Of a stretch of DNA of 64,000 nt, positions 1 to 64,000 are shown in pieces. Origin of the DNA: Balneolaceae bacterium (GTDB lineage Bacteria; Bacteroidota; Rhodothermia; Balneolales; Balneolaceae); NCBI GenBank assembly GCA_017795005.1, contig CP051242.1, positions 1,946,976 to 2,010,975 of the forward strand, given 5' to 3'. Position 1 is the stretch's first letter; every line of letters begins with the position of its first letter. A program made the translations under genes and the position numbers. The notes beneath the pieces are model-generated. The model made no database searches, was not told where the DNA came from, and was given only the letters and a program-made list of their open reading frames with translations.

Positions 1-183
1 CTTTTGATTATCAAAGTGATGAGTAACCTTCCCACCAATTTTGGATTCCACGTCACCTCCCGAAAGCCACTTGCCTTTATGTTCAGATTCTGTTAAACAA
101 GCCCATACTGTTTCAATAGGACCGGGAAGTATACGTTCTAGGGTAAGAGTGTCATCATCAATGAACCGTGCGTAATCATTCAT
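1..183 (-). CDS. SRPBCC/AHSA1-domain protein, C-terminus cut by window edge
   Basis: An ATG at 183 opens a frame that runs off the left edge after 61 codons without a stop. The translation shows an N-terminal strand followed by a helix with the pattern ERILPGPIETVW...TESEHKGKWL, the start of an AHSA1-like (START/Bet v 1 fold) domain that forms a hydrophobic ligand cavity. It is the last visible member of a run of three such genes, lying only 5 bp after the stop of its neighbour, so it is probably co-transcribed with the ArsR regulator. The ligand is unknown. The family is clear; the function is not. Confidence 0.75.
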   Translation of the reverse strand, partial: MNDYARFIDDDTLTLERILPGPIETVWACLTESEHKGKWLSGGDVESKIGGKVTHHFDNQK

Positions 184-188
184 AAATC

Positions 189-659
189 TTAGGAATTTAA
201 TTCAGTAAGGTATTTTTTGAGGCGGTTAAGGGTTTGTTTCTGTCCTTCAAGAGCTCCGTATTCATTGATAACATGATCAAGGAAATCTTTATCCCGGAAG
301 GTCATTTTCATTTCAAATTTTGTTTTTCCATCTGATTCTGTGAAGTCAAGTTCTACAAAGAACGCATCTTCCTCAGAACTAGGGTCACCCATTTGAATGT
401 ACTCAATACGCTTAGGTTTAACTATTTTCGTAAACCGAATCAGATTAGGATAGTCTCTTCCATCAGGGCCGTGCATAGTAAATTCCCATTCACCTCCGGG
501 TACCGAGCTGAATCGTTTGGTTGTGATGGTAAACCCATCCGGTCCAAACCAATTCGCAAGATGTTCTGATTTTGTCCATGTCTCAAACACTAGAGCGGGA
601 GGAGCATTGAAAACCCTACTGGTATATAGTTCTTTATCATTCCGTATTGTTTCATCCAT
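189..659 (-). CDS. SRPBCC/AHSA1-domain protein
   Basis: This 156-residue protein is a complete AHSA1-like START-fold domain: an N-terminal strand with SRVFNAPPALVFETWT, the WFGPDGF turn near residue 38, a long central beta-sheet region and a C-terminal helix ending in LNRLKKYL. The family binds small hydrophobic ligands or acts as a co-chaperone-like domain; many bacterial members have no assigned ligand. It sits between two paralogues, with 11 bp to the upstream gene and 5 bp to the next, downstream of an ArsR regulator. ArsR-SRPBCC pairs are common in bacteria. No catalytic residue can be named. Confidence 0.85.
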   Translation of the reverse strand: MDETIRNDKELYTSRVFNAPPALVFETWTKSEHLANWFGPDGFTITTKRFSSVPGGEWEFTMHGPDGRDYPNLIRFTKIVKPKRIEYIQMGDPSSEEDAFFVELDFTESDGKTKFEMKMTFRDKDFLDHVINEYGALEGQKQTLNRLKKYLTELNS

Positions 660-670
660 AACCGTATAAG

Positions 671-1168
671 TTAAGATTGAATTTTAGCAAGGTGTTTGTC
701 GAGGCAATCAAAGCTGGAATTCCATCCGCTTTCCACACCAAGTTTTTCATGAAGTTCTTTATCACGCTGAGTAGCATGACTCATAATTAATGTAAGTCTG
801 GTTTTCCCGTTGATATCTTCAAAATTCAAAGTGAGCTTACTTATTTTTGGAAGTTCAATATTATTCTGTTCTGCCATTTCTTTGTATTCATCCCCAAAAT
901 CATCGGTAGAAACAATCTTTTTATTGGCTATAACTTCCAGAAATACTCCATTAACCGGGTACTCAGTTCCATCCGGTCCAGTCATTACAAGTTTAGACTT
1001 TCCACCTACTCTTAAATCATATTCTTCAACCCGAGTAGTAAAACCTTCAGGTCCCCACCATTGTTCAATATGTTCGGGTTCAGTCCATGCTTTATAAAAG
1101 AGTTCTACCGGAGCATCAAATACTCTGGTTAAGATTATAGCGTGTTGATCTGTGTTAGTATTAGTCAT
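671..1168 (-). CDS. SRPBCC/AHSA1-domain protein
   Basis: I place the start at the ATG at 1168 (sequence MTNTNTDQHAII), giving 165 residues. A longer frame to 1252 exists, but its first 28 residues only read through the 3' end of the arsR-like gene in another frame. From 1168 the overlap with arsR is 8 bp, typical of translational coupling. The protein carries the AHSA1 signatures VFDAPVELFYKAWT and QWWGPEGF and ends in the long C-terminal helix. It resembles the 189-659 product, suggesting local gene duplication. Its ligand is unknown. Confidence 0.85.
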   Translation of the reverse strand: MTNTNTDQHAIILTRVFDAPVELFYKAWTEPEHIEQWWGPEGFTTRVEEYDLRVGGKSKLVMTGPDGTEYPVNGVFLEVIANKKIVSTDDFGDEYKEMAEQNNIELPKISKLTLNFEDINGKTRLTLIMSHATQRDKELHEKLGVESGWNSSFDCLDKHLAKIQS

Positions 1169-1493
1169 TGCTTTTATTTTTTGTTTGAATTTTATCCAGG
1201 TAGCTCTCAAGTCGATCAAGTCTTGCATTCCAAAGTTTCCGATTCTTTTCAACCCAATCAGAAACAGGTTCTAATTCCTGAGGTTTAAGTTCGCAAATGC
1301 GTTCTCTGCCTTCCTGCTGGATGTCAATCAGATTACATTCTTCCAGAATCTTGATATGTTTGGAAATGGCAGGGCGTGAAATATCAAACTGATCTGCTAT
1401 TGTATTCAGATTCATAGAATCACCTGAAGCGAGTAAAGTGATAATATCTCTGCGGGTTGGATCAGCAATGGCTTGAAAAACATCTCGTCTCAT
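1161..1493 (-). CDS. ArsR-family winged-helix repressor
   Basis: The 110-residue protein begins MRRDVFQAIADPTRRDI, the standard opening of the ArsR/SmtB family. It has a recognition helix in ISRPAISKHIKIL (residues about 38-50) and a wing with QEGRERICEL. No metal-binding cysteine pair is visible, so it belongs to the group that regulates an adjacent SRPBCC gene rather than to the metal sensors. It is the first gene of a unit with three SRPBCC proteins and overlaps the next gene by 8 bp. Two identical palindromes in its promoter (1509-1550) are the likely binding sites, which suggests autorepression. Confidence 0.93.
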   Translation of the reverse strand: MRRDVFQAIADPTRRDIITLLASGDSMNLNTIADQFDISRPAISKHIKILEECNLIDIQQEGRERICELKPQELEPVSDWVEKNRKLWNARLDRLESYLDKIQTKNKSND

Positions 1494-1508
1494 AAAAGTG
1501 AAAATTAT

Positions 1509-1555
1509 GTAACTGTTTGGTTACAAATATATATGTAACCATTTTGTTACGCAAA
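1509..1555 (-). promoter_or_regulatory. arsR promoter with two tandem ArsR operators
   Basis: Reading leftward, a Bacteroidota-type promoter is visible: TTTG at 1555-1552, a 20-bp spacer, then TATATTTG at 1531-1524, which fits TAnnTTTG exactly. Two perfect palindromes GTAAC-N6-GTTAC lie at 1509-1524 and 1535-1550, 26 bp centre to centre. One lies in the spacer and the other overlaps the end of the -7 element. This layout suits repression by the ArsR dimer encoded just downstream (start at 1493). The motif is seen directly; the protein that binds it is inferred. Confidence 0.75.
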
Positions 1556-1627
1556 TTTAAATTCAATTTTTTTCAAAAGCTGACATTTACTTGTGATTTG
1601 AGAGTGGTTATTTGATATTTTCCATCA

Positions 1628-2686
1628 ATGGCAGCGAAGAAGCAAAACAGTTCAGACATATTTCATCAGGTTAAGCAGGAAATTGGTTCGGGCAATCTCA
1701 AACCAGTATACTATTTATATGGGGATGAAGAGTTTTATCTGGATCAACTGTTGGATTCATTTTCAAATCTACTTCCTACAAACGAAAAAGATTTTAACTT
1801 CGACTTGCTCTATGGTCAGGATGTAACTCCTGCTCAGGTTCTTGGCATAGCCCGAAGTTTCCCTATGATGGCAGAGAGAAGGGTGTTGATTGTCCGGAAT
1901 TTTCTTCAGACAGGAAAAGGGGCAGCCGGAGAAGGAGAGATGAATGATTTTATCTCTTATTTCGAAAACCCAAATCCATCTTGTCTGGTTGTGCTGTTTG
2001 ATAATGGCAAGCCTGCAGGCAATACAAAAATCGGAAAGGCCATTTCAAAAAATGCGAATGTAGGTTTTCATCAATTTGAAAGTATGCCGGATTACCTTAT
2101 TCCAGAATGGGTAATTAATTGGGTTCAATCGCATCATAAAAAGAATATAAATCCCGGAGCGGCTCAACTTTTGGCTCAGTTTGTAGGTAATAATTTACAG
2201 TTATTGTCTACCGAAATAGACAAAGTGTGCACTTTTGTGGACACTTCTGATACCGTCTCAGAAGCCGAAGTAAAAAAAATAATCGGCTCTTATCGCGAAT
2301 ATACGGCGATTGAGCTCAAAGAAGCCGTAATTAAGAGAGATTTAGACAAAGCACTGTATATCTCGGAACAGATGTTGCAACACAGTAAGACAGACACGGG
2401 GGAATTAATTCGACTCGTGGGGTTCTTTTACAGTGTGTTTGTGAATATCTGGCAGATAAGAAGACTAGCCGACCGAGGTAATGCTAAACAAGCGGTTCAG
2501 GCTGGGCTGGGAATTAGTAACTCCTGGTACTTCAATAAGCTTTGGGACGATGCTTCCAATTTCAGATACAGCGATATGCCGAGAGTGTTTGAAGCACTTC
2601 TGGACGCTGATAAATCCATAAAAGGATTCTCCACACTAGACTCCACTTCGATTTTATTCCTCCTTGTTAAGCGAATGATTGGCTAG
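1628..2686 (+). CDS. holA: DNA polymerase III subunit delta
   Basis: This 352-residue protein matches HolA, the clamp-loader subunit that opens the beta sliding clamp. The N-terminal region contains PVYYLYGDEEFYLDQLLD, the usual delta start with a degenerate AAA+ nucleotide-binding core. The middle has a NNLQLLSTEIDKVC helix, and the C-terminal collar domain includes RLVGFFYSVFVNIWQIRRL and ends in LLVKRMIG. Length and domain order are normal. It stands alone on the plus strand, divergent from arsR, and is followed 51 bp later by a sigma-factor gene. It acts in the cytoplasm at the replisome. Confidence 0.93.
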   Translation: MAAKKQNSSDIFHQVKQEIGSGNLKPVYYLYGDEEFYLDQLLDSFSNLLPTNEKDFNFDLLYGQDVTPAQVLGIARSFPMMAERRVLIVRNFLQTGKGAAGEGEMNDFISYFENPNPSCLVVLFDNGKPAGNTKIGKAISKNANVGFHQFESMPDYLIPEWVINWVQSHHKKNINPGAAQLLAQFVGNNLQLLSTEIDKVCTFVDTSDTVSEAEVKKIIGSYREYTAIELKEAVIKRDLDKALYISEQMLQHSKTDTGELIRLVGFFYSVFVNIWQIRRLADRGNAKQAVQAGLGISNSWYFNKLWDDASNFRYSDMPRVFEALLDADKSIKGFSTLDSTSILFLLVKRMIG

Positions 2687-2737
2687 GCCAGTCTCGCAAT
2701 TAACAAGAATTGCAATAAAATTTAGTGGAGAACAACA

Positions 2738-3349
2738 ATGGAAGCATTTAAATATGCACAGGTAGCAAATTACAGTGATGAAGATTTAATGGAATATTTT
2801 CAGCAGGGAAAGGAACCTGCATTTAATGAGCTGGTAAAACGTTATACCGACCGCCTCCATAATTTTTTATTCAGATACACCCATAATCACCAGGACTGTG
2901 AAGATCTTGTTCAAGAAACTTTTCTCAGAGTGCATAAGAGTAAACAGTCTTATGAAAGAATTGCCAAGTTCAGTACCTGGATGTATACCATCGCACTAAA
3001 CTTAGCTAAGAGCTTATATAAAAAGAAAAAGCGTATGCAGAAGGTTTCCATTCATAAAGATGAAACGGATCCGAATGATTTTGAAATGAATATCGAAAGT
3101 CCAACTATCCTTCAGGACGAAGAATTGCACCAAAAATTAAGTCTTGAGAAGCTTGAAAAGGCATTAATGCAATTAGCTCCTGAATTCAGAGAAGTAGTTG
3201 TATACCGTGATTTGCAGGAATTAAGCTATGATGAAATAGCTGAAATTACCGGAGTAGCAATGGGTACTGTAAAGTCCAGAATTAACCGTGGACGTGCACA
3301 GGTTCAGGCTATGATAGAAAGCTACGTGGATATCGGAACTGAATTTTAA
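2738..3349 (+). CDS. ECF-type RNA polymerase sigma-70 factor
   Basis: The 203-residue protein has sigma region 2 (about residues 25-95: FNELVKRYTDRLHNFLFR, DCEDLVQETFLRVHK, FSTWMYTIALNLAKS) and region 4 (about 145-195: LAPEFREVVVYRDLQELS, YDEIAEITGVAMGTVKSRI). These bind the -10 and -35 promoter regions. There is no region 1 or 3, so it is an extracytoplasmic-function sigma factor. The next gene (3414-3659) is a small acidic protein that could be its partner or anti-sigma factor, but it has no zinc-finger motif or membrane segment. A strong hairpin separates the two genes. Confidence 0.93.
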   Translation: MEAFKYAQVANYSDEDLMEYFQQGKEPAFNELVKRYTDRLHNFLFRYTHNHQDCEDLVQETFLRVHKSKQSYERIAKFSTWMYTIALNLAKSLYKKKKRMQKVSIHKDETDPNDFEMNIESPTILQDEELHQKLSLEKLEKALMQLAPEFREVVVYRDLQELSYDEIAEITGVAMGTVKSRINRGRAQVQAMIESYVDIGTEF

Positions 3350-3379
3350 AATCTCGGAACAAAAAACTGTTAATGTTAT

Positions 3380-3413
3380 AAAAGGTAATGAACGTTGACT
3401 AGCATTACCTTTT
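3380..3413 (+). terminator. Perfect hairpin between sigma factor and small gene; terminator or attenuator
   Basis: An 11-bp perfect stem, AAAAGGTAATG (3380-3390) with CATTACCTTTT (3403-3413), encloses a 12-nt loop. The run of T is short, and the stem ends exactly on the base before the ATG of the next gene. It could end sigma-factor transcription partly, or it could hide the ribosome-loading region of the 3414 gene. Confidence 0.5.
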
Positions 3414-3659
3414 ATGAAAAATTTTACTGACAAAGAATACCATCCGGTAATCGAGGATTATATTACTGATTATGTTGATGATACCCTGGAAACTGGCGAG
3501 AGAGACGCCTTCGAGGAGGTGCTTGTTCATGATGATGATCTCCGTGAACTTGCATACTCTGCGAAGGAGGGTAAAAGACTTATTCAGCAACTTGGTTTTG
3601 TGAAAGCGGATGAGACATTTAAGAAAAATATGCTTTCACGCTTAAAAGAGCTGAGTTAA
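3414..3659 (+). CDS. Small acidic protein downstream of the ECF sigma gene
   Basis: This 81-residue cytoplasmic protein is rich in Asp and Glu (HPVIEDYITDYVDDTLETGE) with a helical C-terminal half ending in MLSRLKELS. It has no signal peptide, membrane segment or Cys/His zinc site. The position directly after an ECF sigma gene, and the pattern YVDDTLETGERDAFEEVLVHDDDL, resemble the N-terminal part of anti-sigma factors, which often read (D/E)YLDG.L...E...E..L..D..L. I infer a soluble anti-sigma-like partner. It could equally be an unrelated small protein. Its stop overlaps the convergent gene at 3656 by 4 bp. Confidence 0.6.
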   Translation: MKNFTDKEYHPVIEDYITDYVDDTLETGERDAFEEVLVHDDDLRELAYSAKEGKRLIQQLGFVKADETFKKNMLSRLKELS

Positions 3660-4984
3660 TCTTCCATAAGTTCTTTAAAGACGTTTAAATGTTTTTCGGT
3701 TAGCTTTAAAATTGCTTCTCCGGCAGAAAGTATATTACTGATGTACTGATCTTCTATATTTTCTTTGTTAAACTCCATACCCCAAATGTTGGAGTCGGAG
3801 ATAATCTCACCTTCATGATTCCCAGATTTTACCTTAGAGCCAAATAATTTAAGAAAAGACGCTTCTTTAAATATTGCACAAGTAAGGTGTTCTCCCTGTA
3901 AGCTTAATGGATCCAGGCCAAAACCTAAATAAAAGAGTTTTAATCCTCCTTCATTCATCTCTTCAAAGTATTTCTTAAAAATAGGATTAGATTCGTATTC
4001 ATATCGCTGATTTTCGGTGCCAGTGATCTCTTCAATTCCTTCAATTTCCTCAGCATATTCTCTCAAGATATTATATAAGATATTTGTATCAGCAGTAAAA
4101 TTGTTTCCCTCATTGATAGGTTGAAATTCACCTGCAGGTACCACATGTCTGGTACTATCTGCATAGCCTTGATCGGCAGAACGGACATGCATTAGAAACC
4201 TGAAATCACCTTCTTTAGTTTGAATAAGAGTTAGCGTGCTAACGCCTCCAAGTAATACTGTTTTTGAAAAATTTCCTTCTTTTTTTAATGCATTTAATAT
4301 TTCGACTCTGAATTTTTGTGAGGATTTTGATGGAAGTTTAACGAGGTTAGTAGGTAAACCTGAAGAATGTAATTTATTAGCTGTTTTTATTGAATCAGTA
4401 AATTCTAGCTCAGCAGTTTTTCCATAATCAATTTTGTTGAAGTATGAATTCGGTTCTTTTGAAATGCTCAACGTAACGGATTTATTACCAATATCAACTC
4501 CCATCAGTCTGTAATGCCTGTTATTAAAAAAGACTGGTGGATTTATCAGCTCTTCTATTACCGAATGATATTCTGTAAAACGCTTTGTCTCTGTATGATA
4601 GGGAAGTATATCTGTTCTTGGCTGAATTATGGGGATTATTTCATCTACTAATTCTGATTTGACATACTCAATGGGAATTGGATGTTCCGGAATCCAATCC
4701 TTTCTTACGAGTAAAGGTATTTCTTCCTTGTTTTGTTCAAATGAATCATCTTTAAGAATTAAGTGATTGAACTCAAACGCTTTTTGCGATATTAACTTTC
4801 TTCGTTTGCTAATCCATTTTTTATTGAGATCGATGAAATCTTTTTGTGAGTCTGTTACATCCGAACTTTTTATTCCTTTTTTCTTAAATACTGTCACAAG
4901 CCAAATAATAAAAGTAGCCAATACGGTTCCGATTATTGTAGTAAGAAGAGGAGAGTTCTCTATAACTTCGATGAAATCTTGCAT
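3656..4984 (-). CDS. Membrane-anchored protein with a Nudix-like motif
   Basis: I cannot name this 442-residue protein. One transmembrane helix (residues about 13-33) is followed by a basic stretch, so the rest is probably cytoplasmic. Near residues 284-316 the sequence VPAGEFQP followed by REYAEEIEG resembles a Nudix box (G-x5-E-x7-REUxEExGU) with G285 and the REYAEE core at 308-313. The spacing is about 14 residues longer than canonical, and one extra residue precedes the final Gly. Its ATG overlaps the stop of the upstream membrane-protein gene by 1 bp. It is the third gene of the SatD-like operon. A role in hydrolysing or sensing a nucleotide signal is inference. Confidence 0.55.
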   Translation of the reverse strand: MQDFIEVIENSPLLTTIIGTVLATFIIWLVTVFKKKGIKSSDVTDSQKDFIDLNKKWISKRRKLISQKAFEFNHLILKDDSFEQNKEEIPLLVRKDWIPEHPIPIEYVKSELVDEIIPIIQPRTDILPYHTETKRFTEYHSVIEELINPPVFFNNRHYRLMGVDIGNKSVTLSISKEPNSYFNKIDYGKTAELEFTDSIKTANKLHSSGLPTNLVKLPSKSSQKFRVEILNALKKEGNFSKTVLLGGVSTLTLIQTKEGDFRFLMHVRSADQGYADSTRHVVPAGEFQPINEGNNFTADTNILYNILREYAEEIEGIEEITGTENQRYEYESNPIFKKYFEEMNEGGLKLFYLGFGLDPLSLQGEHLTCAIFKEASFLKLFGSKVKSGNHEGEIISDSNIWGMEFNKENIEDQYISNILSAGEAILKLTEKHLNVFKELMED

Positions 4985-5319
4985 TATATACCTTTTATAG
5001 TTGCTACATATCCTATGGCCGCCAGAATAGAAATAAGGTTACCTATCAGGAAGTAATCATTACTCACCTTGTTTTCTTCACTCTTGATTCGGGTACCAAT
5101 CTTTAATGCCCCAAATGCGGTAATTACGTGCGGGTAGCCTGCCATTAACCCAACAATTAGAACCAGCCTTTCCAGCATACCTTTTAGCACATCCTTTACA
5201 TTGAGGGCAGGATCATGATCTTCTTTCACACTCTGAATCATCCGGCTATTCAGTACATAAAAAATCACATGCACAACTGACTCCATGAGTACATATAAAA
5301 GAATAAATCTCGGGTCCAT
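4984..5319 (-). CDS. Small three-helix membrane protein in the SatD-like operon
   Basis: The 111-residue protein has three hydrophobic segments: about residues 5-20 (FILLYVLMESVVHVIF), 50-70 (RLVLIVGLMAGYPHVITAF) and 88-109 (YFLIGNLISILAAIGYVA). A charged loop containing KEDHDPALNVKDVLK lies between the first two. No enzyme motif is visible and I do not recognise the family. It overlaps its upstream and downstream neighbours by 1 bp each (TAATG junctions), so the three products are very likely made together in similar amounts. SatD-family genes are often found next to small membrane proteins. A membrane effector or receptor is possible but unproven. Confidence 0.6.
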   Translation of the reverse strand: MDPRFILLYVLMESVVHVIFYVLNSRMIQSVKEDHDPALNVKDVLKGMLERLVLIVGLMAGYPHVITAFGALKIGTRIKSEENKVSNDYFLIGNLISILAAIGYVATIKGI

Positions 5320-5963
5320 TACGATTTTTGGATAAAGGTTAGCACAACTTCTTTTAAAAGAGAATACTCTTTAATCATCAAAGTTTTTCGACGTTTCCAT
5401 ATTTGATCACGGTTTTTCCCATGTATTTCGCCTACTTCACTATTATTTTCATTTTCAATCATGTCGATGATCAGAGCGTAGTCTTCTTTTTTCCAGTTCA
5501 TGATAAGACTGTCGGTTACTTCCAACAAACGATTTAGTTGATCAGAACCCGTCTCGTCTTTCAGACTTATTTTAAAACGCTTTCGGTCTCTTTTTTTGAT
5601 GTTAAGCATCTTACGAGCGGTAGTTAAACCTTCTCCCAGCATCTCATAGGCAATGTCCGGGTTTATTTCTGTATCAATTTCTCCGGTGTGTAACACATAA
5701 TGCAGTTTAAAATCGAGTTCCCGGCGCAAGCACTCTTCTTCAATAAAAAAGATGATAGCAATGCCTGTTTCTACAGAATCCAGGACGGCCTGGAAATCAT
5801 CGCCTAGCGTAATGGTAAGAGGAGAGAGGATATTGTTTCCGAAGGTATCATTCACGCTTTCCACAAGCGACTTAAACTCAGTCGTGAGTTTCCCGGATTC
5901 ATAGCTTGAACTGGAAACCACATCTCCCATTAATATCGGGTATATGTTTGTATTTGAAGACAT
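5319..5963 (-). CDS. SatD-family-like protein
   Basis: I start at ATG 5963 (MSSNTNIYPILMGD); a TTG at 5978 lies inside the -7 promoter element. The 214-residue product resembles the SatD family, named from a Streptococcus acid-tolerance operon. Two conserved spots stand out: MGDVVSSS with D14 and LGDDFQAVL with D55. These two Asp, 41 residues apart, each end a predicted beta-strand, as in the metal-binding pair of class III nucleotidyl cyclases; that comparison is mine. The C-terminus (about 175-200, GEIHGKNRDQIWKRRKTLM) looks like a helix-turn-helix. It heads a three-gene operon and could regulate the palindrome in its own promoter. Confidence 0.65.
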   Translation of the reverse strand: MSSNTNIYPILMGDVVSSSSYESGKLTTEFKSLVESVNDTFGNNILSPLTITLGDDFQAVLDSVETGIAIIFFIEEECLRRELDFKLHYVLHTGEIDTEINPDIAYEMLGEGLTTARKMLNIKKRDRKRFKISLKDETGSDQLNRLLEVTDSLIMNWKKEDYALIIDMIENENNSEVGEIHGKNRDQIWKRRKTLMIKEYSLLKEVVLTFIQKS

Positions 5964-5968
5964 GGTCA

Positions 5969-6007
5969 ATTGTATCAAAAATAATGATACAATGCAATAT
6001 GTTTCAA
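5969..6007 (-). promoter_or_regulatory. SatD-operon promoter covered by a perfect palindrome
   Basis: Reading leftward, TTG at 6007-6005 and TATTTTTG at 5983-5976 are separated by 21 bp, matching the Bacteroidota promoter pattern. A perfect inverted repeat ATTGTATCA-N7-TGATACAAT spans 5969-5993 and covers the -7 element fully. A start about 7 bp downstream would leave a leader of only a few bases before ATG 5963. The palindrome is very likely an operator. The helix-turn-helix of the SatD-like protein is one candidate ligand. Confidence 0.7.
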
Positions 6008-6100
6008 TAATAATGAATCAATTAACATTGTTTCAGTTACTTTGACATTGCGAAAGACTAAAGATCTTCGCTTGTGTACTTAAACAACTCCCAAGTGAAA

Positions 6101-6281
6101 AGTCCTCCTTTGAAGGAGGTGGCATTTGATCGAATAGATCAAATGACGGAGGATGTGAAGGCGTCCGGAATTGGCAAGGTCTAGTCTTCATTCCGAAGCA
6201 CAGCTTCGGAATGCCTTCCTGAGGCTCTGCCTTATTGGAACCGGAGCTTGCTACAATACATCACGCAGCAGAGCTACGTGA
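6101..6281. repeat. Cluster of intergenic hairpin repeats
   Basis: The 5964-6314 gap holds the operon promoter and a set of hairpins. CCTCCTT-tg-AAGGAGG lies at 6104-6119 and CATTTGATC-gaata-GATCAAATG at 6123-6145, followed by ACGGAGGATG. CATTCCGAAGC-aca-GCTTCGGAATG lies at 6189-6213, and an imperfect stem with TCACG/CGTGA ends at 6261-6281. The first two form a module with the same layout as the elements at 45428-45569. No gene is visible here. The hairpins probably are dispersed non-coding repeats. Confidence 0.75.
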
Positions 6282-6314
6282 CGAGAGGAAACTTTAAGGA
6301 TTGTTTCAAATTTC

Positions 6315-8297
6315 TTAAAAATCTACCAGTTTTTTTAGTTGGATGTTCAACTGTTCACGGTTCATATACCCATCTTCCAAGCCTTTATTAAATGGAATGG
6401 GCATATCCAATGCAGCGCAACGGAGGACAGGTGCGTCCAGGTCTTCAAAGCAATGTTCGTTAATCCAGGCGCTGACTTCACTCATCGGTCCCATAATCAT
6501 GGAAGGTTCCTGAAGAAGTAACACTCTGTTTGTTTTCTGAACAGTGGCTTTAATTGCTTCGTAATCCAAAGGGGCGAGGCAGCGTAAATCCAACACTTCA
6601 ATAGAAATATCTTTTTGAGCGAACTCATCAGCGGCTTCGAGCGCCCATTGTACTCCCATTCCATAGGTGATTATTGTTGCATCTGTTCCTTGGCGTTGGA
6701 CTTTAGCTTTACCAAGAGGCTCATAGGCTGCCTGATTAGGAGTTGTAGCTCTAAGGCTTCTGTAAAGCTTCTTGTGCTCAAAGAATAACACGGGATTGGG
6801 ATCATAAAGAGATGAATACAACAGATTCTGAGCATCTTCCACGGTTCCGGGAACTACAATCTTTAATCCTGCATGAGGCATAAACCAGCCTTCCGGTGAC
6901 TGTGAATGAAATGGTCCGGCGCCAACGCCACCACCATGGGGCATACGAATAGTAATATTAAGCGGGGGAGACCAACGGTAATGGGATTTCGCAATATTCT
7001 GTATAATCTGGTTCATACCGCAACTCACGAAATCAGAAAACTGCATTTCAACCACAGGTTTGAATCCTTCCAGAGCTAAGCCAACCGCAGCTCCTAATAC
7101 GCCGGATTCAATAATTGGAGTATTCCGGATTCGGTCTTTTCCAAATTGTTCAATAAACCCTTCCGTAATTTTAAATACACCGCCATATTCAGCTACATCC
7201 TGACCCACTATCAAAAGAGAGTCATCTTCTTCAAAGGCTTGTTTTAATGAAGACTGAATTACATCCACAAAACGTTTTTCAGAACTTGAACCATTTGATG
7301 ATGGTGGGAAATCAGGGATATCGGAAGATAGAACAGCATTGAGCTCTTTTTCTTTATCAAAAATAGGTTCAGGTGCTTTAAGGGCTTTCTCCAGATCTTT
7401 CTTAAAGGAAGCATCTACTTCCTTACGAATAGCATCAAAGTCTTCCTGGGAGTGCATATGATGCGATTCCATGTATTGTTCAAAGCGTAAAATCGGGTCT
7501 TTTTCGGCCCAGTTTTCAAATAAAATATCCGGTACATAATGGGTTCCGGAAGCTTCCTCATGTCCACGCATTCTGAAAGTCTGTGCTTCAATAAGTACTG
7601 GTTTACCTTTTAAGGCAAGTGTTCGGGCTTCTGTGATGGCATTCATTACTTCCAGTACATTATTTCCATCAATATGCATACCGTGAATCCCATAACCTTT
7701 CGCTCGATCAACTAATCGTTCACAGGCATATTGTTCTGAAGTAGGAGTGGAGAGTCCGTATCCATTATTTTCTATAATAAATACTACCGGCAGTTTCCAT
7801 ACTGCGGCAAGATTTAGTGCTTCGTGGAAGTCTCCCTCACTGGTAGCACCATCCCCGCAAAAGGAAAAAGCTACAGCATCTTCCTGTTTTAATTTCTTTG
7901 CCAGAGCAAGTCCATCAGCTACAGGCATCATGGCCGCAAGATGGGAGATCATTCCTACAATCCGGTGTTCCATAATCCCAAAATGAAAAGATCGCTCACG
8001 ACCTTTACTGAATCCATCTGCTTTCCCAAACAATTGGCAGAACAATGAATAAAATGGCACTTCTCTGGTAGTAAATACTCCCAGATTCCGATGCATAGGA
8101 AGAATATAATCTTCTTTTTTGCTGGATAGAGTAACTCCAACGGCCACAGCTTCTTGACCTATTCCGGAAAACCATTTACTAATCTTGTTTTGGCGGAGAA
8201 GCTTGAGCATTCGTTCCTCGATTCTCCGGGGAAGCAGGAGTGCTTTATAGATTTCAAGCGCTTTGGTTTTAGAGAGTTTTTCTTTGGTTTTGATCAC
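6315..8297 (-). CDS. Fused alpha/beta E1 component of a 2-oxoacid dehydrogenase
   Basis: This 660-residue protein joins both E1 subunits of a thiamine-diphosphate 2-oxoacid dehydrogenase. Residues about 1-320 are E1 alpha, with the ThDP motif GDGATSEGDFHEALN near residue 147 and NNGYGLST about 25 residues on. Residues about 335-660 are E1 beta, with VGQDVAEYGGVFKITEGF, ESGVLGAAVGLAL and the C-terminal transketolase domain. It decarboxylates a 2-oxoacid and passes the acyl group to an E2 lipoyl domain. The sequence looks closest to branched-chain or acetoin-type E1, but the substrate is not certain. The start is a GTG. No E2 or E3 gene is in the window. Confidence 0.9.
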   Translation of the reverse strand: MIKTKEKLSKTKALEIYKALLLPRRIEERMLKLLRQNKISKWFSGIGQEAVAVGVTLSSKKEDYILPMHRNLGVFTTREVPFYSLFCQLFGKADGFSKGRERSFHFGIMEHRIVGMISHLAAMMPVADGLALAKKLKQEDAVAFSFCGDGATSEGDFHEALNLAAVWKLPVVFIIENNGYGLSTPTSEQYACERLVDRAKGYGIHGMHIDGNNVLEVMNAITEARTLALKGKPVLIEAQTFRMRGHEEASGTHYVPDILFENWAEKDPILRFEQYMESHHMHSQEDFDAIRKEVDASFKKDLEKALKAPEPIFDKEKELNAVLSSDIPDFPPSSNGSSSEKRFVDVIQSSLKQAFEEDDSLLIVGQDVAEYGGVFKITEGFIEQFGKDRIRNTPIIESGVLGAAVGLALEGFKPVVEMQFSDFVSCGMNQIIQNIAKSHYRWSPPLNITIRMPHGGGVGAGPFHSQSPEGWFMPHAGLKIVVPGTVEDAQNLLYSSLYDPNPVLFFEHKKLYRSLRATTPNQAAYEPLGKAKVQRQGTDATIITYGMGVQWALEAADEFAQKDISIEVLDLRCLAPLDYEAIKATVQKTNRVLLLQEPSMIMGPMSEVSAWINEHCFEDLDAPVLRCAALDMPIPFNKGLEDGYMNREQLNIQLKKLVDF

Positions 8298-8318
8298 TTT
8301 CTAGTGTTGTCTTAAAAG

Positions 8319-8392
8319 TCATTCTGAGCGAGAGCGAAGAATCTGCAAGACTTAGAATTGTGCAGATCCTTCGGAAGTATCCTCAGGATGAC
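8319..8392 (+). repeat. 74-bp hairpin repeat, copy 1
   Basis: This intergenic element between the E1 gene and the DHS-like gene begins TCATTCTGAGCG and ends CTCAGGATGAC. It contains ATCTGCA ... TGCAGAT and CGAAGA/TCCTTCG arms, so it can fold into one long imperfect hairpin. The complement at 18948-19021 matches it at 73 of 74 positions. Confidence 0.9.
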
Positions 8393-8419
8393 TTAAATGA
8401 AATTATGGTTAACTAACAC

Positions 8420-9391
8420 TTACCATCCTAATAGGTACGCAAAAATGAGCGGAGCAACAATAGTGGCATCCGACTCAATTATAAACTTTGGGGTATCTAT
8501 TCCAAGTTTTCCCCAGGTGATTTTCTCATTTGGTACCGCACCTGAGTACGAACCATAACTGGTGGTGGAATCACTTATCTGACAAAAGTAACTCCACAGT
8601 GGGGCATCGATACCTAAATCCTGATCCAGCATTGGAACAACACAAATAGGGAAGTCACCGGCTATGCCACCTCCGATCTGGAAAAAACCGATTCCGTTTT
8701 CTGAATTTTTCTGATACCAGTCGGCTAAAAACATCATGTATTCAATACCTGATTTCATTGCATTTGGAGTTGTTCTTCCTTCAATACAATGAGATGCAAA
8801 GAAATTTCCACAGGTGGAGTCTTCCCATCCTGGGACTATGATAGGGAGATTTTTTTCAGCCGCAGCCAATAGCCACGAATGTTTTGGATCAATTTGATAA
8901 GCGCTTTCTAAATCTCCCGATAGTAGAATATCATAGAAATATTCATGTGGGAGGAATCTTTCTCCATTTTCAGAGGCATCAACCCATCTTTTAACTAAAT
9001 GTTCTTCAATGGCCCGCATTGCTTCTTCTTCAGGAATGCAGGTATCGGTCACACGGTTAAAATGATCATCCAGTAATTCCTGCTCATCCTGTGGACTTAA
9101 ATCCCGGTAGTTAGGGATTCTTTTATAGTGGTTATGCGCTACCAGATTAAATACATCTTCTTCGAGATTTGCACCGGTACAAGTGATTATATGTACCTTG
9201 TCCTGCCGAATCATTTCTGCTAAGGAAATTCCTAATTCCGCAGTGCTCATCGCACCTGCAAGTGTAATCATCATCTTGGCACCAGAGTTTAACTGATCCT
9301 CGTAAACCTTTGCAGCGTCAACTAATGAAGCTGCATTAAAGTGCCGATAATGATGTTGGATAAATTGTGAAACAGGTCCTTTATTAGTCAT
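8420..9391 (-). CDS. Deoxyhypusine synthase-like protein
   Basis: The 323-residue protein belongs to the deoxyhypusine synthase (DHS) superfamily. It shows TLAGAMSTAELGISLAEMI, the NAD-binding TCTGANLEEDVFN region and a C-terminal TWGKLG with K295 at the position of the catalytic lysine of eukaryotic DHS. Bacteria have no eIF5A substrate; characterised bacterial homologues transfer the aminobutyl group of spermidine to small amines instead, for example in homospermidine formation. Its ATG overlaps the arginine decarboxylase gene by 8 bp, so it probably acts on a polyamine downstream of agmatine. The exact product cannot be read from sequence. Confidence 0.85.
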   Translation of the reverse strand: MTNKGPVSQFIQHHYRHFNAASLVDAAKVYEDQLNSGAKMMITLAGAMSTAELGISLAEMIRQDKVHIITCTGANLEEDVFNLVAHNHYKRIPNYRDLSPQDEQELLDDHFNRVTDTCIPEEEAMRAIEEHLVKRWVDASENGERFLPHEYFYDILLSGDLESAYQIDPKHSWLLAAAEKNLPIIVPGWEDSTCGNFFASHCIEGRTTPNAMKSGIEYMMFLADWYQKNSENGIGFFQIGGGIAGDFPICVVPMLDQDLGIDAPLWSYFCQISDSTTSYGSYSGAVPNEKITWGKLGIDTPKFIIESDATIVAPLIFAYLLGW

Positions 9392-10790
9392 CGAATCCGA
9401 GTATAGTTAGCATATTTTCTACGTTTTGTTCTTCTCTGTACACATGATCAATCATATTTCCATCATCATCAAGATCAACCACTACCTGTTTAGGAGAAGG
9501 AATAAGGCAATGTTTAATTCCGCCATATCCGCTAATAGCATCCTGATAAGCGCCAGTATGAAAGAAACCGATATACAACGGTTCGGAATCGGAATCTGTG
9601 TATCCAGGGAGTAAAATCTGTTGATTGAGTTGTTCAGAATTGTAATAATCGGAGTGGTCGCAGCTTATGCCTCCGATGTTGACTCTTTTATACATTTTAT
9701 CCCACTTATTAAGTGGAAGGAGGATGAATTTCTCATTTATAGACCAGGCATCCGGAATGGTATTCATTAAACTGTTATCAATGATATACCACAGTTCAGC
9801 ATCATTCTGCTGTTTTTGTTCAAGTACTTCAAAAATTACTGCCCCGCTTTCACCTACCGTATATTTTCCAAATTCAGTGTATAAATCAGGCTCGTTAAGC
9901 CCAGCCTCATCACAGGTTTCTTTTACGTTTCGAACGATTTCATTTACAATGTATTGGTAATCATATTCGAAATTCAGCGTGTTTTGAATAGGGAAGCCTC
10001 CGCCTATGTTCAGGGAGTTTAGAGAAGGAACCAGTTTCTTTACCTGTGTAAACAATGATAATGCCTTTTGAAACTCACCCCAATAATAAAGTGTGTCAGC
10101 AATCCCGGAATCCACAAAAAAATGAACCATTACGAGTTCAAATTTAGGATTTCCAATGATTCTTTTTTTAACCAAATCCAGTATTTCCCGTTTATTGATC
10201 CCCAAACGGGAAGTGTAATAGGCAGCTCCGGGGTCTTCTTCAATAGATATTCTGAGACCGATTTTAATTGGTTCATCGACATCTAATGCTTCGAGTTTTG
10301 CAAGTTCTTTTGGGCTATCAAGTACGGTAATGGAGTTTTTGAATCCTGCTTTTAAGAGTTTTCCGATTTTGTAAATGTAATTATCGGTTTTATAGCCATT
10401 ATGTACGATTATCTTGTCTTTTTCTATTCGTCCATTCTCATATAATCGATCTATCAAATCAATATCAAAAGAAGAGGAGGTTTCAAGAGAAACATTTTCT
10501 TTTAATGCAGTGCGAATAACATGGCTAAAGTGACAGCATTTCGTGCAATAACAGAATTCGTAGTTACCTTTATATCCGAACTCTTTTATGGCATTAGAAA
10601 AATAGCCACGTGCTTCACGGATTTGCTCTCTTATCTTGGGTAAATAAGTAAGTCGGAATGGGGTTCCGTGCTTTTCTATTAATTGCTTTAAATCTACTCC
10701 GTTAAATGATAAATACCCGTTCGTTAGTTCAAATCCATTTTGAGGAAAGTAGTAGGTTTGTTCAATAAGTTCTTTGTAGGTATTTCTCAT
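9384..10790 (-). CDS. speA: Biosynthetic arginine decarboxylase, PLP-dependent, alanine-racemase fold
   Basis: This 468-residue protein has the fold of type III amino-acid decarboxylases: a PLP-lysine motif CYCTKCCHFSHV with K84, a barrel with HNGYKTDNYIYKIG, LRISIEEDPGAAYYTSRLGI, the phosphate-binding glycine region SLNIGGGFP, and a C-terminal sheet domain. It should convert arginine to agmatine, the first step of bacterial polyamine synthesis. It is shorter than E. coli SpeA (about 630-660 residues), as is usual for the Bacteroidota form. An ornithine or diaminopimelate substrate is less likely, given the partner DHS-like gene, but not excluded. The operon has two genes with an 8-bp overlap. 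Confidence 0.8.
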   Translation of the reverse strand: MRNTYKELIEQTYYFPQNGFELTNGYLSFNGVDLKQLIEKHGTPFRLTYLPKIREQIREARGYFSNAIKEFGYKGNYEFCYCTKCCHFSHVIRTALKENVSLETSSSFDIDLIDRLYENGRIEKDKIIVHNGYKTDNYIYKIGKLLKAGFKNSITVLDSPKELAKLEALDVDEPIKIGLRISIEEDPGAAYYTSRLGINKREILDLVKKRIIGNPKFELVMVHFFVDSGIADTLYYWGEFQKALSLFTQVKKLVPSLNSLNIGGGFPIQNTLNFEYDYQYIVNEIVRNVKETCDEAGLNEPDLYTEFGKYTVGESGAVIFEVLEQKQQNDAELWYIIDNSLMNTIPDAWSINEKFILLPLNKWDKMYKRVNIGGISCDHSDYYNSEQLNQQILLPGYTDSDSEPLYIGFFHTGAYQDAISGYGGIKHCLIPSPKQVVVDLDDDGNMIDHVYREEQNVENMLTILGFDD

Positions 10791-10879
10791 TCAAAAGATT
10801 AATTAACAAGGAAAAATAAAGTTCGAATTTATTCAGTTTAATCATCAATAAAAACGATTGCTTTGTTTATTATTATAAG

Positions 10880-12553
10880 ATGCTGTTCAGACTAGTTTTT
10901 AAGAAACATATACGAATATTATTCCTAACATTAGGAAGTATATTATGGTCATTACCAATTGCTGCACAGGGTATTAAGGTTTTTGATGAAAGAAATGAAG
11001 TAATAGAGCTCCCTTTTGAATTGAGCATGCAATTATCAAACTCTATAGATAAGTACGAGGTTATTTTAAAGAGTTGGTCTGCTTCAAATGGTTTTTTTAA
11101 TGCTTCTGTCAGCCGAATCAATGAGAGAGATTTTCAAATTGAAAAAGGATGTAGATTTTCAATCAATGAAGTTTATTCAAAAGGAGTAGAAGAATTAACC
11201 TTCCAAAGCTTAACTGGTGAGTCATATTCGGATAAACTTGTTGAGGATTATATCAAAGTAGTATTGATTGATTTTGAAAGACAAGGGTATCTGTTTTCAA
11301 AAATTGAAGTTGAATCCATAGAACCGGTTTTAAAGCATTGTAAAGTAGACCTCTATTTAAATACTGATAAAGGAGATATACTTTATTCAAATTCGATTCT
11401 TTTTCCTGGGGCAAGGGTTAATAACTCAGATTATCTGAGGAATATATCCGGATTTCAGGATTCGGTATTAATTAATTCTGTTTATCTGAATGAACTACAA
11501 AGTAATTTGTTCCAAAGTGAATTATTTACTGAAGTGGCTTATCCTGAAATCTATTTTGAAGATGGTAATGCAGTCATTGTAATTGCAGTTGAAGAGCGAA
11601 GCTTGAATCAATTTGACGGACTTTTAGGATATGTTCCAGACCAGAATGGAAATGGACAAATTGTTGGTGATTTTGAACTTTCTTTATGGAATGTATTAAA
11701 TCAGGGAAATGGATTTGATTTACAATATCAACGATTACGTCCAGAAACCACCAGGCTTAATGTTGGAATATCTCAGAACTGGTTTGGTTCAATACCTCTT
11801 GGGTTGGGATTTAATTTTAATCTGTATCAGAATGACACTACTTACCAAACCAGAAACATTAAATTGAATGCCGATTACCAAATTTCAAGTGGCTTAAAAT
11901 TAACAGGAGGAATAGGTCAAATTACCTCTGTATCCTCGAATTCAGTTCCTTTAATCAGGGAGCCAGATGGAAAGAAAAGATACGGTGAGCTTGGTTTTAT
12001 TTATTCTACTCTGGATAATTTTGATGTGCCTACAAAAGGAATTTCTTTATCTGTAGGCTTTGGAATCACCGGAAAGAATATTGAAACTGATTCATCTCTT
12101 ACTTTTAATCAACGTTATGTAGATTCGGAGGCATCGTATTTTATTCCTGTTGGTTCAAAAAGTGTTATAACTATCGGATTCCAGGCATTTCTCCTCGACA
12201 CAGAAAAAGTGACTGAAAATGATTTAATCAGGTTTGGCGGAGCTAATTCTTTTCGGGGTTACGAAGAAGAGCAGTTTAGTGCTTCAATGTTAGTTTGGGG
12301 AGATGTAGAATACAGGTTTTTGGTAAACCGTTCTTCGTATTTATTTGCGTTCACTTCAGCAGGGAGGTACCATCGTAAAAAACTGGTTACAGAAGCTGAT
12401 AACACATTTCAAGTATCTGACAATTTGTACTCAACCGGTTTTGGGATTAGTTATAAGATTCGAATTGGAAGATTGAAATTTACGTACGCCATTTCACCGG
12501 AGGAAAGTCTTGGAAATGGAAAAATACATGTAGGGATTATCACTAAACTTTGA
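10880..12553 (+). CDS. Omp85/BamA-family outer-membrane protein
   Basis: The 557-residue protein has an N-terminal signal segment (HIRILFLTLGSILWSLPIAAQG), a region of about 210 residues that fits two or three POTRA-like domains, and a C-terminal beta-barrel of about 320 residues. The motif GGANSFRGYEEEQF near residues 452-465 contains the RGY element of the Omp85 superfamily L6 loop. Members insert or move proteins across the outer membrane. At 557 residues it is much shorter than BamA (about 800), so it is a TamA/Omp85-like relative. No two-partner secretion substrate lies next to it. It is divergent from speA. Confidence 0.82.
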   Translation: MLFRLVFKKHIRILFLTLGSILWSLPIAAQGIKVFDERNEVIELPFELSMQLSNSIDKYEVILKSWSASNGFFNASVSRINERDFQIEKGCRFSINEVYSKGVEELTFQSLTGESYSDKLVEDYIKVVLIDFERQGYLFSKIEVESIEPVLKHCKVDLYLNTDKGDILYSNSILFPGARVNNSDYLRNISGFQDSVLINSVYLNELQSNLFQSELFTEVAYPEIYFEDGNAVIVIAVEERSLNQFDGLLGYVPDQNGNGQIVGDFELSLWNVLNQGNGFDLQYQRLRPETTRLNVGISQNWFGSIPLGLGFNFNLYQNDTTYQTRNIKLNADYQISSGLKLTGGIGQITSVSSNSVPLIREPDGKKRYGELGFIYSTLDNFDVPTKGISLSVGFGITGKNIETDSSLTFNQRYVDSEASYFIPVGSKSVITIGFQAFLLDTEKVTENDLIRFGGANSFRGYEEEQFSASMLVWGDVEYRFLVNRSSYLFAFTSAGRYHRKKLVTEADNTFQVSDNLYSTGFGISYKIRIGRLKFTYAISPEESLGNGKIHVGIITKL

Positions 12554-12640
12554 AATTTTAATCCGCTGCATTACAAAGATTTACCGAATGTTAGAAGCTC
12601 TTAATTATTTACTCATCAGAGTAACAATTAAACTACCTAT

Positions 12641-12657
12641 TACTCATTCAATGAGTA
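12641..12657. other. Small palindrome upstream of the sensor kinase
   Basis: TACTCATT (12641-12648) and AATGAGTA (12650-12657) form a perfect 8-bp inverted repeat around one base, followed by TTT. It lies 34 bp before the kinase start. It may be an operator or a weak terminator of the Omp85 gene. Confidence 0.35.
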
Positions 12658-12691
12658 TTTAACGTTGGGTTTATAAATTAAACTGAAGATC

Positions 12692-15043
12692 ATGCTAAGC
12701 TTTCTAATGCTTACAAGTCTTCTTTGGTTTGAGAGTATTTTTGCAGTTTCACATTCCTCGGGAGATATAGTTACTAAGTTTGTTACTACCGATTCACAGG
12801 TTTATTCTATTTCGGATTCACTACACGTAGATGATTTACTTGATGAGGTTCGAATTTACCGGTTTTCTGAACCGGATAGGGCAAAACAACTTGCTGATTC
12901 TGCGTTAGTTCTTGCAAGGTTGTTGGATTATAAAACACGAGAAGCCGAAATTTTAAATCAATTAGGTATTATTGCCAGTGTGCAGGGAGACTCGCCTACT
13001 GCTTTAGAGTACTTTTTATCGGTGTTAAGGGTTCGGGAAGATATCGGAGATACCCCCGGTATTGCACGAATACAGAATAACCTTGGGATACTCTATAAGA
13101 ATCTGGGAGATTTTGATAAGTCTTTGGAATTCCATTCCAAGTCGTTGGATTCGAAGCGAGTGCTGAATGATTCTCTGGGAATTGCCCGAAGTCTGAACAA
13201 TATCGGGGAGATTTATCAGCAAAAAGAAGAAACAGATACCTCAAAAAAATACTTTGAAGAAGCACTTGAAATAATGCTTATTCTGGATTTTAAGGAAGGC
13301 TTGGCTGCAGTATACAATAATTTGGGAGAGGCTTACAAACTTCAGGGAAATATAAATGCTGCTATCAATTTTCACAGTCAGTCTCTGGAAATTGAAAAAG
13401 AGTTGGGCAATACTCCAGGAATTGGTTTGAGTTATTTAAATATTGCTTCGCTGTTTCTCCTGGTAAACCAGCCTCAAATAGCGATTAATAATTATAAGGA
13501 AGCCATTCCATATTTTCAGCAGGTACATGATCTGGCGGGATTGGAAAAAGCATATAAAGATCTTGCAACTACCTATTCTGAAATTGAAAATTTTGAAGAA
13601 TCACTTTATTACTTCCAACTCCATTCCAGTCTTAAAGACAGTCTCGTTTCTGTAGAAACAAACAGGCAGATTGCTGAACTTCAGACTCAGTATGAATCGG
13701 AAAAACAAAAGCAGGAAATTGAATTGCTAAATGAACGATCTGCAGTGCAGGAAATGCAACTAACACAGAAAACAAAAACAAGGAATTTACTTCTTGTTAT
13801 TACCATTTTGCTTTTAATTATAGCTTTTATATTGTTTAGGAGTAATGGGCAGCGAAAAAAAGCGAATTTGCTATTAATACAGAAAAATGAGGAAATAGAA
13901 CAGGCAGCTCAACTAAAAGCACAATTTCTTTCAGTAATGAGTCATGAGATTCGCACTCCTATGAATGCAGTTGTTGGCATGTCGAACTTACTGATGAGCG
14001 AGAATCCAAGAGAAGATCAACATGAATATCTGGAAACTTTGAATTTTTCTGCAAACAATCTTCTGGAAATTGTGAATGATGTATTAGACTATAACAAGGC
14101 TGAATCTGGTAAAATTGAACTAGAATCAATTGATTTTAAACCTCTATTTTTGTTATCAAATGTTTATCAATCATTTTATCATCAGGCTATTGATAAAGGA
14201 ATTCACTTTACGGTAAATCCTGACCAGAAAATTCCGGAGCATTTGAAAGGTGATCCAACCCGACTTACTCAAATTTTAAATAATCTGATTTCTAACGCAC
14301 TTAAGTTTACAGAAGAGGGCTCAGTAACTATTGATGTATCACTGGTTGATCAAACGGAAGAAGAAGTTACTTTAAATTTTAGAGTAACAGATACTGGAAT
14401 AGGAATCGAAGAAGACAAAAAAGAGGCGATTTTTGAGAGTTTTATCCAGGCAAATTCCGAAACGCATAGAAAATATGGAGGATCAGGACTTGGGCTTGCT
14501 ATTACTAAGAAATTAGTCGAGTTGCATGAAAGCGAAATAAAAATTGTGAGTACAGTTGGAAAAGGAACTTCATTTTCATTCGAAATTACCTTTTTCAAAG
14601 GTGCTGAAAGCGGATTTCAAGTAGGACAAAAAAGAGATTTAAAATCGTTAGAAAGTCTTGAAGGGACAAAAGTTCTGCTGGTAGAAGATAACCCGATTAA
14701 TATACAGGTAATTCGTCAATTTCTTAAAAAATGGGATATAAACCCGGAAATATGTGTCAATGGTCAGTACGCAGTTAATGCAGTTAAAGAATCAAACTTT
14801 GATGTAGTTTTGATGGATTTGCATATGCCAGTTATGGATGGTTATGAAGCCACTAAACGAATCAGATCAATGAAAGATGATAAAACCAAAGGTGTGCCAA
14901 TTGTAGCTCTCACAGCATCAAATGTATTTGAAGAACATACTCAAGCTTACGATGCCGGCGTTAATGAAATTGTTCCCAAACCTTTTGAGCCAGCCGTGTT
15001 GCACGAAACTATTCTAAGACACTCAAGGCAAGGTTCTGTATAA
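12692..15043 (+). CDS. TPR-containing hybrid sensor histidine kinase
   Basis: This 783-residue protein has an N-terminal hydrophobic segment, then about six tetratricopeptide repeats (residues about 50-310, for example ARIQNNLGILYKNLGDFDKS), a coiled coil, and a transmembrane helix near 365-383. The HisKA domain has MSHEIRTPMN with the phospho-acceptor H418. A HATPase domain with GIGIEEDKKEAIFESF and GGSGLGLAITKKLVELH follows, and a C-terminal receiver domain holds D709 in VVLMDLHMPVMDG. The TPR region lies outside the cytoplasm and probably senses a ligand or protein. The phosphate would pass to the attached receiver domain. No separate response regulator lies beside it. Confidence 0.93.
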   Translation: MLSFLMLTSLLWFESIFAVSHSSGDIVTKFVTTDSQVYSISDSLHVDDLLDEVRIYRFSEPDRAKQLADSALVLARLLDYKTREAEILNQLGIIASVQGDSPTALEYFLSVLRVREDIGDTPGIARIQNNLGILYKNLGDFDKSLEFHSKSLDSKRVLNDSLGIARSLNNIGEIYQQKEETDTSKKYFEEALEIMLILDFKEGLAAVYNNLGEAYKLQGNINAAINFHSQSLEIEKELGNTPGIGLSYLNIASLFLLVNQPQIAINNYKEAIPYFQQVHDLAGLEKAYKDLATTYSEIENFEESLYYFQLHSSLKDSLVSVETNRQIAELQTQYESEKQKQEIELLNERSAVQEMQLTQKTKTRNLLLVITILLLIIAFILFRSNGQRKKANLLLIQKNEEIEQAAQLKAQFLSVMSHEIRTPMNAVVGMSNLLMSENPREDQHEYLETLNFSANNLLEIVNDVLDYNKAESGKIELESIDFKPLFLLSNVYQSFYHQAIDKGIHFTVNPDQKIPEHLKGDPTRLTQILNNLISNALKFTEEGSVTIDVSLVDQTEEEVTLNFRVTDTGIGIEEDKKEAIFESFIQANSETHRKYGGSGLGLAITKKLVELHESEIKIVSTVGKGTSFSFEITFFKGAESGFQVGQKRDLKSLESLEGTKVLLVEDNPINIQVIRQFLKKWDINPEICVNGQYAVNAVKESNFDVVLMDLHMPVMDGYEATKRIRSMKDDKTKGVPIVALTASNVFEEHTQAYDAGVNEIVPKPFEPAVLHETILRHSRQGSV

Positions 15044-15092
15044 TTTTTGAATTTCGACATTAAGAGAAATCGTTTTATCTTAAAGCGTCAAT

Positions 15093-15226
15093 GCTTATTA
15101 AGAAAGACTTAGGGAATGGGCCCGTAGAAGTCTTGGCAACCGACTCGCCGGAGGAAAGGTGCCAAATCCCACTCGGAAAATCCGGGAAAAATAAGTGAGC
15201 TTTTTCGTCACTCTTTGTTAATAAGC
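15093..15226 (+). ncRNA. SAM-I (S-box) riboswitch with expression platform
   Basis: The aptamer shows the SAM-I core: CTTATT (15094-15099) pairing with AATAAG (15190-15195) as P1, then AGGGA, GGGCCC, GGCAACC at 15135-15141 and GGTGCCAAATCC at 15158-15169. After it, TTAATAAGC (15218-15226) is a perfect 9-base complement of GCTTATTAA (15093-15101), so the 5' P1 strand has two possible partners. There is no clear U-tailed terminator before the GTG start at 15247, which points to translational control, or to an unusual switch. It controls split methionine synthase, fitting methionine repression by SAM. Confidence 0.92.
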
Positions 15227-15246
15227 CAATCATATTTAGTATTAGA

Positions 15247-16251
15247 GTGACTATAAAAAATCATTTACAAAACAGAATTCTAGTGTTGGACGGAGCCATG
15301 GGCACGATGATCCAGCGTTTTGATCTAACAGAAGAAGATTTTAGAGGTGGTCGTTTTCAGGATACCAAGATCGATCTTAAAGGGAATAATGATCTGTTAT
15401 GCCTTACACGTCCTGATGTAATTCAGAATATTCATGAGCAATACCTGGAAGCAGGTGCTGATATTGTAGAAACCAATACCTTTTCAGGAACGAGCATTGC
15501 TCAAGCTGATTATGAGCTCGAAGATATTGTGTATGAATTGAATTTCGAAGCTGCCCGTATTGCAAAACAAGCATGTGTTAAATTCACACAACAGAATCCG
15601 GATAAACCACGATTTGTTGCTGGTGCCATGGGCCCAACAAATAAAACGGCTTCTCTTTCACCGGATGTTAGTCGACCAGAATACCGAGCTATTACTTTCG
15701 ATCAATTAGCAGAAGCGTATAAAAAGCAGGCTAAAGGTTTGATTGACGGCGGATCGGATGTACTTCTTATAGAAACCATTTTTGATACCCTGAATGCAAA
15801 AGCTGCGATTTTTGGTGTGCTGGAATTGTTTGAGGAAACCGAAAAAGAGTTACCTATTATGATTTCAGGTACGATTACTGATGCAAGCGGGCGGACGCTT
15901 TCAGGACAGACATTGGAGGCCTTTTTAATTTCATTATCACATGCCCCACTACTCTCTATTGGTCTTAATTGCTCGTTTGGTGCAAAAGATTTAAAACCTT
16001 ACCTGCAACGAATGTCAAAAGAATCGCAAATATTTATTAGTGCATATCCTAATGCGGGATTGCCAAATGAGTTTGGTGAATACGATCAAGGCGCAGAAGA
16101 AATGGGAGAAGAGGTACGGGCTTACCTGGATGAACATCTTATTAACATAATTGGAGGGTGCTGTGGTACAGGGCCTGACCATATTCGCATCATGTCCGAA
16201 ATTGTTAAGGGGTATAAACCTCGTTTAATAAGTATGGAATCTTTAGCCTGA
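15247..16251 (+). CDS. metH: Methionine synthase, homocysteine-binding domain as a separate protein
   Basis: The 334-residue product is the N-terminal homocysteine S-methyltransferase domain of cobalamin-dependent methionine synthase. It begins at GTG with [16 protein letters not shown] and carries the zinc ligands C242 (LNCSFG) and C305-C306 (GGCCGT), which bind homocysteine. Its stop and the start of the next gene overlap as TGATG, so the two halves are translated together. In most bacteria both lie in one chain of about 1200 residues; a split is common in Bacteroidota relatives. The gene lies 20 bp after the riboswitch element. Confidence 0.93.
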
Positions 16252-18938
16252 TGAAACCTAATCCACTTAAACTTAGCGGACTTGAACCATTAATCGTTAC
16301 CCCAGATTCCAATTTTGTGAATGTTGGAGAACGTACAAATGTCACAGGTTCTAAACGTTTTCTGAATTTAATTAAAGCACAAGATTATGAAACGGCGTTG
16401 GAAGTAGCGTTAGATCAAGTGAGGGGCGGAGCTCAGATCCTGGATGTAAACATGGATGAAGGTATGCTTGATAGTGCTGAGGAAATGACCACATTTCTGA
16501 ATCTGATTGCTTCTGAGCCGGAAATTACACGCATTCCAATTATGATTGATTCTTCTAAATGGGAAGTTATTCTTGCAGGGTTGAAGTGCATTCAGGGCAA
16601 AGGAGTAGTGAATTCTATAAGTCTGAAAGATGGTGAAGAAGAGTTTCTCCGAAGAGCAAAAATCATAAAAAGGTTTGGTGCGGCTGTTATTGCTATGGCT
16701 TTTGATGAAAAAGGGCAGGCCGATAACCTTGAACGAAGAAAAGAAATTTGCGGAAGATCGTATAATCTTCTTACTCAACAGGCAGGATTTGATCCCTCTG
16801 ATATTATTTTAGATCCAAATATTTTTCCTGTTGCCACAGGAATGGATGAGCACAAAAGGAATGCGCTGGATTATTTTCTGGCAGCGAAATGGATTCGGGA
16901 AAACCTTCCGGGTGCCCATATAATTGGAGGGGTAAGTAATGTTTCCTTTTCGTTTAGAGGAAATAATCCGGTAAGAGAAGCCATGCACTCTGCATTTTTA
17001 TATCACGCCATCCAACATGGTATGGATATGGGAATTGTAAATCCAACTCAGCTTGAAGTATATGATGAGATACCAAAAGAGTTGTTAGAGAGGGTAGAAG
17101 ATGTTTTGCTAAACCGAAGAGAGGATGCAACAGAACGCTTGCTTGAGATTGCAGAGAAATATCGGGATTCAGGTGCTGACAAAGAGAAAGAAACTGAAGA
17201 ATGGAGATTAGGAACAGTTGAAGAGCGATTAAGTCATGCTTTAATTAAAGGGATTACAAGCTTTATTGAAGAGGATACAGAAGAGGCTAGAAAGAAAATC
17301 GGCAGCCCGCTCGAGGTGATTGAAGGCCCCCTGATGGACGGGATGAATGTGGTAGGCGATTTATTTGGATCAGGGAAAATGTTTCTTCCTCAAGTAGTTA
17401 AGAGCGCCAGAGTAATGAAGCTGGCTGTGGCTTATCTGACCCCATTTTTAGAGGAAGAAAAGAGGAAGAATAAAGATGCAAAGCAACGGTCAAAAGTTCT
17501 CTTAGCTACTGTAAAAGGTGATGTCCATGACATTGGAAAGAATATTGTGGGAGTAGTTTTAGCCTGCAATAACTTCGATATCGTGGATCTTGGTGTGATG
17601 GTACCAACCGAAAAAATTCTTGATGTAGCAGAAAAAGAGCAGGCAGATATTATAGGTTTAAGTGGACTGATAACTCCATCTCTGGATGAAATGGTTGGGG
17701 TTGCAAAGGAAATGCAGCGAAGAAATATGAAAACTCCACTTCTTATTGGCGGAGCAACTACCTCAAGAGTTCATACTGCCGTTAAAATTGATCCGAATTA
17801 TACCTCGCCAGTTGTGCATGTTCTGGATGCTTCCCGGTCAGTTGCAGTTTGTAGCGATCTGCTAAATAAAGAAAAAGGCACTCTGTTTTCATCTTTTGTC
17901 AAGAGCGAATATTCAAAGATGAGGAAAGAGCATGAGCAAAGAACGGCCTCAAAATCTTTGCTGAATATCGAAGATGCTCAAAAAAATCGAACTCAAATTG
18001 ATTGGGAAAGAACAGAATTTCATAAACCGGATTTTATTGGAACTAAAGTTTTTGAAGAAGTCAGCTTGTCCGAACTAAGAGCATTCATTGACTGGTCGCC
18101 ATTTTTTAAAACCTGGATGTTAACAGGGAAATATCCTGCAATTCTTAAAGATGAAGTTGTTGGGGATCAGGCTTCGGAGCTTTATAAAGACGCACAAACT
18201 ATGCTAGATGAAATAGTTGAATCAGGATCACTAAAAGCAAAATCGGTCATTGGCTTATATCCTGCCAATTCTTTTGGGGATGATGTGATTGTATTTGAAG
18301 ATGATTCCAGAACGATACAAAAGACTAAATTTCATTTTTTAAGGCAACAGGGAGAGAAAAGGTCCGGGCAGCCAAATTCTTCTTTGGCAGATTATATTGC
18401 TCCCTGGGACTCTGATAAACCGGACTATATAGGTATGTTTGCGGTTACTTCCGGGATAGGGATTGAAAAATTGATCAAGAAATATGAAGCTAAGAACGAT
18501 GATTATAAGTCCATTCTGGTAAAAGCATTAGCAGACCGCTTAGCAGAAGCTCATGCAGAATGGATGCACTTTAAAGTGCGAACCGAATTTTGGGGCTACG
18601 CATCTAAAGAATCTTTTGATAATGAAGAACTAATAGCTGAAAAGTACCAAGGAATTCGTCCTGCACCCGGTTATCCTGCATGTCCGGATCATACAGAAAA
18701 AGAGATTTTATGGAACCTGTTGAATGTGGAAAAAAACACAGGAATATCATTGACCGAATCTTTTGCGATGTATCCGGCAAGCTCAGTAAGTGGTTTTTAT
18801 TTCTCACACCCACAGTCCAGATATTTTGGAGTAGGGAAGATTTCAAAAGACCAGGTACTTAATTATGCAGAACGGAAAGGAAAACCGGTTGATGAAGTTG
18901 AAAAATGGCTGGCACCGAATTTGGCATATCAAACTTAG
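16251..18938 (+). CDS. metH: Methionine synthase, folate, cobalamin and reactivation domains
   Basis: This 895-residue protein completes MetH. The pterin-binding domain covers about residues 15-280 ([16 protein letters not shown]). A cap and Rossmann cobalamin domain follow, with GDVHDIGKN (D424, H426, the cobalt-ligand loop). The C-terminal activation domain runs to about 890 with [15 protein letters not shown], which binds SAM for reductive reactivation. It transfers a methyl group from methyl-tetrahydrofolate to homocysteine held by the preceding protein. Overlap with the first half is one base. The length of the two together is close to E. coli MetH (1227). Confidence 0.93.
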
Positions 18939-18947
18939 AAACTAATA

Positions 18948-19021
18948 GTCATCCTGAGGATACTTCCGAAGGATCTGCACAATTCTAAGTCTTGCAGATT
19001 CTTCGCTTTCGCTCAGAATGA
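18948..19021 (-). repeat. 74-bp hairpin repeat, copy 2
   Basis: This is the inverted copy of the element at 8319-8392, with 73 of 74 matching positions. The single mismatch is in GAGCGA(A/G)AGCG. It fills the short gap between metH and metF, 12 bp before the metF start. The two copies face each other about 10.5 kb apart. Confidence 0.9.
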
Positions 19022-19033
19022 AACATATAGAAT

Positions 19034-19990
19034 ATGAAAGTAACAGACTATTTTAATCAGGCAGACGGCAAAACACTATTTACTTTTGAGGTACTTCCTC
19101 CATTAAAAGGGCAAAATATCAGAACCTTATTCGATCACATCGATCCTTTGATGGAATTTAAACCTCCTTTTATTGATGTTACCTATCACAGAGAAGAGTA
19201 TGTGTATAAAAAACGCCAGGATGGACTTCTGGAAAGGAAATCGGTACGAAAAAGACCGGGTACAGTTGGAATGTGTGCTGCAATTCAAAACCATTACAAA
19301 GTTGATGCGGTACCACATATTATTTGCGGTGGATTCAGCAAAGAAGAGACTGAGAATGCTCTTATTGATCTTAATTTTCTTGGAATTGATAACGTATTGG
19401 TTCTGCAGGGTGATGTCAGAAAACCTGATCGTGAATTTATTCCTGAACCGGACGGACATCGGTATGCATCAGAGTTATTGAGCCAGGTTGTGGAGCTAAA
19501 CAATGGAATATTTCTGGATGAAGAAATTGAAAATGCGGCTTCCTCAGATTTTTGTATTGGAGTAGCAGGATATCCTGAAAAACATACCACTGCTCCAAAC
19601 ATGGAAACGGATTTGCGTTATCTGAAGCAGAAAGTGGATGGGGGAGCGGATTATATCGTTACCCAAATGTTTTTTGACAACCAGAAGTATTTTGAGTTTG
19701 TAAAATTGTGCAGGGATTCCGGTATTGAAGTGCCCATTGTACCGGGATTAAAACCCATTACCACTAAAAAACAGATAACTTTGCTGCCAGATTTATTTCA
19801 TATTGATATTCCCGAAGCATTGTCCATAGAACTGGAAAAGTGTAAAAACAATGAAGCTGCCAGAGAGATAGGGATAGAGTGGGCGATTAAACAATCTAAG
19901 GAACTCATCGAGTTTGGAGTACCAACTTTACATTATTATTCAATGGGGAAATCTCTTTCAGTGTATGAAGTAGCTAAAGAGGTTTTTTAG
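19034..19990 (+). CDS. metF: Methylenetetrahydrofolate reductase
   Basis: The 318-residue flavoprotein belongs to the MetF family, which reduces 5,10-methylene-THF to 5-methyl-THF, the methyl donor for MetH. Motifs include TFEVLPPLKGQNI at the N-terminus, PPFIDVTYHREEY, NVLVLQGDVRKPD, IGVAGYPEKHTTAPN and YIVTQMFFDNQKYFEFV, all typical TIM-barrel signatures. Length is normal. It follows metH on the same strand with a hairpin repeat in the 95-bp gap, so it probably belongs to the same SAM-controlled unit unless the repeat stops transcription. It converges with the KAP gene. Confidence 0.95.
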   Translation: MKVTDYFNQADGKTLFTFEVLPPLKGQNIRTLFDHIDPLMEFKPPFIDVTYHREEYVYKKRQDGLLERKSVRKRPGTVGMCAAIQNHYKVDAVPHIICGGFSKEETENALIDLNFLGIDNVLVLQGDVRKPDREFIPEPDGHRYASELLSQVVELNNGIFLDEEIENAASSDFCIGVAGYPEKHTTAPNMETDLRYLKQKVDGGADYIVTQMFFDNQKYFEFVKLCRDSGIEVPIVPGLKPITTKKQITLLPDLFHIDIPEALSIELEKCKNNEAAREIGIEWAIKQSKELIEFGVPTLHYYSMGKSLSVYEVAKEVF

Positions 19991-20003
19991 AGCTGTAATA
20001 GAG

Positions 20004-22115
20004 CTACTTTCTACTATCATAGATTTTATACTCTGAAATAAATTTATCGAGAATTTCTTTTTGGTTATTGATTAGATCATTGTCTGATCTGATTTCTAGA
20101 ATTTTTTCAAAAAGTACTTTTAGCTCACAGAAGCTACTTAGGTTTTTAAAGTCGAAAGTTTTGTTCTTAACTAGTTTTCCATTTGATAACCCTTGAGCTC
20201 TTCTTGTTAAGATAAAAGCGCTTATCAAACTGATAATCCCATTTTTATCAGTTATGACAGATGACACCCAGCTTTTAATACTTTGTAAATTTTCAGACCA
20301 TTCTTCCCATCGATATAATATAAATGAGAGTTCCTTCTTTTCTATCAGTGTGTTACTTCTTATTGCTTGATGAATTCTATCAAGAGCTATTGTTTTAAAA
20401 TATGATAGATCTTGTAGTGAAACTTGTTTTTCGCTATCAGAAATTAAATCGGTGCTTTTAGTTTCTTTAAGTTCCTCAATTAATAACGAGAGTTCAAAAG
20501 TTATTGTCTCTAATGATTGCCCGTTTTCTAAACACTCTTTAATTAAAGAGGATCTTTCCTTTGGCTTTAATCTAACTCCCAATTGATATAGAATTCTAGA
20601 AATAAGCATTTGATTTGAAAAACCCGATAAGAAATCAAAATCAGAATCACTTTCAATAATAAATCGGTGTCCGATATTATAAAAAGCTCTGTAAACATTA
20701 GGTATATGATTTAATGCAATGTCATTATTGGTATAGTCTTCTAATCTTTCTAAGAGTACTCTTGCCTTAGAGTATCCATTTGGAAAATGTTGTTTAGTAA
20801 GATTTAGTAATAGTTCTTCAAATTTATTTTGGTCACTTGTACTCTCTAAAAATGAACTTATTTCATAATTACTAAAGTCATTCTCAGGGATTTGAAGATG
20901 AAAGTAAACAGGAAATGCAATTTTACTCCGTATCATTCTTTCTCTTCTCCAAGACGACTTGGTGTCTTCACTATAAGACTCTCTATTAACTTTCGGGAAA
21001 ATAAGCCCTAATAGTTTCATAGAATTACTTCTTATATCTTCCGGTAAATCTTCAGACCATTTTAAATGAAAACCTTCATCCCCAGTAAGAAACCCCGATT
21101 TATTTGTATGGTCTCCACAAAATTCATCAGGATTATTCATTACCATTTTATATGAAAGCGGTGAAAATAATCTAAGTGTCTCTAATGCAAAAAAGTCAAT
21201 AAAGTTAACTTCGCCTTTAACAGAGGGGTAAGATAAGCTGAAGGCATTGGTTAATTGAATGATTTTTCTGGGAGTATTTAAAAAGTTCTCAATACCATTA
21301 AAGAATACTTTTGTCCAATATTCCTCACTAAATATGTGTGTCTTATCAGAAGAACTCTCAAGAATAGTTGATAGTCTTGAAGAGAAAATTCTTCTTAAGG
21401 ATTCTTTGGTTGGAAGAGGAAGGTCAAACTGAACTTGAATGATTTTTTCAAGGTATTCTTCGCCTGAAATATTGCTTTGATATGAAAGAGAGTTTGTTAC
21501 AACTTCTTTATCAAACGATAGGAGATAAATGATATTAGAAAAGTTAGCAACAGATTTAACAGTTTGGAACATCTGTTTCATTTGCTGAGTTGAAAGGCGA
21601 TCTATATCATCGATAATAATGAGGAATCTCAGGTTCTGTTTGACTAAAGTTTTTTCGATTTCATTTTTTAGTTGATATATATCTTTTGGTTTTTTTAAAT
21701 AATCAGACGCAGCTCCAGTTAATTTACTAGCAGGGTTACCTGGAACTATAGAGAGGATTCGTGCAAGATTCCCTAAATGTTTTTTTAGTTTTTTAAACTT
21801 CCTTCCAGGAAGTTTACTCGTTAATTGAATTAAAAATTGAGTTACTAAATCTTCTTCACTTGAAAACCACCAAGGATTAAAGGGGAATACTATCAAGTCT
21901 TCTCTATTTTCCTTACTAATGTGAAAATTAATAAAGTTTAAAATAGTTGATTTTCCAGATCCCCAAGGTCCATTCAAGGAAATTACTAGGCCATTTTCAG
22001 GATTCATATTTAAAATTGACTCAGATAAATTTTGAGCAAATTTAGAATAGCCGAGTTTATCAAATTTAGGATTTGATAATGGTTGATCTGTTGATAAGTT
22101 TAAATTTTTGGACAC
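20004..22115 (-). CDS. KAP-family P-loop NTPase
   Basis: The 703-residue protein opens with GYSKFAQNLSESIL and Walker A GPWGSGKST at residues 49-57. A Walker B DDIDRLS lies near 167-173, followed by FDKEVV and a region with YLEKIIQVQFDLPLP. These match KAP NTPases, a STAND-like group linked to membrane proteins, plasmid toxicity and phage defence. I see no convincing transmembrane insert, which many KAP proteins have. The long C-terminal helical half has no motif. It starts at GTG overlapping the stop of the Gfo/Idh gene by one base. Codons look more AT-rich than those of the neighbours, so it may be acquired. Confidence 0.8.
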   Translation of the reverse strand: MSKNLNLSTDQPLSNPKFDKLGYSKFAQNLSESILNMNPENGLVISLNGPWGSGKSTILNFINFHISKENREDLIVFPFNPWWFSSEEDLVTQFLIQLTSKLPGRKFKKLKKHLGNLARILSIVPGNPASKLTGAASDYLKKPKDIYQLKNEIEKTLVKQNLRFLIIIDDIDRLSTQQMKQMFQTVKSVANFSNIIYLLSFDKEVVTNSLSYQSNISGEEYLEKIIQVQFDLPLPTKESLRRIFSSRLSTILESSSDKTHIFSEEYWTKVFFNGIENFLNTPRKIIQLTNAFSLSYPSVKGEVNFIDFFALETLRLFSPLSYKMVMNNPDEFCGDHTNKSGFLTGDEGFHLKWSEDLPEDIRSNSMKLLGLIFPKVNRESYSEDTKSSWRRERMIRSKIAFPVYFHLQIPENDFSNYEISSFLESTSDQNKFEELLLNLTKQHFPNGYSKARVLLERLEDYTNNDIALNHIPNVYRAFYNIGHRFIIESDSDFDFLSGFSNQMLISRILYQLGVRLKPKERSSLIKECLENGQSLETITFELSLLIEELKETKSTDLISDSEKQVSLQDLSYFKTIALDRIHQAIRSNTLIEKKELSFILYRWEEWSENLQSIKSWVSSVITDKNGIISLISAFILTRRAQGLSNGKLVKNKTFDFKNLSSFCELKVLFEKILEIRSDNDLINNQKEILDKFISEYKIYDSRK

Positions 22116-23419
22116 TAGTCTAACTTATATCCTTTTCTGTAATTTCGGCTCAACATCGAATTGGCGGTTTCACTATTTGTAAATCGTTCTTTTTCAGGAT
22201 CCCATTTTAGTGGGGTTTTAAGCTCATAGGCTATATTCGCGATATTACAGATAGAGGCTGTCCGGTGACCTACCTCAAAATCTGAGACAGTATTTCCACG
22301 ACTTTTAATGGCATCAATCCAGTCCTTATAATGGTTTTCGCTCCTATATAACTTGGTGTCCATTTCACTCAATTCCAGATTGGCTAATCTCATATTTGAG
22401 GTTTCCAGAAATGAACGACTTATATCCAGGTTTCCTTCAGAGCCAATAAAGCGAACAGCATTTCCACGACCAAAATCCTGATGTGTGACTTTAATTCCAT
22501 TCGCATATTTAAAAACCAGACCTCGCTGAGATCCTTCTTGAGTTGGAGGAATAAATTCAACCGGTCCAGATTTGTCCATTCCTAGGGCCCATTGAACAAT
22601 ATCAAACATATGAGCACCCCAATCGGTAACGCCACCTCCACCAAACTCTTTATATCTGCGCCACATAGGATAATTATCCCACGGGTATGGAGGTGCAAGT
22701 ATATCGTTGTATTCAACAAAAGGAGAGGGACCGATCCATTGATCCCAGTCTAAGGTATCACGCAGATTTTGTTTTGGTAAATCGTAAGGAACCGGAGGTC
22801 CGCCCACATTCACCAGAATCTCTGTAACTTCACCAAGATATCCATTTCTCACTAGTTCACATGCTCTTCGGAAATCTCTCCACGATCGCTGCATACTCCC
22901 GGTTTGAGTAACCCGATCATTTCTTTTAGCAGCATTAACCATCGCTCTGCCTTCTTCCACCGTTAGAGAAAGAGGTTTTTCACAATAAACATCCTTTCCT
23001 GCATTTAGAGCTTCAATGGCAGGAATAGCATGCCAGTGATCCGGGGTGCAGACGATTACAGCATCAATATCATCACGTTCGAGAATTTCACCATAATGTT
23101 CATAAGCAATACATCCGTTATAAGAACTGTGATTAGAGGCTTCAGCATATTTTACATCGGCCCATTCTTTGAATTTCGCTGCTTTTACCGAATCAACATC
23201 ATTACATGCAACAATTTGTGCATCATCTAATTCGATAAATGGGTTTCCCAAAATAGTGCCTTGTTTCCCATTTCCGATAAATCCGATAGTAATTTTATCA
23301 CTTGGAGCTGTATAACCGTTACCACCAAGTACAAATCTTGGAACTATAGTAAAGGAAGCAATTCCTAGCGCGGATTTTTTAAGGAATTCTTTTCGGGATG
23401 TTGAGTTATTCTTATTCAT
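22115..23419 (-). CDS. Gfo/Idh/MocA-family oxidoreductase with a Tat-like leader
   Basis: I start at ATG 23419; a GTG lies one codon upstream. The 434-residue product has an N-terminal leader TSRKEFLKKSALGIASF, which has the Tat layout but RK in place of RR. A Rossmann NAD(P) site (ITIGFIGNGKQG) and CTPDHWHAIPAIEALNAGKDVYCEKP follow, the catalytic-lysine region of the family. The C-terminal domain has GGGGVTDWGAHMFDIVQWA. Family members oxidise or reduce sugars and related substrates, usually with NAD(P). The substrate is unknown. Whether a RK leader supports export is open. Downstream by one base lies the KAP NTPase gene. Confidence 0.9.
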   Translation of the reverse strand: MNKNNSTSRKEFLKKSALGIASFTIVPRFVLGGNGYTAPSDKITIGFIGNGKQGTILGNPFIELDDAQIVACNDVDSVKAAKFKEWADVKYAEASNHSSYNGCIAYEHYGEILERDDIDAVIVCTPDHWHAIPAIEALNAGKDVYCEKPLSLTVEEGRAMVNAAKRNDRVTQTGSMQRSWRDFRRACELVRNGYLGEVTEILVNVGGPPVPYDLPKQNLRDTLDWDQWIGPSPFVEYNDILAPPYPWDNYPMWRRYKEFGGGGVTDWGAHMFDIVQWALGMDKSGPVEFIPPTQEGSQRGLVFKYANGIKVTHQDFGRGNAVRFIGSEGNLDISRSFLETSNMRLANLELSEMDTKLYRSENHYKDWIDAIKSRGNTVSDFEVGHRTASICNIANIAYELKTPLKWDPEKERFTNSETANSMLSRNYRKGYKLD

Positions 23420-23513
23420 CACAATTTTTAAAATTATTAGCTGCGTGAATGTGATGAAAAGAGCTTTGAATTCAAAACTTATATATCGACAAAGTGGGGA
23501 TAATAAGAGATCG

Positions 23514-24212
23514 TTAAGATTTCTTTGCTATAAGCATCATATTTCTGGAGTCAGGATCAAACCTTTGGATTAAATTAAATCCAATCTCATCAATCCATTT
23601 TATGAAATCCGTATTTATTGCAGGGAAATCAAAGCTTCTCATATGTTCATAAATTAATTCTTTGTCTGAGTTGCTTATCGAACCCCAATTATTTGAAATG
23701 TGAGAAATATATTCTTCGAGATATTTTTCCCTGGATAACTCTGCATTTCTTAGTATGTCAATTACAATAAATACTCCACCTGGTTTTAAATGATTAAAGA
23801 AGTTATTAATTAGCTCAATTTTATGTGAATCACTTAAATGGTGGATGGAGAAACTACTATAAATAAAGTCGAATATAGTTTCTTCTTCTATTATCGATTC
23901 CTCCATTTTTCCCTCAATGAGGGACACGTTGGTTTTCAAAGAAGAAAGATTTTTTTCAGCAATCTTCAATGCCTGGGCAGACATATCATACCCTGTAAAA
24001 GAAGCAATTGGTTTTTCTTTAAGTAGATTGGATAGCAAATAGGCATCACCACAACCAGCATCTAAAATATGGGTATCAGAATTAAATGAGTGAGAATTCA
24101 AAAAAGAAGAAATCTGTTTGGAAAAATCATGGTGGTACATATAGTTTTCCAATAAAATCTGCCGATAAATCCGCCAGTTTTTAGCAAATATCGAAGTTGA
24201 AGCGTTATTCAT
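23514..24212 (-). CDS. Class I SAM-dependent methyltransferase
   Basis: The 232-residue protein has the SAM-binding core: ILDAGCGDAYLLS (motif I, residues about 52-64), the acidic GYDMSAQAL loop, and FDFIYSSFSIHHLSDSHK with the HHL sequence typical of methyltransferase motif IV. The C-terminal strand ends in MMLIAKKS. A small-molecule or lipid/quinone substrate would be usual, but nothing here tells which. The start overlaps the purC stop by four bases (ATGA), so it is translationally coupled. The link to purine synthesis is unclear. Confidence 0.88.
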   Translation of the reverse strand: MNNASTSIFAKNWRIYRQILLENYMYHHDFSKQISSFLNSHSFNSDTHILDAGCGDAYLLSNLLKEKPIASFTGYDMSAQALKIAEKNLSSLKTNVSLIEGKMEESIIEEETIFDFIYSSFSIHHLSDSHKIELINNFFNHLKPGGVFIVIDILRNAELSREKYLEEYISHISNNWGSISNSDKELIYEHMRSFDFPAINTDFIKWIDEIGFNLIQRFDPDSRNMMLIAKKS

Positions 24213-25168
24213 TTCAGGTTATTTAAAATACCTGAAAGCACAGTGTCGAAATCTTTCTCTAAAACAGGTGTAAATTTTTCTCCGGTAAGCATTTCGAATA
24301 ACTCAGAATAACGTTCAAATACTTCTATTCTGAATTCATCTGGTAAATCGGGAAGCGTCTGACCTTCAAGTCCCTGAAAGTTATTGCTCATTAACCACTC
24401 TCGGAGAAATTCTTTAGAAAGTTGCTTTTGAGCTTCACCTTTTGCCTGTCGATCTTCGTAACCTTCTAAGTAAAAATAGCGGGAAGAATCGGTAGTATGA
24501 ACTTCATCAATTAAGGTGAGTTCGCCGTTATACACTCCGAATTCATATTTAGTATCTACAAGAATTAAGCCCTGTTTGGCAGCAACTTCTGTTCCTCGTT
24601 TAAATAGCTTGAAAGCAACTTCACGAATCTGGCTCCATAGATTTTCATCTATAATATTACGCTTAAGAATATCTTCTTCGGAAATGTCTTCATCATGTCC
24701 TTCTGTAGCTTTAGTCGCAGGGGTTAGAATTGGAGAAGTAAATTTTTGATGTTCAACCATTCCATCAGGAAGTTCAACACCACAAAGTGTTCTTAACCCT
24801 GATTTATACGTTCTCCAGGCATGTCCTGTAAGGTATCCACGGATTACTACCTCTATTGGTACAGGCTCACACTTTTTCGCTATAGTAACATTTGGATGGG
24901 GGACATCAATAATATGCGTAGCTACAATATCCTTAACTTTATCAAATGAGAATGCAGCAAGTTGATTAAGTATTTGGCCTTTGAAGGGAATAGCCTGCCG
25001 CATTATATAATCGAAGGCGGAAATCCGGTCTGAAACTACGATTCCCAAAGTATGTTCATTTAAGTCGTAAACTTCCCGAACTTTTCCTTTGTAAGATGTA
25101 AGTCCGGGTACTTCGGTTTTGGTAATACAATGATCCAGGGCTTCCCGTGTACTAAAGTGTTTGCTCAC
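24209..25168 (-). CDS. purC: Phosphoribosylaminoimidazole-succinocarboxamide synthase
   Basis: At 319 residues this is the long form of SAICAR synthase, as in yeast, rather than the 237-residue E. coli type. It ligates aspartate to CAIR with ATP in purine synthesis. Motifs include YKGKVREVYDL, VVSDRISAFDYIM, EVVIRGYLTGHAWR, ATKATEGHDEDIS and LVDTKYEFGVY, all characteristic. It follows a LacI-type regulator by 4 bp and is followed by a methyltransferase with a 4-bp overlap. The regulator may therefore control this unit. Confidence 0.96.
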   Translation of the reverse strand: MSKHFSTREALDHCITKTEVPGLTSYKGKVREVYDLNEHTLGIVVSDRISAFDYIMRQAIPFKGQILNQLAAFSFDKVKDIVATHIIDVPHPNVTIAKKCEPVPIEVVIRGYLTGHAWRTYKSGLRTLCGVELPDGMVEHQKFTSPILTPATKATEGHDEDISEEDILKRNIIDENLWSQIREVAFKLFKRGTEVAAKQGLILVDTKYEFGVYNGELTLIDEVHTTDSSRYFYLEGYEDRQAKGEAQKQLSKEFLREWLMSNNFQGLEGQTLPDLPDEFRIEVFERYSELFEMLTGEKFTPVLEKDFDTVLSGILNNLK

Positions 25169-25172
25169 GTAA

Positions 25173-26183
25173 TTAAACTTTAACGGTTGAACCTCTTTCT
25201 ACTAAAATTGGATTAATCGATGTTTGGAATAGTCTTTCATCCGGGTTCTTAATAATAGTGGCTAATCGTGACGTTGCCTGAGTACCTATCGTATGCATTT
25301 GCTGATCAATAGTGGTCAGGTCCATGTATTTAGTTAGTTTGATATTGTCATATCCCATAATTGCAATATCATCGGGTACTTTCAATCCTAGCTTTGAAAG
25401 AGCATGTAATGCCCCTAGTGCTTGTGTATCGTTTGCACAAAAAACAGCATCGGGGAATTTCCCCATTTTGTCATATTTATAAATGGCTTCAAATCCTGTT
25501 TCTTCAGTAAATCCGGCATGTTTTGTTGTATCACCTGCTATAAAGAGATCTTTGTCGATCTTCATTTTATAATTTTTCAAACCATCTTTAAATCCTTTTT
25601 CTCTTTCTTCCGAAGATCGGGTTTTAACAGGAGTTGTGATCATTCCTATTTTTTCAAAACCTTTTTTGACAAGGTGTTCAGCAGCCATATAACCACCTTT
25701 ATAGTCATTCACCATAAAATAATTATAGGAGGGATGTGAAGCGTTAACTAAAACTACTGGTACCTGAGTTGATTGAAGATGCTTATGAATGGTTTCACTG
25801 ACATCAATAGAAATTAAAATAAGCGCATCTGCAGTTCCTCTGTCAAAGAAACCAACAACGGCTTCTTCCGGATCTTTTGAACCAGTGTTATATAAAATGA
25901 TATCAAGATCCATTTTTTTGATTTCATCTTTAACTCCTTTCAAGACTTCGTTAAAGAAGGGGGTTGTGAAGGATGGAACGGCTACAGCTAAAAGCTGAGG
26001 TTCTTTACTGGCTAATTTTCTAGCACTAACCTGTGGCCTGAAATTAAGTTCATCAATTGCTTTCTGAACTTTTACTTTAGTTTCCTCAGAGACATTAGGT
26101 GAGTCATTTAATACTCTAGAAACTGTTGATATAGCAACGCCTGCACTTTTTGCTACTTCATAAATCGTTACTTTTTTATTCAT
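25173..26183 (-). CDS. LacI-family transcriptional regulator
   Basis: The 336-residue protein has a LacI DNA-binding domain (VTIYEVAKSAGVAISTVSRVLNDSPNVS, residues about 4-30) with the hinge RPQVSARKLAS, followed by a periplasmic-binding-like effector domain. The latter includes VLVNASHPSYNYFMVNDYKGGYMAAEHL and FCANDTQALGALHAL. It binds DNA as a dimer and responds to a sugar or purine. The direct adjacency to purC (4 bp) suggests a purine repressor role. However, many LacI proteins of Bacteroidota control carbohydrate genes, so the ligand is open. Confidence 0.93.
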   Translation of the reverse strand: MNKKVTIYEVAKSAGVAISTVSRVLNDSPNVSEETKVKVQKAIDELNFRPQVSARKLASKEPQLLAVAVPSFTTPFFNEVLKGVKDEIKKMDLDIILYNTGSKDPEEAVVGFFDRGTADALILISIDVSETIHKHLQSTQVPVVLVNASHPSYNYFMVNDYKGGYMAAEHLVKKGFEKIGMITTPVKTRSSEEREKGFKDGLKNYKMKIDKDLFIAGDTTKHAGFTEETGFEAIYKYDKMGKFPDAVFCANDTQALGALHALSKLGLKVPDDIAIMGYDNIKLTKYMDLTTIDQQMHTIGTQATSRLATIIKNPDERLFQTSINPILVERGSTVKV

Positions 26184-26356
26184 AAATCCTAGATGAAATC
26201 ATTTTTTCTTTGAAAACTGTGGTATTAGACCAAATTAAGCTAATGAATTTAGTTATTATAGTATAATCAACTTATAAAGAAGATGTTATCTGAATAATAA
26301 AATTATTTATTTCTTTAAGAAGGAACTTTAGAGCAACTTTTTCGCATTATGGGAAT

Positions 26357-27331
26357 ATGTCAACAATCCTACGAATACCATATAGTATGCTCCGCCCAAT
26401 TTATGAAAAGACTTCTTTCCATAAATCAGTTATAGAAGAAATACATGATTTAAATCTAAGACCTGCTTACTCCCATTGCAGAGCTATCACAAGATACTAC
26501 GCCAAAACTTTCTATATGGCTACCCGGTTTTTACCTAATCAAAAGCAGAGAAGTATTTTCGCTATCTATGGATTATGCCGCTACCTGGATAATTTAGTTG
26601 ATGAATACGAGGATTTAGCTGATAATGAAAGTATAGACATAAGCGAAGTAGATTATAAACTGGACGTATTCAAAAGAAATTTGAGTTCTATTTATAATGG
26701 TCAAAAATCTGATGATCCAATTTTAACAGCTTTTGCGGATACTCTTCAAAAATATCATATACCTATTGATTTGCCATATTTGTTAATCGATGGGGTACGA
26801 TCAGATCTCGACAAGAATAGATATAAAAACTTTCAGGAACTCTACGACTATTCATATAAAGTAGCTTCCGTTGTTGGGTTAATGACGAGCAGAGTTTTTG
26901 GATATAGTGATGAAAATGCACTTGAATACGCTATTGATCTCGGAATAGCAATGCAATTGACAAATATACTTAGAGATGTTGGGGAAGATCTCGAGAGGAA
27001 TAGAATCTATTTACCACAGAATGAACTCAAGATGTTTGGTGTTTCTGAATCAGATTTATTTAAGAATATAAACTCAGAAAACTTTATCGAATTGATGAAG
27101 TTTCAAGTTGAAAGAGCTCGAAAATACTACAAAAAAGCAGATCTGGGTATCACCTTATTAAGCAAAGATAGCAGGCTGCCTGTTTATTTAGCCAGATATA
27201 ATTACTGCAGAATTCTCGATAAAATTGAAGAGAAAAACTACAATGTGTTCGATGAACGAGCATATTTAAATAGCTTTGAAAAGTTTACAATTCTGCCCAG
27301 GATTTTTGTCAAAATGAAAGCCACTGCCTAG
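26357..27331 (+). CDS. Phytoene/squalene synthase family protein
   Basis: The 324-residue protein carries both Asp-rich prenyl-binding sites. The first is CRYLDNLVDEYED near residues 75-87 and the second DVGEDLERNRIYLP near 210-223. YYAKTFYMATRFLP is the usual N-terminal signature of phytoene synthase. It condenses two C20 or C15 prenyl diphosphates head to head to make a carotenoid or squalene precursor. No other carotenoid genes are in this window, so phytoene and squalene cannot be told apart. It is the first gene of a plus-strand run, with nothing noted in the 173-bp gap before it. Confidence 0.85.
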   Translation: MSTILRIPYSMLRPIYEKTSFHKSVIEEIHDLNLRPAYSHCRAITRYYAKTFYMATRFLPNQKQRSIFAIYGLCRYLDNLVDEYEDLADNESIDISEVDYKLDVFKRNLSSIYNGQKSDDPILTAFADTLQKYHIPIDLPYLLIDGVRSDLDKNRYKNFQELYDYSYKVASVVGLMTSRVFGYSDENALEYAIDLGIAMQLTNILRDVGEDLERNRIYLPQNELKMFGVSESDLFKNINSENFIELMKFQVERARKYYKKADLGITLLSKDSRLPVYLARYNYCRILDKIEEKNYNVFDERAYLNSFEKFTILPRIFVKMKATA

Positions 27332-27387
27332 AAGATACTGGTAGAGAAAGAGGGCATTAATTTTTACTTTCGGATAAAATTATTGCT

Positions 27388-28872
27388 ATGACTCAAATCA
27401 AAAAAATTCTTATTGCAAACAGAGGTGAAATTGCAGTAAGAGTTATTCATACCTGTAAAGAATTAGGAATAAAAAGTGTAGCGGTTTATTCTCGTCCTGA
27501 TGAATTTTCTCCGCACGTTCAATTAGCTGATGAATCAGTCTTTATAGGAGAGGCAGCATCATCAGAAAGTTATTTGGTAATCGATAAAATTATTAATGCT
27601 GTAAAACAAACCGGTGCAGAAGCAGTTCACCCCGGGTATGGTTTTTTAAGTGAAAATGCGGTATTTGCTGAACGTTGTAAAACTGAAGGAATCATATTTA
27701 TTGGCCCTGAACCAAAGGCTATAAAGCTAATGGGAGATAAAACTTCAGCACGTGAATTAGTAACCGAATATGATATTCCTACCCCTCCAGGACTTAAAAG
27801 CACTTTGGAAAGTATTGAAGAAGCTAGAAAAGTTGCCAATGACATTGGGTTTCCAATTTTGATAAAAGCTTCTGCCGGTGGTGGAGGTAAGGGTATGAGA
27901 ATAGTGTATAAGGAATCAGAGTTTGATTCCAGCATAAAAGCAGCAAAATCTGAAGCAAAAAATGCCTTTGGAGATGATAGGGTTTACATAGAAAAGTATT
28001 TAGAAGAACCCAGACATATAGAGTTCCAGATTATGGCGGATACTCATGGAAACGTTGTTCATGTATTCGACCGTGAATGTTCTATTCAGAGACGTCACCA
28101 AAAAGTTATTGAAGAAGCACCAAGTACTCTGCTAACAGAAGAATTACGTGCAAAGATGGCGGAAGCAGCTATCAAAGCAGCAAAAGCATGTGATTATGTA
28201 GGTGCAGGAACTATAGAATTTCTGGTGGATAAACACATGAACTTCTATTTCCTGGAAATGAATACGCGTTTGCAAGTGGAGCACCCGGTTACCGAAATGA
28301 TTTCAGGTCTTGATTTAGTTGCAGCACAAATTGCTGTTGCCGAAGGAAAAGAGCTTCCTTTTAATCAGAATGATATTTCGAAAAACGGGCATTCAATAGA
28401 ATGCAGAATTTATGCTGAAGATCCGGAAGATAATTTTCTTCCCAGTACCGGTTTATTAAAAAAGCACAGAATTCCTTCTGGGACAGGTGTAAGAGTTGAT
28501 GCCGGAGTGGAAGAGGGACAAGAGGTTACTATTAATTATGACCCAATGATTTCAAAGTTGACAGTATTTGGAAGTGACCGTGAAGATGCAAGAAAGAAAA
28601 TGCTTCGCGCATTGAAGGAGTATGAAATTTCTGGCTGTAAAACCACTATCCCTTTTTGTGAATACACATTAAATCATGAAGCTTTTATTTCAGGGAAGTA
28701 TGATACACATTTTGTTAAAGATCATTTTAATCCAGAAAATTTGAAAAGCAATTCAAGTGATGAAATCATAGCATTAATAGCAGGGTTGCTCAAAAATCGT
28801 TTAACCCCTGAAAAAATTAAAATTGAAACATCAGCTTCTGAACAATCATCTTGGTGGAGTAATAGAAATTAA
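27388..28872 (+). CDS. accC: Acetyl-/acyl-CoA carboxylase biotin carboxylase subunit
   Basis: The 494-residue enzyme carboxylates biotin on a carrier protein using ATP and bicarbonate. It shows KKILIANRGEIAVRVIHTCK, the ATP-grasp glycine loop KASAGGGGKGMRIV (residues about 160-172), ECSIQRRHQKVIEEAPS and EMNTRLQVEHPVTE. The length is longer than E. coli AccC (449), with a C-terminal tail and no biotin-carrier domain. This resembles the acyl-CoA (propionyl-type) carboxylases of Bacteroidota. The tail makes propionyl-CoA as likely as acetyl-CoA. It is followed by murQ after 2 bp. Confidence 0.88.
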   Translation: MTQIKKILIANRGEIAVRVIHTCKELGIKSVAVYSRPDEFSPHVQLADESVFIGEAASSESYLVIDKIINAVKQTGAEAVHPGYGFLSENAVFAERCKTEGIIFIGPEPKAIKLMGDKTSARELVTEYDIPTPPGLKSTLESIEEARKVANDIGFPILIKASAGGGGKGMRIVYKESEFDSSIKAAKSEAKNAFGDDRVYIEKYLEEPRHIEFQIMADTHGNVVHVFDRECSIQRRHQKVIEEAPSTLLTEELRAKMAEAAIKAAKACDYVGAGTIEFLVDKHMNFYFLEMNTRLQVEHPVTEMISGLDLVAAQIAVAEGKELPFNQNDISKNGHSIECRIYAEDPEDNFLPSTGLLKKHRIPSGTGVRVDAGVEEGQEVTINYDPMISKLTVFGSDREDARKKMLRALKEYEISGCKTTIPFCEYTLNHEAFISGKYDTHFVKDHFNPENLKSNSSDEIIALIAGLLKNRLTPEKIKIETSASEQSSWWSNRN

Positions 28873-28874
28873 TT

Positions 28875-29801
28875 ATGTCAGATTTGAAAAAAGAGCTCTT
28901 TAATACCCTAAATAAATTAGATACAGAACAAAGAAATCCTGATACGAAAGAAATTGATCTCGCTGATCCTTTAGAGATCGTACAATTAATGAACAACGAA
29001 GACCAGAAGGTCGCTTTTCATGTTGAGAAGAGGTTGAATGAGATAGCTGAATCTGTTGAACTTGTAAGTGACAGTATTAATTTAGGAGGAAGGTTGCTTT
29101 ATTTTGGAGCGGGCACAAGTGGAAGGCTTGGTGTATTAGATGCAGCAGAATGTCCACCCACATTTGGAACAGAACCACACCAGGTTCAGGGATTCATTGC
29201 CGGAGGGGAAGACGCAATGTTTGTTGCTCAGGAAGGAGCAGAAGACTCTGAAGAAATAGGAGCCAAAGATTTTTTAAATGTTAATCCTACTAAAGTAGAT
29301 GTAGTTTGTGGATTAGCAGCTAGCGGAAGAACTCCATATGTTTTGGGAGTAATAAAAAAAGCACAGGAGATGGGAATAAAAACTATTTTTGTTACAACTG
29401 TTCCAAAATCTCAACTAAAGGTTCAGGCTGATATAACCATTGATGTACCAGTGGGGCCGGAAGTGATAATGGGAAGTACACGCTTGAAAAGTGGTACAGC
29501 CCAAAAAATGGTGCTCAACATGATTACTACGGGAGCATTTATACGGCAAGGTAAAGTGCTTGAAAATGTAATGGTAGATTTAAAACTGACAAATGAAAAA
29601 CTTGTTGAGAGAGCTAAAAGGATTATCACAACCTTCGGAAATGTTTCCTATTCTGAATCGGAAAAGTTATTAACGGAATCAAACGGACACGTTAAAACAG
29701 CATTAGTAATGTCCTTGGGTAGTTTAGACAGAGAAGAAGCAAAATCTCTATTAGGTAAAAATGATGGCTTTATTAGAAAAGCACTTCAGAATTTAAATTA
29801 A
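28875..29801 (+). CDS. murQ: N-acetylmuramic acid 6-phosphate etherase
   Basis: The 308-residue SIS-domain enzyme cleaves the lactyl ether of MurNAc-6-phosphate to give GlcNAc-6-phosphate and D-lactate, recycling cell-wall sugar. Signatures include LLYFGAGTSGRLGVLDAAECPPTF, FIAGGEDAMFVAQEGAEDS and VCGLAASGRTPYVLG, all characteristic of MurQ. Length is normal. It lies in a tight run accC-murQ-plsC-tonB with spacings of 2, 0 and -4 bp, so the unit mixes lipid and wall metabolism. No anmK or permease gene is visible here. Confidence 0.95.
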   Translation: MSDLKKELFNTLNKLDTEQRNPDTKEIDLADPLEIVQLMNNEDQKVAFHVEKRLNEIAESVELVSDSINLGGRLLYFGAGTSGRLGVLDAAECPPTFGTEPHQVQGFIAGGEDAMFVAQEGAEDSEEIGAKDFLNVNPTKVDVVCGLAASGRTPYVLGVIKKAQEMGIKTIFVTTVPKSQLKVQADITIDVPVGPEVIMGSTRLKSGTAQKMVLNMITTGAFIRQGKVLENVMVDLKLTNEKLVERAKRIITTFGNVSYSESEKLLTESNGHVKTALVMSLGSLDREEAKSLLGKNDGFIRKALQNLN

Positions 29802-30527
29802 ATGAAAATAGTATTCAGCATATACGTTTGGACATGCTATGTTCTTTTATTTCTGATTTTTTTTGCAATCATATCTATCATTTTTTTACTCACATTTCCT
29901 TTCGACAGATACCGACGCATACCTAATAAAGTTTTAGGGATTATGGCTTCAATGATGATGAGATTAAGTCCATTTTGGAAAATTGAAATCATTGGGGACG
30001 AGAAATATAATCCATCTGAACCAACCATATTTATTGCCAATCATGAGAGTTTTATAGATATACCTCTATTATATGAATTGCCCTGGAAAATGAAATGGGT
30101 AGTTAAACACAGTATGACATATATCCCTGTGATGGGATGGTTAGTAAAACTTACCGGGCAACTTACTATTAACAGATCAAGTAAATCAGCATTAAAGAAA
30201 TTATCTAATCTGGTTCAACCTCTTCAGGATTTGGTACCTGTTATGATTTTCCCTGAAGGTACAAGATCTTTGGATGGTGAGATTCAAGGCTTTAAGAACG
30301 GAGCTTTTTTATTAGCGATGGAGCATGGTTTTAGAATTCAACCAGTGGTTTTATCGGGCCCATTTCAAATTTTGAAATCAGGTTCCAAGTTATTTTCACC
30401 GGAAGGAAATTTAAAAATATCAGTCCTGGACCCTATTGATGTAACTCATTTTGATAATATGAGTGATTTAAAGTCGTTTGCCAGAGATCAGATAATTATT
30501 GAGCAAAAGCGATTGCGAAATTCTTGA
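29802..30527 (+). CDS. plsC: 1-acyl-sn-glycerol-3-phosphate acyltransferase
   Basis: This 241-residue membrane enzyme acylates lysophosphatidic acid. It has an N-terminal membrane segment (CYVLLFLIFFAIISIIFLL, about residues 12-30), the catalytic H-x4-D box NHESFID near residue 75, the FPEGTRS motif near 145-151, and PVVLSGPF in the C-terminal half. It begins directly at the murQ stop and overlaps the tonB-like gene by 4 bp. Its product is phosphatidic acid at the inner membrane. Substrate chain length cannot be told. Confidence 0.92.
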   Translation: MKIVFSIYVWTCYVLLFLIFFAIISIIFLLTFPFDRYRRIPNKVLGIMASMMMRLSPFWKIEIIGDEKYNPSEPTIFIANHESFIDIPLLYELPWKMKWVVKHSMTYIPVMGWLVKLTGQLTINRSSKSALKKLSNLVQPLQDLVPVMIFPEGTRSLDGEIQGFKNGAFLLAMEHGFRIQPVVLSGPFQILKSGSKLFSPEGNLKISVLDPIDVTHFDNMSDLKSFARDQIIIEQKRLRNS

Positions 30528-31207
30528 GTACAAATAAAATAGATACCATAATCTCAGACCTACATTATCATCATAGGATTATGGCGGCTATTATCATGGC
30601 TCAGCTTATTTTTATTACCACATTCAAGTTCTGGCCTGAGAGTGAATACGAGCAACCTTTTCTTGACTCCTTTGAGAGAGAGGCTGTAATAGTGGAAGAA
30701 ATGATTATTACCAAACAGGCAAATGCTCCGGCAGCGCCCCCAAAACCCCAAGTTCCCATCCCCGTACCTAATGACAAGGTTATCGAAGAAGAAATTTTAG
30801 AATTCCCTGAATTGGATGATCTTGTAAATACAGATCCTTTAAGTGAACAAAATACTACTGGTCAAAGAGGAGATGAGGAACAGATTTCAGGAAATCCAGA
30901 CCTTCCTCCCCGGGTTGTGAAAATTGTAGAGCCTGTCATTCCTGATGAAGCAAAAAATGAAAATCTAATGGCGATGATAACTGTGAATTTCACGGTACTA
31001 TCAAACGGGAATGTTAAGGAAGCGTATATTGCAGAAATTCGTCTTTATGAATCGAATGGGAAAGATTTTAAAGTTGTAAATGATATCGGTTATGGCTTAT
31101 TAGAAGCTACTTTGGAGGCAGCATATCAATGGAAATTCCGACCAGCAACTGAATCAGGAGAAAGAGTAGGAGCCTATACTCAGGATGTATTTACTTTTGG
31201 CTTTTAG
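30524..31207 (+). CDS. Energy transducer TonB-like protein
   Basis: The frame starts at TTG 30524, overlapping plsC by four bases, and encodes 227 residues. It has an N-terminal membrane helix (RIMAAIIMAQLIFITTF, about residues 18-34), a periplasmic Pro-rich linker (APAAPPKPQVPIPVP) and a C-terminal TonB-like domain with LEAAYQWKFRPA near residue 200. TonB proteins pass proton-motive energy to outer-membrane receptors. No ExbB/ExbD genes are in the window, so this is probably one of several TonBs. The TTG start is not certain; internal ATG codons in the membrane helix are less likely. Confidence 0.85.
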   Translation: MSTNKIDTIISDLHYHHRIMAAIIMAQLIFITTFKFWPESEYEQPFLDSFEREAVIVEEMIITKQANAPAAPPKPQVPIPVPNDKVIEEEILEFPELDDLVNTDPLSEQNTTGQRGDEEQISGNPDLPPRVVKIVEPVIPDEAKNENLMAMITVNFTVLSNGNVKEAYIAEIRLYESNGKDFKVVNDIGYGLLEATLEAAYQWKFRPATESGERVGAYTQDVFTFGF

Positions 31208-31208
31208 C

Positions 31209-31240
31209 ATTGCTAAGGGATAAGAATAATTCTATCTTTG
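31209..31240 (+). promoter_or_regulatory. Promoter for tRNA-Ser
   Basis: ATTG at 31209-31212 and TATCTTTG at 31233-31240 are 20 bp apart, matching the Bacteroidota promoter. A start about 7 bp downstream would lie 14 bp before the tRNA. Confidence 0.65.
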
Positions 31241-31260
31241 CCGCCCTTATTGTTTAAAAC

Positions 31261-31348
31261 GGAGAGGTGCCGGAGCGGTCGAACGGGCTCGCCTGGAAAG
31301 CGTGTGTGCCTCACAAGGGTACCGAGGGTTCGAATCCCTCCCTCTCCG
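31261..31348 (+). tRNA. tRNA-Ser(GGA)
   Basis: The 88-nt sequence folds as a class II tRNA with the acceptor stem GGAGAGG (31261-31267) paired to CCTCTCC (31341-31347), a long variable arm, the T loop GGTTCGAATCC, and the anticodon loop CTGGAAA with GGA at 31295-31297. It reads UCC and UCU serine codons. The CCA end is not encoded. Its own promoter lies just upstream. Confidence 0.97.
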
Positions 31349-31371
31349 CTCTTTTTCTCTTTCTCTATTAG

Positions 31372-31416
31372 AAATAAACTCTTTTAAAAAAAAGTTGATC
31401 AACTTTGAGTTTATTT
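31372..31416 (+). terminator. Long hairpin after tRNA-Ser, possible terminator
   Basis: AAATAAACTC (31372-31381) pairs with GAGTTTATTT (31407-31416), and inside lies a perfect 16-bp palindrome AAAGTTGATCAACTTT (31391-31406). The U run is broken by A, so it is a weak intrinsic terminator at best. The remaining gap to 31581 shows nothing I can identify. Confidence 0.45.
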
Positions 31417-31581
31417 TAATAATTTAAGCTATCAATAAATCAAGACGGCTTAGGTTTTTATCGTGGTACAGGTACAACTATTACTGCAATCTAATTTTGT
31501 TTCACATCTTCCTTTTGTAGGTTTTTTTGCAACAAATTCCCAATGCCGGTTTAATCAACAATAAACTAAAATTTATAGCAG

Positions 31582-33873
31582 ATGCGTAATTTCAAGCTGT
31601 TAACAATCTGGGGTCTGGCTTTGATACTTTTTGTCGGGTGTGAAGTGCCAAAGAAGCCAGATTTTACAACTTCACATACTATTGAAGCGCCCTTACTGAT
31701 AGATAAAGAGTATCAGTTTCTAGGGGGAGGAGGATCAGTCGACGTACTGATCGATACTACATCAAGTAATTTTGACTCACTTTTTGTATTGGATCCAACT
31801 AATAATCTCATAAAAATTTCTAAAGAAGAAAGTTTCGATTTTGGAGATTTAAATGATGCAATACCTGAAATAAGTACGGATGAAACAAGTTTTAACTCTC
31901 AGGTTGGTGAGCTTGAAATCGGGAATTTCTCATCAGGAAGTGGAGACTTAGGATCGGTAGATATCCAGGAAGTTACTGGTTCAGACCCAAATGTAGTCCC
32001 GGCTGGTACTCCGATCCCGGCAGGTGATAATTCTGCAAATCCTGTTGAAATTGGTATTGGTGCTAACACTGATTTCTTTGTTAGTGCAACTATTAAAGGG
32101 GGCTCTTTAGATATTCAGGTTACCAATAACCTTGGATTTGATTTTACAAACGCTCAGGTTCAGATTATTGATACTCTTGCAAATACTGCTATTGGAGGCA
32201 CAGCTGAATTTAGTGCTGCAAATGGAAATCAGCTTTTATCCGATAACAATCCCCGGGTTGCTTCTGTTGATTTTTCGAATGGTGATGTTCTGCAAAATAT
32301 GGGGGTAAGACTCACTATTTTTTGGGATGGATTCAATTTTCCAGCAAACCCAGGAGAATTATCTGTTAACTCGGTAGATGGTAATGGATTAGTAGCATCA
32401 GAAGTAGAAGCGGCACTTGAAGGTCAGGATTTCTCGACGAGTAATACAACAACATTTGATGCTACCGAATTCTTATTTACAGATGCATCTCATTATGTTC
32501 AACTTGAATCAGGTACAATTAATATTGAACCAATTGTAAATGGACTTGATTTAACTATTGATTCGCTAATTATTTCTTTCCCAAATATTTTAAGAGGTCC
32601 TAATTATTTACCGGGTGATTCACTTCGTATTAGATATATACCCGGATTAGACCAGATTACAAGAAGTTCTACTTCACCTGCAAAAGAACGAGATCTTGCT
32701 GGATTCAGGCTTTATGCTTTAAATAATGAGATTACATATAATATTTATGCAATAACTGAAAACACTCAGGATGCTGCCCCTAGTGAACAAACAAGGGTAA
32801 TCAATGAAAATGATGAAATTAGCTCGAGTGTAAGTATTACGAACCTAAATATTGCAGAAGCGTTTGGAGAAATTGCGGAACAAACAGTTTCGCTAGGTGA
32901 TGATGATCTTGCTAACGGGGAAAATGTTTTCGACTTATTCAATGAAACAGAAGTTGAGTTAATCGAAATCGATGGTTTGGATGAACTTTCAGATCAAATT
33001 TCAGGACTCGAGTTTACCCAAGCTTCTTTAAGCATTAATTATGAAAGCGATATTGGTGTACCAACGACTATTTATGCTGCATTCTTAGGTGTGAATGGCC
33101 AAGGTGAAGAAGTTTACTTGAATGGTAAATCGGGTACAAATGCGGAAGTACAATCTTCAGATCCAATTGTTGGTTTACAGGTAAATGGTGCTCAAATTCC
33201 AGCAGACTCACTTATTAAATTTGAGTTGGAAACAAGTAATACAGGACTTCAAATGTTTTCGCTGGTTTTTGATTCTTCAAATTCTACCGTAAATGAATTC
33301 CTGAATAACCTTCCAAGCGAAATCAGATTTATTGGAAAAGCTGTAGTGAACGAAGGAGGTGGAGAAGCAAGCATAGCGACACCACTCAACTTTGATCCTT
33401 CTTTTAGTATCGATTTGCCTCTTGCTTTCAGAACTACTTCAGAAACTGTATTTACTGATACTACAGAAACTGATGGCTTACAAGACTTACCTACTCCTGA
33501 AGATGATGCAAATTTCACGGATGCTCTTCTGTTGATTAGTTATGAAAATGGTTTGCCATTAGGATTTAGTTTAAGTCTTACTTTTGTTGACTCTCTAGGT
33601 CAGGAAGTAACTATTCTTCCTCTTGATGGTACTAAGTATGATCTTCTTGGAGCACAGGTGGATCCGATTACTCGTTTTGCTACAACACCATCTTCAGGTA
33701 GCTTACAAATTGCACTTACTGATGAACAGTTAAGTCAGCTTTACAGAACATCTTCTATAATTATAGAATCAAATTTGAATACTACACTCAATGAGGAAGT
33801 AAAATTCAAAGCCACTGATACTATAAGCTTAAGTGTGAGTGCAAGAATAAGTATTGAAAATAAAGTTAATTAA
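31582..33873 (+). CDS. Large surface or periplasmic lipoprotein, unknown function
   Basis: The 763-residue protein has a lipoprotein signal with lipobox LFVGC (C20). The rest is rich in Asp, Ser, Thr, Asn and beta-strands, with few charged helices, resembling a chain of Ig-like folds. There are sections such as SLDIQVTNNLGFDFTNAQVQ and TLTFVDSLGQEVT-like strands. No catalytic motif is visible. It stands 12 bp before an outer-membrane barrel gene, so the two probably form a unit at the outer membrane. Bacteroidota carry many such lipoproteins of unknown role, and I do not assign one. Confidence 0.85.
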   Translation: MRNFKLLTIWGLALILFVGCEVPKKPDFTTSHTIEAPLLIDKEYQFLGGGGSVDVLIDTTSSNFDSLFVLDPTNNLIKISKEESFDFGDLNDAIPEISTDETSFNSQVGELEIGNFSSGSGDLGSVDIQEVTGSDPNVVPAGTPIPAGDNSANPVEIGIGANTDFFVSATIKGGSLDIQVTNNLGFDFTNAQVQIIDTLANTAIGGTAEFSAANGNQLLSDNNPRVASVDFSNGDVLQNMGVRLTIFWDGFNFPANPGELSVNSVDGNGLVASEVEAALEGQDFSTSNTTTFDATEFLFTDASHYVQLESGTINIEPIVNGLDLTIDSLIISFPNILRGPNYLPGDSLRIRYIPGLDQITRSSTSPAKERDLAGFRLYALNNEITYNIYAITENTQDAAPSEQTRVINENDEISSSVSITNLNIAEAFGEIAEQTVSLGDDDLANGENVFDLFNETEVELIEIDGLDELSDQISGLEFTQASLSINYESDIGVPTTIYAAFLGVNGQGEEVYLNGKSGTNAEVQSSDPIVGLQVNGAQIPADSLIKFELETSNTGLQMFSLVFDSSNSTVNEFLNNLPSEIRFIGKAVVNEGGGEASIATPLNFDPSFSIDLPLAFRTTSETVFTDTTETDGLQDLPTPEDDANFTDALLLISYENGLPLGFSLSLTFVDSLGQEVTILPLDGTKYDLLGAQVDPITRFATTPSSGSLQIALTDEQLSQLYRTSSIIIESNLNTTLNEEVKFKATDTISLSVSARISIENKVN

Positions 33874-33884
33874 GGAGCAGACAG

Positions 33885-35402
33885 ATGAAACATTTAAGAC
33901 TCATTTTCACAATTTGTTTTAGCCTTTCAGCTGCTGCCTTAGTAGCTCAAAGTAGATATTATAATGCCGCAACCCTTGGAATGGGTGGTGGGGGTACTGC
34001 CTATATCGATGGATACCATGCTAATTTCCTTAACCCGGCTAACCTTATGATTAATAACACCGGTAAAAAACCAAAACGACAACTTGGAATAGTTGGTGGT
34101 ATTGGAGTTAGAACTGGTGGTACGTTAATTAATCTTGATGTGTATGATCGTTATTTGACTAAAGGGCTAACCATTAGTGGTCAAACTCGTGTTGATATGT
34201 TAAACGATTGGTTTGGCACCGATCAAAATAATACACGAGATATGGCTGCTACTTTCTCTATTGTACCCTTTGGCTTCTCAAACCGGGGAAATAAAATGGC
34301 ATTTAGTTTAGCTGCCCGTGTTCGTACAGCTCAGGATTTAACGGTTAATAAAGGTCTTATGGAGTTAGCCTTTTACGGATTTGATTCAGACCAGTTCGGT
34401 GGTTCGGGCGTTCCGGTAAACTTTAATTCAAGAACACTTTCATATACTTCTATCTCACTTGGATATGCTATGGAGTTACCAGTTCCTTTATCAGGAGTTG
34501 TTGAAATGATTCCATTTGTTAATGGCATGAAATTATATGCCGGTGTTGCTCCTAAATACTTGATAGGAATTCAATCCACAGAACTTGATTTCATTTCAAA
34601 CCTTACCGTAGACCCTGTGTCCGGAAATAATGCAGGTGGAATAACTCATGATTTTGAATATTCCTTATATACCTATGGTGATTTATCCACTCAATTATCT
34701 GATTATGCTGCAGCCAGAGAACTGGACCCTGATGCTAAGCTGGACGACTTTCTGGACTATAATGGATCAGATATAGGAACTCTTGGTTCTGGTTTTGGAG
34801 TAGATTTAGGTGTTACCGCCGAATTGGATGTATCACTTCCAGCTTTAGGGATATTAGGAAGCAGACAAGTACTTAGATTATCAATGTCTGTTACTGATAT
34901 AGGTAGTATCGATTTTGATTCTAATCCTTCCAGAATTACTGCTTCAGGTGTAGCTGTAGTTGATGGAGATCTTGGTGATAAAACTCCAGGCGAATATTTC
35001 GAAGATCTTGCTGATAGTCTTCAAAATGATGTGTATGGAGGATTTACATCCGAATCAGTTGGAGCGCAAAAGTATGAATTACCAGGAATGTATAATTTTG
35101 GGGCAGCACTTACACTTGGGAAGTTAACCACTACTTTAGACTACGGTTTTGGCTTTAATGAAGTTGGAACCAATAGTAGAAGAAGCGCATTAACTTTTGG
35201 AGCTGAGTATCGTTTCCTTGGATTTATTCCGGTTCGATTTGGTACACGTGTAGGTGGATATTCTTCTACATCGTATTCTGCCGGCTTCGGACTAGACCTA
35301 AGATTCCTTGAATTTACCGTTGGAGCTTCAACGGTTGCCAATTCCGAAAACAATGGTAGTTCAGCTGCAGTAGCCTGGAGTGGGCTTGTACTCAGATTCT
35401 AA
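33885..35402 (+). CDS. Outer-membrane beta-barrel protein, DUF5723-like
   Basis: The 505-residue protein has a signal peptide (LIFTICFSLSAAALVAQ) then LGMGGGGTAYIDGYHANFLNPANLM, an opening typical of Bacteroidota barrels of the DUF5723 or PorV-like type. Many alternating strands end with a C-terminal aromatic residue (SGLVLRF), the usual barrel signal for the BAM machine. It is paired with the lipoprotein gene 12 bp upstream, suggesting a surface complex. A strong terminator follows at 35426. Substrate and role are unknown; the family name is a pattern judgement. Confidence 0.75.
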   Translation: MKHLRLIFTICFSLSAAALVAQSRYYNAATLGMGGGGTAYIDGYHANFLNPANLMINNTGKKPKRQLGIVGGIGVRTGGTLINLDVYDRYLTKGLTISGQTRVDMLNDWFGTDQNNTRDMAATFSIVPFGFSNRGNKMAFSLAARVRTAQDLTVNKGLMELAFYGFDSDQFGGSGVPVNFNSRTLSYTSISLGYAMELPVPLSGVVEMIPFVNGMKLYAGVAPKYLIGIQSTELDFISNLTVDPVSGNNAGGITHDFEYSLYTYGDLSTQLSDYAAARELDPDAKLDDFLDYNGSDIGTLGSGFGVDLGVTAELDVSLPALGILGSRQVLRLSMSVTDIGSIDFDSNPSRITASGVAVVDGDLGDKTPGEYFEDLADSLQNDVYGGFTSESVGAQKYELPGMYNFGAALTLGKLTTTLDYGFGFNEVGTNSRRSALTFGAEYRFLGFIPVRFGTRVGGYSSTSYSAGFGLDLRFLEFTVGASTVANSENNGSSAAVAWSGLVLRF

Positions 35403-35425
35403 GTCGATAATACTTATATTATCAA

Positions 35426-35456
35426 AGCCTCATTCGATGTGAATGAGGCTTTTTTT
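35426..35456 (+). terminator. Rho-independent terminator
   Basis: AGCCTCATTC (35426-35435) pairs with GAATGAGGCT (35441-35450), a perfect 10-bp stem with a 5-nt loop, then TTTTTT. It ends the barrel gene transcript and overlaps the stop of the convergent oxidoreductase. Confidence 0.9.
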
Positions 35457-36552
35457 ATACCAAAAGTTTTAACCGTTTTATATCCAATTCCGGAGGAAGC
35501 TCAGAGCTATTGATTAGATAATCTTTCATCAACTTTGAAATGTAACCCGAATACAATAATCCTTTAGAACCTAATCCGGCAAAAATAAAACAGTTTGCTA
35601 ACCCGGGATGTTTTCCCAGAATAGGCATCCTATTTGGAGTAGAAGCCCGGATCCCTGCCCATTGATGAATTACTTTTGAATTTTCAAAAAGCTCAGGAAG
35701 AACTTTATTGAATCTTCCAAGCAGGTACTCAAGACCTTGTTGATCTATACCCTCGTAATCAAACGAATGCTCATACGTACTTCCAATTACAAACCTTTTA
35801 TTATCAAGAGAAGTGATATAGCCAAGTGCGGAAACAGAATGACTAAATGATAAAGGAGAGTTTGATTCCAAAACTGCAAGCTGACCTTTAACCGGATAAA
35901 GTGGTAATTTTCCCCAATGCTTAAATTCTAAAGAATAAGAACCAGTGCAGAATATCAGATTATTAGCTTTGACATGTTGATGGTTTTTAAATTCTATTTC
36001 CCAGAAATTATCTCTGTTTACAAAGGAATAGCTAAGGTTAAAAAAATTTTTCAATCCCAGCTCAACCAAATACTTTTCAAACTCTTTTAGATATGTCCCA
36101 ACATCAACGGAAAGGCCTATTGGTAACCAAACTCCACCACCTTCGCAGTTAATCTCGGGATGAAAGCTTTTAAGTTCCTGTTGATCCATCCACTGTATCC
36201 AATGCTCTGGCCAATTCTGAGTTAAAACGTTTTCTTTCATTCGTTCTGCAATTTTACTTTCCAAAGCAGGTCTTAATACCCCGGATTCTTTGAAAAACAA
36301 AACAGGAGAGGATTCCTGAACTTTTTGCAGATTATGAGTTATTGCTGAGTAACATTTTTCGGCTTGCCAGCTTTTGGTTGCATACCTACCGGTAGCAGGA
36401 TTAATTAAACCCAATGGTGTTCCTGAAGCGCCTCCAGCTATTCCATTTGGATCAATAAGGCAAACGGAAGCATTTTCAATTAATAACTCGTTAGCAAGTG
36501 AAATACCAGCTAAACCGGCACCAAGAATGCAGTAATCAAAAATTTCAGGCAT
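35455..36552 (-). CDS. FAD-dependent amino-acid oxidase-like protein
   Basis: The 365-residue protein has an N-terminal dinucleotide fold YCILGAGLAGISLANELL and a C-terminal signature HQWAGIRASTPNRMPILGKH followed by FAGLGSKGLLYSG. These match the DAO family (glycine oxidase, DadA and the C-terminal half of MnmC). It lacks an MnmC methyltransferase domain, so it may be the stand-alone MnmC2-like oxidase or a glycine/D-amino-acid oxidase. GSKGLLYS is a pattern also found in MnmC. No neighbour helps to decide. It converges with the barrel gene. Confidence 0.82.
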   Translation of the reverse strand: MPEIFDYCILGAGLAGISLANELLIENASVCLIDPNGIAGGASGTPLGLINPATGRYATKSWQAEKCYSAITHNLQKVQESSPVLFFKESGVLRPALESKIAERMKENVLTQNWPEHWIQWMDQQELKSFHPEINCEGGGVWLPIGLSVDVGTYLKEFEKYLVELGLKNFFNLSYSFVNRDNFWEIEFKNHQHVKANNLIFCTGSYSLEFKHWGKLPLYPVKGQLAVLESNSPLSFSHSVSALGYITSLDNKRFVIGSTYEHSFDYEGIDQQGLEYLLGRFNKVLPELFENSKVIHQWAGIRASTPNRMPILGKHPGLANCFIFAGLGSKGLLYSGYISKLMKDYLINSSELPPELDIKRLKLLV

Positions 36553-36604
36553 TTAATAGAAGGCCGAGTTTATGGTGATTTTGAATCTATCCTTCAAAAA
36601 TAAA

Positions 36605-36635
36605 AAAAGGCTTTCTGAAAAGCAGAAAGCCTTTT
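36605..36635 (-). terminator. Rho-independent terminator of the lpoB unit
   Basis: AAAAGGCTTTCTG (36605-36617) pairs with CAGAAAGCCTTTT (36623-36635), a perfect 13-bp stem around AAAAG. Read on the minus strand it ends in a T run, 23 bp after the lpoB stop. Confidence 0.9.
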
Positions 36636-36657
36636 GAAATACAGTAGCTGATTGGAA

Positions 36658-37299
36658 TTAACCCCGATAATTGCGGCGTTCAATTAGCTTTTTGATTTTT
36701 TTATTTCCAATCCAAACTTTTTGATTGGTTTCTACATTAACAAGCTCCAGATTTACAGTGTAAAACACAGCAAGAGTGCGACTATCTATTGCTTCATCAA
36801 CAATTGAATTAATGTTTCCAATCATCATAAAATCAGCTCCCAGCTCCTGAGCCATTTTCTTAGTGGTCTCAAAAGAAGCATTAGTCTGCTGATCCATTCT
36901 CTCATCACGAATTTGAGAACGCTCTTCAGAATTTGCTACAACCGTAACGGAGCCTGAATTTACGAAAGCGCGTTCCATTTCTTTGGTAAATACTTCGGTA
37001 TCAATGTGTTCCATGCTTTCGTTTCGAACATTGCCCAGTATCAAAACGGGAGGTTTTTGATTATTTCTGCTGAATTGATTCAGCCATGGCTTAGTAAGTG
37101 CATCACTAATCATTTCTTCGGCGACTAAACGAGCGTCGGTGTCGTTCCATCTTCCGGAAAGATCAGTGGTTGTACCGGGGTCTATTCGGCTGACTTCATT
37201 TGAAGGTCGGCATGCTGTAATCAACATGGCCAGCATAATGATGCTTAAAAAGGAATATTTCATAGCGGTTAAGGTTTGGTTGTTGGTATTGTTTTTCAT
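36658..37299 (-). CDS. lpoB: Penicillin-binding-protein activator LpoB-like lipoprotein
   Basis: This protein has a lipoprotein signal with LITAC and a C-terminal domain of about 150 residues matching LpoB. Key features are PVLILGNVRNESMEHIDTEVF, the mid strand SGSVTVVANSEERSQIR, KKMAQELGADFMMIGNI and ETNQKVWIGNKKIKKLI. LpoB is an outer-membrane lipoprotein that activates a bifunctional penicillin-binding protein. The frame begins at 37299, which gives a 4-bp ATGA overlap with the upstream gene; a second ATG at 37263 starts directly at the signal peptide. I keep the first. Confidence 0.9.
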   Translation of the reverse strand: MKNNTNNQTLTAMKYSFLSIIMLAMLITACRPSNEVSRIDPGTTTDLSGRWNDTDARLVAEEMISDALTKPWLNQFSRNNQKPPVLILGNVRNESMEHIDTEVFTKEMERAFVNSGSVTVVANSEERSQIRDERMDQQTNASFETTKKMAQELGADFMMIGNINSIVDEAIDSRTLAVFYTVNLELVNVETNQKVWIGNKKIKKLIERRNYRG

Positions 37300-38624
37300 T
37301 TTGAATAAATCGATTCTATTAATTCCAGTTGTGTATTTGTGGAGATATCCACTTCATATTCTTCTGAGTAAAGTACTCTTCCAGTATTTGAAAGGTATTC
37401 GAGTGTGACCTTGTTAGTACCTACAGGAAGCTGTATTACATTCATCCAGGCTTGCCCGGGAAGTGTTTGCCATCCTCGTAAATCAGCTTTTTCACTGGCT
37501 TCCTTGAAGATTAAACTAGCAACACTGGCTAACAGACCCAGACTTTCACTTTCTTCTTTGATGGCATTTGTTACCAATTTAGAGCCACCAGCTTTAACCA
37601 GAGACCGAACCAAAGCTCTGGAATAAATAACAGGTTGTTTTGCTGAATAGACATGCTCAGAAACTAAATCCATTTCTTCAATAAGATGCAGGTTGGAATG
37701 AACAGTTCCATCAACAAGAACCCGAACACCGGATACTTGAGTATTATATAACTCAACGACCGGAAAAGAGAACTTCAGATAAAAGTCGTCGCTCCATAAA
37801 CGAATGTCTTCCTGATACTTGATAGGGGATTGACCAGTAAATCCGGTGATCAATACATTATAGGAATCCGGCCACCTGATCTGATCTAACTCATTTACAT
37901 TGAAAGGCTCATAATTTCCAAGCTTTGCTTGCTCATTAAGCGCAACCCCAAGTTTCTCAAACTCTATACGGGCATTATCATATCGGCCTGTTTTAGCATA
38001 AAGAATAGAAGATAAATAATGACTAAATGCACTGTTTTGGATATTTATTTTGCCCGAGGACCATTCAGTTTTTCCGGTAGTATCAGCCTTAGAAAACGCA
38101 TCAGCCAATCCTTTGATACGGATATCCAGTTGCTCCATTTTAAAAGACATTCTTCGGGTTTCCACTAAAGCACCTTCCCAGTCTTTTTGATGCACAAAGT
38201 TCAAAGCTTTGAATGCATTCAGGTAAATATTTTCATATGGCTCTCCATCATATGCCAATTTATTGTCGTTACTTAAAAAAGCCGCAAATCCTCTGCTAAT
38301 ACTTTTGGTATAATTGTTTTCGATTTCAATCTCAGCACGATTAAGAAAAGCAGTGCTCGAATCATATTGTCCTGCAAAACGGTAAACCATACCGTTTTCA
38401 AGATTCCAAAGCACAGCATCTTTAGATCGATATAGTTTTTTCTCATCAAACTTGGTGAGCAGAGATTGAGACCGTTCATAATTTCCCTCGGAAAAAGAAT
38501 CTCTTAGGTCATATTGGGCGTCATCAAGCATATAAGAATGACAACCAAAAGAAGTGAAAACAAACCCAATAACTGCTAAAAGTCGGATGTGCTTGATTGA
38601 CCTATAAAAAATCCCGTTTTGCAT
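37296..38624 (-). CDS. COG3014-type TPR lipoprotein, LpoB partner
   Basis: The 442-residue protein has a lipoprotein signal with FTSFGC and TPR-like helices (residues about 45-230, for example LENGMVYRFAGQYDSSTAFLN). Its C-terminal half is beta-rich, with GWQTLPGQAWMNVIQLPVG. This matches the COG3014 family, found next to lpoB-like genes in several phyla. I infer a role in peptidoglycan synthesis control, but no function is proven. It overlaps lpoB by 4 bp and is divergent from an Ig-like lipoprotein gene 54 bp away. Confidence 0.78.
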   Translation of the reverse strand: MQNGIFYRSIKHIRLLAVIGFVFTSFGCHSYMLDDAQYDLRDSFSEGNYERSQSLLTKFDEKKLYRSKDAVLWNLENGMVYRFAGQYDSSTAFLNRAEIEIENNYTKSISRGFAAFLSNDNKLAYDGEPYENIYLNAFKALNFVHQKDWEGALVETRRMSFKMEQLDIRIKGLADAFSKADTTGKTEWSSGKINIQNSAFSHYLSSILYAKTGRYDNARIEFEKLGVALNEQAKLGNYEPFNVNELDQIRWPDSYNVLITGFTGQSPIKYQEDIRLWSDDFYLKFSFPVVELYNTQVSGVRVLVDGTVHSNLHLIEEMDLVSEHVYSAKQPVIYSRALVRSLVKAGGSKLVTNAIKEESESLGLLASVASLIFKEASEKADLRGWQTLPGQAWMNVIQLPVGTNKVTLEYLSNTGRVLYSEEYEVDISTNTQLELIESIYSK

Positions 38625-38678
38625 TCTTATTTGAGAGTTACTCCTAAATGTTTGGCATCCCGTTTGTATATTTACTCA

Positions 38679-40325
38679 ATGTTTGAGCTCTCACAAATTT
38701 ACGGTAAAAAAACTCGGTTGTTATATCACATTTTAGTGCTACTTGTTGCAACTGTTTTAATTTCCTGTGCAACACCTATCGCACCAACCGGAGGGCCTGC
38801 AGATAAAACAGGACCTGAAGTACTTAAAACCACTCCTGTTTCAGGAACTACCAACTTTAATGGAAAGAAGTTTGAGTTTCAATTTTCAGAGTACGTCAAT
38901 CGTGGTTCCGTAGCCAATAATATCACCATTGAACCTGATTTAGGACTGGAGTACACCACAAAGTGGAAGAAGAAAAAACTAATCATAGAGTTTGAAGATG
39001 AATTACCGGATTCTACTACCATCATCTTAACTCTTGGTGCAGACATCACTGATACAAAGAGAAATAAAATCGGAGCTCCTATAACACTGGCAGTATCTAC
39101 CGGGGATGAAATTGATGAAGGTACGGTAACTGGTAAAATCAGAATGGCTGATACGGGTGAATCAGCTGAAGGAGTAAGAGTTTTATTATATCGTTATCCG
39201 GTAGATTTATCTTTAAAAGCAGCATATCAGGTACAAACTGATACTGGTGGAGTGTTCAATTTTTCTTATTTGAGAGAAGGCAGATATCAGGCAATTTATG
39301 TTGATGACAGAAACAGAAATAAAATCTGGGATCAGAAGAGTGAATCTGCACAACCTTTTTCTAAAGAAGTGATTGAACTTGAAAAGGCAGGAGCGGATAC
39401 ACTGGATGTAATTTACTTGGTCCGAAAAGATACCTTAGCTCCGAAATTGCAAGGTGTAGGATTGTTTTCTTCTAATCGATTAAGGCTGCGATTTAATGAG
39501 AATATTAAAATAAGTGATAATGCCTTTGTTTCGATTTTGGATTCATTGCAAAATCCTTACTCGGATGCCTATCCTCTTTATATTTCAAAAAAAGATCCAT
39601 TTGTTTTATTTGCACAAAGTGAACAAAATCTGAATGAAAACGAAAACTTTTCTTTAATTACGGATGGGGTAACGGATAGAGTTGGAAATGAAGCGGTGAC
39701 TTCAGGAATTGAATTTGAAGGAAGTGCACAGGAAGACACTACCTTTCAACGAATTATCGAGCATACAACCAAAAACGGAATTTTTGAAGATGGAAGTATC
39801 GAAGTGGTATACGCAGCTCCTATATCTGATCCTATGCTAACCGATTCAATTGTGGTAGTGGAAGGTGAAGTTACTTTTGAAGACTGGCCTGCCATCAGAA
39901 CAGAGCGAAATATATTATTTATTGACCCACAAGAAGAAACATGGATCGAAGGAGTGAGTTATCAGTTTTTAATCTGGAACCCTTCTACACAGCGTAGACA
40001 GCTGCTAGAACCTGAAATCTGGGATGCCAGTGAATTTGGAGATCTGAGTATTTCCGTATCTGGTGCAGATTCAACGAGCAGGTATATTCTATCACTTAGT
40101 AATGAAAGCATAGCCTTCAATATTGATTCCGTATTTTCAGATTCATTGACTATCAACAACCTACCACCAGTAGATTTACAGCTCAACGTATTTAAAGATG
40201 AAAATGGGAATAATAAGTGGGATAGTGGTTCAATAATTCCATTTTTGGCACCTGAACCTTATTATATTCAACAAAGAGTAGCAATTAGAACCGGCTTTAC
40301 CTCAGAAATATTTATCCAGTTTTGA
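38679..40325 (+). CDS. Ig-like (Big_5) domain lipoprotein
   Basis: I start at ATG 38679 (MFELSQIYGKK). An earlier ATG at 38619 would overlap the divergent gene and add 20 residues without the signal. The product (548 residues) has the lipobox ATVLISC, then APTGGPADKTGPEVLKTTPVSGT, the usual entrance of Bacteroidota lipoproteins with a bacterial Ig-like SbsA-type domain. Further segments include a carboxypeptidase-regulatory-like strand set (GTVTGKIRMADTGE ... GRYQAIYVDDRNRNKIWD) and an NNKWDSG repeat near the end. It is periplasmic or surface-exposed. The role is unknown. Confidence 0.85.
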   Translation: MFELSQIYGKKTRLLYHILVLLVATVLISCATPIAPTGGPADKTGPEVLKTTPVSGTTNFNGKKFEFQFSEYVNRGSVANNITIEPDLGLEYTTKWKKKKLIIEFEDELPDSTTIILTLGADITDTKRNKIGAPITLAVSTGDEIDEGTVTGKIRMADTGESAEGVRVLLYRYPVDLSLKAAYQVQTDTGGVFNFSYLREGRYQAIYVDDRNRNKIWDQKSESAQPFSKEVIELEKAGADTLDVIYLVRKDTLAPKLQGVGLFSSNRLRLRFNENIKISDNAFVSILDSLQNPYSDAYPLYISKKDPFVLFAQSEQNLNENENFSLITDGVTDRVGNEAVTSGIEFEGSAQEDTTFQRIIEHTTKNGIFEDGSIEVVYAAPISDPMLTDSIVVVEGEVTFEDWPAIRTERNILFIDPQEETWIEGVSYQFLIWNPSTQRRQLLEPEIWDASEFGDLSISVSGADSTSRYILSLSNESIAFNIDSVFSDSLTINNLPPVDLQLNVFKDENGNNKWDSGSIIPFLAPEPYYIQQRVAIRTGFTSEIFIQF

Positions 40326-41248
40326 TGAAAGAATTTATCACGCAATTTATACCTGAAATTTGGCATTTACCACTTACCATACTATTCGTTTTAGTGGTAA
40401 CCTTTATTATTGCATCTGTTTCCAGAAGACTATTCAATAAAGCGATCAGAAAATCAGAACAGGCAGATCAGGAGGGGAGTGATTTAACAAATTTAAAATT
40501 TCTGAAAAGAGGGTTAACCGTTCTTATTTATCTTACTGGTATTAGTTTCGCCATTTATATGGTTCCTTCACTTAGAGTAATTGCAACTTCTTTGCTTGCT
40601 GGTGCCGGACTTTTCGCGATTGCCATTGGTTTTGCTTCTCAACAAGCCCTATCGAATATCGTCGGTGGAATATTTATTGTAATTTTTAAGCCTTATAAAA
40701 TAAACGACCGGCTTCAAATCAGAACCGATTTAAATGGTATTGTAGAAGATATTAACCTGAGACACACTGTTATCCGAAATTTTGAGAATAAACGGATAAT
40801 CATTCCGAATTCTGTGATTAGTGATGAAGTTCTCATTAACTCTAATTATGGGGATAATAAAATTGTTAAATGGATTGATGTAGGTATAAGCTATGATTCT
40901 GATATAGATCTGGCACGTAAGATTATGCAGGAAGAAGTCGCTGCACATCCATTTTTTATAGATGGAAGAAACGAAGAACAAAAGGAAAACGGAGACCCGT
41001 TGGTGCCAGTGCGGGTACTTTCTCTGGCAGATTTTTCAGTTAACCTGAGAGCCTGGGCAACAACTGCTGATCCGGCTCACGCATTTGTACTTGGTTGTGA
41101 TTTACTGGAAAGCATTAAGAAACGATTCGATAAAGAGGGAGTAGAAATTCCTTTCCCATACAGAACTGTAGTTTATAAAAAAGATTTAGAAGCAAACTCA
41201 AACCTTATCGATGTAGAAAAGGGAAATGAAAAAGGAAATGTTAAGTAG
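40325..41248 (+). CDS. Small-conductance mechanosensitive channel, MscS family
   Basis: The start ATG overlaps the previous stop by one base (TGATG), giving 307 residues. Three N-terminal membrane helices end with the pore helix GAGLFAIAIGFASQQALSNIVGGIFIVIF (residues about 90-118), followed by the beta domain KPYKINDRLQI and NLRHTVIRNFENKRIIIPNS, the MscS upper vestibule. It is a membrane channel that opens under tension to release solutes. Length is close to E. coli MscS (286). Confidence 0.93.
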   Translation: MKEFITQFIPEIWHLPLTILFVLVVTFIIASVSRRLFNKAIRKSEQADQEGSDLTNLKFLKRGLTVLIYLTGISFAIYMVPSLRVIATSLLAGAGLFAIAIGFASQQALSNIVGGIFIVIFKPYKINDRLQIRTDLNGIVEDINLRHTVIRNFENKRIIIPNSVISDEVLINSNYGDNKIVKWIDVGISYDSDIDLARKIMQEEVAAHPFFIDGRNEEQKENGDPLVPVRVLSLADFSVNLRAWATTADPAHAFVLGCDLLESIKKRFDKEGVEIPFPYRTVVYKKDLEANSNLIDVEKGNEKGNVK

Positions 41249-41798
41249 ACTCTCATTTGAATGCAGAATAATTCTGTCTCTTTTATTTACAGTTTGTTTT
41301 ACTAATGAAATACTTTCTCAGCCATTTGAAAAGGCCTTATCAGAGCAGGAAGTAAAAAAATGGTTTATTACAATCATAGATTCATTTAAACTCCAACTTG
41401 AGTACAAATCAAATGCCGCTCAATACGAAGATGTGATTGTTGCTTACTATGAAGAGAGAGATGCATGGCTTCCTACAGTAGGGTATTCTCCCGATGAATT
41501 TGATGCACTTACTGAACGTGTATATGCAGGTTATTCAAGTATGGAAGATCAGGAAGATGTAGATCAACAGATGAAAGACCTTCAGCCTCAGATCGATGAA
41601 ATTAATTCAATGGCGGTGCTATCAGAAGAACAAAAAACCATGATGAAAAAATCACTCATGGAAATGATAAGCCAGCAACAGGAATTGATTGATTATTTCA
41701 AGCCAGATTGGCCAGCCTTGAAAAAATATCAGGAAGAATTTGTACAGCTTGATTTATGGATGAGTTATAACAAAGATACTCCTCCAATTATTAAATGA
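41226..41798 (+). CDS. Secreted protein of unknown function
   Basis: The 190-residue protein has a signal peptide (IILSLLFTVCFTNEILSQP) and a helical body with AAQYEDVIVAYYEERDAWLP and EEQKTMMKKSLMEMISQQQELIDYF, so probably a periplasmic helical domain. It has no recognisable family. The start at 41226 overlaps the MscS gene by 23 bp; a second ATG at 41238 would overlap by 11. A link to the channel is suggested by this overlap only. Confidence 0.8.
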   Translation: MKKEMLSRLSFECRIILSLLFTVCFTNEILSQPFEKALSEQEVKKWFITIIDSFKLQLEYKSNAAQYEDVIVAYYEERDAWLPTVGYSPDEFDALTERVYAGYSSMEDQEDVDQQMKDLQPQIDEINSMAVLSEEQKTMMKKSLMEMISQQQELIDYFKPDWPALKKYQEEFVQLDLWMSYNKDTPPIIK

Positions 41799-41825
41799 AA
41801 TAAGGAAATACTTGCTATTAATCCT

Positions 41826-41833
41826 TATCTTTG
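41826..41833 (+). promoter_or_regulatory. Possible icmF promoter (-7 element only)
   Basis: TATCTTTG at 41826-41833 matches TAnnTTTG and lies 33 bp before icmF. No TTTG or TTG is found about 20 bp upstream, so the -33 element is missing. Confidence 0.35.
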
Positions 41834-41866
41834 GAACCGCTTCCATGAAATCGAAAAACATCTCAG

Positions 41867-44800
41867 ATGTCTACTAAAACAAAGAAAAGTACTAAAATAG
41901 AGAGTAAAGCTAATTCGTCTGATTCTCTGAATACACCTTATTCTGCTAAACATAAAATTCGCTTTGTTACCGCAGCCAGTTTATTTGACGGTCATGATGC
42001 CAGCATAAATATTATGCGACGTATTCTGCAAAGCAGCGGGGCAGAGGTAATTCATCTGGGACACAATCGCTCTGTACATGAAATTGTGAATTGTGCCATA
42101 CAGGAAGATGTACAGGGAATTGCAATCAGTTCTTATCAAGGTGGACATGTAGAGTACTTCAAATATATGATCGAGTTGCTAAAGGAAAATAGCGCAGATC
42201 ATATCAAAGTATTCGGTGGTGGTGGTGGTGTTATTGTGCAGGAAGAAATTGATGACCTCCACGCTGCGGGAGTAACCCGTATTTTTTCGGTTGAGGATGG
42301 AAGTATGATGGGATTGCAGGGTATGATTAATTTCATGCTAAAGGAATGCGATTTTGATCCGGTTTCGGTAGGAAAGTTTGAGGTTGAAAAAATCAAGGTC
42401 AGAGAGGTCAAAACAATTGCTAGGGGAATCAGTATTCTGGAAAATGGTCATTCAGAATTTCTTTATTATGATCAAGGTAAATTATTGGGCTCCAATGGAA
42501 AAAATTTATCAGATGACTCTATGTCTCGCTCCGATGCTCAGCGTCGGAGCGACGTTTCCACACAAAGCATGGGAACCAGCAGTAAAATCCCGCTCATAGG
42601 AATAACCGGGACAGGTGGAGCGGGAAAAAGTTCATTAACCGATGAAATAGTACGCCGTTTTCTTACAGAATTTGAAGACCTGACTATTGGTATAATTTCC
42701 GTGGATCCATCCCGTCTCAAAACTGGTGGAGCCTTACTGGGTGACCGCATTCGAATGAACAGCATTGATACGGAACGGGTATTCATGCGAAGTCTTGCTA
42801 CCAGAGCATCCAACCGTTCTACCAGTGCGGCACTGGAAGCTGTGATTGAATTATACAAAGTAGCCGGATTCGATTTGATCATTGTGGAAACCAGTGGAAT
42901 TGGTCAGAGTGGAACCGAGATAGTAGATTTGACGGATATCCCGATGTATGTAATGACCAGCGAATATGGAGCTTCTACTCAGCTGGAGAAGATCAATATG
43001 CTTGATCTGGCTGATTTAGTGGTATTGAACAAGTTTGAGAAGAAAGGTTCTCAGGATGCACTCAGGGATATCAGAAAGCAAATGCTGCGGAATGCAGGTC
43101 AATGGCACGCCAAGCCTGAAGAAATGCCCGTATATCCTACCATCGCTGCTCAGTTCAATGATAAGGGAGTAAATCGCCTGTTTAAAGCGCTGGTTAATAA
43201 AATCAATGAAAAGTACGAACTCAACTGGGAAACCTCGATATACATTAATTCGGAGCCTTCTGAAGATATTCAGGCACAAGCCATCATTCCCGGAAAGCGG
43301 GTCCGGTATTTATCTGAAATTTCTGAAACCATCCGGAATTATCACCAATGGGTGGAACAGCAAGTGGAAATTGCTTCGAAATGGGATGAAATACGGGGGA
43401 CTATCAGTCAACTCAAAGAAGACGGTTCCGAAAATAAAGAGGTTATCGAATCTTTGCAGCCTCTCCAGAAGCGCTGGGAAGACGAACTTGATCGTACTCC
43501 AAGGACCATTTTGGAAGGATGGGATGAATTATCCGAGCAATATCAGGCGGAGAGTTTTGATATTAATATTCGAGACAAGGTGATCAAAAACGAATTGTAT
43601 CGTGAATCCTTAAGCGGATTGAAAATTCCCAGAGTGGCTGTTCCTAAAACCAAACATTCCGGGGAACGACTTAAATTCGCCCTCAAAGAAAATCTGCCAG
43701 GTTATTTCCCATATACTGCTGGCGTTTTTCCTTTTAAGCGGGAGGGAGAAGACCCAACCCGTATGTTTGCCGGTGAAGGGACTCCGGAGCGAACCAACAA
43801 ACGATTCCATTTTGTAAGTGAAGGCTTACCAGCAGCCCGACTTTCAACTGCCTTCGATTCGGTAACGCTTTATGGTGAAGATCCCGGCTACCGACCGGAC
43901 ATTTATGGGAAAATTGGAAACTCCGGAGTAAGTATTTGTACCCTGGATGATATGAAAAAGCTGTATTCCGGCTTTGAACTCACCGCTCCGACTACCTCGG
44001 TTTCCATGACTATTAACGGCCCTGCGCCTATGATTCTGGCGATGTTCATGAATACCGTGATCGATCAGGAAGTGGAGCGCTATCTGAAAGTAGAAGGGAA
44101 GTGGGAAGCAGCGCAGAAGAAAATTAAGTCCTATTTCACAGAAAGAGGCGTTCCGGTTCCGGAATATTCAAATGCCATTCCACGTGGAAATAGTGGATTT
44201 GGCTTAGGATTATTGGGAATCACCGGTGATCACTTAGTAGATGCAGAAGCATATGCAAAAATCAAAGCAAACGCTTTGGCCGTGGTTCGCGGTACCGTTC
44301 AGGCAGATATCCTGAAAGAAGATCAGGCGCAGAATACCTGCATTTTCTCTACTGAATTCGCCCTCAAGATGATGGGGGATATCCAGGAGTATTTCACCCA
44401 GAACCGGGTTCGTAATTATTATTCGGTATCTATTTCCGGATATCATATAGCAGAAGCTGGGGCCAATCCGATTACACAGGCTGCGTTTACACTGGCGAAT
44501 GGATTTACCTATGTGGAATATTATCTGGCGCGCGGACTCAATATCGATGACTTCGCTCACAACCTGTCCTTCTTTTTTAGTAATGGATTGGATCCTGAAT
44601 ATGCGGTAATTGGTCGGGTGGCAAGGCGAATCTGGGCTGTATCCATGAAGAATAAATATGATGCCAATGACCGCTCACAAAAGCTGAAATATCATATTCA
44701 AACCAGTGGTCGTTCCCTGCATGCCCAGGAGATTCAATTTAATGATATCCGTACCACACTACAGGCATTATTGGCGATATATGATAATTGTAACTCATTG

Positions 44801-45388
44801 CACACCAATGCTTATGATGAAGCAATTACCACACCGACTGAAGAATCAGTACGTCGTGCCTTAGCTATCCAAATGATCATTAACAAAGAGCTGGGAACGG
44901 CTAAAAATGAGAACATTAATCAGGGTTCGTTCTTTATTGATGAACTCACCGATTTAGTGGAAGAAGCCATTCTTACTGAGTTCGATCGCATCACAGAAAG
45001 AGGTGGCGTTTTGGGCGCCATGGAAAGCATGTACCAGCGAGGTAAAATCCAGGATGAAAGTCTCTACTATGAAAGCAAAAAGCACAGCGGCGAACTTCCT
45101 ATTATCGGGGTGAACACCTTCTTTGGAAAAGGAAGTAAGGAAGAAAACAAACCTGTGGAACTGATCCGCTCTACGGAAGAAGAGAAGAAACAACAAATTG
45201 ATAATCTGGAAGCTTTCTGGAAACGCAATGAATCCGATGCTCAGGCTGCTATTGAACGCTTAAAAACTGTAGCAAGAAGTAACGGTAATCTCTTTGAAGA
45301 ACTGATGGAGACCGTGAAAGTAGCTTCCCTTGGACAGATATCCCACGCCCTCTACGAAGTCGGCGGGCAGTACAGACGGAATATGTGA
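41867..45388 (+). CDS. icmF: Fused isobutyryl-CoA mutase
   Basis: This 1173-residue protein fuses a cobalamin-binding domain (about residues 30-165, DGHDAS at 41-46 with H43), a MeaB-like G domain with P-loop GTGGAGKSS (about 248-256), and a mutase barrel (about 560-1170). It isomerises isobutyryl-CoA and n-butyryl-CoA with adenosylcobalamin, and the G domain guards and loads the cofactor. Gln822 in QAQNTCIF sits where methylmalonyl-CoA mutase has an Arg for the carboxylate, so the substrate has no free carboxyl. The linker between the first two domains (residues 219-229) is encoded by a perfect repeat palindrome. Confidence 0.93.
42523..42553. repeat. Palindromic repeat in frame inside icmF
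   Basis: GTC-t-CGCTCCGA at 42523-42534 pairs with TCGGAGCGAC at 42544-42553 around the core tGCTCAGCg, giving a near-complete 31-bp palindrome. It encodes Ser/Arg/Asp residues in the linker between the cobalamin and G domains. Hairpins of this form occur elsewhere in the window, in intergenic DNA. Confidence 0.8.
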
Positions 45389-45427
45389 TCGCAGATTCCG
45401 CTGATTTTTTTAGTTTTAGCGAGTAAT

Positions 45428-45569
45428 CTGTCCCTCCTTGGGGAGGGACAGAGTCAAAACTTGTTTTGGCTCAGGGAGAGGAATGGAAATGCCTCGAATT
45501 TTCTTAGCCCTCACCGTCCTCCCTCTGAAATCAAACAGGTTTGATTTCGGTCTCCCCCCGAGGGGAGAC
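45428..45569. repeat. Two hairpin modules head to head
   Basis: The gap after icmF (45389-46042) holds repeats and one gene fragment. CTGTCCCTCC-ttgg-GGAGGGACAG lies at 45428-45451, then a CAAAAC/GTTTTG stem. Further on, GAAATCAAA-N4-TTTGATTTC is at 45527-45548 and GTCTCCCC-ccga-GGGGAGAC at 45550-45569. Read on the minus strand, the second set repeats the order of the first, so they are two inverted copies of one module. The copy at 6101-6158 has the same order. Confidence 0.75.
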
Positions 45570-45595
45570 AGTTCCAGCCTTGATGAAATTTTATA

Positions 45596-45655
45596 GTCAT
45601 TGCGAGGAGACTGGTATTTCCTTAAAAGCAAAAAGCTACCCGACGAAGCAATCTC
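45596..45655. repeat. Repeat with ATTGC/GCAAT ends
   Basis: The sequence starts GTCATTGCGAGGAG and ends CGAAGCAATCTC, with ATTGC (45599-45603) and GCAAT (45648-45652) as inverted ends. Sequences of this form are familiar as dispersed repeats in Bacteroidota-type genomes. No coding capacity is visible. Confidence 0.6.
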
Positions 45656-45680
45656 ATAATTATAGGCTTGATCCAATTAC

Positions 45681-45777
45681 CGAAGGGATAAATCCCTTCG
45701 CTGGTGTACCAAATCAGTCAGGTAATCAAGCGAAGGACTTCAGCCCTTCGCCAGCCTGGTGCACAAGCGGACGCTTG
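45681..45777. repeat. Further hairpins of the icmF-solA gap
   Basis: CGAAGGGAT-aa-ATCCCTTCG lies at 45681-45700, GCGAAGG/CCTTCGC arms follow at about 45730-45751, and CAAGC-ggac-GCTTG is at 45764-45777. The stretch 45793-45970 after it is AT-rich and shows nothing recognisable. Confidence 0.6.
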
Positions 45778-45986
45778 CGCTAGTTGGGGTCCCGAATTTT
45801 TTCATATGTCAAAATTTTATAGTGATTTATATTCTATAGACTGGCTGTATATAAAATGGTTACTGAATCATAGAAAAATGCCTAAGTATATTACCATTCT
45901 AATAGTGTTACCACTATAACTCTTTTAAAAGAGTACAAATTAATTTGTCTCTCACAGATAAGAACAACATTAACGGCCTTGTCACC

Positions 45987-46031
45987 ATGGATTCTTCGGC
46001 TTTGTATCAGCTGGCAAAGCTTGGAATGTAG
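45987..46031 (+). pseudogene. Decayed copy of the solA 5' end
   Basis: The frame from ATG 45987 reads MDSSALYQLAKLGM then TAG at 46029. It matches residues 10-23 of the intact solA product (MGSSALYQLAKRGV) in 11 of 14 residues, in the same orientation. Base similarity extends over about 45 bp and fades on both sides. It lies immediately outside the 3' end of the CPBP gene, whose other side touches the real solA start, so the CPBP gene is flanked by partial direct repeats. Confidence 0.8.
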
Positions 46032-46042
46032 GAGCTTTGGAA

Positions 46043-46678
46043 TTAAAGCTTCCCCAAATAAAGTAAAGTCATCACGATTGTGTTATAAGTCCCATGGCAA
46101 ATAATAGAGTACCATAAGTTTCCTTTAAACTTGAGAACGAGAAAGTGATATCCCATTCCGACCAGAAGTGCATTGATGGTATCTGCAGGTCCAAGCTGGA
46201 GGTGGTAAAGTCCGAACAAAATACTCGTTAGCATAAAACTTAAGGCGATACGGTATTTCTCACCAAACATGTGTTTGAACTGAGTAAAGATAAATCCCCG
46301 GAACACGATCTCCTCATAAAAACCACCAATTAGCCATGCAAAGACCAGCATCATTAGATAAAAACCAGTATTTCCTTCGAGTTCATTATACAAATCCACC
46401 TCTGTATCTGGAAAATCAAAGACTAAATCGATTAGTGGAAAAGTGACAAATTGAGTGATGGCTACAACTGCAATAGCGGTCAGCGTACCATACAGGACGG
46501 CTTTTTTCTTAAACCGGGAGAGGGAGAACCCAAGATCTGCAAAACCGGAACGATCATACTTCAGGAAAAGCCAGATAGAAGCAATTACAATAATACTGAA
46601 GGAGAAGAAAGGAAGTGGCAGTACATGCGGCAGGATGACAACCGTTAAAATTAGAAAAATTCGTACTAGGTTTTTCAA
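46043..46678 (-). CDS. CPBP-family intramembrane metalloprotease
   Basis: The protein has six to eight membrane segments and the CPBP signature YEEIVFRGFIFTQF (EExxxR), with further conserved His in GLYHLQLG and CHGTYN. These residues coordinate a metal in this Rce1/Abi-like protease family, which processes membrane or prenylated proteins or peptides. There is no ATG near the start. I chose TTG 46678, which begins directly before the first membrane helix. A TTG at 46774 would overlap the divergent solA gene by 13 bp, and one at 46744 is also possible. It lies between partial copies of the solA 5' end, which suggests insertion. Confidence 0.8.
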   Translation of the reverse strand: MKNLVRIFLILTVVILPHVLPLPFFSFSIIVIASIWLFLKYDRSGFADLGFSLSRFKKKAVLYGTLTAIAVVAITQFVTFPLIDLVFDFPDTEVDLYNELEGNTGFYLMMLVFAWLIGGFYEEIVFRGFIFTQFKHMFGEKYRIALSFMLTSILFGLYHLQLGPADTINALLVGMGYHFLVLKFKGNLWYSIICHGTYNTIVMTLLYLGKL

Positions 46679-46761
46679 ATGAAAGTGGTTTATTGGAGCT
46701 AGTATTCGGACGACATCTACTGTATTGAATTCAGGATGTTTCAATGTAAATCGTATTCTGC

Positions 46762-47889
46762 ATGTACCAAACAATTGTCATAGGATTAGGCTCCATGGGA
46801 TCTTCGGCTTTATATCAGTTGGCAAAGCGGGGAGTGAAGGTGTTAGGATTGGAGCAGTTTGGGATTGGGCATGCAAAGGGCTCGCATTCTGGTCAGACTC
46901 GGATTGTTCGTAAAGCTTATTTCGAACATCCGGATTATGTGCCGCTGTTGGAAGACGCCTATAAAGGTTGGGAAACCATTATGAAGGAAAGTGGTAAACA
47001 GCTGTTTCAAAAAAATGGATTGGTTTATTTTGGGGAGGCGGGGAATGAGGTCATTAAAGGAGTGGATTTTGCAGCCCGTGAATTCAATATCCGGGTAGAT
47101 CGAATTAAAAATGAAAAATTAAAAATGTTTGAAATCTCTTCTCAGTTTCAGGCATTAATAGAGCCGGAAGCGGGGTTTGCATTGGCGAAGGAAACGATCC
47201 GGACCTATGTGGAACAGGCAGATAATCTGGGAGCGGAGGTGCAGACCGGAGAACGGGTGATGGGCTGGAGGGTGAAGGATACCTATGTGGAAGTGCATAC
47301 GGATAAAATGGAATATCACACCGAAAAGCTCATTTTAACGGGAGGGGCTTATACCGGTCAGCTTATTCCGGGATATGCAAAACAGTTAAAAGTCGCCCGA
47401 CAACTCATTTTCTGGATTAAAACGGACAACCCGGAGCTTTTTACACCGGAACAATTTCCTTGCTGGGTCATTGCGGAACCAAATCATCTGGGCATTTTTT
47501 ACGGCTTCCCGATCATCCCTGAAGAAGAAGGAGGGAATGGATTGTTGAAAGTGGCTCATCATGTGGTTGGGGAAGTCATTCATCCGGATGAGCTTAATGA
47601 CTTCAATCCGGGAAAAGAAAAAGAAAAGATTACAACTATTCTTAAAGAATATATGCCTCAGGCTTTGGGAGAAGTAGCGGAGGTTACTGCTTGTATGTAT
47701 ACTTATTCTCCGGATGAACATTTCATTATTGATGTACTTCCAGAAACAGATACTAGGGTGGTGCTGGCATCCGGCTTCAGTGGACATGGATTTAAGTTTG
47801 TACCGGTGGTTGGGGAAATCCTCACCGAATTGGCTCTGGATGGGTACACTAATCACTCGATTGATTTTTTGAGACTCAATAGGTTTTAA
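46762..47889 (+). CDS. solA: Sarcosine oxidase/N-methyltryptophan oxidase-like flavoprotein
   Basis: The 375-residue enzyme belongs to the monomeric sarcosine oxidase group of the DAO family. It has the FAD site TIVIGLGSMGSSALYQLAKRG, GLEQFGIGHAKGSHSGQTRIVRKAY (the region around the flavin), and the C-terminal CMYTYSPDEHFIID with ASGFSGHGFKFVPVVGE, where Cys is the usual covalent FAD attachment site. It oxidises N-methyl amino acids with O2 to give formaldehyde and H2O2. The substrate is uncertain: sarcosine, N-methyl-tryptophan or another secondary amine. A decayed piece of the same gene lies about 0.8 kb upstream. Confidence 0.88.
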   Translation: MYQTIVIGLGSMGSSALYQLAKRGVKVLGLEQFGIGHAKGSHSGQTRIVRKAYFEHPDYVPLLEDAYKGWETIMKESGKQLFQKNGLVYFGEAGNEVIKGVDFAAREFNIRVDRIKNEKLKMFEISSQFQALIEPEAGFALAKETIRTYVEQADNLGAEVQTGERVMGWRVKDTYVEVHTDKMEYHTEKLILTGGAYTGQLIPGYAKQLKVARQLIFWIKTDNPELFTPEQFPCWVIAEPNHLGIFYGFPIIPEEEGGNGLLKVAHHVVGEVIHPDELNDFNPGKEKEKITTILKEYMPQALGEVAEVTACMYTYSPDEHFIIDVLPETDTRVVLASGFSGHGFKFVPVVGEILTELALDGYTNHSIDFLRLNRF

Positions 47890-48073
47890 AAGTTCCAAAG
47901 AAAATCCAAAAGAAATACGGTAGGTAGAAAACTGGGGGGAGGAAGTACCCAGTTAAAGAAAGGATATCAAAGGGTATGCATTTGAACATCTTCATTTCTT
48001 TTGGTGGTTTTTGGTACTTTTGTCCACACAAAAGTACATAAGCAATAGTCATGGCTTATAAGCTTATCGTAAG

Positions 48074-48154
48074 ATCCTGAAACAAGCCTGTGCTGAACCT
48101 GCCTTTGCCGAATCGGCTACGAGCAGGCAGGCTTGATTCAGTATTCAGGATGAC
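48074..48154. repeat. Hairpin repeat ending TCAGGATGAC
   Basis: The 47890-48231 gap contains ATCCTGAAACAAGCCTG (48074-48090) pairing imperfectly with CAGGCTTGATTCAG and TCAGGATGAC at the end. An inner GCCGAATCGGC-type stem is present. The end matches the end of the 74-bp element at 8392 and of the element at 49366. The rest of the gap shows no gene. Confidence 0.6.
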
Positions 48155-48231
48155 CTTTCTTTTTTGTACTATCCGAAACCTAACATTAACTCATTCGTGT
48201 AGAGAACAGTTCTAACAAACAGCAGGGCATT

Positions 48232-49203
48232 ATGAGTTCACGAAAAGACCGATACAAGAAAGGGATTCCAAACGATTTGGATAATAATGATCCGGGTTTT
48301 GATCTTGATGATTATATCCACGAAAACTCTTTCGAAGAAGGAGATGATATTAACTCAGGAGTAAGTTATAGGGTTAAAAAGAAAAGCACTTCTAAAAGAG
48401 ACAAGGCTGTTATTGGAGTCGTACTGGCAGTAATATTTTTATGGTATTTCGATTGGAATCCAATAAACATAATAACTCAACCTGCCCAAACTATAGCAGG
48501 CTGGTTTGACAGCGACGAAAATATAGCAGTAGTTGAGTCACAGGGGAGTAATTCATTCTCTTTTTCGAGCAATTATTTGGATTATCTGACAGCTGTAAGA
48601 GCTATTGATTTCAGAGAAACTCCTTCAGAATCTCAAATTCAGGCGATGTATAATAACAATGTTCCGGTTAGTTATATACAGAAACTGGATGAACTGAATT
48701 ATTTGGGTACGATGAATTATTCCGGAATCATTGGACTTTGGGCGAATGGGGTAACTGAGGATTATTTTCAGACCCTTCATGATTTAGATTATCTCGATAG
48801 TAATTCCTACTCCGCTATTATTGGCTTGTACGCCAACGGAGTTACTACAGATTATTTAAAGACTCTGGAGCAGCTCGACTATTTAGATGAAGTAAATTAT
48901 TCGGGAGTAATTGGTTTATATGCTAATGGAGTAACGGAAGATTATTTAATCGGATTGGATCGCTTAGATTATCTGGATGAAGTTTCTTATTCAGGAATCA
49001 TTGGTCTGTATGCAAACGGAGTCCCATTAGAATACATTCAAACATTGGAGCAGGTAGACTTTCTTGACGAATTGAATTACTCAGGAATTATTGGGCTCTA
49101 TGCCAACGGGGTACCTGAAGAACTTATTCGCGAACTGGATCGAAGAGATCTGCTGGATGAAATGAGTTACTCAGATATTATCCGCGTCCATTTAAATAAT
49201 TAA
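48232..49203 (+). CDS. Membrane protein with tandem 30-residue repeats
   Basis: The 323-residue protein has an acidic cytoplasmic N-terminus, one membrane helix (about residues 58-75, AVIGVVLAVIFLWYFDW) and an external C-terminal part with at least five tandem repeats of exactly 30 residues. The consensus is YSGIIGLYANGV, then DYxxxLxxLDYLDE. At DNA level the period is 90 bp with clear divergence, so it is an old repeat. The ANGVxxxY(I/L) pattern resembles helical repeats of the C-terminal parts of BlaR1-type proteins. It may bind a peptide or protein outside the cytoplasm. Function is unknown. Confidence 0.85.
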   Translation: MSSRKDRYKKGIPNDLDNNDPGFDLDDYIHENSFEEGDDINSGVSYRVKKKSTSKRDKAVIGVVLAVIFLWYFDWNPINIITQPAQTIAGWFDSDENIAVVESQGSNSFSFSSNYLDYLTAVRAIDFRETPSESQIQAMYNNNVPVSYIQKLDELNYLGTMNYSGIIGLWANGVTEDYFQTLHDLDYLDSNSYSAIIGLYANGVTTDYLKTLEQLDYLDEVNYSGVIGLYANGVTEDYLIGLDRLDYLDEVSYSGIIGLYANGVPLEYIQTLEQVDFLDELNYSGIIGLYANGVPEELIRELDRRDLLDEMSYSDIIRVHLNN

Positions 49204-49222
49204 TCTGATTCACATCAAAGTT

Positions 49223-49366
49223 GTCACACTGAGCTCCCAATATAAAATTTCAGAAATCTCTTGTTCACCGAAGGGTATCAAATAAAAGAGCTGACCATAT
49301 TGATTATTTGAGATCCTTAGTGAATTTTCAAATGCCTTTCTTAATATCAGGGGCACTCAGGATGAC
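49223..49366. repeat. Long element bounded by GTCACACTGAG and CTCAGGATGAC
   Basis: The 49204-49431 gap holds a 144-bp element whose ends GTCACACTGAG and CTCAGGATGAC match the ends of the 74-bp elements. The interior is AT-rich and different. It looks like a long or mutated family member. No coding frame is visible. Confidence 0.55.
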
Positions 49367-49431
49367 AGCTTTTTATATTCTATTGGATTCAATTAGTAAG
49401 TGATATAGAAGATCATTTCGTATAATCCTGT

Positions 49432-50670
49432 ATGTCTGAACAGTTAAATGTGCTCATTATCGGGAAGGTATGGCCGGAACCGGATTCTTCAGCGGCAGGA
49501 TCAAGAATGATGCAACTCATTGAGTTATTCCAAAAAGAGGAGTGGAAGATTACTTTTGTCTCTGCAGCCGGAGAAAGTGAATTTGCAGCTGATTTGGAAT
49601 CAAAAGGTGTTAATACCCAAAATATTCTCCTGAATGATGATACATTTAACACTTTTGTAAAAAAACTAAATCCGGATCTGGTTCTTTTCGACCGGTTTAT
49701 GACTGAAGAACAATTTGGATGGAGAGTAGCTGAACATTGTCCGCAGGCGTTACGAATCCTGGATACAGAAGATCTTCATTGTTTACGGCAAGGGAGACAT
49801 AAGGCCGTGAAAGAGCATAGAGAGTTCATTGAAAGTGATTTATTCTCAGATATCGCTAAAAGAGAAATTGCCAGTATGTATCGGTGTGATTTATCTCTGA
49901 TTATTTCTGAGTATGAAATGGAGGTATTGAAAGAGGTTTTCAGGGTTGATGAAAATCTTATTGAATACACACCATTTATGTTGGAGCATTTATATGATTC
50001 TGGTTGGTCTGGTTTTGAGGAACGTTACGATTTTATTTCGATTGGTAATTTTTTGCATGAACCAAACTGGGATGCGATTTTATATTTAAAACAAACCATA
50101 TGGCCTCTAATTAGAAAAGAACTTCCCGAAGCCAATTTACTCGTTTATGGAGCTTATCCATCCCAGAAAGTACTTCAATTACATAACCCACAGAAAGGTT
50201 TTTTGGTAAAGGGAAGGGCACCGGATGCTATTCAGGCAATGAAACAAGCAAGAGTGTGTTTGGCACCGCTCAGATTCGGGGCAGGACTTAAAGGTAAATT
50301 AATTCAAGCCATGCAATGTGGAACTCCTTCTGTAACAACTTCGATTGGGGCAGAAGGGATGCAGGGAGATTTTTCCTGGCCCGGATTTGTGGAAGATAAT
50401 CCGGAAGATTTTGCCAAAGCTTCTGTTCGGTTATATTCTGAAAAACCGGACTGGACTCGAGCTCAAAAGAAATCGGTTCAGATTATAAATCAGCGGTTTT
50501 CGAAAACAGAAACAGGGCCATTTTTGATAAAAACAATAAATGGAATAAAAGATAATCTCGACTCTCATCGAAAAAGAAACTTTACTGGTGAAATGCTCAT
50601 GCATCATACCTTGGCAAGTACCAGATTCATGAGTAAGTGGATCGAAGAAAAGAACAAAAAACCTCAATAA
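49432..50670 (+). CDS. GT4-like glycosyltransferase
   Basis: The 412-residue protein has a two-domain GT-B architecture. The N-terminal half has IGKVWPEPDSSAAGSRMMQLI, the usual acceptor-side start. The C-terminal half has DFISIGNFLHEPNWDAILYL, LVYGAYPSQKVLQL and APLRFGAGLKGKLIQAMQCG, which holds the donor-site Glu-x7-Glu region in altered form (Gln in place of Glu in GKLIQAMQCG). It transfers a sugar, probably to a surface polysaccharide or lipid. No other polysaccharide genes are nearby. The donor is unknown. The altered donor motif may lower confidence in activity. Confidence 0.82.
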   Translation: MSEQLNVLIIGKVWPEPDSSAAGSRMMQLIELFQKEEWKITFVSAAGESEFAADLESKGVNTQNILLNDDTFNTFVKKLNPDLVLFDRFMTEEQFGWRVAEHCPQALRILDTEDLHCLRQGRHKAVKEHREFIESDLFSDIAKREIASMYRCDLSLIISEYEMEVLKEVFRVDENLIEYTPFMLEHLYDSGWSGFEERYDFISIGNFLHEPNWDAILYLKQTIWPLIRKELPEANLLVYGAYPSQKVLQLHNPQKGFLVKGRAPDAIQAMKQARVCLAPLRFGAGLKGKLIQAMQCGTPSVTTSIGAEGMQGDFSWPGFVEDNPEDFAKASVRLYSEKPDWTRAQKKSVQIINQRFSKTETGPFLIKTINGIKDNLDSHRKRNFTGEMLMHHTLASTRFMSKWIEEKNKKPQ

Positions 50671-50690
50671 AATTTTAAATCCAGCTTAAA

Positions 50691-51740
50691 ATGAAAGTAT
50701 CCAGAATAAGTCATTTTCTAAGTACTCTGTTAATTATTCTTTCAATAAGTAGTTCATTAAATCCTGGAACTGATTTTGAAATAACTTCTAACCATGAAAT
50801 CAAAGTCTTTGAAGATATTGTATTTGCGTCACCTGAGGGTCATGATTTGGAAGTAGATATCTATGTTCCTGATACAGGAAAGGAAAGCTACCCAGTGGTT
50901 GTAATCTGGCACGGTGGTGGATGGCTGGTAAATGATAATTCAATTATGAATGAGATGTCGAAGTACTTGTCTTCTAATGCTGAATACATTGTTGCAAATA
51001 TGAACTACAGGTTATTAGTACATAATGATAACACAGTTACTATGGATGAAATAGTAGAGGACGTCTTTGGGGGATTGTTATGGGTAAAGGAACATATTGC
51101 TGAATATGGAGGTGATCCAACTAAAATTGCAATTACAGGTGATAGTGCCGGAGGGCATTTGACTTCGATGGTACTTACTCATGGAAGGAACTTAGAGTCG
51201 GATGGATTTGATGGAGATACTTTTGGATTTAATCCAACCTGGCTGCCCGAAGGTAAAACGGCGGAGGAAATCGCAAAAGAGGACGGATTAAAAGTACAGG
51301 CTGCTGTAATAAGTTATGGTGCTTTTGATATGAAAGCAGCAGCTGAGAATGGATTTGAAACCCCTCAGAACTTTTTCTGGCAGTGGGGAGGAGTCGAAGC
51401 GCGTGGTCTTTTCGGAGATGATTTCAATGTGAATGCCAATCCTGAAATCTATAAAGCTGTTTCTCCGATTTATTCAATTCCTAAAGCAAGTGAATATAGA
51501 TTGCCACCACAGTATCACCATGTAGGAAGCATTGATCAGACAACACCGGAACCTATGATTCGTGACTATGTAACCAAAATGAAAGATGCCGGACAGGATG
51601 TTGAAATGGATGTTTTTGAAGACTTCAACCATGCTTATTTAGATTCAGGGTGCAATGAGTTCCTGAAAAGTTGCTTTGAGACTCATGCTATTCCCGCATT
51701 GGAAAAGATTGTCGTTTTTCTGGATGAGAATTTAAAATAA
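50691..51740 (+). CDS. Secreted alpha/beta-hydrolase, carboxylesterase-like
   Basis: The 349-residue protein has a signal peptide (SHFLSTLLIILSISSSLNPG) and an alpha/beta-hydrolase domain. It shows the oxyanion motif WHGGGWLV near residue 75, ITGDSAGGHLT with the nucleophile Ser near residue 147, and a His in EDFNHAYLDSGC near the end. This is the HSL-like esterase/lipase family. The substrate is unknown; a carbohydrate acetyl ester or a lipid is plausible. It stands between a glycosyltransferase and a minus-strand gene with a 2-bp gap. Confidence 0.88.
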   Translation: MKVSRISHFLSTLLIILSISSSLNPGTDFEITSNHEIKVFEDIVFASPEGHDLEVDIYVPDTGKESYPVVVIWHGGGWLVNDNSIMNEMSKYLSSNAEYIVANMNYRLLVHNDNTVTMDEIVEDVFGGLLWVKEHIAEYGGDPTKIAITGDSAGGHLTSMVLTHGRNLESDGFDGDTFGFNPTWLPEGKTAEEIAKEDGLKVQAAVISYGAFDMKAAAENGFETPQNFFWQWGGVEARGLFGDDFNVNANPEIYKAVSPIYSIPKASEYRLPPQYHHVGSIDQTTPEPMIRDYVTKMKDAGQDVEMDVFEDFNHAYLDSGCNEFLKSCFETHAIPALEKIVVFLDENLK

Positions 51741-51742
51741 GG

Positions 51743-52072
51743 CTATTTAGGTTCCAGACTTTGGACGTAATCCAGTCCTTCTTTCATAAGTGTAGCAACC
51801 TGATCGGGATTCGAAAGCATTTCTTCTGAAATAAGAATATATCCTTGCATGGTAGCTCCATAGCTTTTAAAAAGTTCTTCACCATTATTCAGAAATTCCA
51901 TTTGTCGTTCTTTAGGAAGCCGGATTCCAATCTCTCCATCTTTATTAAGTTGAGAGAACATATGTCCGTTTGCTGATGTATAGGGCATTGTTTTTCCTTT
52001 TACTTCTATACCACCAACTGTTGAAATGATAGAAGTGTACAGTTCAAACTTTTGCTTTTGAGCTTCAGTCAT
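51743..52072 (-). CDS. Small protein with TfoX-like pattern
   Basis: The 109-residue protein has no signal or membrane helix. The pattern VKGKTMPYTSANGHMFSQLN, GEIGIRLPKERQMEFLNNG and SYGATMQGYILISEEM resembles the N-terminal TfoX/Sxy-like domain family (order: Met-rich strand, KDG turn, LRLP, G-x-PF-like end). The similarity is by pattern only. The stop of the previous gene lies 2 bp away on the other strand, and the next minus-strand gene is 12 bp upstream, so the two are probably co-transcribed. Confidence 0.65.
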   Translation of the reverse strand: MTEAQKQKFELYTSIISTVGGIEVKGKTMPYTSANGHMFSQLNKDGEIGIRLPKERQMEFLNNGEELFKSYGATMQGYILISEEMLSNPDQVATLMKEGLDYVQSLEPK

Positions 52073-52084
52073 GGAAACTTATTC

Positions 52085-52657
52085 TTATTTGATTTTATCA
52101 CAGGAGATTTTCCAGGTTGGAAATTTAATGGCTTCGGTTGGATCTACCCATTCTCCTAACCATTCAAAATGATCATCTGAAATATCAAAGAAAGTAATTT
52201 TATAGAATCCATCAAGCCCATTTGGAGCTTTTTGCTCACGATAAAGAATAATTTTCCCCTCTTCATTTTTGTTTCCTTCCCAGGATGGCAAAGTAACAGG
52301 TGCCCCGACCGCTGAATAGTAATGAACATACCATGCAGAACTATCTGCATTAAATTGACGAATACTTCCTGCATTTGGTAATTCCGTCCTGAGTACTTCA
52401 TCCTGCACTGCCATACCATTCATGATATATTTGAATTTCCAAATCATCTCATGGGGAGCATTCCAGCTTTGGTCAGGTGTGCGAGTTATGGATTCACACT
52501 TTGATTCTCCAATTAAAGGTTGAAAATCTGACAGTTGTTGAGGAGCCTGAGGATGAACTCTTCCGAAGGGGTAATCTTCAGAAGGTTCATACTCAAATTG
52601 CGCGAGTAGATTAGTAGATGACCACGCAAGAATTATAAGTAAGCATAGAAATTTCAT
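52085..52657 (-). CDS. Secreted protein of unknown function
   Basis: I start at ATG 52657 (MKFLCLLIILAWSSTNLLAQ), a plain signal peptide; a longer frame begins at 52678. The mature part of about 170 residues has a lipocalin-like strand pattern with GESKCESITRTPDQSWN, MIWKFKYIMNGMAVQDEVL and KITFFDISDDHFEWLGEW. This resembles DUF1579-type secreted proteins of Bacteroidota, by pattern. It is the likely upstream partner of the TfoX-like gene. No catalytic motif is visible. Confidence 0.72.
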   Translation of the reverse strand: MKFLCLLIILAWSSTNLLAQFEYEPSEDYPFGRVHPQAPQQLSDFQPLIGESKCESITRTPDQSWNAPHEMIWKFKYIMNGMAVQDEVLRTELPNAGSIRQFNADSSAWYVHYYSAVGAPVTLPSWEGNKNEEGKIILYREQKAPNGLDGFYKITFFDISDDHFEWLGEWVDPTEAIKFPTWKISCDKIK

Positions 52658-52741
52658 GAAGTACCTTTTTATTGGCAATAAAGAAAAATCAGGTATTACA
52701 GCGTAGGCTGGTGCAGTGAACGGATTGGACTTTGCAGGGAG

Positions 52742-53593
52742 TTATAAAGAAGTAGTATGCAAAACCTTTTTTAAAAGCATTGCGCCAGACTTTGAAAGAT
52801 CAATCTCAGAGTTATTTTTCAACTGAACCGTTGAGTCTGAAAAGTTCACATGATCCAAATACTCAAGATTCAATAAGGCTTTTCTATGAACTCGTACAAA
52901 GTTGAGTTCGGACAACTCTTTTTCAAGCGATTTAAGACTTTTTCTCATGGTAAATGATTTTTGTGAAGTATGTACTTTTACACAATAATCATCAGCTTCA
53001 AACCAAAGAACATCACTTATTGGAATTACCTTATGTTTATTTCCAATTTTGATAGTCAGATTAGGTTTTTCGCCATCAAACGATTTTGACGATTGCTCTT
53101 TTAAGTGGTTTATTTCTACCCACTGAGCATCAATAATCAGACTGTTTGCCCGGTTATATACCAGAAGTATTAACAAACAGGAAGCAAAAGTAAAACTCAG
53201 TCCTTTTTGGAAGAAAATAAACGTGAATTGTTCTTTCAGAAAATTAAACTCAATTACAGAACCAAAATCGATCAGGTTATATACACTTATCAATAAAACA
53301 GAAACAAGATTTGAGATAAGAGCAGTTAGAAAAATCAGGATCCAATCCGACAGGTTAACAGGCTGCTCGTTTGATGAGAATTTATTCCAGGAGAAAAGGA
53401 TAAAAGATATACTTACTACACTCCATATCAACCATCTCGTTAAGTGGTTATTTAAAAGATCCAGCAAAGTAATAGGATTGTCAGGATATAAATTAAAGGT
53501 ATCGAGATAGAACTTTTGCTGAAATGCATCAAAAGAAATTATGATGAATACAGAAAGAATTAACAGGTATGGAGTAGACCTTTTTGGAAACAA
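52742..53593 (-). CDS. Membrane-bound LytTR-type transcription regulator
   Basis: The start is TTG 53593; no better in-frame start is seen before the first helix. The 283-residue protein has four membrane helices in residues about 8-145 and a C-terminal LytTR DNA-binding domain (about 185-283). The latter has VIPISDVLWFEADDYCVKVH, RKSLKSLEKELSELNFVRVHRK and LLNLEYLDHVNFSDSTVQL. Such proteins bind direct repeats near target promoters. The membrane part may sense a ligand. No operon partner is obvious, but the secreted-protein genes downstream (52657 and 52072) are candidates. Confidence 0.88.
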   Translation of the reverse strand: MFPKRSTPYLLILSVFIIISFDAFQQKFYLDTFNLYPDNPITLLDLLNNHLTRWLIWSVVSISFILFSWNKFSSNEQPVNLSDWILIFLTALISNLVSVLLISVYNLIDFGSVIEFNFLKEQFTFIFFQKGLSFTFASCLLILLVYNRANSLIIDAQWVEINHLKEQSSKSFDGEKPNLTIKIGNKHKVIPISDVLWFEADDYCVKVHTSQKSFTMRKSLKSLEKELSELNFVRVHRKALLNLEYLDHVNFSDSTVQLKNNSEIDLSKSGAMLLKKVLHTTSL

Positions 53594-53702
53594 AGGAGAA
53601 TAATATAATTCAATTTTATAATTCTAATTTCAGTGAAGTATTTCAGAAATCCAAAAAATTGAGGAGTATATTATCGGCGCTTTAGCCAATGGATAATTTT
53701 GA

Positions 53703-54803
53703 ATGAATAAAGAGCTTTTAATACTGACACTCGACGCAGGTGGAACTAATTTCACTTTTTCTGCCATAAAAAACGGTGAACCAATAGGAGAAGCAGTAAG
53801 TCTTCCTGCAGAAGTTGATGACCTCGAAAAGTGCATCAATTTAATTATTAAGGGCTTTACTTCTCTTAAAAAGTATCTGCCTGCAGTTCCTGATGCTATT
53901 AGTTTTGCTTTTCCTGGTCCTGCGGATTACAAAAATGGAGTGATAGGTGATCTTCCTAATTTACCGGCTTTTAGCGGAGGGATTCCTTTGGGACCTATTT
54001 TACAAGACGAGTTTCAAATTCCGGTCTTTATCAACAATGATGGTGATTTATTCGCCTACGGAGAGGCCAAAGCAGGATTACTTTCTTATGTTAATAAGAG
54101 GCTGGAAGAAGCAGGAAATCCAAAACGATTTAAGAATCTTATCGGAATTACTTTGGGAACAGGATTTGGCGTTGGAATTTCGATTAATGGAAAAATTCTT
54201 GAAGGAGATAACGGAGTAGCTGCTGAAGGATGGTTACTTAGAAACAAACAATACAATTATGCCGGGATTGAGGAAACTCTAAGCATCAAATCCATTAAGA
54301 GAATGTACGCTGAACAAATTCATATCGATCCTGCAAAGTCCCCGGAACCGAAAGAGATTTTTGATATAGCTAAAGGGGATCAGAATGGAGTAAGAGAAGC
54401 GGCAGTGGAAACCTATTTGAGATATGGAGAAGCTCTCGGTGATGCAATTGCTCACATATTAACCATTATTGATGGACTGGTAGTAATAGGAGGGGGAGTT
54501 AGCGGAGCATTTCCAATTTTTTCAAGATCGATGATGGATGAACTGAATGGCTATTTTACAAGGCTGGATGGAAGTCAACATAAAAGGTTGATTCAAACTG
54601 TCTATAATCTTGAGGAAGATTTCAGATCAAAAGAATTTTATACATCCGGAGTAAAAGAGGTTTTAATCCCATCAACCGGAAAAAAGGTAGAGTATTACGA
54701 GTCTAAAAATACAGCTGTGGGATTATCTCGTTTAGGGACTAATGAAGCAATAGCTCTAGGAGCATATTATTTTGCAAAATCAAAACTGGAGTCTGTAAGC
54801 TAA
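53703..54803 (+). CDS. ROK-family sugar kinase lacking the zinc motif
   Basis: The 366-residue protein has the ROK fold: N-terminal phosphate loop LTLDAGGTNFTFSAI, catalytic-side NNDGDLFAYGEA near residue 120, GTGFGVGISING near 155-166 and IGGGVSGAFP near 263. It probably phosphorylates a hexose or hexosamine. The usual zinc motif CxCGxxGCxE is absent; the region after GDNGVAAEGW has no Cys. That is unlike most bacterial ROK kinases. It converges with a sugar-transporter gene, and the two probably act on the same sugar. Confidence 0.85.
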   Translation: MNKELLILTLDAGGTNFTFSAIKNGEPIGEAVSLPAEVDDLEKCINLIIKGFTSLKKYLPAVPDAISFAFPGPADYKNGVIGDLPNLPAFSGGIPLGPILQDEFQIPVFINNDGDLFAYGEAKAGLLSYVNKRLEEAGNPKRFKNLIGITLGTGFGVGISINGKILEGDNGVAAEGWLLRNKQYNYAGIEETLSIKSIKRMYAEQIHIDPAKSPEPKEIFDIAKGDQNGVREAAVETYLRYGEALGDAIAHILTIIDGLVVIGGGVSGAFPIFSRSMMDELNGYFTRLDGSQHKRLIQTVYNLEEDFRSKEFYTSGVKEVLIPSTGKKVEYYESKNTAVGLSRLGTNEAIALGAYYFAKSKLESVS

Positions 54804-54821
54804 CTTTTCCTTAGCTGTTTA

Positions 54822-56144
54822 TTAATCAAGCTTAGATCCTGTTCTTCCATACCATAGAATGTATCCATAACAGAAAGCGAGAAATATCAGAGCAGTTTGT
54901 AAACCTGCTGCATCTGCAATGCTTCCATAAATAGGAGGAATAAAAGCGCCACCCACAATAGCGGTGCAAAGTATTCCAGAACCCTGTGCGGTATGTTCTC
55001 CAAGGTTTTTGATGGATAACGTAAAAATGTTTGGAAACATAATAGAGTTGAATAATCCAATACACAGGATGCTCCACATTGCAAGATAACCAGTACTAAA
55101 ACTACTGATTAACAGAAGTGTGATATTAACCCCGGCATAAACAGCAAGTAACTGGCCAGCTTCAAATTTTTGTAATAAAGCAGACCCCAGAAAACGACCG
55201 ATCATTGCTCCTCCCCAGTAAAAGAACACAAAGGTTCCTGCTAATTGAGCAGGATTCATATTGGTTACATCCACACTAGAAAGACTCAGAGCAGCCAGTA
55301 CATCGGCTACGCTCCTCATAAAACTGCTATTTTCAACCAATGATGCAATATCCAGGTTTAAAAAATAATTTACGAGGTAACTCCCGATAGCAACTTCAGC
55401 TCCCACATAAACAAAGATACCCAGAGCACCGAAAGTAAGATGTTTTCTTTTGAATGCTACACGGTAGCTTCCTTCTTTGTGATCATCTCCTTCAAGAATT
55501 TTAGGCAATTTAAATGCTGAAAAGGCAAGTGCTAATCCAATTAAAACAAAAGCAAGAATAATAAAGGGTCCTTGAACAGCGGAAGCTTCTGAAGTGTAAT
55601 AAGACAGTTTTTCACTTTCGGTCAGAACATCAATTTCAGAAGAACTAAGTACAGAATTACTCAAAATGAAAGCGGCACTTATTAGTGGTGCTATTGTAGT
55701 TCCAAGTGAGTTGAATGCCTGAGCCAGATTCAATCGGCTTGATGCTGTTTCTGCCGGACCCAAGGCTGCTACGTAAGGATTGGCTGCTACCTGAAGAATG
55801 GTAATACCTCCTGCAAGTACAAACATTGCTAACAGAAAGATAGCAAATACTCTGAATTCAGCTGCCGGATAAAACAAAAGACACGCTGCACTCATCAAAA
55901 ATAAACCAACAACTGCTCCTTTCTTATATCCTATTTTAGAAATCAATAACCCTCCAGGGATAGAGAATACGGCGTAGGCTGTAAAAAAAGCGAATTGTAC
56001 TATTCCACTCTGAAAGTAGGTGAGTTCAAAAACATCTCTTAATCTGGGAACTAAAGCATCTACCAGTACAGTGATAAAACCCCACATAAAGAAAAGAGTT
56101 GTAACTACTATAAAAGGGACGAAGTATTGATTGTTTTTAGTCAT
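54822..56144 (-). CDS. FucP-like sugar MFS transporter
   Basis: The 440-residue protein has 12 predicted membrane helices and the motifs FMWGFITVLVDALVPRL near the N-terminus, SGIVQFAFFTAYAVFSIPGG and AANPYVAALG, which fit the fucose/glucose-galactose (FHS) group of major facilitator proton symporters. FYWGGAMIGRFLGS and FPNIFTLSIKNLG are further family signatures. It imports a sugar, perhaps glucose, galactose or fucose. It is next to the ROK kinase gene, convergent. Confidence 0.92.
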   Translation of the reverse strand: MTKNNQYFVPFIVVTTLFFMWGFITVLVDALVPRLRDVFELTYFQSGIVQFAFFTAYAVFSIPGGLLISKIGYKKGAVVGLFLMSAACLLFYPAAEFRVFAIFLLAMFVLAGGITILQVAANPYVAALGPAETASSRLNLAQAFNSLGTTIAPLISAAFILSNSVLSSSEIDVLTESEKLSYYTSEASAVQGPFIILAFVLIGLALAFSAFKLPKILEGDDHKEGSYRVAFKRKHLTFGALGIFVYVGAEVAIGSYLVNYFLNLDIASLVENSSFMRSVADVLAALSLSSVDVTNMNPAQLAGTFVFFYWGGAMIGRFLGSALLQKFEAGQLLAVYAGVNITLLLISSFSTGYLAMWSILCIGLFNSIMFPNIFTLSIKNLGEHTAQGSGILCTAIVGGAFIPPIYGSIADAAGLQTALIFLAFCYGYILWYGRTGSKLD

Positions 56145-56216
56145 GAGACAAAGTTAGGGTTAGTTTGCCCGGCAAGAATACACAAAATAAATTGTACTAA
56201 ACAATCAGAAATAAAA

Positions 56217-56237
56217 AAGGCTCCTTAAAGGAGCCTT
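56217..56237 (-). terminator. Rho-independent terminator of the TPR gene
   Basis: AAGGCTCCTT (56217-56226) and AAGGAGCCTT (56228-56237) form a perfect stem. Read leftward it ends in T6 after the stem, 8 bp after the stop of the TPR gene. Confidence 0.88.
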
Positions 56238-56244
56238 GAAAAAA

Positions 56245-56931
56245 TCAGATCGCAACGGCAATTTTACCTTGAAGTTTCTGAGCGTTGGCTAACTCAGAAC
56301 TGGTGGGATATTCTTCAATGATTTGATCAGAAAGTTCCTGAGCCTTTTCATAGTTGCCTGCACTGAAATATGCTTCTGCAGCTTCATATAAATTATATGG
56401 AGTGGTTGTTTCATTCACATCCCAATTGGCAGCTTTTACAAAAGTCTCTGCGGCTTTTTCAGTACTTCCATTAGCCATAAGAAGCTTTGCATTAAATGAA
56501 ATCGCACCAACTCCTAAAATACCGCTTGGGGCATCATATCTTGAGAAATAGTCCAAAGCTTCTTCAATATTTCCTAATTTGAAGCTTGAAACAGCAGCAT
56601 AATAGATCGCAAGGTTTCCTGCTTCGGTTCCGGAATAATCGTTAGCTATTGCAAGGAATCCATAAGTAAGTTCGAAGCTGTCTCCGTTAAGAGCTTTATC
56701 ATAGTCGCCCTCAGTATAATATCCTTCTGCAATGGCTAGTAGCTGTTGAGCTTGTTGCTCCTGATTTGCTGAGTAGTAGTTATACCCAATTAAAGATCCA
56801 ACAACAACGATTACACTAATTAGAATCGCCAGGATGGTAGTTCTGTTTTCATTAAAGAAGTTGGCCGCTTTGTTATAATTTTCGATCAGCGGATCAGTTT
56901 GCAGTTCTTCTTTCGAGAGGTGTTTTGACAT
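56245..56931 (-). CDS. YfgM-like membrane-anchored TPR protein
   Basis: The 228-residue protein has a cytoplasmic N-terminus, one membrane helix (TTILAILISVIVVVGSLIGY, about residues 32-51) and a periplasmic domain with TPR-like helices (for example EAAEAYFSAGNYEKAQELSDQ). This is the layout of E. coli YfgM, a periplasmic chaperone linked to the Sec machine. I infer a similar scaffold role. It has its own promoter (56968-56999) and a strong terminator. Confidence 0.75.
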   Translation of the reverse strand: MSKHLSKEELQTDPLIENYNKAANFFNENRTTILAILISVIVVVGSLIGYNYYSANQEQQAQQLLAIAEGYYTEGDYDKALNGDSFELTYGFLAIANDYSGTEAGNLAIYYAAVSSFKLGNIEEALDYFSRYDAPSGILGVGAISFNAKLLMANGSTEKAAETFVKAANWDVNETTTPYNLYEAAEAYFSAGNYEKAQELSDQIIEEYPTSSELANAQKLQGKIAVAI

Positions 56932-56967
56932 GATTTATGTAGACGTTTTCAATTTGTTTTCAGACTC

Positions 56968-56999
56968 CAAAAATACGGCTGTTTTGCCATATTGTAAAA
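56968..56999 (-). promoter_or_regulatory. Promoter of the YfgM-like gene
   Basis: Reading leftward, TATTTTTG at 56975-56968 fits TAnnTTTG and lies 20 bp after TTTT at 56999-56996. The -33 box is imperfect (TTTT in place of TTTG). A start near 56961 would leave a leader of about 30 bases. Confidence 0.55.
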
Positions 57000-57000
57000 C

Positions 57001-57693
57001 TTAAAGTGAACTCAATTCACCGTTTTTTATTTCCAGAATTATATCTGATTGTTTTGCGATGGCTTTTTCGTGGGTAATTAGCAGAATTGTAACTCCTTCC
57101 TGTTCACGAAGTTCAAATAACATATCAAGAATAGTGGTAGTGTTTTTATCATCCAGGTTGCCAGTAGGTTCATCTGCCAGTATAAGAGGAGGGTTGTTCA
57201 TCAACGCTCTTGCCATCGAAACACGTTGTTGTTCACCTCCGGAAAGCTGAGTAGGGCGGTGATTCTTTCGATTAGCTACTCCAAAGCGCTCCAATAAACT
57301 CATAGCTCGTTCCGATGCTTTTTCCAAAGATTCACCAGCAATTAATGCCGGCATAGCAACATTTTCTAAGGCAGTAAATTCCGGCAATAAATGATGAAAC
57401 TGAAATACAAAACCTATGTTTTCATTTCTGAAATCTGCCAATTGATCGGAATTCATAGAAGAAATCAGTTTATCTCCCCAAAAAACTGATCCACTATCGG
57501 GTTTATCTAAACCACCTAAAATATGTAATAAAGTACTTTTTCCGCTTCCGCTTGAACCTACAATAGAAGTGATACTACCTTTTTGAATATCTATAGAAAC
57601 GTCTTTAAGTACTTCGAGTCGTGCTTCTCCCTGCTCGCTTTCATAGCTCTTTGAGATTCCTTCGCCCCTTAAAACAAATTCAGAGTTTGACAT
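57001..57693 (-). CDS. lolD: Lipoprotein-release ABC transporter ATPase
   Basis: The 230-residue protein has the full set of ABC motifs: Walker [11 protein letters not shown] loop [19 protein letters not shown], signature LSGGEQQRV, Walker [13 protein letters not shown] and the H-loop THE. The Q-loop neighbourhood and [13 protein letters not shown] place it in the LolD/MacB/FtsE group; LolD powers release of lipoproteins from the inner membrane. The LolC/E permease is not in the window, so MacB-like ATPases remain possible. It is 2 bp before the stop-start junction with the YmdB-like gene. Confidence 0.85.
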
Positions 57694-57695
57694 TT

Positions 57696-58508
57696 CTATT
57701 CCGTTGAAGAATTGAATTCAGGGTAGATAACGGATTCTATATGAACACATTTTCCAGTCTCAGTATTAATTTTGGCAAATGCTCCACATACATGATTATC
57801 ACCATTAGCAGGCTGATACTTTTGGTGAACACCAGTCATAAAGCGTTTTATAGCTACTTTCTTATCCATACCAAGAGAGGAATTGTAAGAACCAGTCATT
57901 CCTGCATCTGTAAGATAACCCAATCCCTGCGGAAAAATTCGTGCATCACCAGTGGGGATATGAGTATGGGTCCCAACCAAAACCGATGCCTTTCCATCAA
58001 TATGCCATGCCATTGATACTTTTTCGGCGGTCGCTTCGGCATGCATATCTACAAAAATGAGATTCGTTTCTTCGGATATTTTAGAAAGTGCCCAATCAGC
58101 AGAAGAGAAAGGGTCGTCAATCGCTTTCATGAAAGTTCGACCTTGTAAATTTAGCACTCCTATTTTGTGTGAAGTTCCCGGGATATTATATACTCCAAAC
58201 CCAAGTCCTGCATTGCCTTTTGGATAGTTGAGTGGACGAAGAATATGATCATGCTCCCTCATATAGTTGAAAACCTTCCATTTATCAAAAGAATGGTCTC
58301 CACCGGTTACTACATGAACTCCAAGTGAAAGAAGGTTTTTTATAATAGCTTCATTAATACCATGACCCTCATGCGAATTTTCTCCATTAGCGATAACAAA
58401 ATCTGCCTGATATTTTTTGATTAAGCTGGGGAGGAAGGTTTCAGTAATTGTTAATCCGGGATTCCCAACTATATCCCCAACAAATAAAATGCTGACAGTT
58501 TCAGCCAA
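57696..58508 (-). CDS. ymdB: YmdB-type metallophosphoesterase (TIGR00282)
   Basis: The 270-residue protein has the calcineurin-like fold of the YmdB family: LFVGDIVGNPGL (metal Asp), VIANGENSHEGHGI (Asn/Glu), TGGDHSFDKW, FVDMHAEATAEK (His), and SVLVGTHTHIPTGDARI (His-x-His). Members hydrolyse 2',3'-cyclic nucleotides and act in cell differentiation in Bacillus. Length is normal. It precedes lolD by 2 bp, so the two are co-transcribed; the zapA gene lies 31 bp upstream. Confidence 0.9.
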   Translation of the reverse strand: MAETVSILFVGDIVGNPGLTITETFLPSLIKKYQADFVIANGENSHEGHGINEAIIKNLLSLGVHVVTGGDHSFDKWKVFNYMREHDHILRPLNYPKGNAGLGFGVYNIPGTSHKIGVLNLQGRTFMKAIDDPFSSADWALSKISEETNLIFVDMHAEATAEKVSMAWHIDGKASVLVGTHTHIPTGDARIFPQGLGYLTDAGMTGSYNSSLGMDKKVAIKRFMTGVHQKYQPANGDNHVCGAFAKINTETGKCVHIESVIYPEFNSSTE

Positions 58509-58539
58509 TGTCGTTCTTTTTATGAATTAAAATTTTTGA

Positions 58540-58833
58540 TCAGGCCCGCATATCTTCTAAAAGACGTTCCATGCTTGCATTTACTCGTTGCATGAGTACT
58601 TCTTCATTTTTCTCCATATCAGTGGAGTTCTGCCGGGCTTCGAATAATTCTTCTGCGATACTTAATGCGGCTAATACCATCACGGTCGATTCCGGTTGTT
58701 TTACCAATTGTGTTCGGTACGTTTGAAATCGCTCATCTACATATTTACAAATCCTGACCATGGTTTCTTCTTCATGATCTTCGACTTTAAGCGGGTACTG
58801 TTTTCCGAGAATAGTAACTTTAATCGATTTCAT
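58540..58833 (-). CDS. zapA: Cell division protein ZapA
   Basis: The 97-residue protein has the ZapA pattern KVTILGKQYPLKVEDHEEETM at the N-terminus, then helices VLAALSIAEELFEARQ and NASMERLLEDMRA. ZapA binds and bundles FtsZ filaments at the division site. Length is normal. Its ATG overlaps the stop of the coiled-coil gene at 58830 by 4 bp. Confidence 0.9.
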   Translation of the reverse strand: MKSIKVTILGKQYPLKVEDHEEETMVRICKYVDERFQTYRTQLVKQPESTVMVLAALSIAEELFEARQNSTDMEKNEEVLMQRVNASMERLLEDMRA

Positions 58834-59084
58834 GTCTGATTGTTTAGATGATTATCGATTTTGGTAATTAACCCTTGAACATGTTGTCGGAGAGCCAGGC
58901 GTTCAGATTCGCTTATTGCTGAAAAAATATCGGTTTGCTTACCCCTTAAATCTTCAATTTTTGAAACCAGCTTCGAGTTCTCTTTTTTTAACTCTTTGAT
59001 TTCTTGTTTTAAAGCGTCTACTTCCTCATATACATCACCGAGCAACTCTTTAAAGCGTTCGGTCTGTTGAGATACCTGATTCAT
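58830..59084 (-). CDS. Small coiled-coil protein before zapA
   Basis: The 84-residue protein is almost entirely helical, with heptads ERFKELLGDVYEEVDAL and LKKENSKLVSKIEDL. It has no membrane part. The 4-bp overlap with zapA and the location in the pheT-zapA cluster suggest a division partner, perhaps ZapB-like (a short coiled coil that binds ZapA), but I do not see enough to name it. Confidence 0.75.
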   Translation of the reverse strand: MNQVSQQTERFKELLGDVYEEVDALKQEIKELKKENSKLVSKIEDLRGKQTDIFSAISESERLALRQHVQGLITKIDNHLNNQT

Positions 59085-59097
59085 ATAGCGTCACCTG

Positions 59098-61506
59098 TTA
59101 TCCTCTGAGTTCGGCGGAGAACTGTTTCTCCAGCGTTTTAACAACACGGTTAATAATAGGTTCTACTTCTTTGATATTCAAGGTCTTGTTAGGATCAATG
59201 AAATGCAGCCTGAAGGCAATGCTTTTATTTCCGGAACCAATAGATTCACCCTCGAAAACATCAAAAATTTCAATGCTTTGCAAGGTTTTTCCTGCTTTAG
59301 ATTCGATTACTTCCATAAGCTCTCCGGCACTTATTGCACTTTCAACAATAACAGCGAAGTCGAATTCGAATGCAGGAAATTTGGGTATTGGTTTAAACTC
59401 TTTTTCAGGGACTTTTTCCAGAGCGGCCATTAAAACATTTACTGAAAACTCAGCTACAAAAGTTTCGGCTTCCAAACCGTACTTTTTCTTTAAGTCAGTT
59501 GATACAAAACCAAGGGTGCCAATTTCAACATCCCCAAATTTATAGGAAAGCACATCTTCATCTAAAACGGAAGAGATTCCTGAGATTAATCCAAGTTTGG
59601 TAAAAAAACCATTTACTAATGCCTTTAAATCGAACACGGAATAGGAAACAGGTTTTGAAGTCCAGTGTTCTATCGACTTCAAGCCGGAAAGCCCAAATAA
59701 TACATGTGTTTGTTCTTTGATTCCTTCGTGGTAGGAGAAGTCTTTGCTTTGCTCAAAAACATTTCCGATTTCGAAAAATCTAACTCCCGATGCCTGTCGG
59801 TTAAAATTATAAGCAGAAGCTTTTAGAAATCCATGAAGGAGAGAGGGGCGAAGCGTGGTCATATCCTTAGTTAAGGGATTGAGCGTGCCAACCATGGAAT
59901 CTAGTGAACCAAACTGCTCGGCTTCTTTTTCAGAAATAAGAGAGTTCGAATAAATTTCCCGGAAACCTAATTCAACGGAAGCTTTTTTAATGCTCGAAAT
60001 AAGGAGTTCCCATTCTGAAAATTTCTCTGTGGAAACAAAAATCCCATGATTGGGAGCTTCAATTTTATTGTAATCATACAAACGACCGACTTCTTCAATT
60101 AAATCCACTTCACGAACTAAATCAGGTCGGAATGTTGGGATACTAAAGGTGACTTTTTCCTCATCTTTAGAGAGAACTTCGAGCTCGAGTCCATCCACAA
60201 TTTCAAGAGCTTCATCAATAGAAAGCTTAGTACCCAGTAGTCTGTTTAAATAAGTCTTGGTAAGTGTTAATTCAATAGGTTCAGTTTTAACAGGGTGAAC
60301 ATCAATGATTTCATCATTTAATTCTCCTCCTGAAACTTCAGCAATCAACGCTGCAGCGCGTTCTGCAGCAATAGCTTGTAGATTTGGATCAATTCCCCGT
60401 TCAAAACGATAAGACGCATCAGTTTGTAGGGTTTGTGCTTTTGCTGTTTTTCGAATAGAGCCGGGATCGAAATAAGCACTCTCCAATAAAATGTTTGTTG
60501 TGCTGTCACTTACTTCAGAGTGAAGACCTCCCATCACTCCGGCAATAGCAACAGGGCCACTTCCATCACAAATAAAAAGAGTTCCGGGGGAACACTTTCT
60601 TTTGATATGATCTAAGGTTTCGAATTCAATTTCTTCTTCGAAATCTCTAACAATAATTTTTTTGCTGTTTATTTCATCATAATCAAAAGCGTGAAGAGGC
60701 TGACCAAGTTCGTGCATTACGTAATTGGTAACATCCACCACATTATTTACGGGGCGCATCCCAAGAGCCATTAATCGGTTTTTAAGCCAGGATGGAGACT
60801 CTTTAATCTCCACATTCCTAATCATCTTGCCAACATAACGATGGCATTTTTCAGGGCTTTCAATTTCTATGGAGATATCAGCAGATGACTGAACTACTTT
60901 TGAACTTGAGGGTATTTCAGGTTTTTTCAACTCAAGATTTAAAGCTGCTGACAAATCACGGGCAACACCTAAATGACACGTAGCATCAGGTCGGTTCGGT
61001 GTGATGGCAATGTCAATAATGGTATCTGTATTCAACTCAAATATCTGGTTGATAGGAGTTCCAACTTCTAATTCCGAATCCAGTACCATGATTCCTGAAT
61101 GATCGGTTCCGAGACCAAGTTCATCTTCTGCACAAATCATTCCATTGGAAACTTCGCCTCGAAGTTTTGCTTTTCTTAGCGTAATTAAACTTCCATCATC
61201 CAGTTTTATGGGTAGGGTAGTGCCGACTGTAGCTACAGGTACTTTTTGTCCAGCAGCAACATTCTTGGCGCCACAAACAATTTGTACGGTTTCATTACCT
61301 AAATTAACCTGACAAAGCTGAAGTCGGTCTGCATTAGGATGTTGTGTTACTTCAAGAACTTCACCAACAATGACACCTTCAAGATTACTTCCATATTCGA
61401 ACGTATCTTCTTCCTCAAGTCCGATGAGGGTCATTTTCTCAGCAGTATTTGCCGGAGATAGTGGAAGGTCTATAAATTCTTTAAGCCATTTGTACGATAC
61501 TTTCAT
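59098..61506 (-). CDS. pheT: Phenylalanyl-tRNA synthetase beta subunit
   Basis: The 802-residue protein has the full PheT layout: N-terminal tRNA-binding (EMAP-like) domain with HPNADRLQLCQVNLG, the B3/B4 domain, B5 DNA-binding-like domain, the core with FRPDLVREVDLIEEVGRLY, and a C-terminal anticodon-binding domain ending LEKQFSAELRG. It aminoacylates tRNA-Phe as an alpha2-beta2 enzyme with PheS, encoded 17 bp upstream. Length is close to E. coli (795). Confidence 0.96.
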   Translation of the reverse strand: MKVSYKWLKEFIDLPLSPANTAEKMTLIGLEEEDTFEYGSNLEGVIVGEVLEVTQHPNADRLQLCQVNLGNETVQIVCGAKNVAAGQKVPVATVGTTLPIKLDDGSLITLRKAKLRGEVSNGMICAEDELGLGTDHSGIMVLDSELEVGTPINQIFELNTDTIIDIAITPNRPDATCHLGVARDLSAALNLELKKPEIPSSSKVVQSSADISIEIESPEKCHRYVGKMIRNVEIKESPSWLKNRLMALGMRPVNNVVDVTNYVMHELGQPLHAFDYDEINSKKIIVRDFEEEIEFETLDHIKRKCSPGTLFICDGSGPVAIAGVMGGLHSEVSDSTTNILLESAYFDPGSIRKTAKAQTLQTDASYRFERGIDPNLQAIAAERAAALIAEVSGGELNDEIIDVHPVKTEPIELTLTKTYLNRLLGTKLSIDEALEIVDGLELEVLSKDEEKVTFSIPTFRPDLVREVDLIEEVGRLYDYNKIEAPNHGIFVSTEKFSEWELLISSIKKASVELGFREIYSNSLISEKEAEQFGSLDSMVGTLNPLTKDMTTLRPSLLHGFLKASAYNFNRQASGVRFFEIGNVFEQSKDFSYHEGIKEQTHVLFGLSGLKSIEHWTSKPVSYSVFDLKALVNGFFTKLGLISGISSVLDEDVLSYKFGDVEIGTLGFVSTDLKKKYGLEAETFVAEFSVNVLMAALEKVPEKEFKPIPKFPAFEFDFAVIVESAISAGELMEVIESKAGKTLQSIEIFDVFEGESIGSGNKSIAFRLHFIDPNKTLNIKEVEPIINRVVKTLEKQFSAELRG

Positions 61507-61523
61507 ATTCGGGCGAAAAAGTC

Positions 61524-62531
61524 TTAATTAAATTGTTCTAAAAAGCGGATATCGTTTTCATAAAAGGTTCGAATATCATCAATTCCATATTTAAGAATAG
61601 CAATTCGTTCGACACCCATTCCCCATGCGAAACCGGTATATTTCTTTGAGTCTACTCCGGCTGCATCAAATACGTTAGGATCTACCATTCCTGAACCAAG
61701 TATTTCAAGCCATTTGCCATCTTTTTCAGATCCCCACCAGATATCCATTTCCAGACTTGGCTCTGTGAAAGGGAAGAAACCGGGACGTAGGCGGTACTTT
61801 ACATCACTTCCGTACATCAGTTTTACAAAGGTGATGAGAGTTTCTTTCAGATCAGCAACACTTACATTCTCATCAACATATAATGCTTCAACCTGATGGA
61901 AGAGGAAATATGATTTGGGAGAAACCGCTTCGTTACGATAAACGCGACCGGGCATGATTGACCGAATCGGAGGCTTAGTATTTTCCATCAATCTAATTTG
62001 AACCGGTGATGTATGGGTTCTAAGCACTAAATCCATCATATTAGGATCATCACTTTTTCTTACAAAGAAAGTATCCTGCTCGTCACGGGCAGGGTGATTA
62101 GGAGGGAAGTTCAGTGCAGTAAAGTTATGGAAATCGTCTTCTACTTCAGGTCCGTCAGAAATAGTAAAACCCAAACGGTAAAAAATCTGCTTCATCTCAT
62201 CCATAGTTTTAGTAAGAGGATGGAGCGAACCAATTGGGGTGGAAGGAGCAGTTAACGTTAAATCGCCGAGAGCACTTTTTGTTTGTGAAACTGAATTTTC
62301 AAGTACAGTTTTTGCTTCATCAAAGCGTTTTTGAGCGAGCTGCTTGACCTCATTCATTCCTTTACCAACTGCGGCTCTATCTTCTTTAGGAACAGAACCA
62401 AGGTTCTTAAACATTGATTGAACGCGTCCATTCCGGGAGAGAAACTCAAGACGAAATGTTTCCAATTCTTCCAGGTTGGTAACTGTATAGGTCGAGATTT
62501 CTTTTTTAAGAGCTACTATGTCGTCAAGCAT
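61524..62531 (-). CDS. pheS: Phenylalanyl-tRNA synthetase alpha subunit
   Basis: The 335-residue protein has a coiled-coil N-terminus and class II synthetase motifs: GSLHPLTKTMDEM, RDEQDTFF, VLRTHTSPVQIRLM, FHQVEALYVDENVSVADLK and a C-terminal GFAWGMGVERIAIL. It binds phenylalanine and ATP in the PheST complex. It starts at ATG 62531, after the terminator of the rplT transcript, so pheST has its own start of transcription. Confidence 0.97.
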   Translation of the reverse strand: MLDDIVALKKEISTYTVTNLEELETFRLEFLSRNGRVQSMFKNLGSVPKEDRAAVGKGMNEVKQLAQKRFDEAKTVLENSVSQTKSALGDLTLTAPSTPIGSLHPLTKTMDEMKQIFYRLGFTISDGPEVEDDFHNFTALNFPPNHPARDEQDTFFVRKSDDPNMMDLVLRTHTSPVQIRLMENTKPPIRSIMPGRVYRNEAVSPKSYFLFHQVEALYVDENVSVADLKETLITFVKLMYGSDVKYRLRPGFFPFTEPSLEMDIWWGSEKDGKWLEILGSGMVDPNVFDAAGVDSKKYTGFAWGMGVERIAILKYGIDDIRTFYENDIRFLEQFN

Positions 62532-62576
62532 GTACTGTAAATAGATTTACATCGAAGGTTAGGTGTAAAAATAAAA

Positions 62577-62614
62577 AAACCGGTAAACCTTACATATTGA
62601 AGATTTACCGGTTT
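62577..62614 (-). terminator. Terminator after rplT
   Basis: AAACCGGTAAA (62577-62587) and TTTACCGGTTT (62604-62614) form an 11-bp stem. Read leftward the stem is followed by a T-rich run, 21 bp after the rplT stop. It separates rplT from pheS. Confidence 0.85.
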
Positions 62615-62634
62615 GGTAAATAGCAAGTTCGCTG

Positions 62635-62982
62635 TTAAGCGTGGGCTTCCTTCACAATGGCAGCAAACGTTTCCGCATCGTGAACTGCTAGGTCGGCTAA
62701 TACCTTACGGTTGATCTCCATATTCTTTTGGCTCATTGCGTGAATGAGTTTGGAATAAGTAGTTCCGTTCAGGCGTGCTGCCGCGTTTATTCTAACAATC
62801 CATAATCTACGGAAAACACGTTTACGGTTTTTGCGATCGCGATATTGGTACTGAAGACCTTTTTCAACCGCATTTTTCGCAATCGTGTAAACATTTTTTC
62901 GCTTGCCCCAGTAACCTTTCGCTTGATTTAGAATCTTTTTGCGACGGCGACGGGAAGCCACTAAGTTTAGTGATCGTGGCAT
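62635..62982 (-). CDS. rplT: 50S ribosomal protein L20
   Basis: The 115-residue protein matches L20: [43 protein letters not shown] and [17 protein letters not shown]. It is needed early in 50S assembly and in many bacteria represses its own operon. It lies 19 bp after rpmI in the order infC-rpmI-rplT and is followed by a terminator. Confidence 0.97.
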
Positions 62983-63001
62983 TTTGTCTTAGATTAAATG
63001 A

Positions 63002-63202
63002 TTAAAATTTGTTTGGGATAAGTTCTTTTACTCTTGCTACATCAGCATCTGCTACAAGAGTACTTTGACCCAACTGTCGTTTGGTTTTGCTGCTTTTTTT
63101 AGTAAGAATGTGTCGCTTAAAAGCTTTCTTACGTTTAACCTTACCGGAACCGGTAACCTTAAAACGCTTTTTAGCTCCACTGTTACTTTTCATTTTTGGC
63201 AT
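63002..63202 (-). CDS. rpmI: 50S ribosomal protein L35
   Basis: I start at ATG 63202 ([17 protein letters not shown]), the standard L35 beginning, giving 66 residues. A longer frame from 63241 adds 13 residues without homology. The motifs [21 protein letters not shown] and [14 protein letters not shown] are typical. It is part of the infC-rpmI-rplT operon. Confidence 0.95.
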
Positions 63203-63280
63203 TTGAAATCCACTTGCTTTGTGAAAAATTAAAGACTCCAAAGATAAGGATTAAACTATGCCTAAGCAATGCAGAGAATT

Positions 63281-63817
63281 TTATTTATTAGGTGCCAGCA
63301 TCATAATCATCCGCCGACCTTCCATATTAGGTTTAGCCTCTACTTTAGAAACATCTTCCAGGCTTTTAGCAAGCTTAAGAAGTAGTAATTCCCCTTTTTC
63401 AGTGTACAGCATATCACGTCCTCTGAATTGAACAGAAGCTTTTACTTTATCTCCACTCTCCAGGAATTCACGGGCATGGCGGGTTTTAAATTCCAGATCA
63501 TGATCGTCGGTATTAGGACGAAAGCGAAGCTCTTTTACAGTAACAGTATGTTGCTTTTTTTTAGCTTCTTTCTCTTTCTTTTTCTTTTCGTAGAGATATT
63601 TACCGTAATCAATAATTTTGCAAACCGGCGGATTAGCGTCCGGTGCAATCTCCACTAAATCCAGGTTAAACTGTTCCGCTATTTGAAGTGCGCGGTCTGA
63701 AGTCGTTATTTCATGACCTCCATCCGGCTTTATTACTCGTACCTGAGCGGCTCTTATTTCTTCATTTAATCTTGGCCGGTCTTCTTTAACCGGTCCTCGA
63801 AAGTTATTTCTTGCGAT
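63281..63817 (-). CDS. infC: Translation initiation factor IF-3, non-AUG start
   Basis: The protein has IF3-N and IF3-C domains: RPRLNEEIRAAQVRVI near the start, PPVCKIIDYGKYLYEKKKKEKEA in the linker, and VKASVQFRGRDMLYTEKG, EGRRMIMMLAP at the end. No in-frame ATG, GTG or TTG lies between the upstream stop and a GTG at codon 55, which would remove the IF3-N domain. I start at ATC 63817, six bases after a GAGG; an ATA two codons earlier is also possible. Rare start codons are the known feedback control of infC, since IF3 rejects them. The thrS gene ends 19 bp upstream. Confidence 0.93.
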   Translation of the reverse strand: MARNNFRGPVKEDRPRLNEEIRAAQVRVIKPDGGHEITTSDRALQIAEQFNLDLVEIAPDANPPVCKIIDYGKYLYEKKKKEKEAKKKQHTVTVKELRFRPNTDDHDLEFKTRHAREFLESGDKVKASVQFRGRDMLYTEKGELLLLKLAKSLEDVSKVEAKPNMEGRRMIMMLAPNK

Positions 63818-63836
63818 AGTTATCCTCGTTGTTTAG

Positions 63837-64000
63837 TTAATTTTCTGGTAACTGCTTTTCAGCAATTTCTGTGTTTAAATGTGAAAGAAAATCAGAAAAT
63901 TTGAAAGTTCCAATATCTCCCTTCTTATGTCTTCGAACAGAAACAGTGCCTGCTTCGAGTTCTTTTGCTCCAATAATCAACATATATGGAGTCTTGCTCG
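63837..64000 (-). CDS. thrS: Threonyl-tRNA synthetase, C-terminal end (cut by window)
   Basis: The frame enters from the right edge and ends at TAA 63839-63837. The visible 54 residues (PYMLIIGAKELEAGTVSVRRH then KKGDIGTFKFSDFLSHL) match the end of the ThrRS anticodon-binding domain. The position just before infC fits the usual thrS-infC-rpmI-rplT order. The start lies outside the window. Confidence 0.92.
   Translation of the reverse strand, partial: SKTPYMLIIGAKELEAGTVSVRRHKKGDIGTFKFSDFLSHLNTEIAEKQLPEN

Follow-up and report, generated by a model that had tools for sequence, protein, structure and literature searches.

A phased tandem array of putative operators upstream of satD points to probable autorepression by a cyclase-fold, helix-turn-helix protein

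We have found that an exact palindrome just upstream of satD in a Balneolaceae genome belongs to a tandem array of palindromes, spaced 29 bp apart, that extends up to the satD start codon, and is the unit nearest that codon. The main interest exceeds the palindrome itself: a phased, co-varying array is the mark of a protein family that has hardly been studied and that occurs in both bacteria and archaea. On the sequence evidence, SatD is quite probably a local autorepressor that would act through this phased tandem operator array on its own leaderless operon, binding and repression being what we infer. The SatD family thereby gains a testable job (autorepressor) and a predicted fold (a cyclase domain as a sensor on a helix-turn-helix).

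Background

SatD is annotated in many genomes, and there is almost nothing on its function in the literature searched, which offers the name and an association with acid stress and contains no operator, fold assignment or DNA-binding role. The SatD of the sat operon of Streptococcus mutans is in the same Pfam family (PF16264) as the protein studied here. Streptococcus pyogenes carries satD as an accessory gene, reported to be essential where present (PMC11323703). The DUF2652 cyclase-like proteins (PMC4886424) were considered and found to be a different family, and that paper makes no mention of SatD.

The stretch of DNA that was analysed, referred to here as the window, is 64,000 nt long and comes from a genome that, among named organisms, is closest to Gracilimonas, Balneola and Balneolaceae MAGs.

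Methods

Arrays were scanned for as three tandem palindromes with free spacing and a free period of 19-36 bp, and dinucleotide shuffles were used as the control. The family sample consisted of 90 non-redundant SatD genes, mostly from a Bacteroidota-wide sample in which SatD was present in 78 of 394 genomes. SatD homologues of other phyla, carried on plasmids, were also examined. Promoter elements were counted in 231 upstream regions from the window's genome (loci L134-L153 and the window).

Results

A first-pass annotation of the window had described a perfect 9-7-9 palindrome at 5969-5993. The palindrome is real and exact (ATTGTATCA-AAAATAA-TGATACAAT, 0 mismatches). It is the sole match in the window at three or fewer mismatches, with 0.11 expected by chance, and it is unique in the whole genome (3.75 Mb), where the runner-up matches carry three mismatches. 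We refer to it as O1, a putative operator with its core, TGTATCA-N7-TGATACA, at 5971-5991. A second putative operator, O2 (TGATTCA-N7-TGAAACA, 6000-6020), lies exactly 29 bp from O1, and a third, O3 (6029-6049), is degenerate and has a single clear half-site, TGAAACA (6029-6035), 29 bp from O2; no strand is assigned to any of the three. The scan returned these units (5971-5991, 6000-6020 and 6029-6049) at a period of 29 with a score of 36, against a shuffle maximum of 34 and with 0 of 600 shuffles reaching it. When restricted to periods of 19-26, the scan found nothing because the true period is 28-29. The palindrome had been presented as a lone operator over the promoter of the SatD operon; an operator over that promoter is retained, but it is one unit of an array of two to five copies.

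Throughout the genome, the pattern TGWWTCA-N7-TGAWWCA is matched with 0 mismatches only by O1, O2 and one lone site at genome position 690039. This search revealed no second array, and a regulon of array sites was sought in the genome and not found. The lack of a second array in the genome therefore argues for local feedback rather than a regulon. The lone perfect site is situated between a gene and a tRNA-like sequence. Upstream of the array, the intergenic, hairpin-bearing DNA at 6090-6260 has segments with copies, 75-96% identical, at about seven further genomic sites, and these repeats constitute a small dispersed repeat family.

The satD gene (5319-5963, minus strand) starts with the ATG at 5961-5963, and orthologues begin at the same ATG. 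A proposed -10 element, TACAAT (5969-5974, minus strand), is located 5 nt before this ATG in the outer arm of O1, and a proposed -35-like element, TTGCAT (5992-5997, minus strand), lies 17 bp further upstream, within the linker that separates O1 from O2. The arrangement TTGnnT-N17-TACAAT-N5-ATG is kept in 8/8 close relatives, the window included, and most other SatD classes of the Balneolales have a TAnnnT hexamer exactly 5 nt before the ATG. In the genome promoter sample, TAnnnT peaks 5 and 6 nt before the ATG (14 and 21 cases, against about 7 elsewhere); promoter 6-mer counts in a genome sample were uninformative, and position relative to the ATG was informative. This enrichment also suggests that transcripts of this Balneolaceae genome commonly lack a leader.

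The -7 box of the promoter had previously been assigned to TATTTTTG (5976-5983, minus strand). The box is indeed there, within the O1 spacer, but a promoter role is not borne out, as TAnnTTTG is present in only 4/8 close relatives, compared with 8/8 for TACAAT, and has no positional peak before the ATG in the genome sample. For the same two reasons, the promoter was not classed with the Bacteroidota -33/-7 promoters, for which TAnnTTTG would be conserved. This pattern of conservation makes TACAAT more likely to be the -10 element than TATTTTTG, which is probably not a promoter element. Since TACAAT lies 5 nt before the ATG, the predicted transcript would be leaderless, and not almost leaderless as was proposed earlier. 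The half-site overlapping the -10 element reads TGATACA, whereas most other units read TGAAACA. Such a departure is expected if the half-site doubles as operator and promoter, and where the array lies further from the ATG (L013, L014 and L042) the half-site reads TGAAAC again. One stretch of DNA appears to serve as both operator and promoter.

A search for the palindrome upstream of orthologous operons had been put forward as a check on its role. The search was run, and it found conservation and brought no refutation: the upstream DNA of SatD orthologues shows repeated TGTTTCA-N7-TGAAACA units. In the family sample, the region upstream of satD outscored each of its 40 shuffles in 65 of 90 cases, and the period was 27-29 in 64 of these 65, though 19-36 was allowed. 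Among controls, which were other intergenic upstream regions of the same loci, only 6 of 101 beat their shuffles, the periods were flat, and four of the six positives were divergent neighbours on the SatD intergenic DNA. The array thus belongs to SatD genes and is not a feature of AT-rich DNA. The remaining SatD regions (25/90) fail to beat all shuffles, and some of them are cut, mis-started or two-copy. At loci L107:3696, L098, L123 and L101, the array is located in the DNA that separates satD from a divergent gene, and both genes may be under its control.

Plasmid-borne satD genes of other phyla also have arrays with 28-bp spacing in front of them: the score is 39 in Vibrio lentus (shuffle maximum 32), 35 in Agrobacterium (maximum 33) and 37 in Sphingomonas parapaucimobilis (maximum 32). 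In the haloarchaea Halorientalis and Haloplanus, several copies of the GTTCGCC/GGCGAAC type are visible 28 bp apart, and the three-copy scores barely exceed the shuffle maxima, at 32 versus 31 in the first, for which the scan chose another period, and 31 versus 30 in the second. Two-copy versions were recognized by eye in Natronosalvus, Pseudoalteromonas and Salinivibrio, for which the three-copy test was not clearly passed. No array was seen with the Segatella, Sphingomonas insulae, Arthrobacter and Fusobacterium plasmid SatD homologues, and tblastn returned no SatD in phage records. As sites are spaced alike in archaea and bacteria, the spacing seems to be dictated by the protein rather than by the transcription machinery.

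The window protein belongs to SatD family PF16264, which it matches with 66.3 bits against a Pfam curated cut-off of 29. As the proposed autorepressor, it joins a predicted cyclase-fold domain (residues 1-152) to a C-terminal helix-turn-helix. The AlphaFold2 model (pLDDT 95.3) places helices at 159-170, 174-181 and 185-194, and the helix at about 185-194 is likely the recognition helix. The C-terminal helix-turn-helix, which had been suspected from the window alone, is supported by the predicted fold and by helix-turn-helix profile matches, among them one to sigma-28 (1rp3, E 0.0014). Models of sigma-70 r4 and of helix-turn-helix domains match up to about half of SatD homologues, and the SatD proteins examined all end in a helix-turn-helix. 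PADLOC gave no match for the window SatD and only weak, mostly helix-turn-helix-type matches for its homologues.

The N-terminal domain, compared over residues 1-149, resembles the class III nucleotidyl cyclase Ma1120 of Mycobacterium avium (4wp8; Z 12.5, 3.1 A over 135 residues), and Foldseek matched it to 4wp9 with an E of 1.4e-5. GTP cyclohydrolase III and Cmr2 are likewise similar (Z 10.7). Four residues, D14, G54, D55 and W157, are invariant in 69 SatD homologues. D14 and D55 align with the two metal-binding Asp residues of Ma1120 in a profile alignment whose E of 0.06 is weak alone. That alignment ends before the region of the transition-state Asn and Arg and of the substrate-specifying residues, and the VNxAAR motif, judged by eye, is not conserved. 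SatD is thus like the class III nucleotidyl cyclases in fold and in the two Asp residues, but it shares only 13% identity with Ma1120 and is fused to a helix-turn-helix. From these models, SatD is predicted to combine a helix-turn-helix with the fold of class III nucleotidyl cyclases, and it may serve as an enzyme or as a nucleotide sensor.

Half-sites share one register across 61 proteins, with conserved letters at positions 4-10 from the dyad, and the letters vary by lineage (TGTTTCA, TGTTGCA, TATCGG, TATAAG, TTAACC, TTCAAC and others). The more two recognition helices differ, the more their arrays differ (r 0.702), and a partial Mantel correlation of 0.365 (0/2000 permutations) remains once the N-terminal domain is accounted for. 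The distance between N-terminal domains likewise retains a partial correlation with that between arrays (0.231), and part of the co-variation is shared descent. A mutual-information scan found recognition-helix columns to be over-represented, with most of the top-ranked columns outside the helix-turn-helix.

Two positions of the helix go with particular bases. At residue 184, the start of the recognition helix (N184 in the window), Asp occurs with G and Asn or Thr with T at position 6 in 18/18 proteins of the class to which the window SatD belongs, and residue and base each change three times on the tree. At the equivalent of residue 190 (K190 in the window), Glu occurs with C at position 7, and Gln with A (8) or T (2) and never with C (20/20). 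Glu or Asp with C and Gln or Asn with A are classical residue-base contacts, and the two rules are the contacts expected from these pairings. Independent changes number 1-2 for the E/Q rule and 2-3 for the D/N rule, too few for a sign test, and the co-variation is therefore strong but not proof. At the level of sequence, the half-site letters follow the SatD recognition helix, and SatD is likely self-regulating. The self-regulation of the operon by SatD that had been suggested earlier is accordingly kept as likely, since orthologues have kept the site upstream of them and its letters vary together with the helix. The two helix positions that predict two bases provide a readable operator code, which is testable with homologues from very distant organisms.

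The gene coupled to satD encodes a 111-aa membrane protein (4984-5319, minus strand), and its start overlaps the satD stop by 1 nt. The third gene in the run (3656-4984, minus strand) encodes a 442-aa protein with an N-terminal membrane anchor and an unmatched family; searches of Pfam, NCBIfam, PHROG and PADLOC gave no match, and among the loci read the gene occurs only in the window species and its sister (L006). In 66 of 72 loci, the gene after satD encodes a membrane protein, as recognized by length and motif, and a 4-nt overlap is seen in 31. These partners are of three kinds, namely DUF3307 proteins, a kind of about 245 aa, and a short kind of 106-115 aa that includes the window protein. 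All share a C-terminal domain (profile comparisons, E 1e-6, 4e-7 and 3e-26) that has no Pfam entry; in the long kinds it carries GxxER ... AK ... EYxLIGTLLS and falls outside the Pfam DUF3307 model.

DUF3307 (PF11750) is carried by many SatD partners, and the ER...AK...EYxLIG domain in its C-terminal extension is also present in the 111-aa protein. The 111-aa protein is without the PF11750 domain itself (no Pfam match) and is not counted as a DUF3307 member; from sequence comparison, it would represent a minimal form of the C-terminal domain of DUF3307-type SatD partners. In 19 relatives, E13, E50, R51, K73, T76, R77, G93, N94 and S97 are invariant. The model of the 111-aa protein is all-helical (pLDDT 83.5), comparison of its fold with the PDB gave no match with an E below 0.001, and no DNA-binding domain was seen.

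Discussion

In the mechanism that we propose, the palindrome would be the start-proximal operator, O1, of a phased array of SatD sites. Each palindrome would be occupied by SatD, probably in dimeric form, with every half-site receiving one recognition helix; adjacent dimers would lie 28-29 bp apart and may bind cooperatively. Together they would cover both elements of the leaderless promoter, the -10 within O1 and the -35 region in the O1-O2 linker, so that RNA polymerase would be excluded and both satD and the coupled small membrane protein would be off. A ligand of the cyclase fold, either a nucleotide or a product that SatD makes, would release or tighten the complex and thereby set the level. 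Two features of an autoregulatory repressor are present, namely a DNA-binding domain in SatD and a conserved putative operator over its own promoter. The promoter overlap means that repression is suggested, not proven.

Tandem-operator autoregulated repressors include phage lambda CI/Cro and plasmid and toxin-antitoxin repressors. SatD is like these in its helix-turn-helix, its palindromic sites over its own promoter, its coupled genes and its lineage-specific operator letters. It is unlike them in having half-sites about 13-16 bp apart, a 28-29 bp unit over bacteria and archaea, and a cyclase-fold sensor.

SatD could instead bind the array and mainly activate, or switch between activation and repression with its ligand. 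O2 and O3 are located where an activator could bind, and the SatD helix-turn-helix resembles sigma-70 region 4; however, O1 covers the -10 hexamer itself, and in many lineages the array extends to 5-8 nt from the ATG. Both positions favour blocking, and we regard activation as unlikely. It is very unlikely that some other regulator reads the array and that SatD is merely a regulated neighbour. SatD binding is inferred, which leaves room for such a regulator, but the array tracks SatD homologues across phyla and its letters change with the SatD recognition-helix residues. Moreover, the sole other conserved gene encodes the membrane protein, in which no DNA-binding domain was seen, and no second array exists in the genome. 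The inverted repeats are able to fold as RNA and might be hairpins of an attenuator or of translation control, but this seems highly implausible, because the conserved -10 element 5 nt before the ATG puts the array upstream of the transcript start, and a period that stays at 28-29 bp while the letters change indicates a DNA-bound protein. A chance palindrome, for which the AT-richness of the region might speak, is already contradicted by the shuffle results for the array and by its conservation in orthologues and beyond.

Besides local autorepression by SatD, we consider a wider and more tentative reading. SatD and its membrane partner might form a guard or toxin-antitoxin-like module that is widespread among bacteria and archaea, in which the cyclase fold would read or make a nucleotide signal, SatD would restrain the partner via the array (and perhaps the signal too), and loss of the signal or of SatD would free the partner. 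We hold this to be possible but doubtful. The reported essentiality of satD where present in S. pyogenes (PMC11323703) suggests that cells losing SatD may come to harm, perhaps by way of the partner, and an essential accessory gene would suit one that holds a harmful partner in check.

In Panoptes (mCpol plus 2TM-beta), a cyclase-like enzyme and a membrane protein form a pair (PMC12657230). Panoptes and the SatD pair are alike in combining a small palm/cyclase-fold protein with a small membrane protein. They differ in that the SatD partner is predicted to be all-helical (pLDDT 83.5) and not a beta-barrel effector, and in that SatD carries a helix-turn-helix. Lacking a 2TM-beta effector, the SatD pair was not assigned to Panoptes, which may serve as a works-like lead only.

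In Sphingomonas insulae (L156:3566-4555), the satD-DUF3307 pair lies beside a Pycsar effector family gene and a gene for an E2-associated cysteine-rich protein, a satD neighbourhood that is defence-like.
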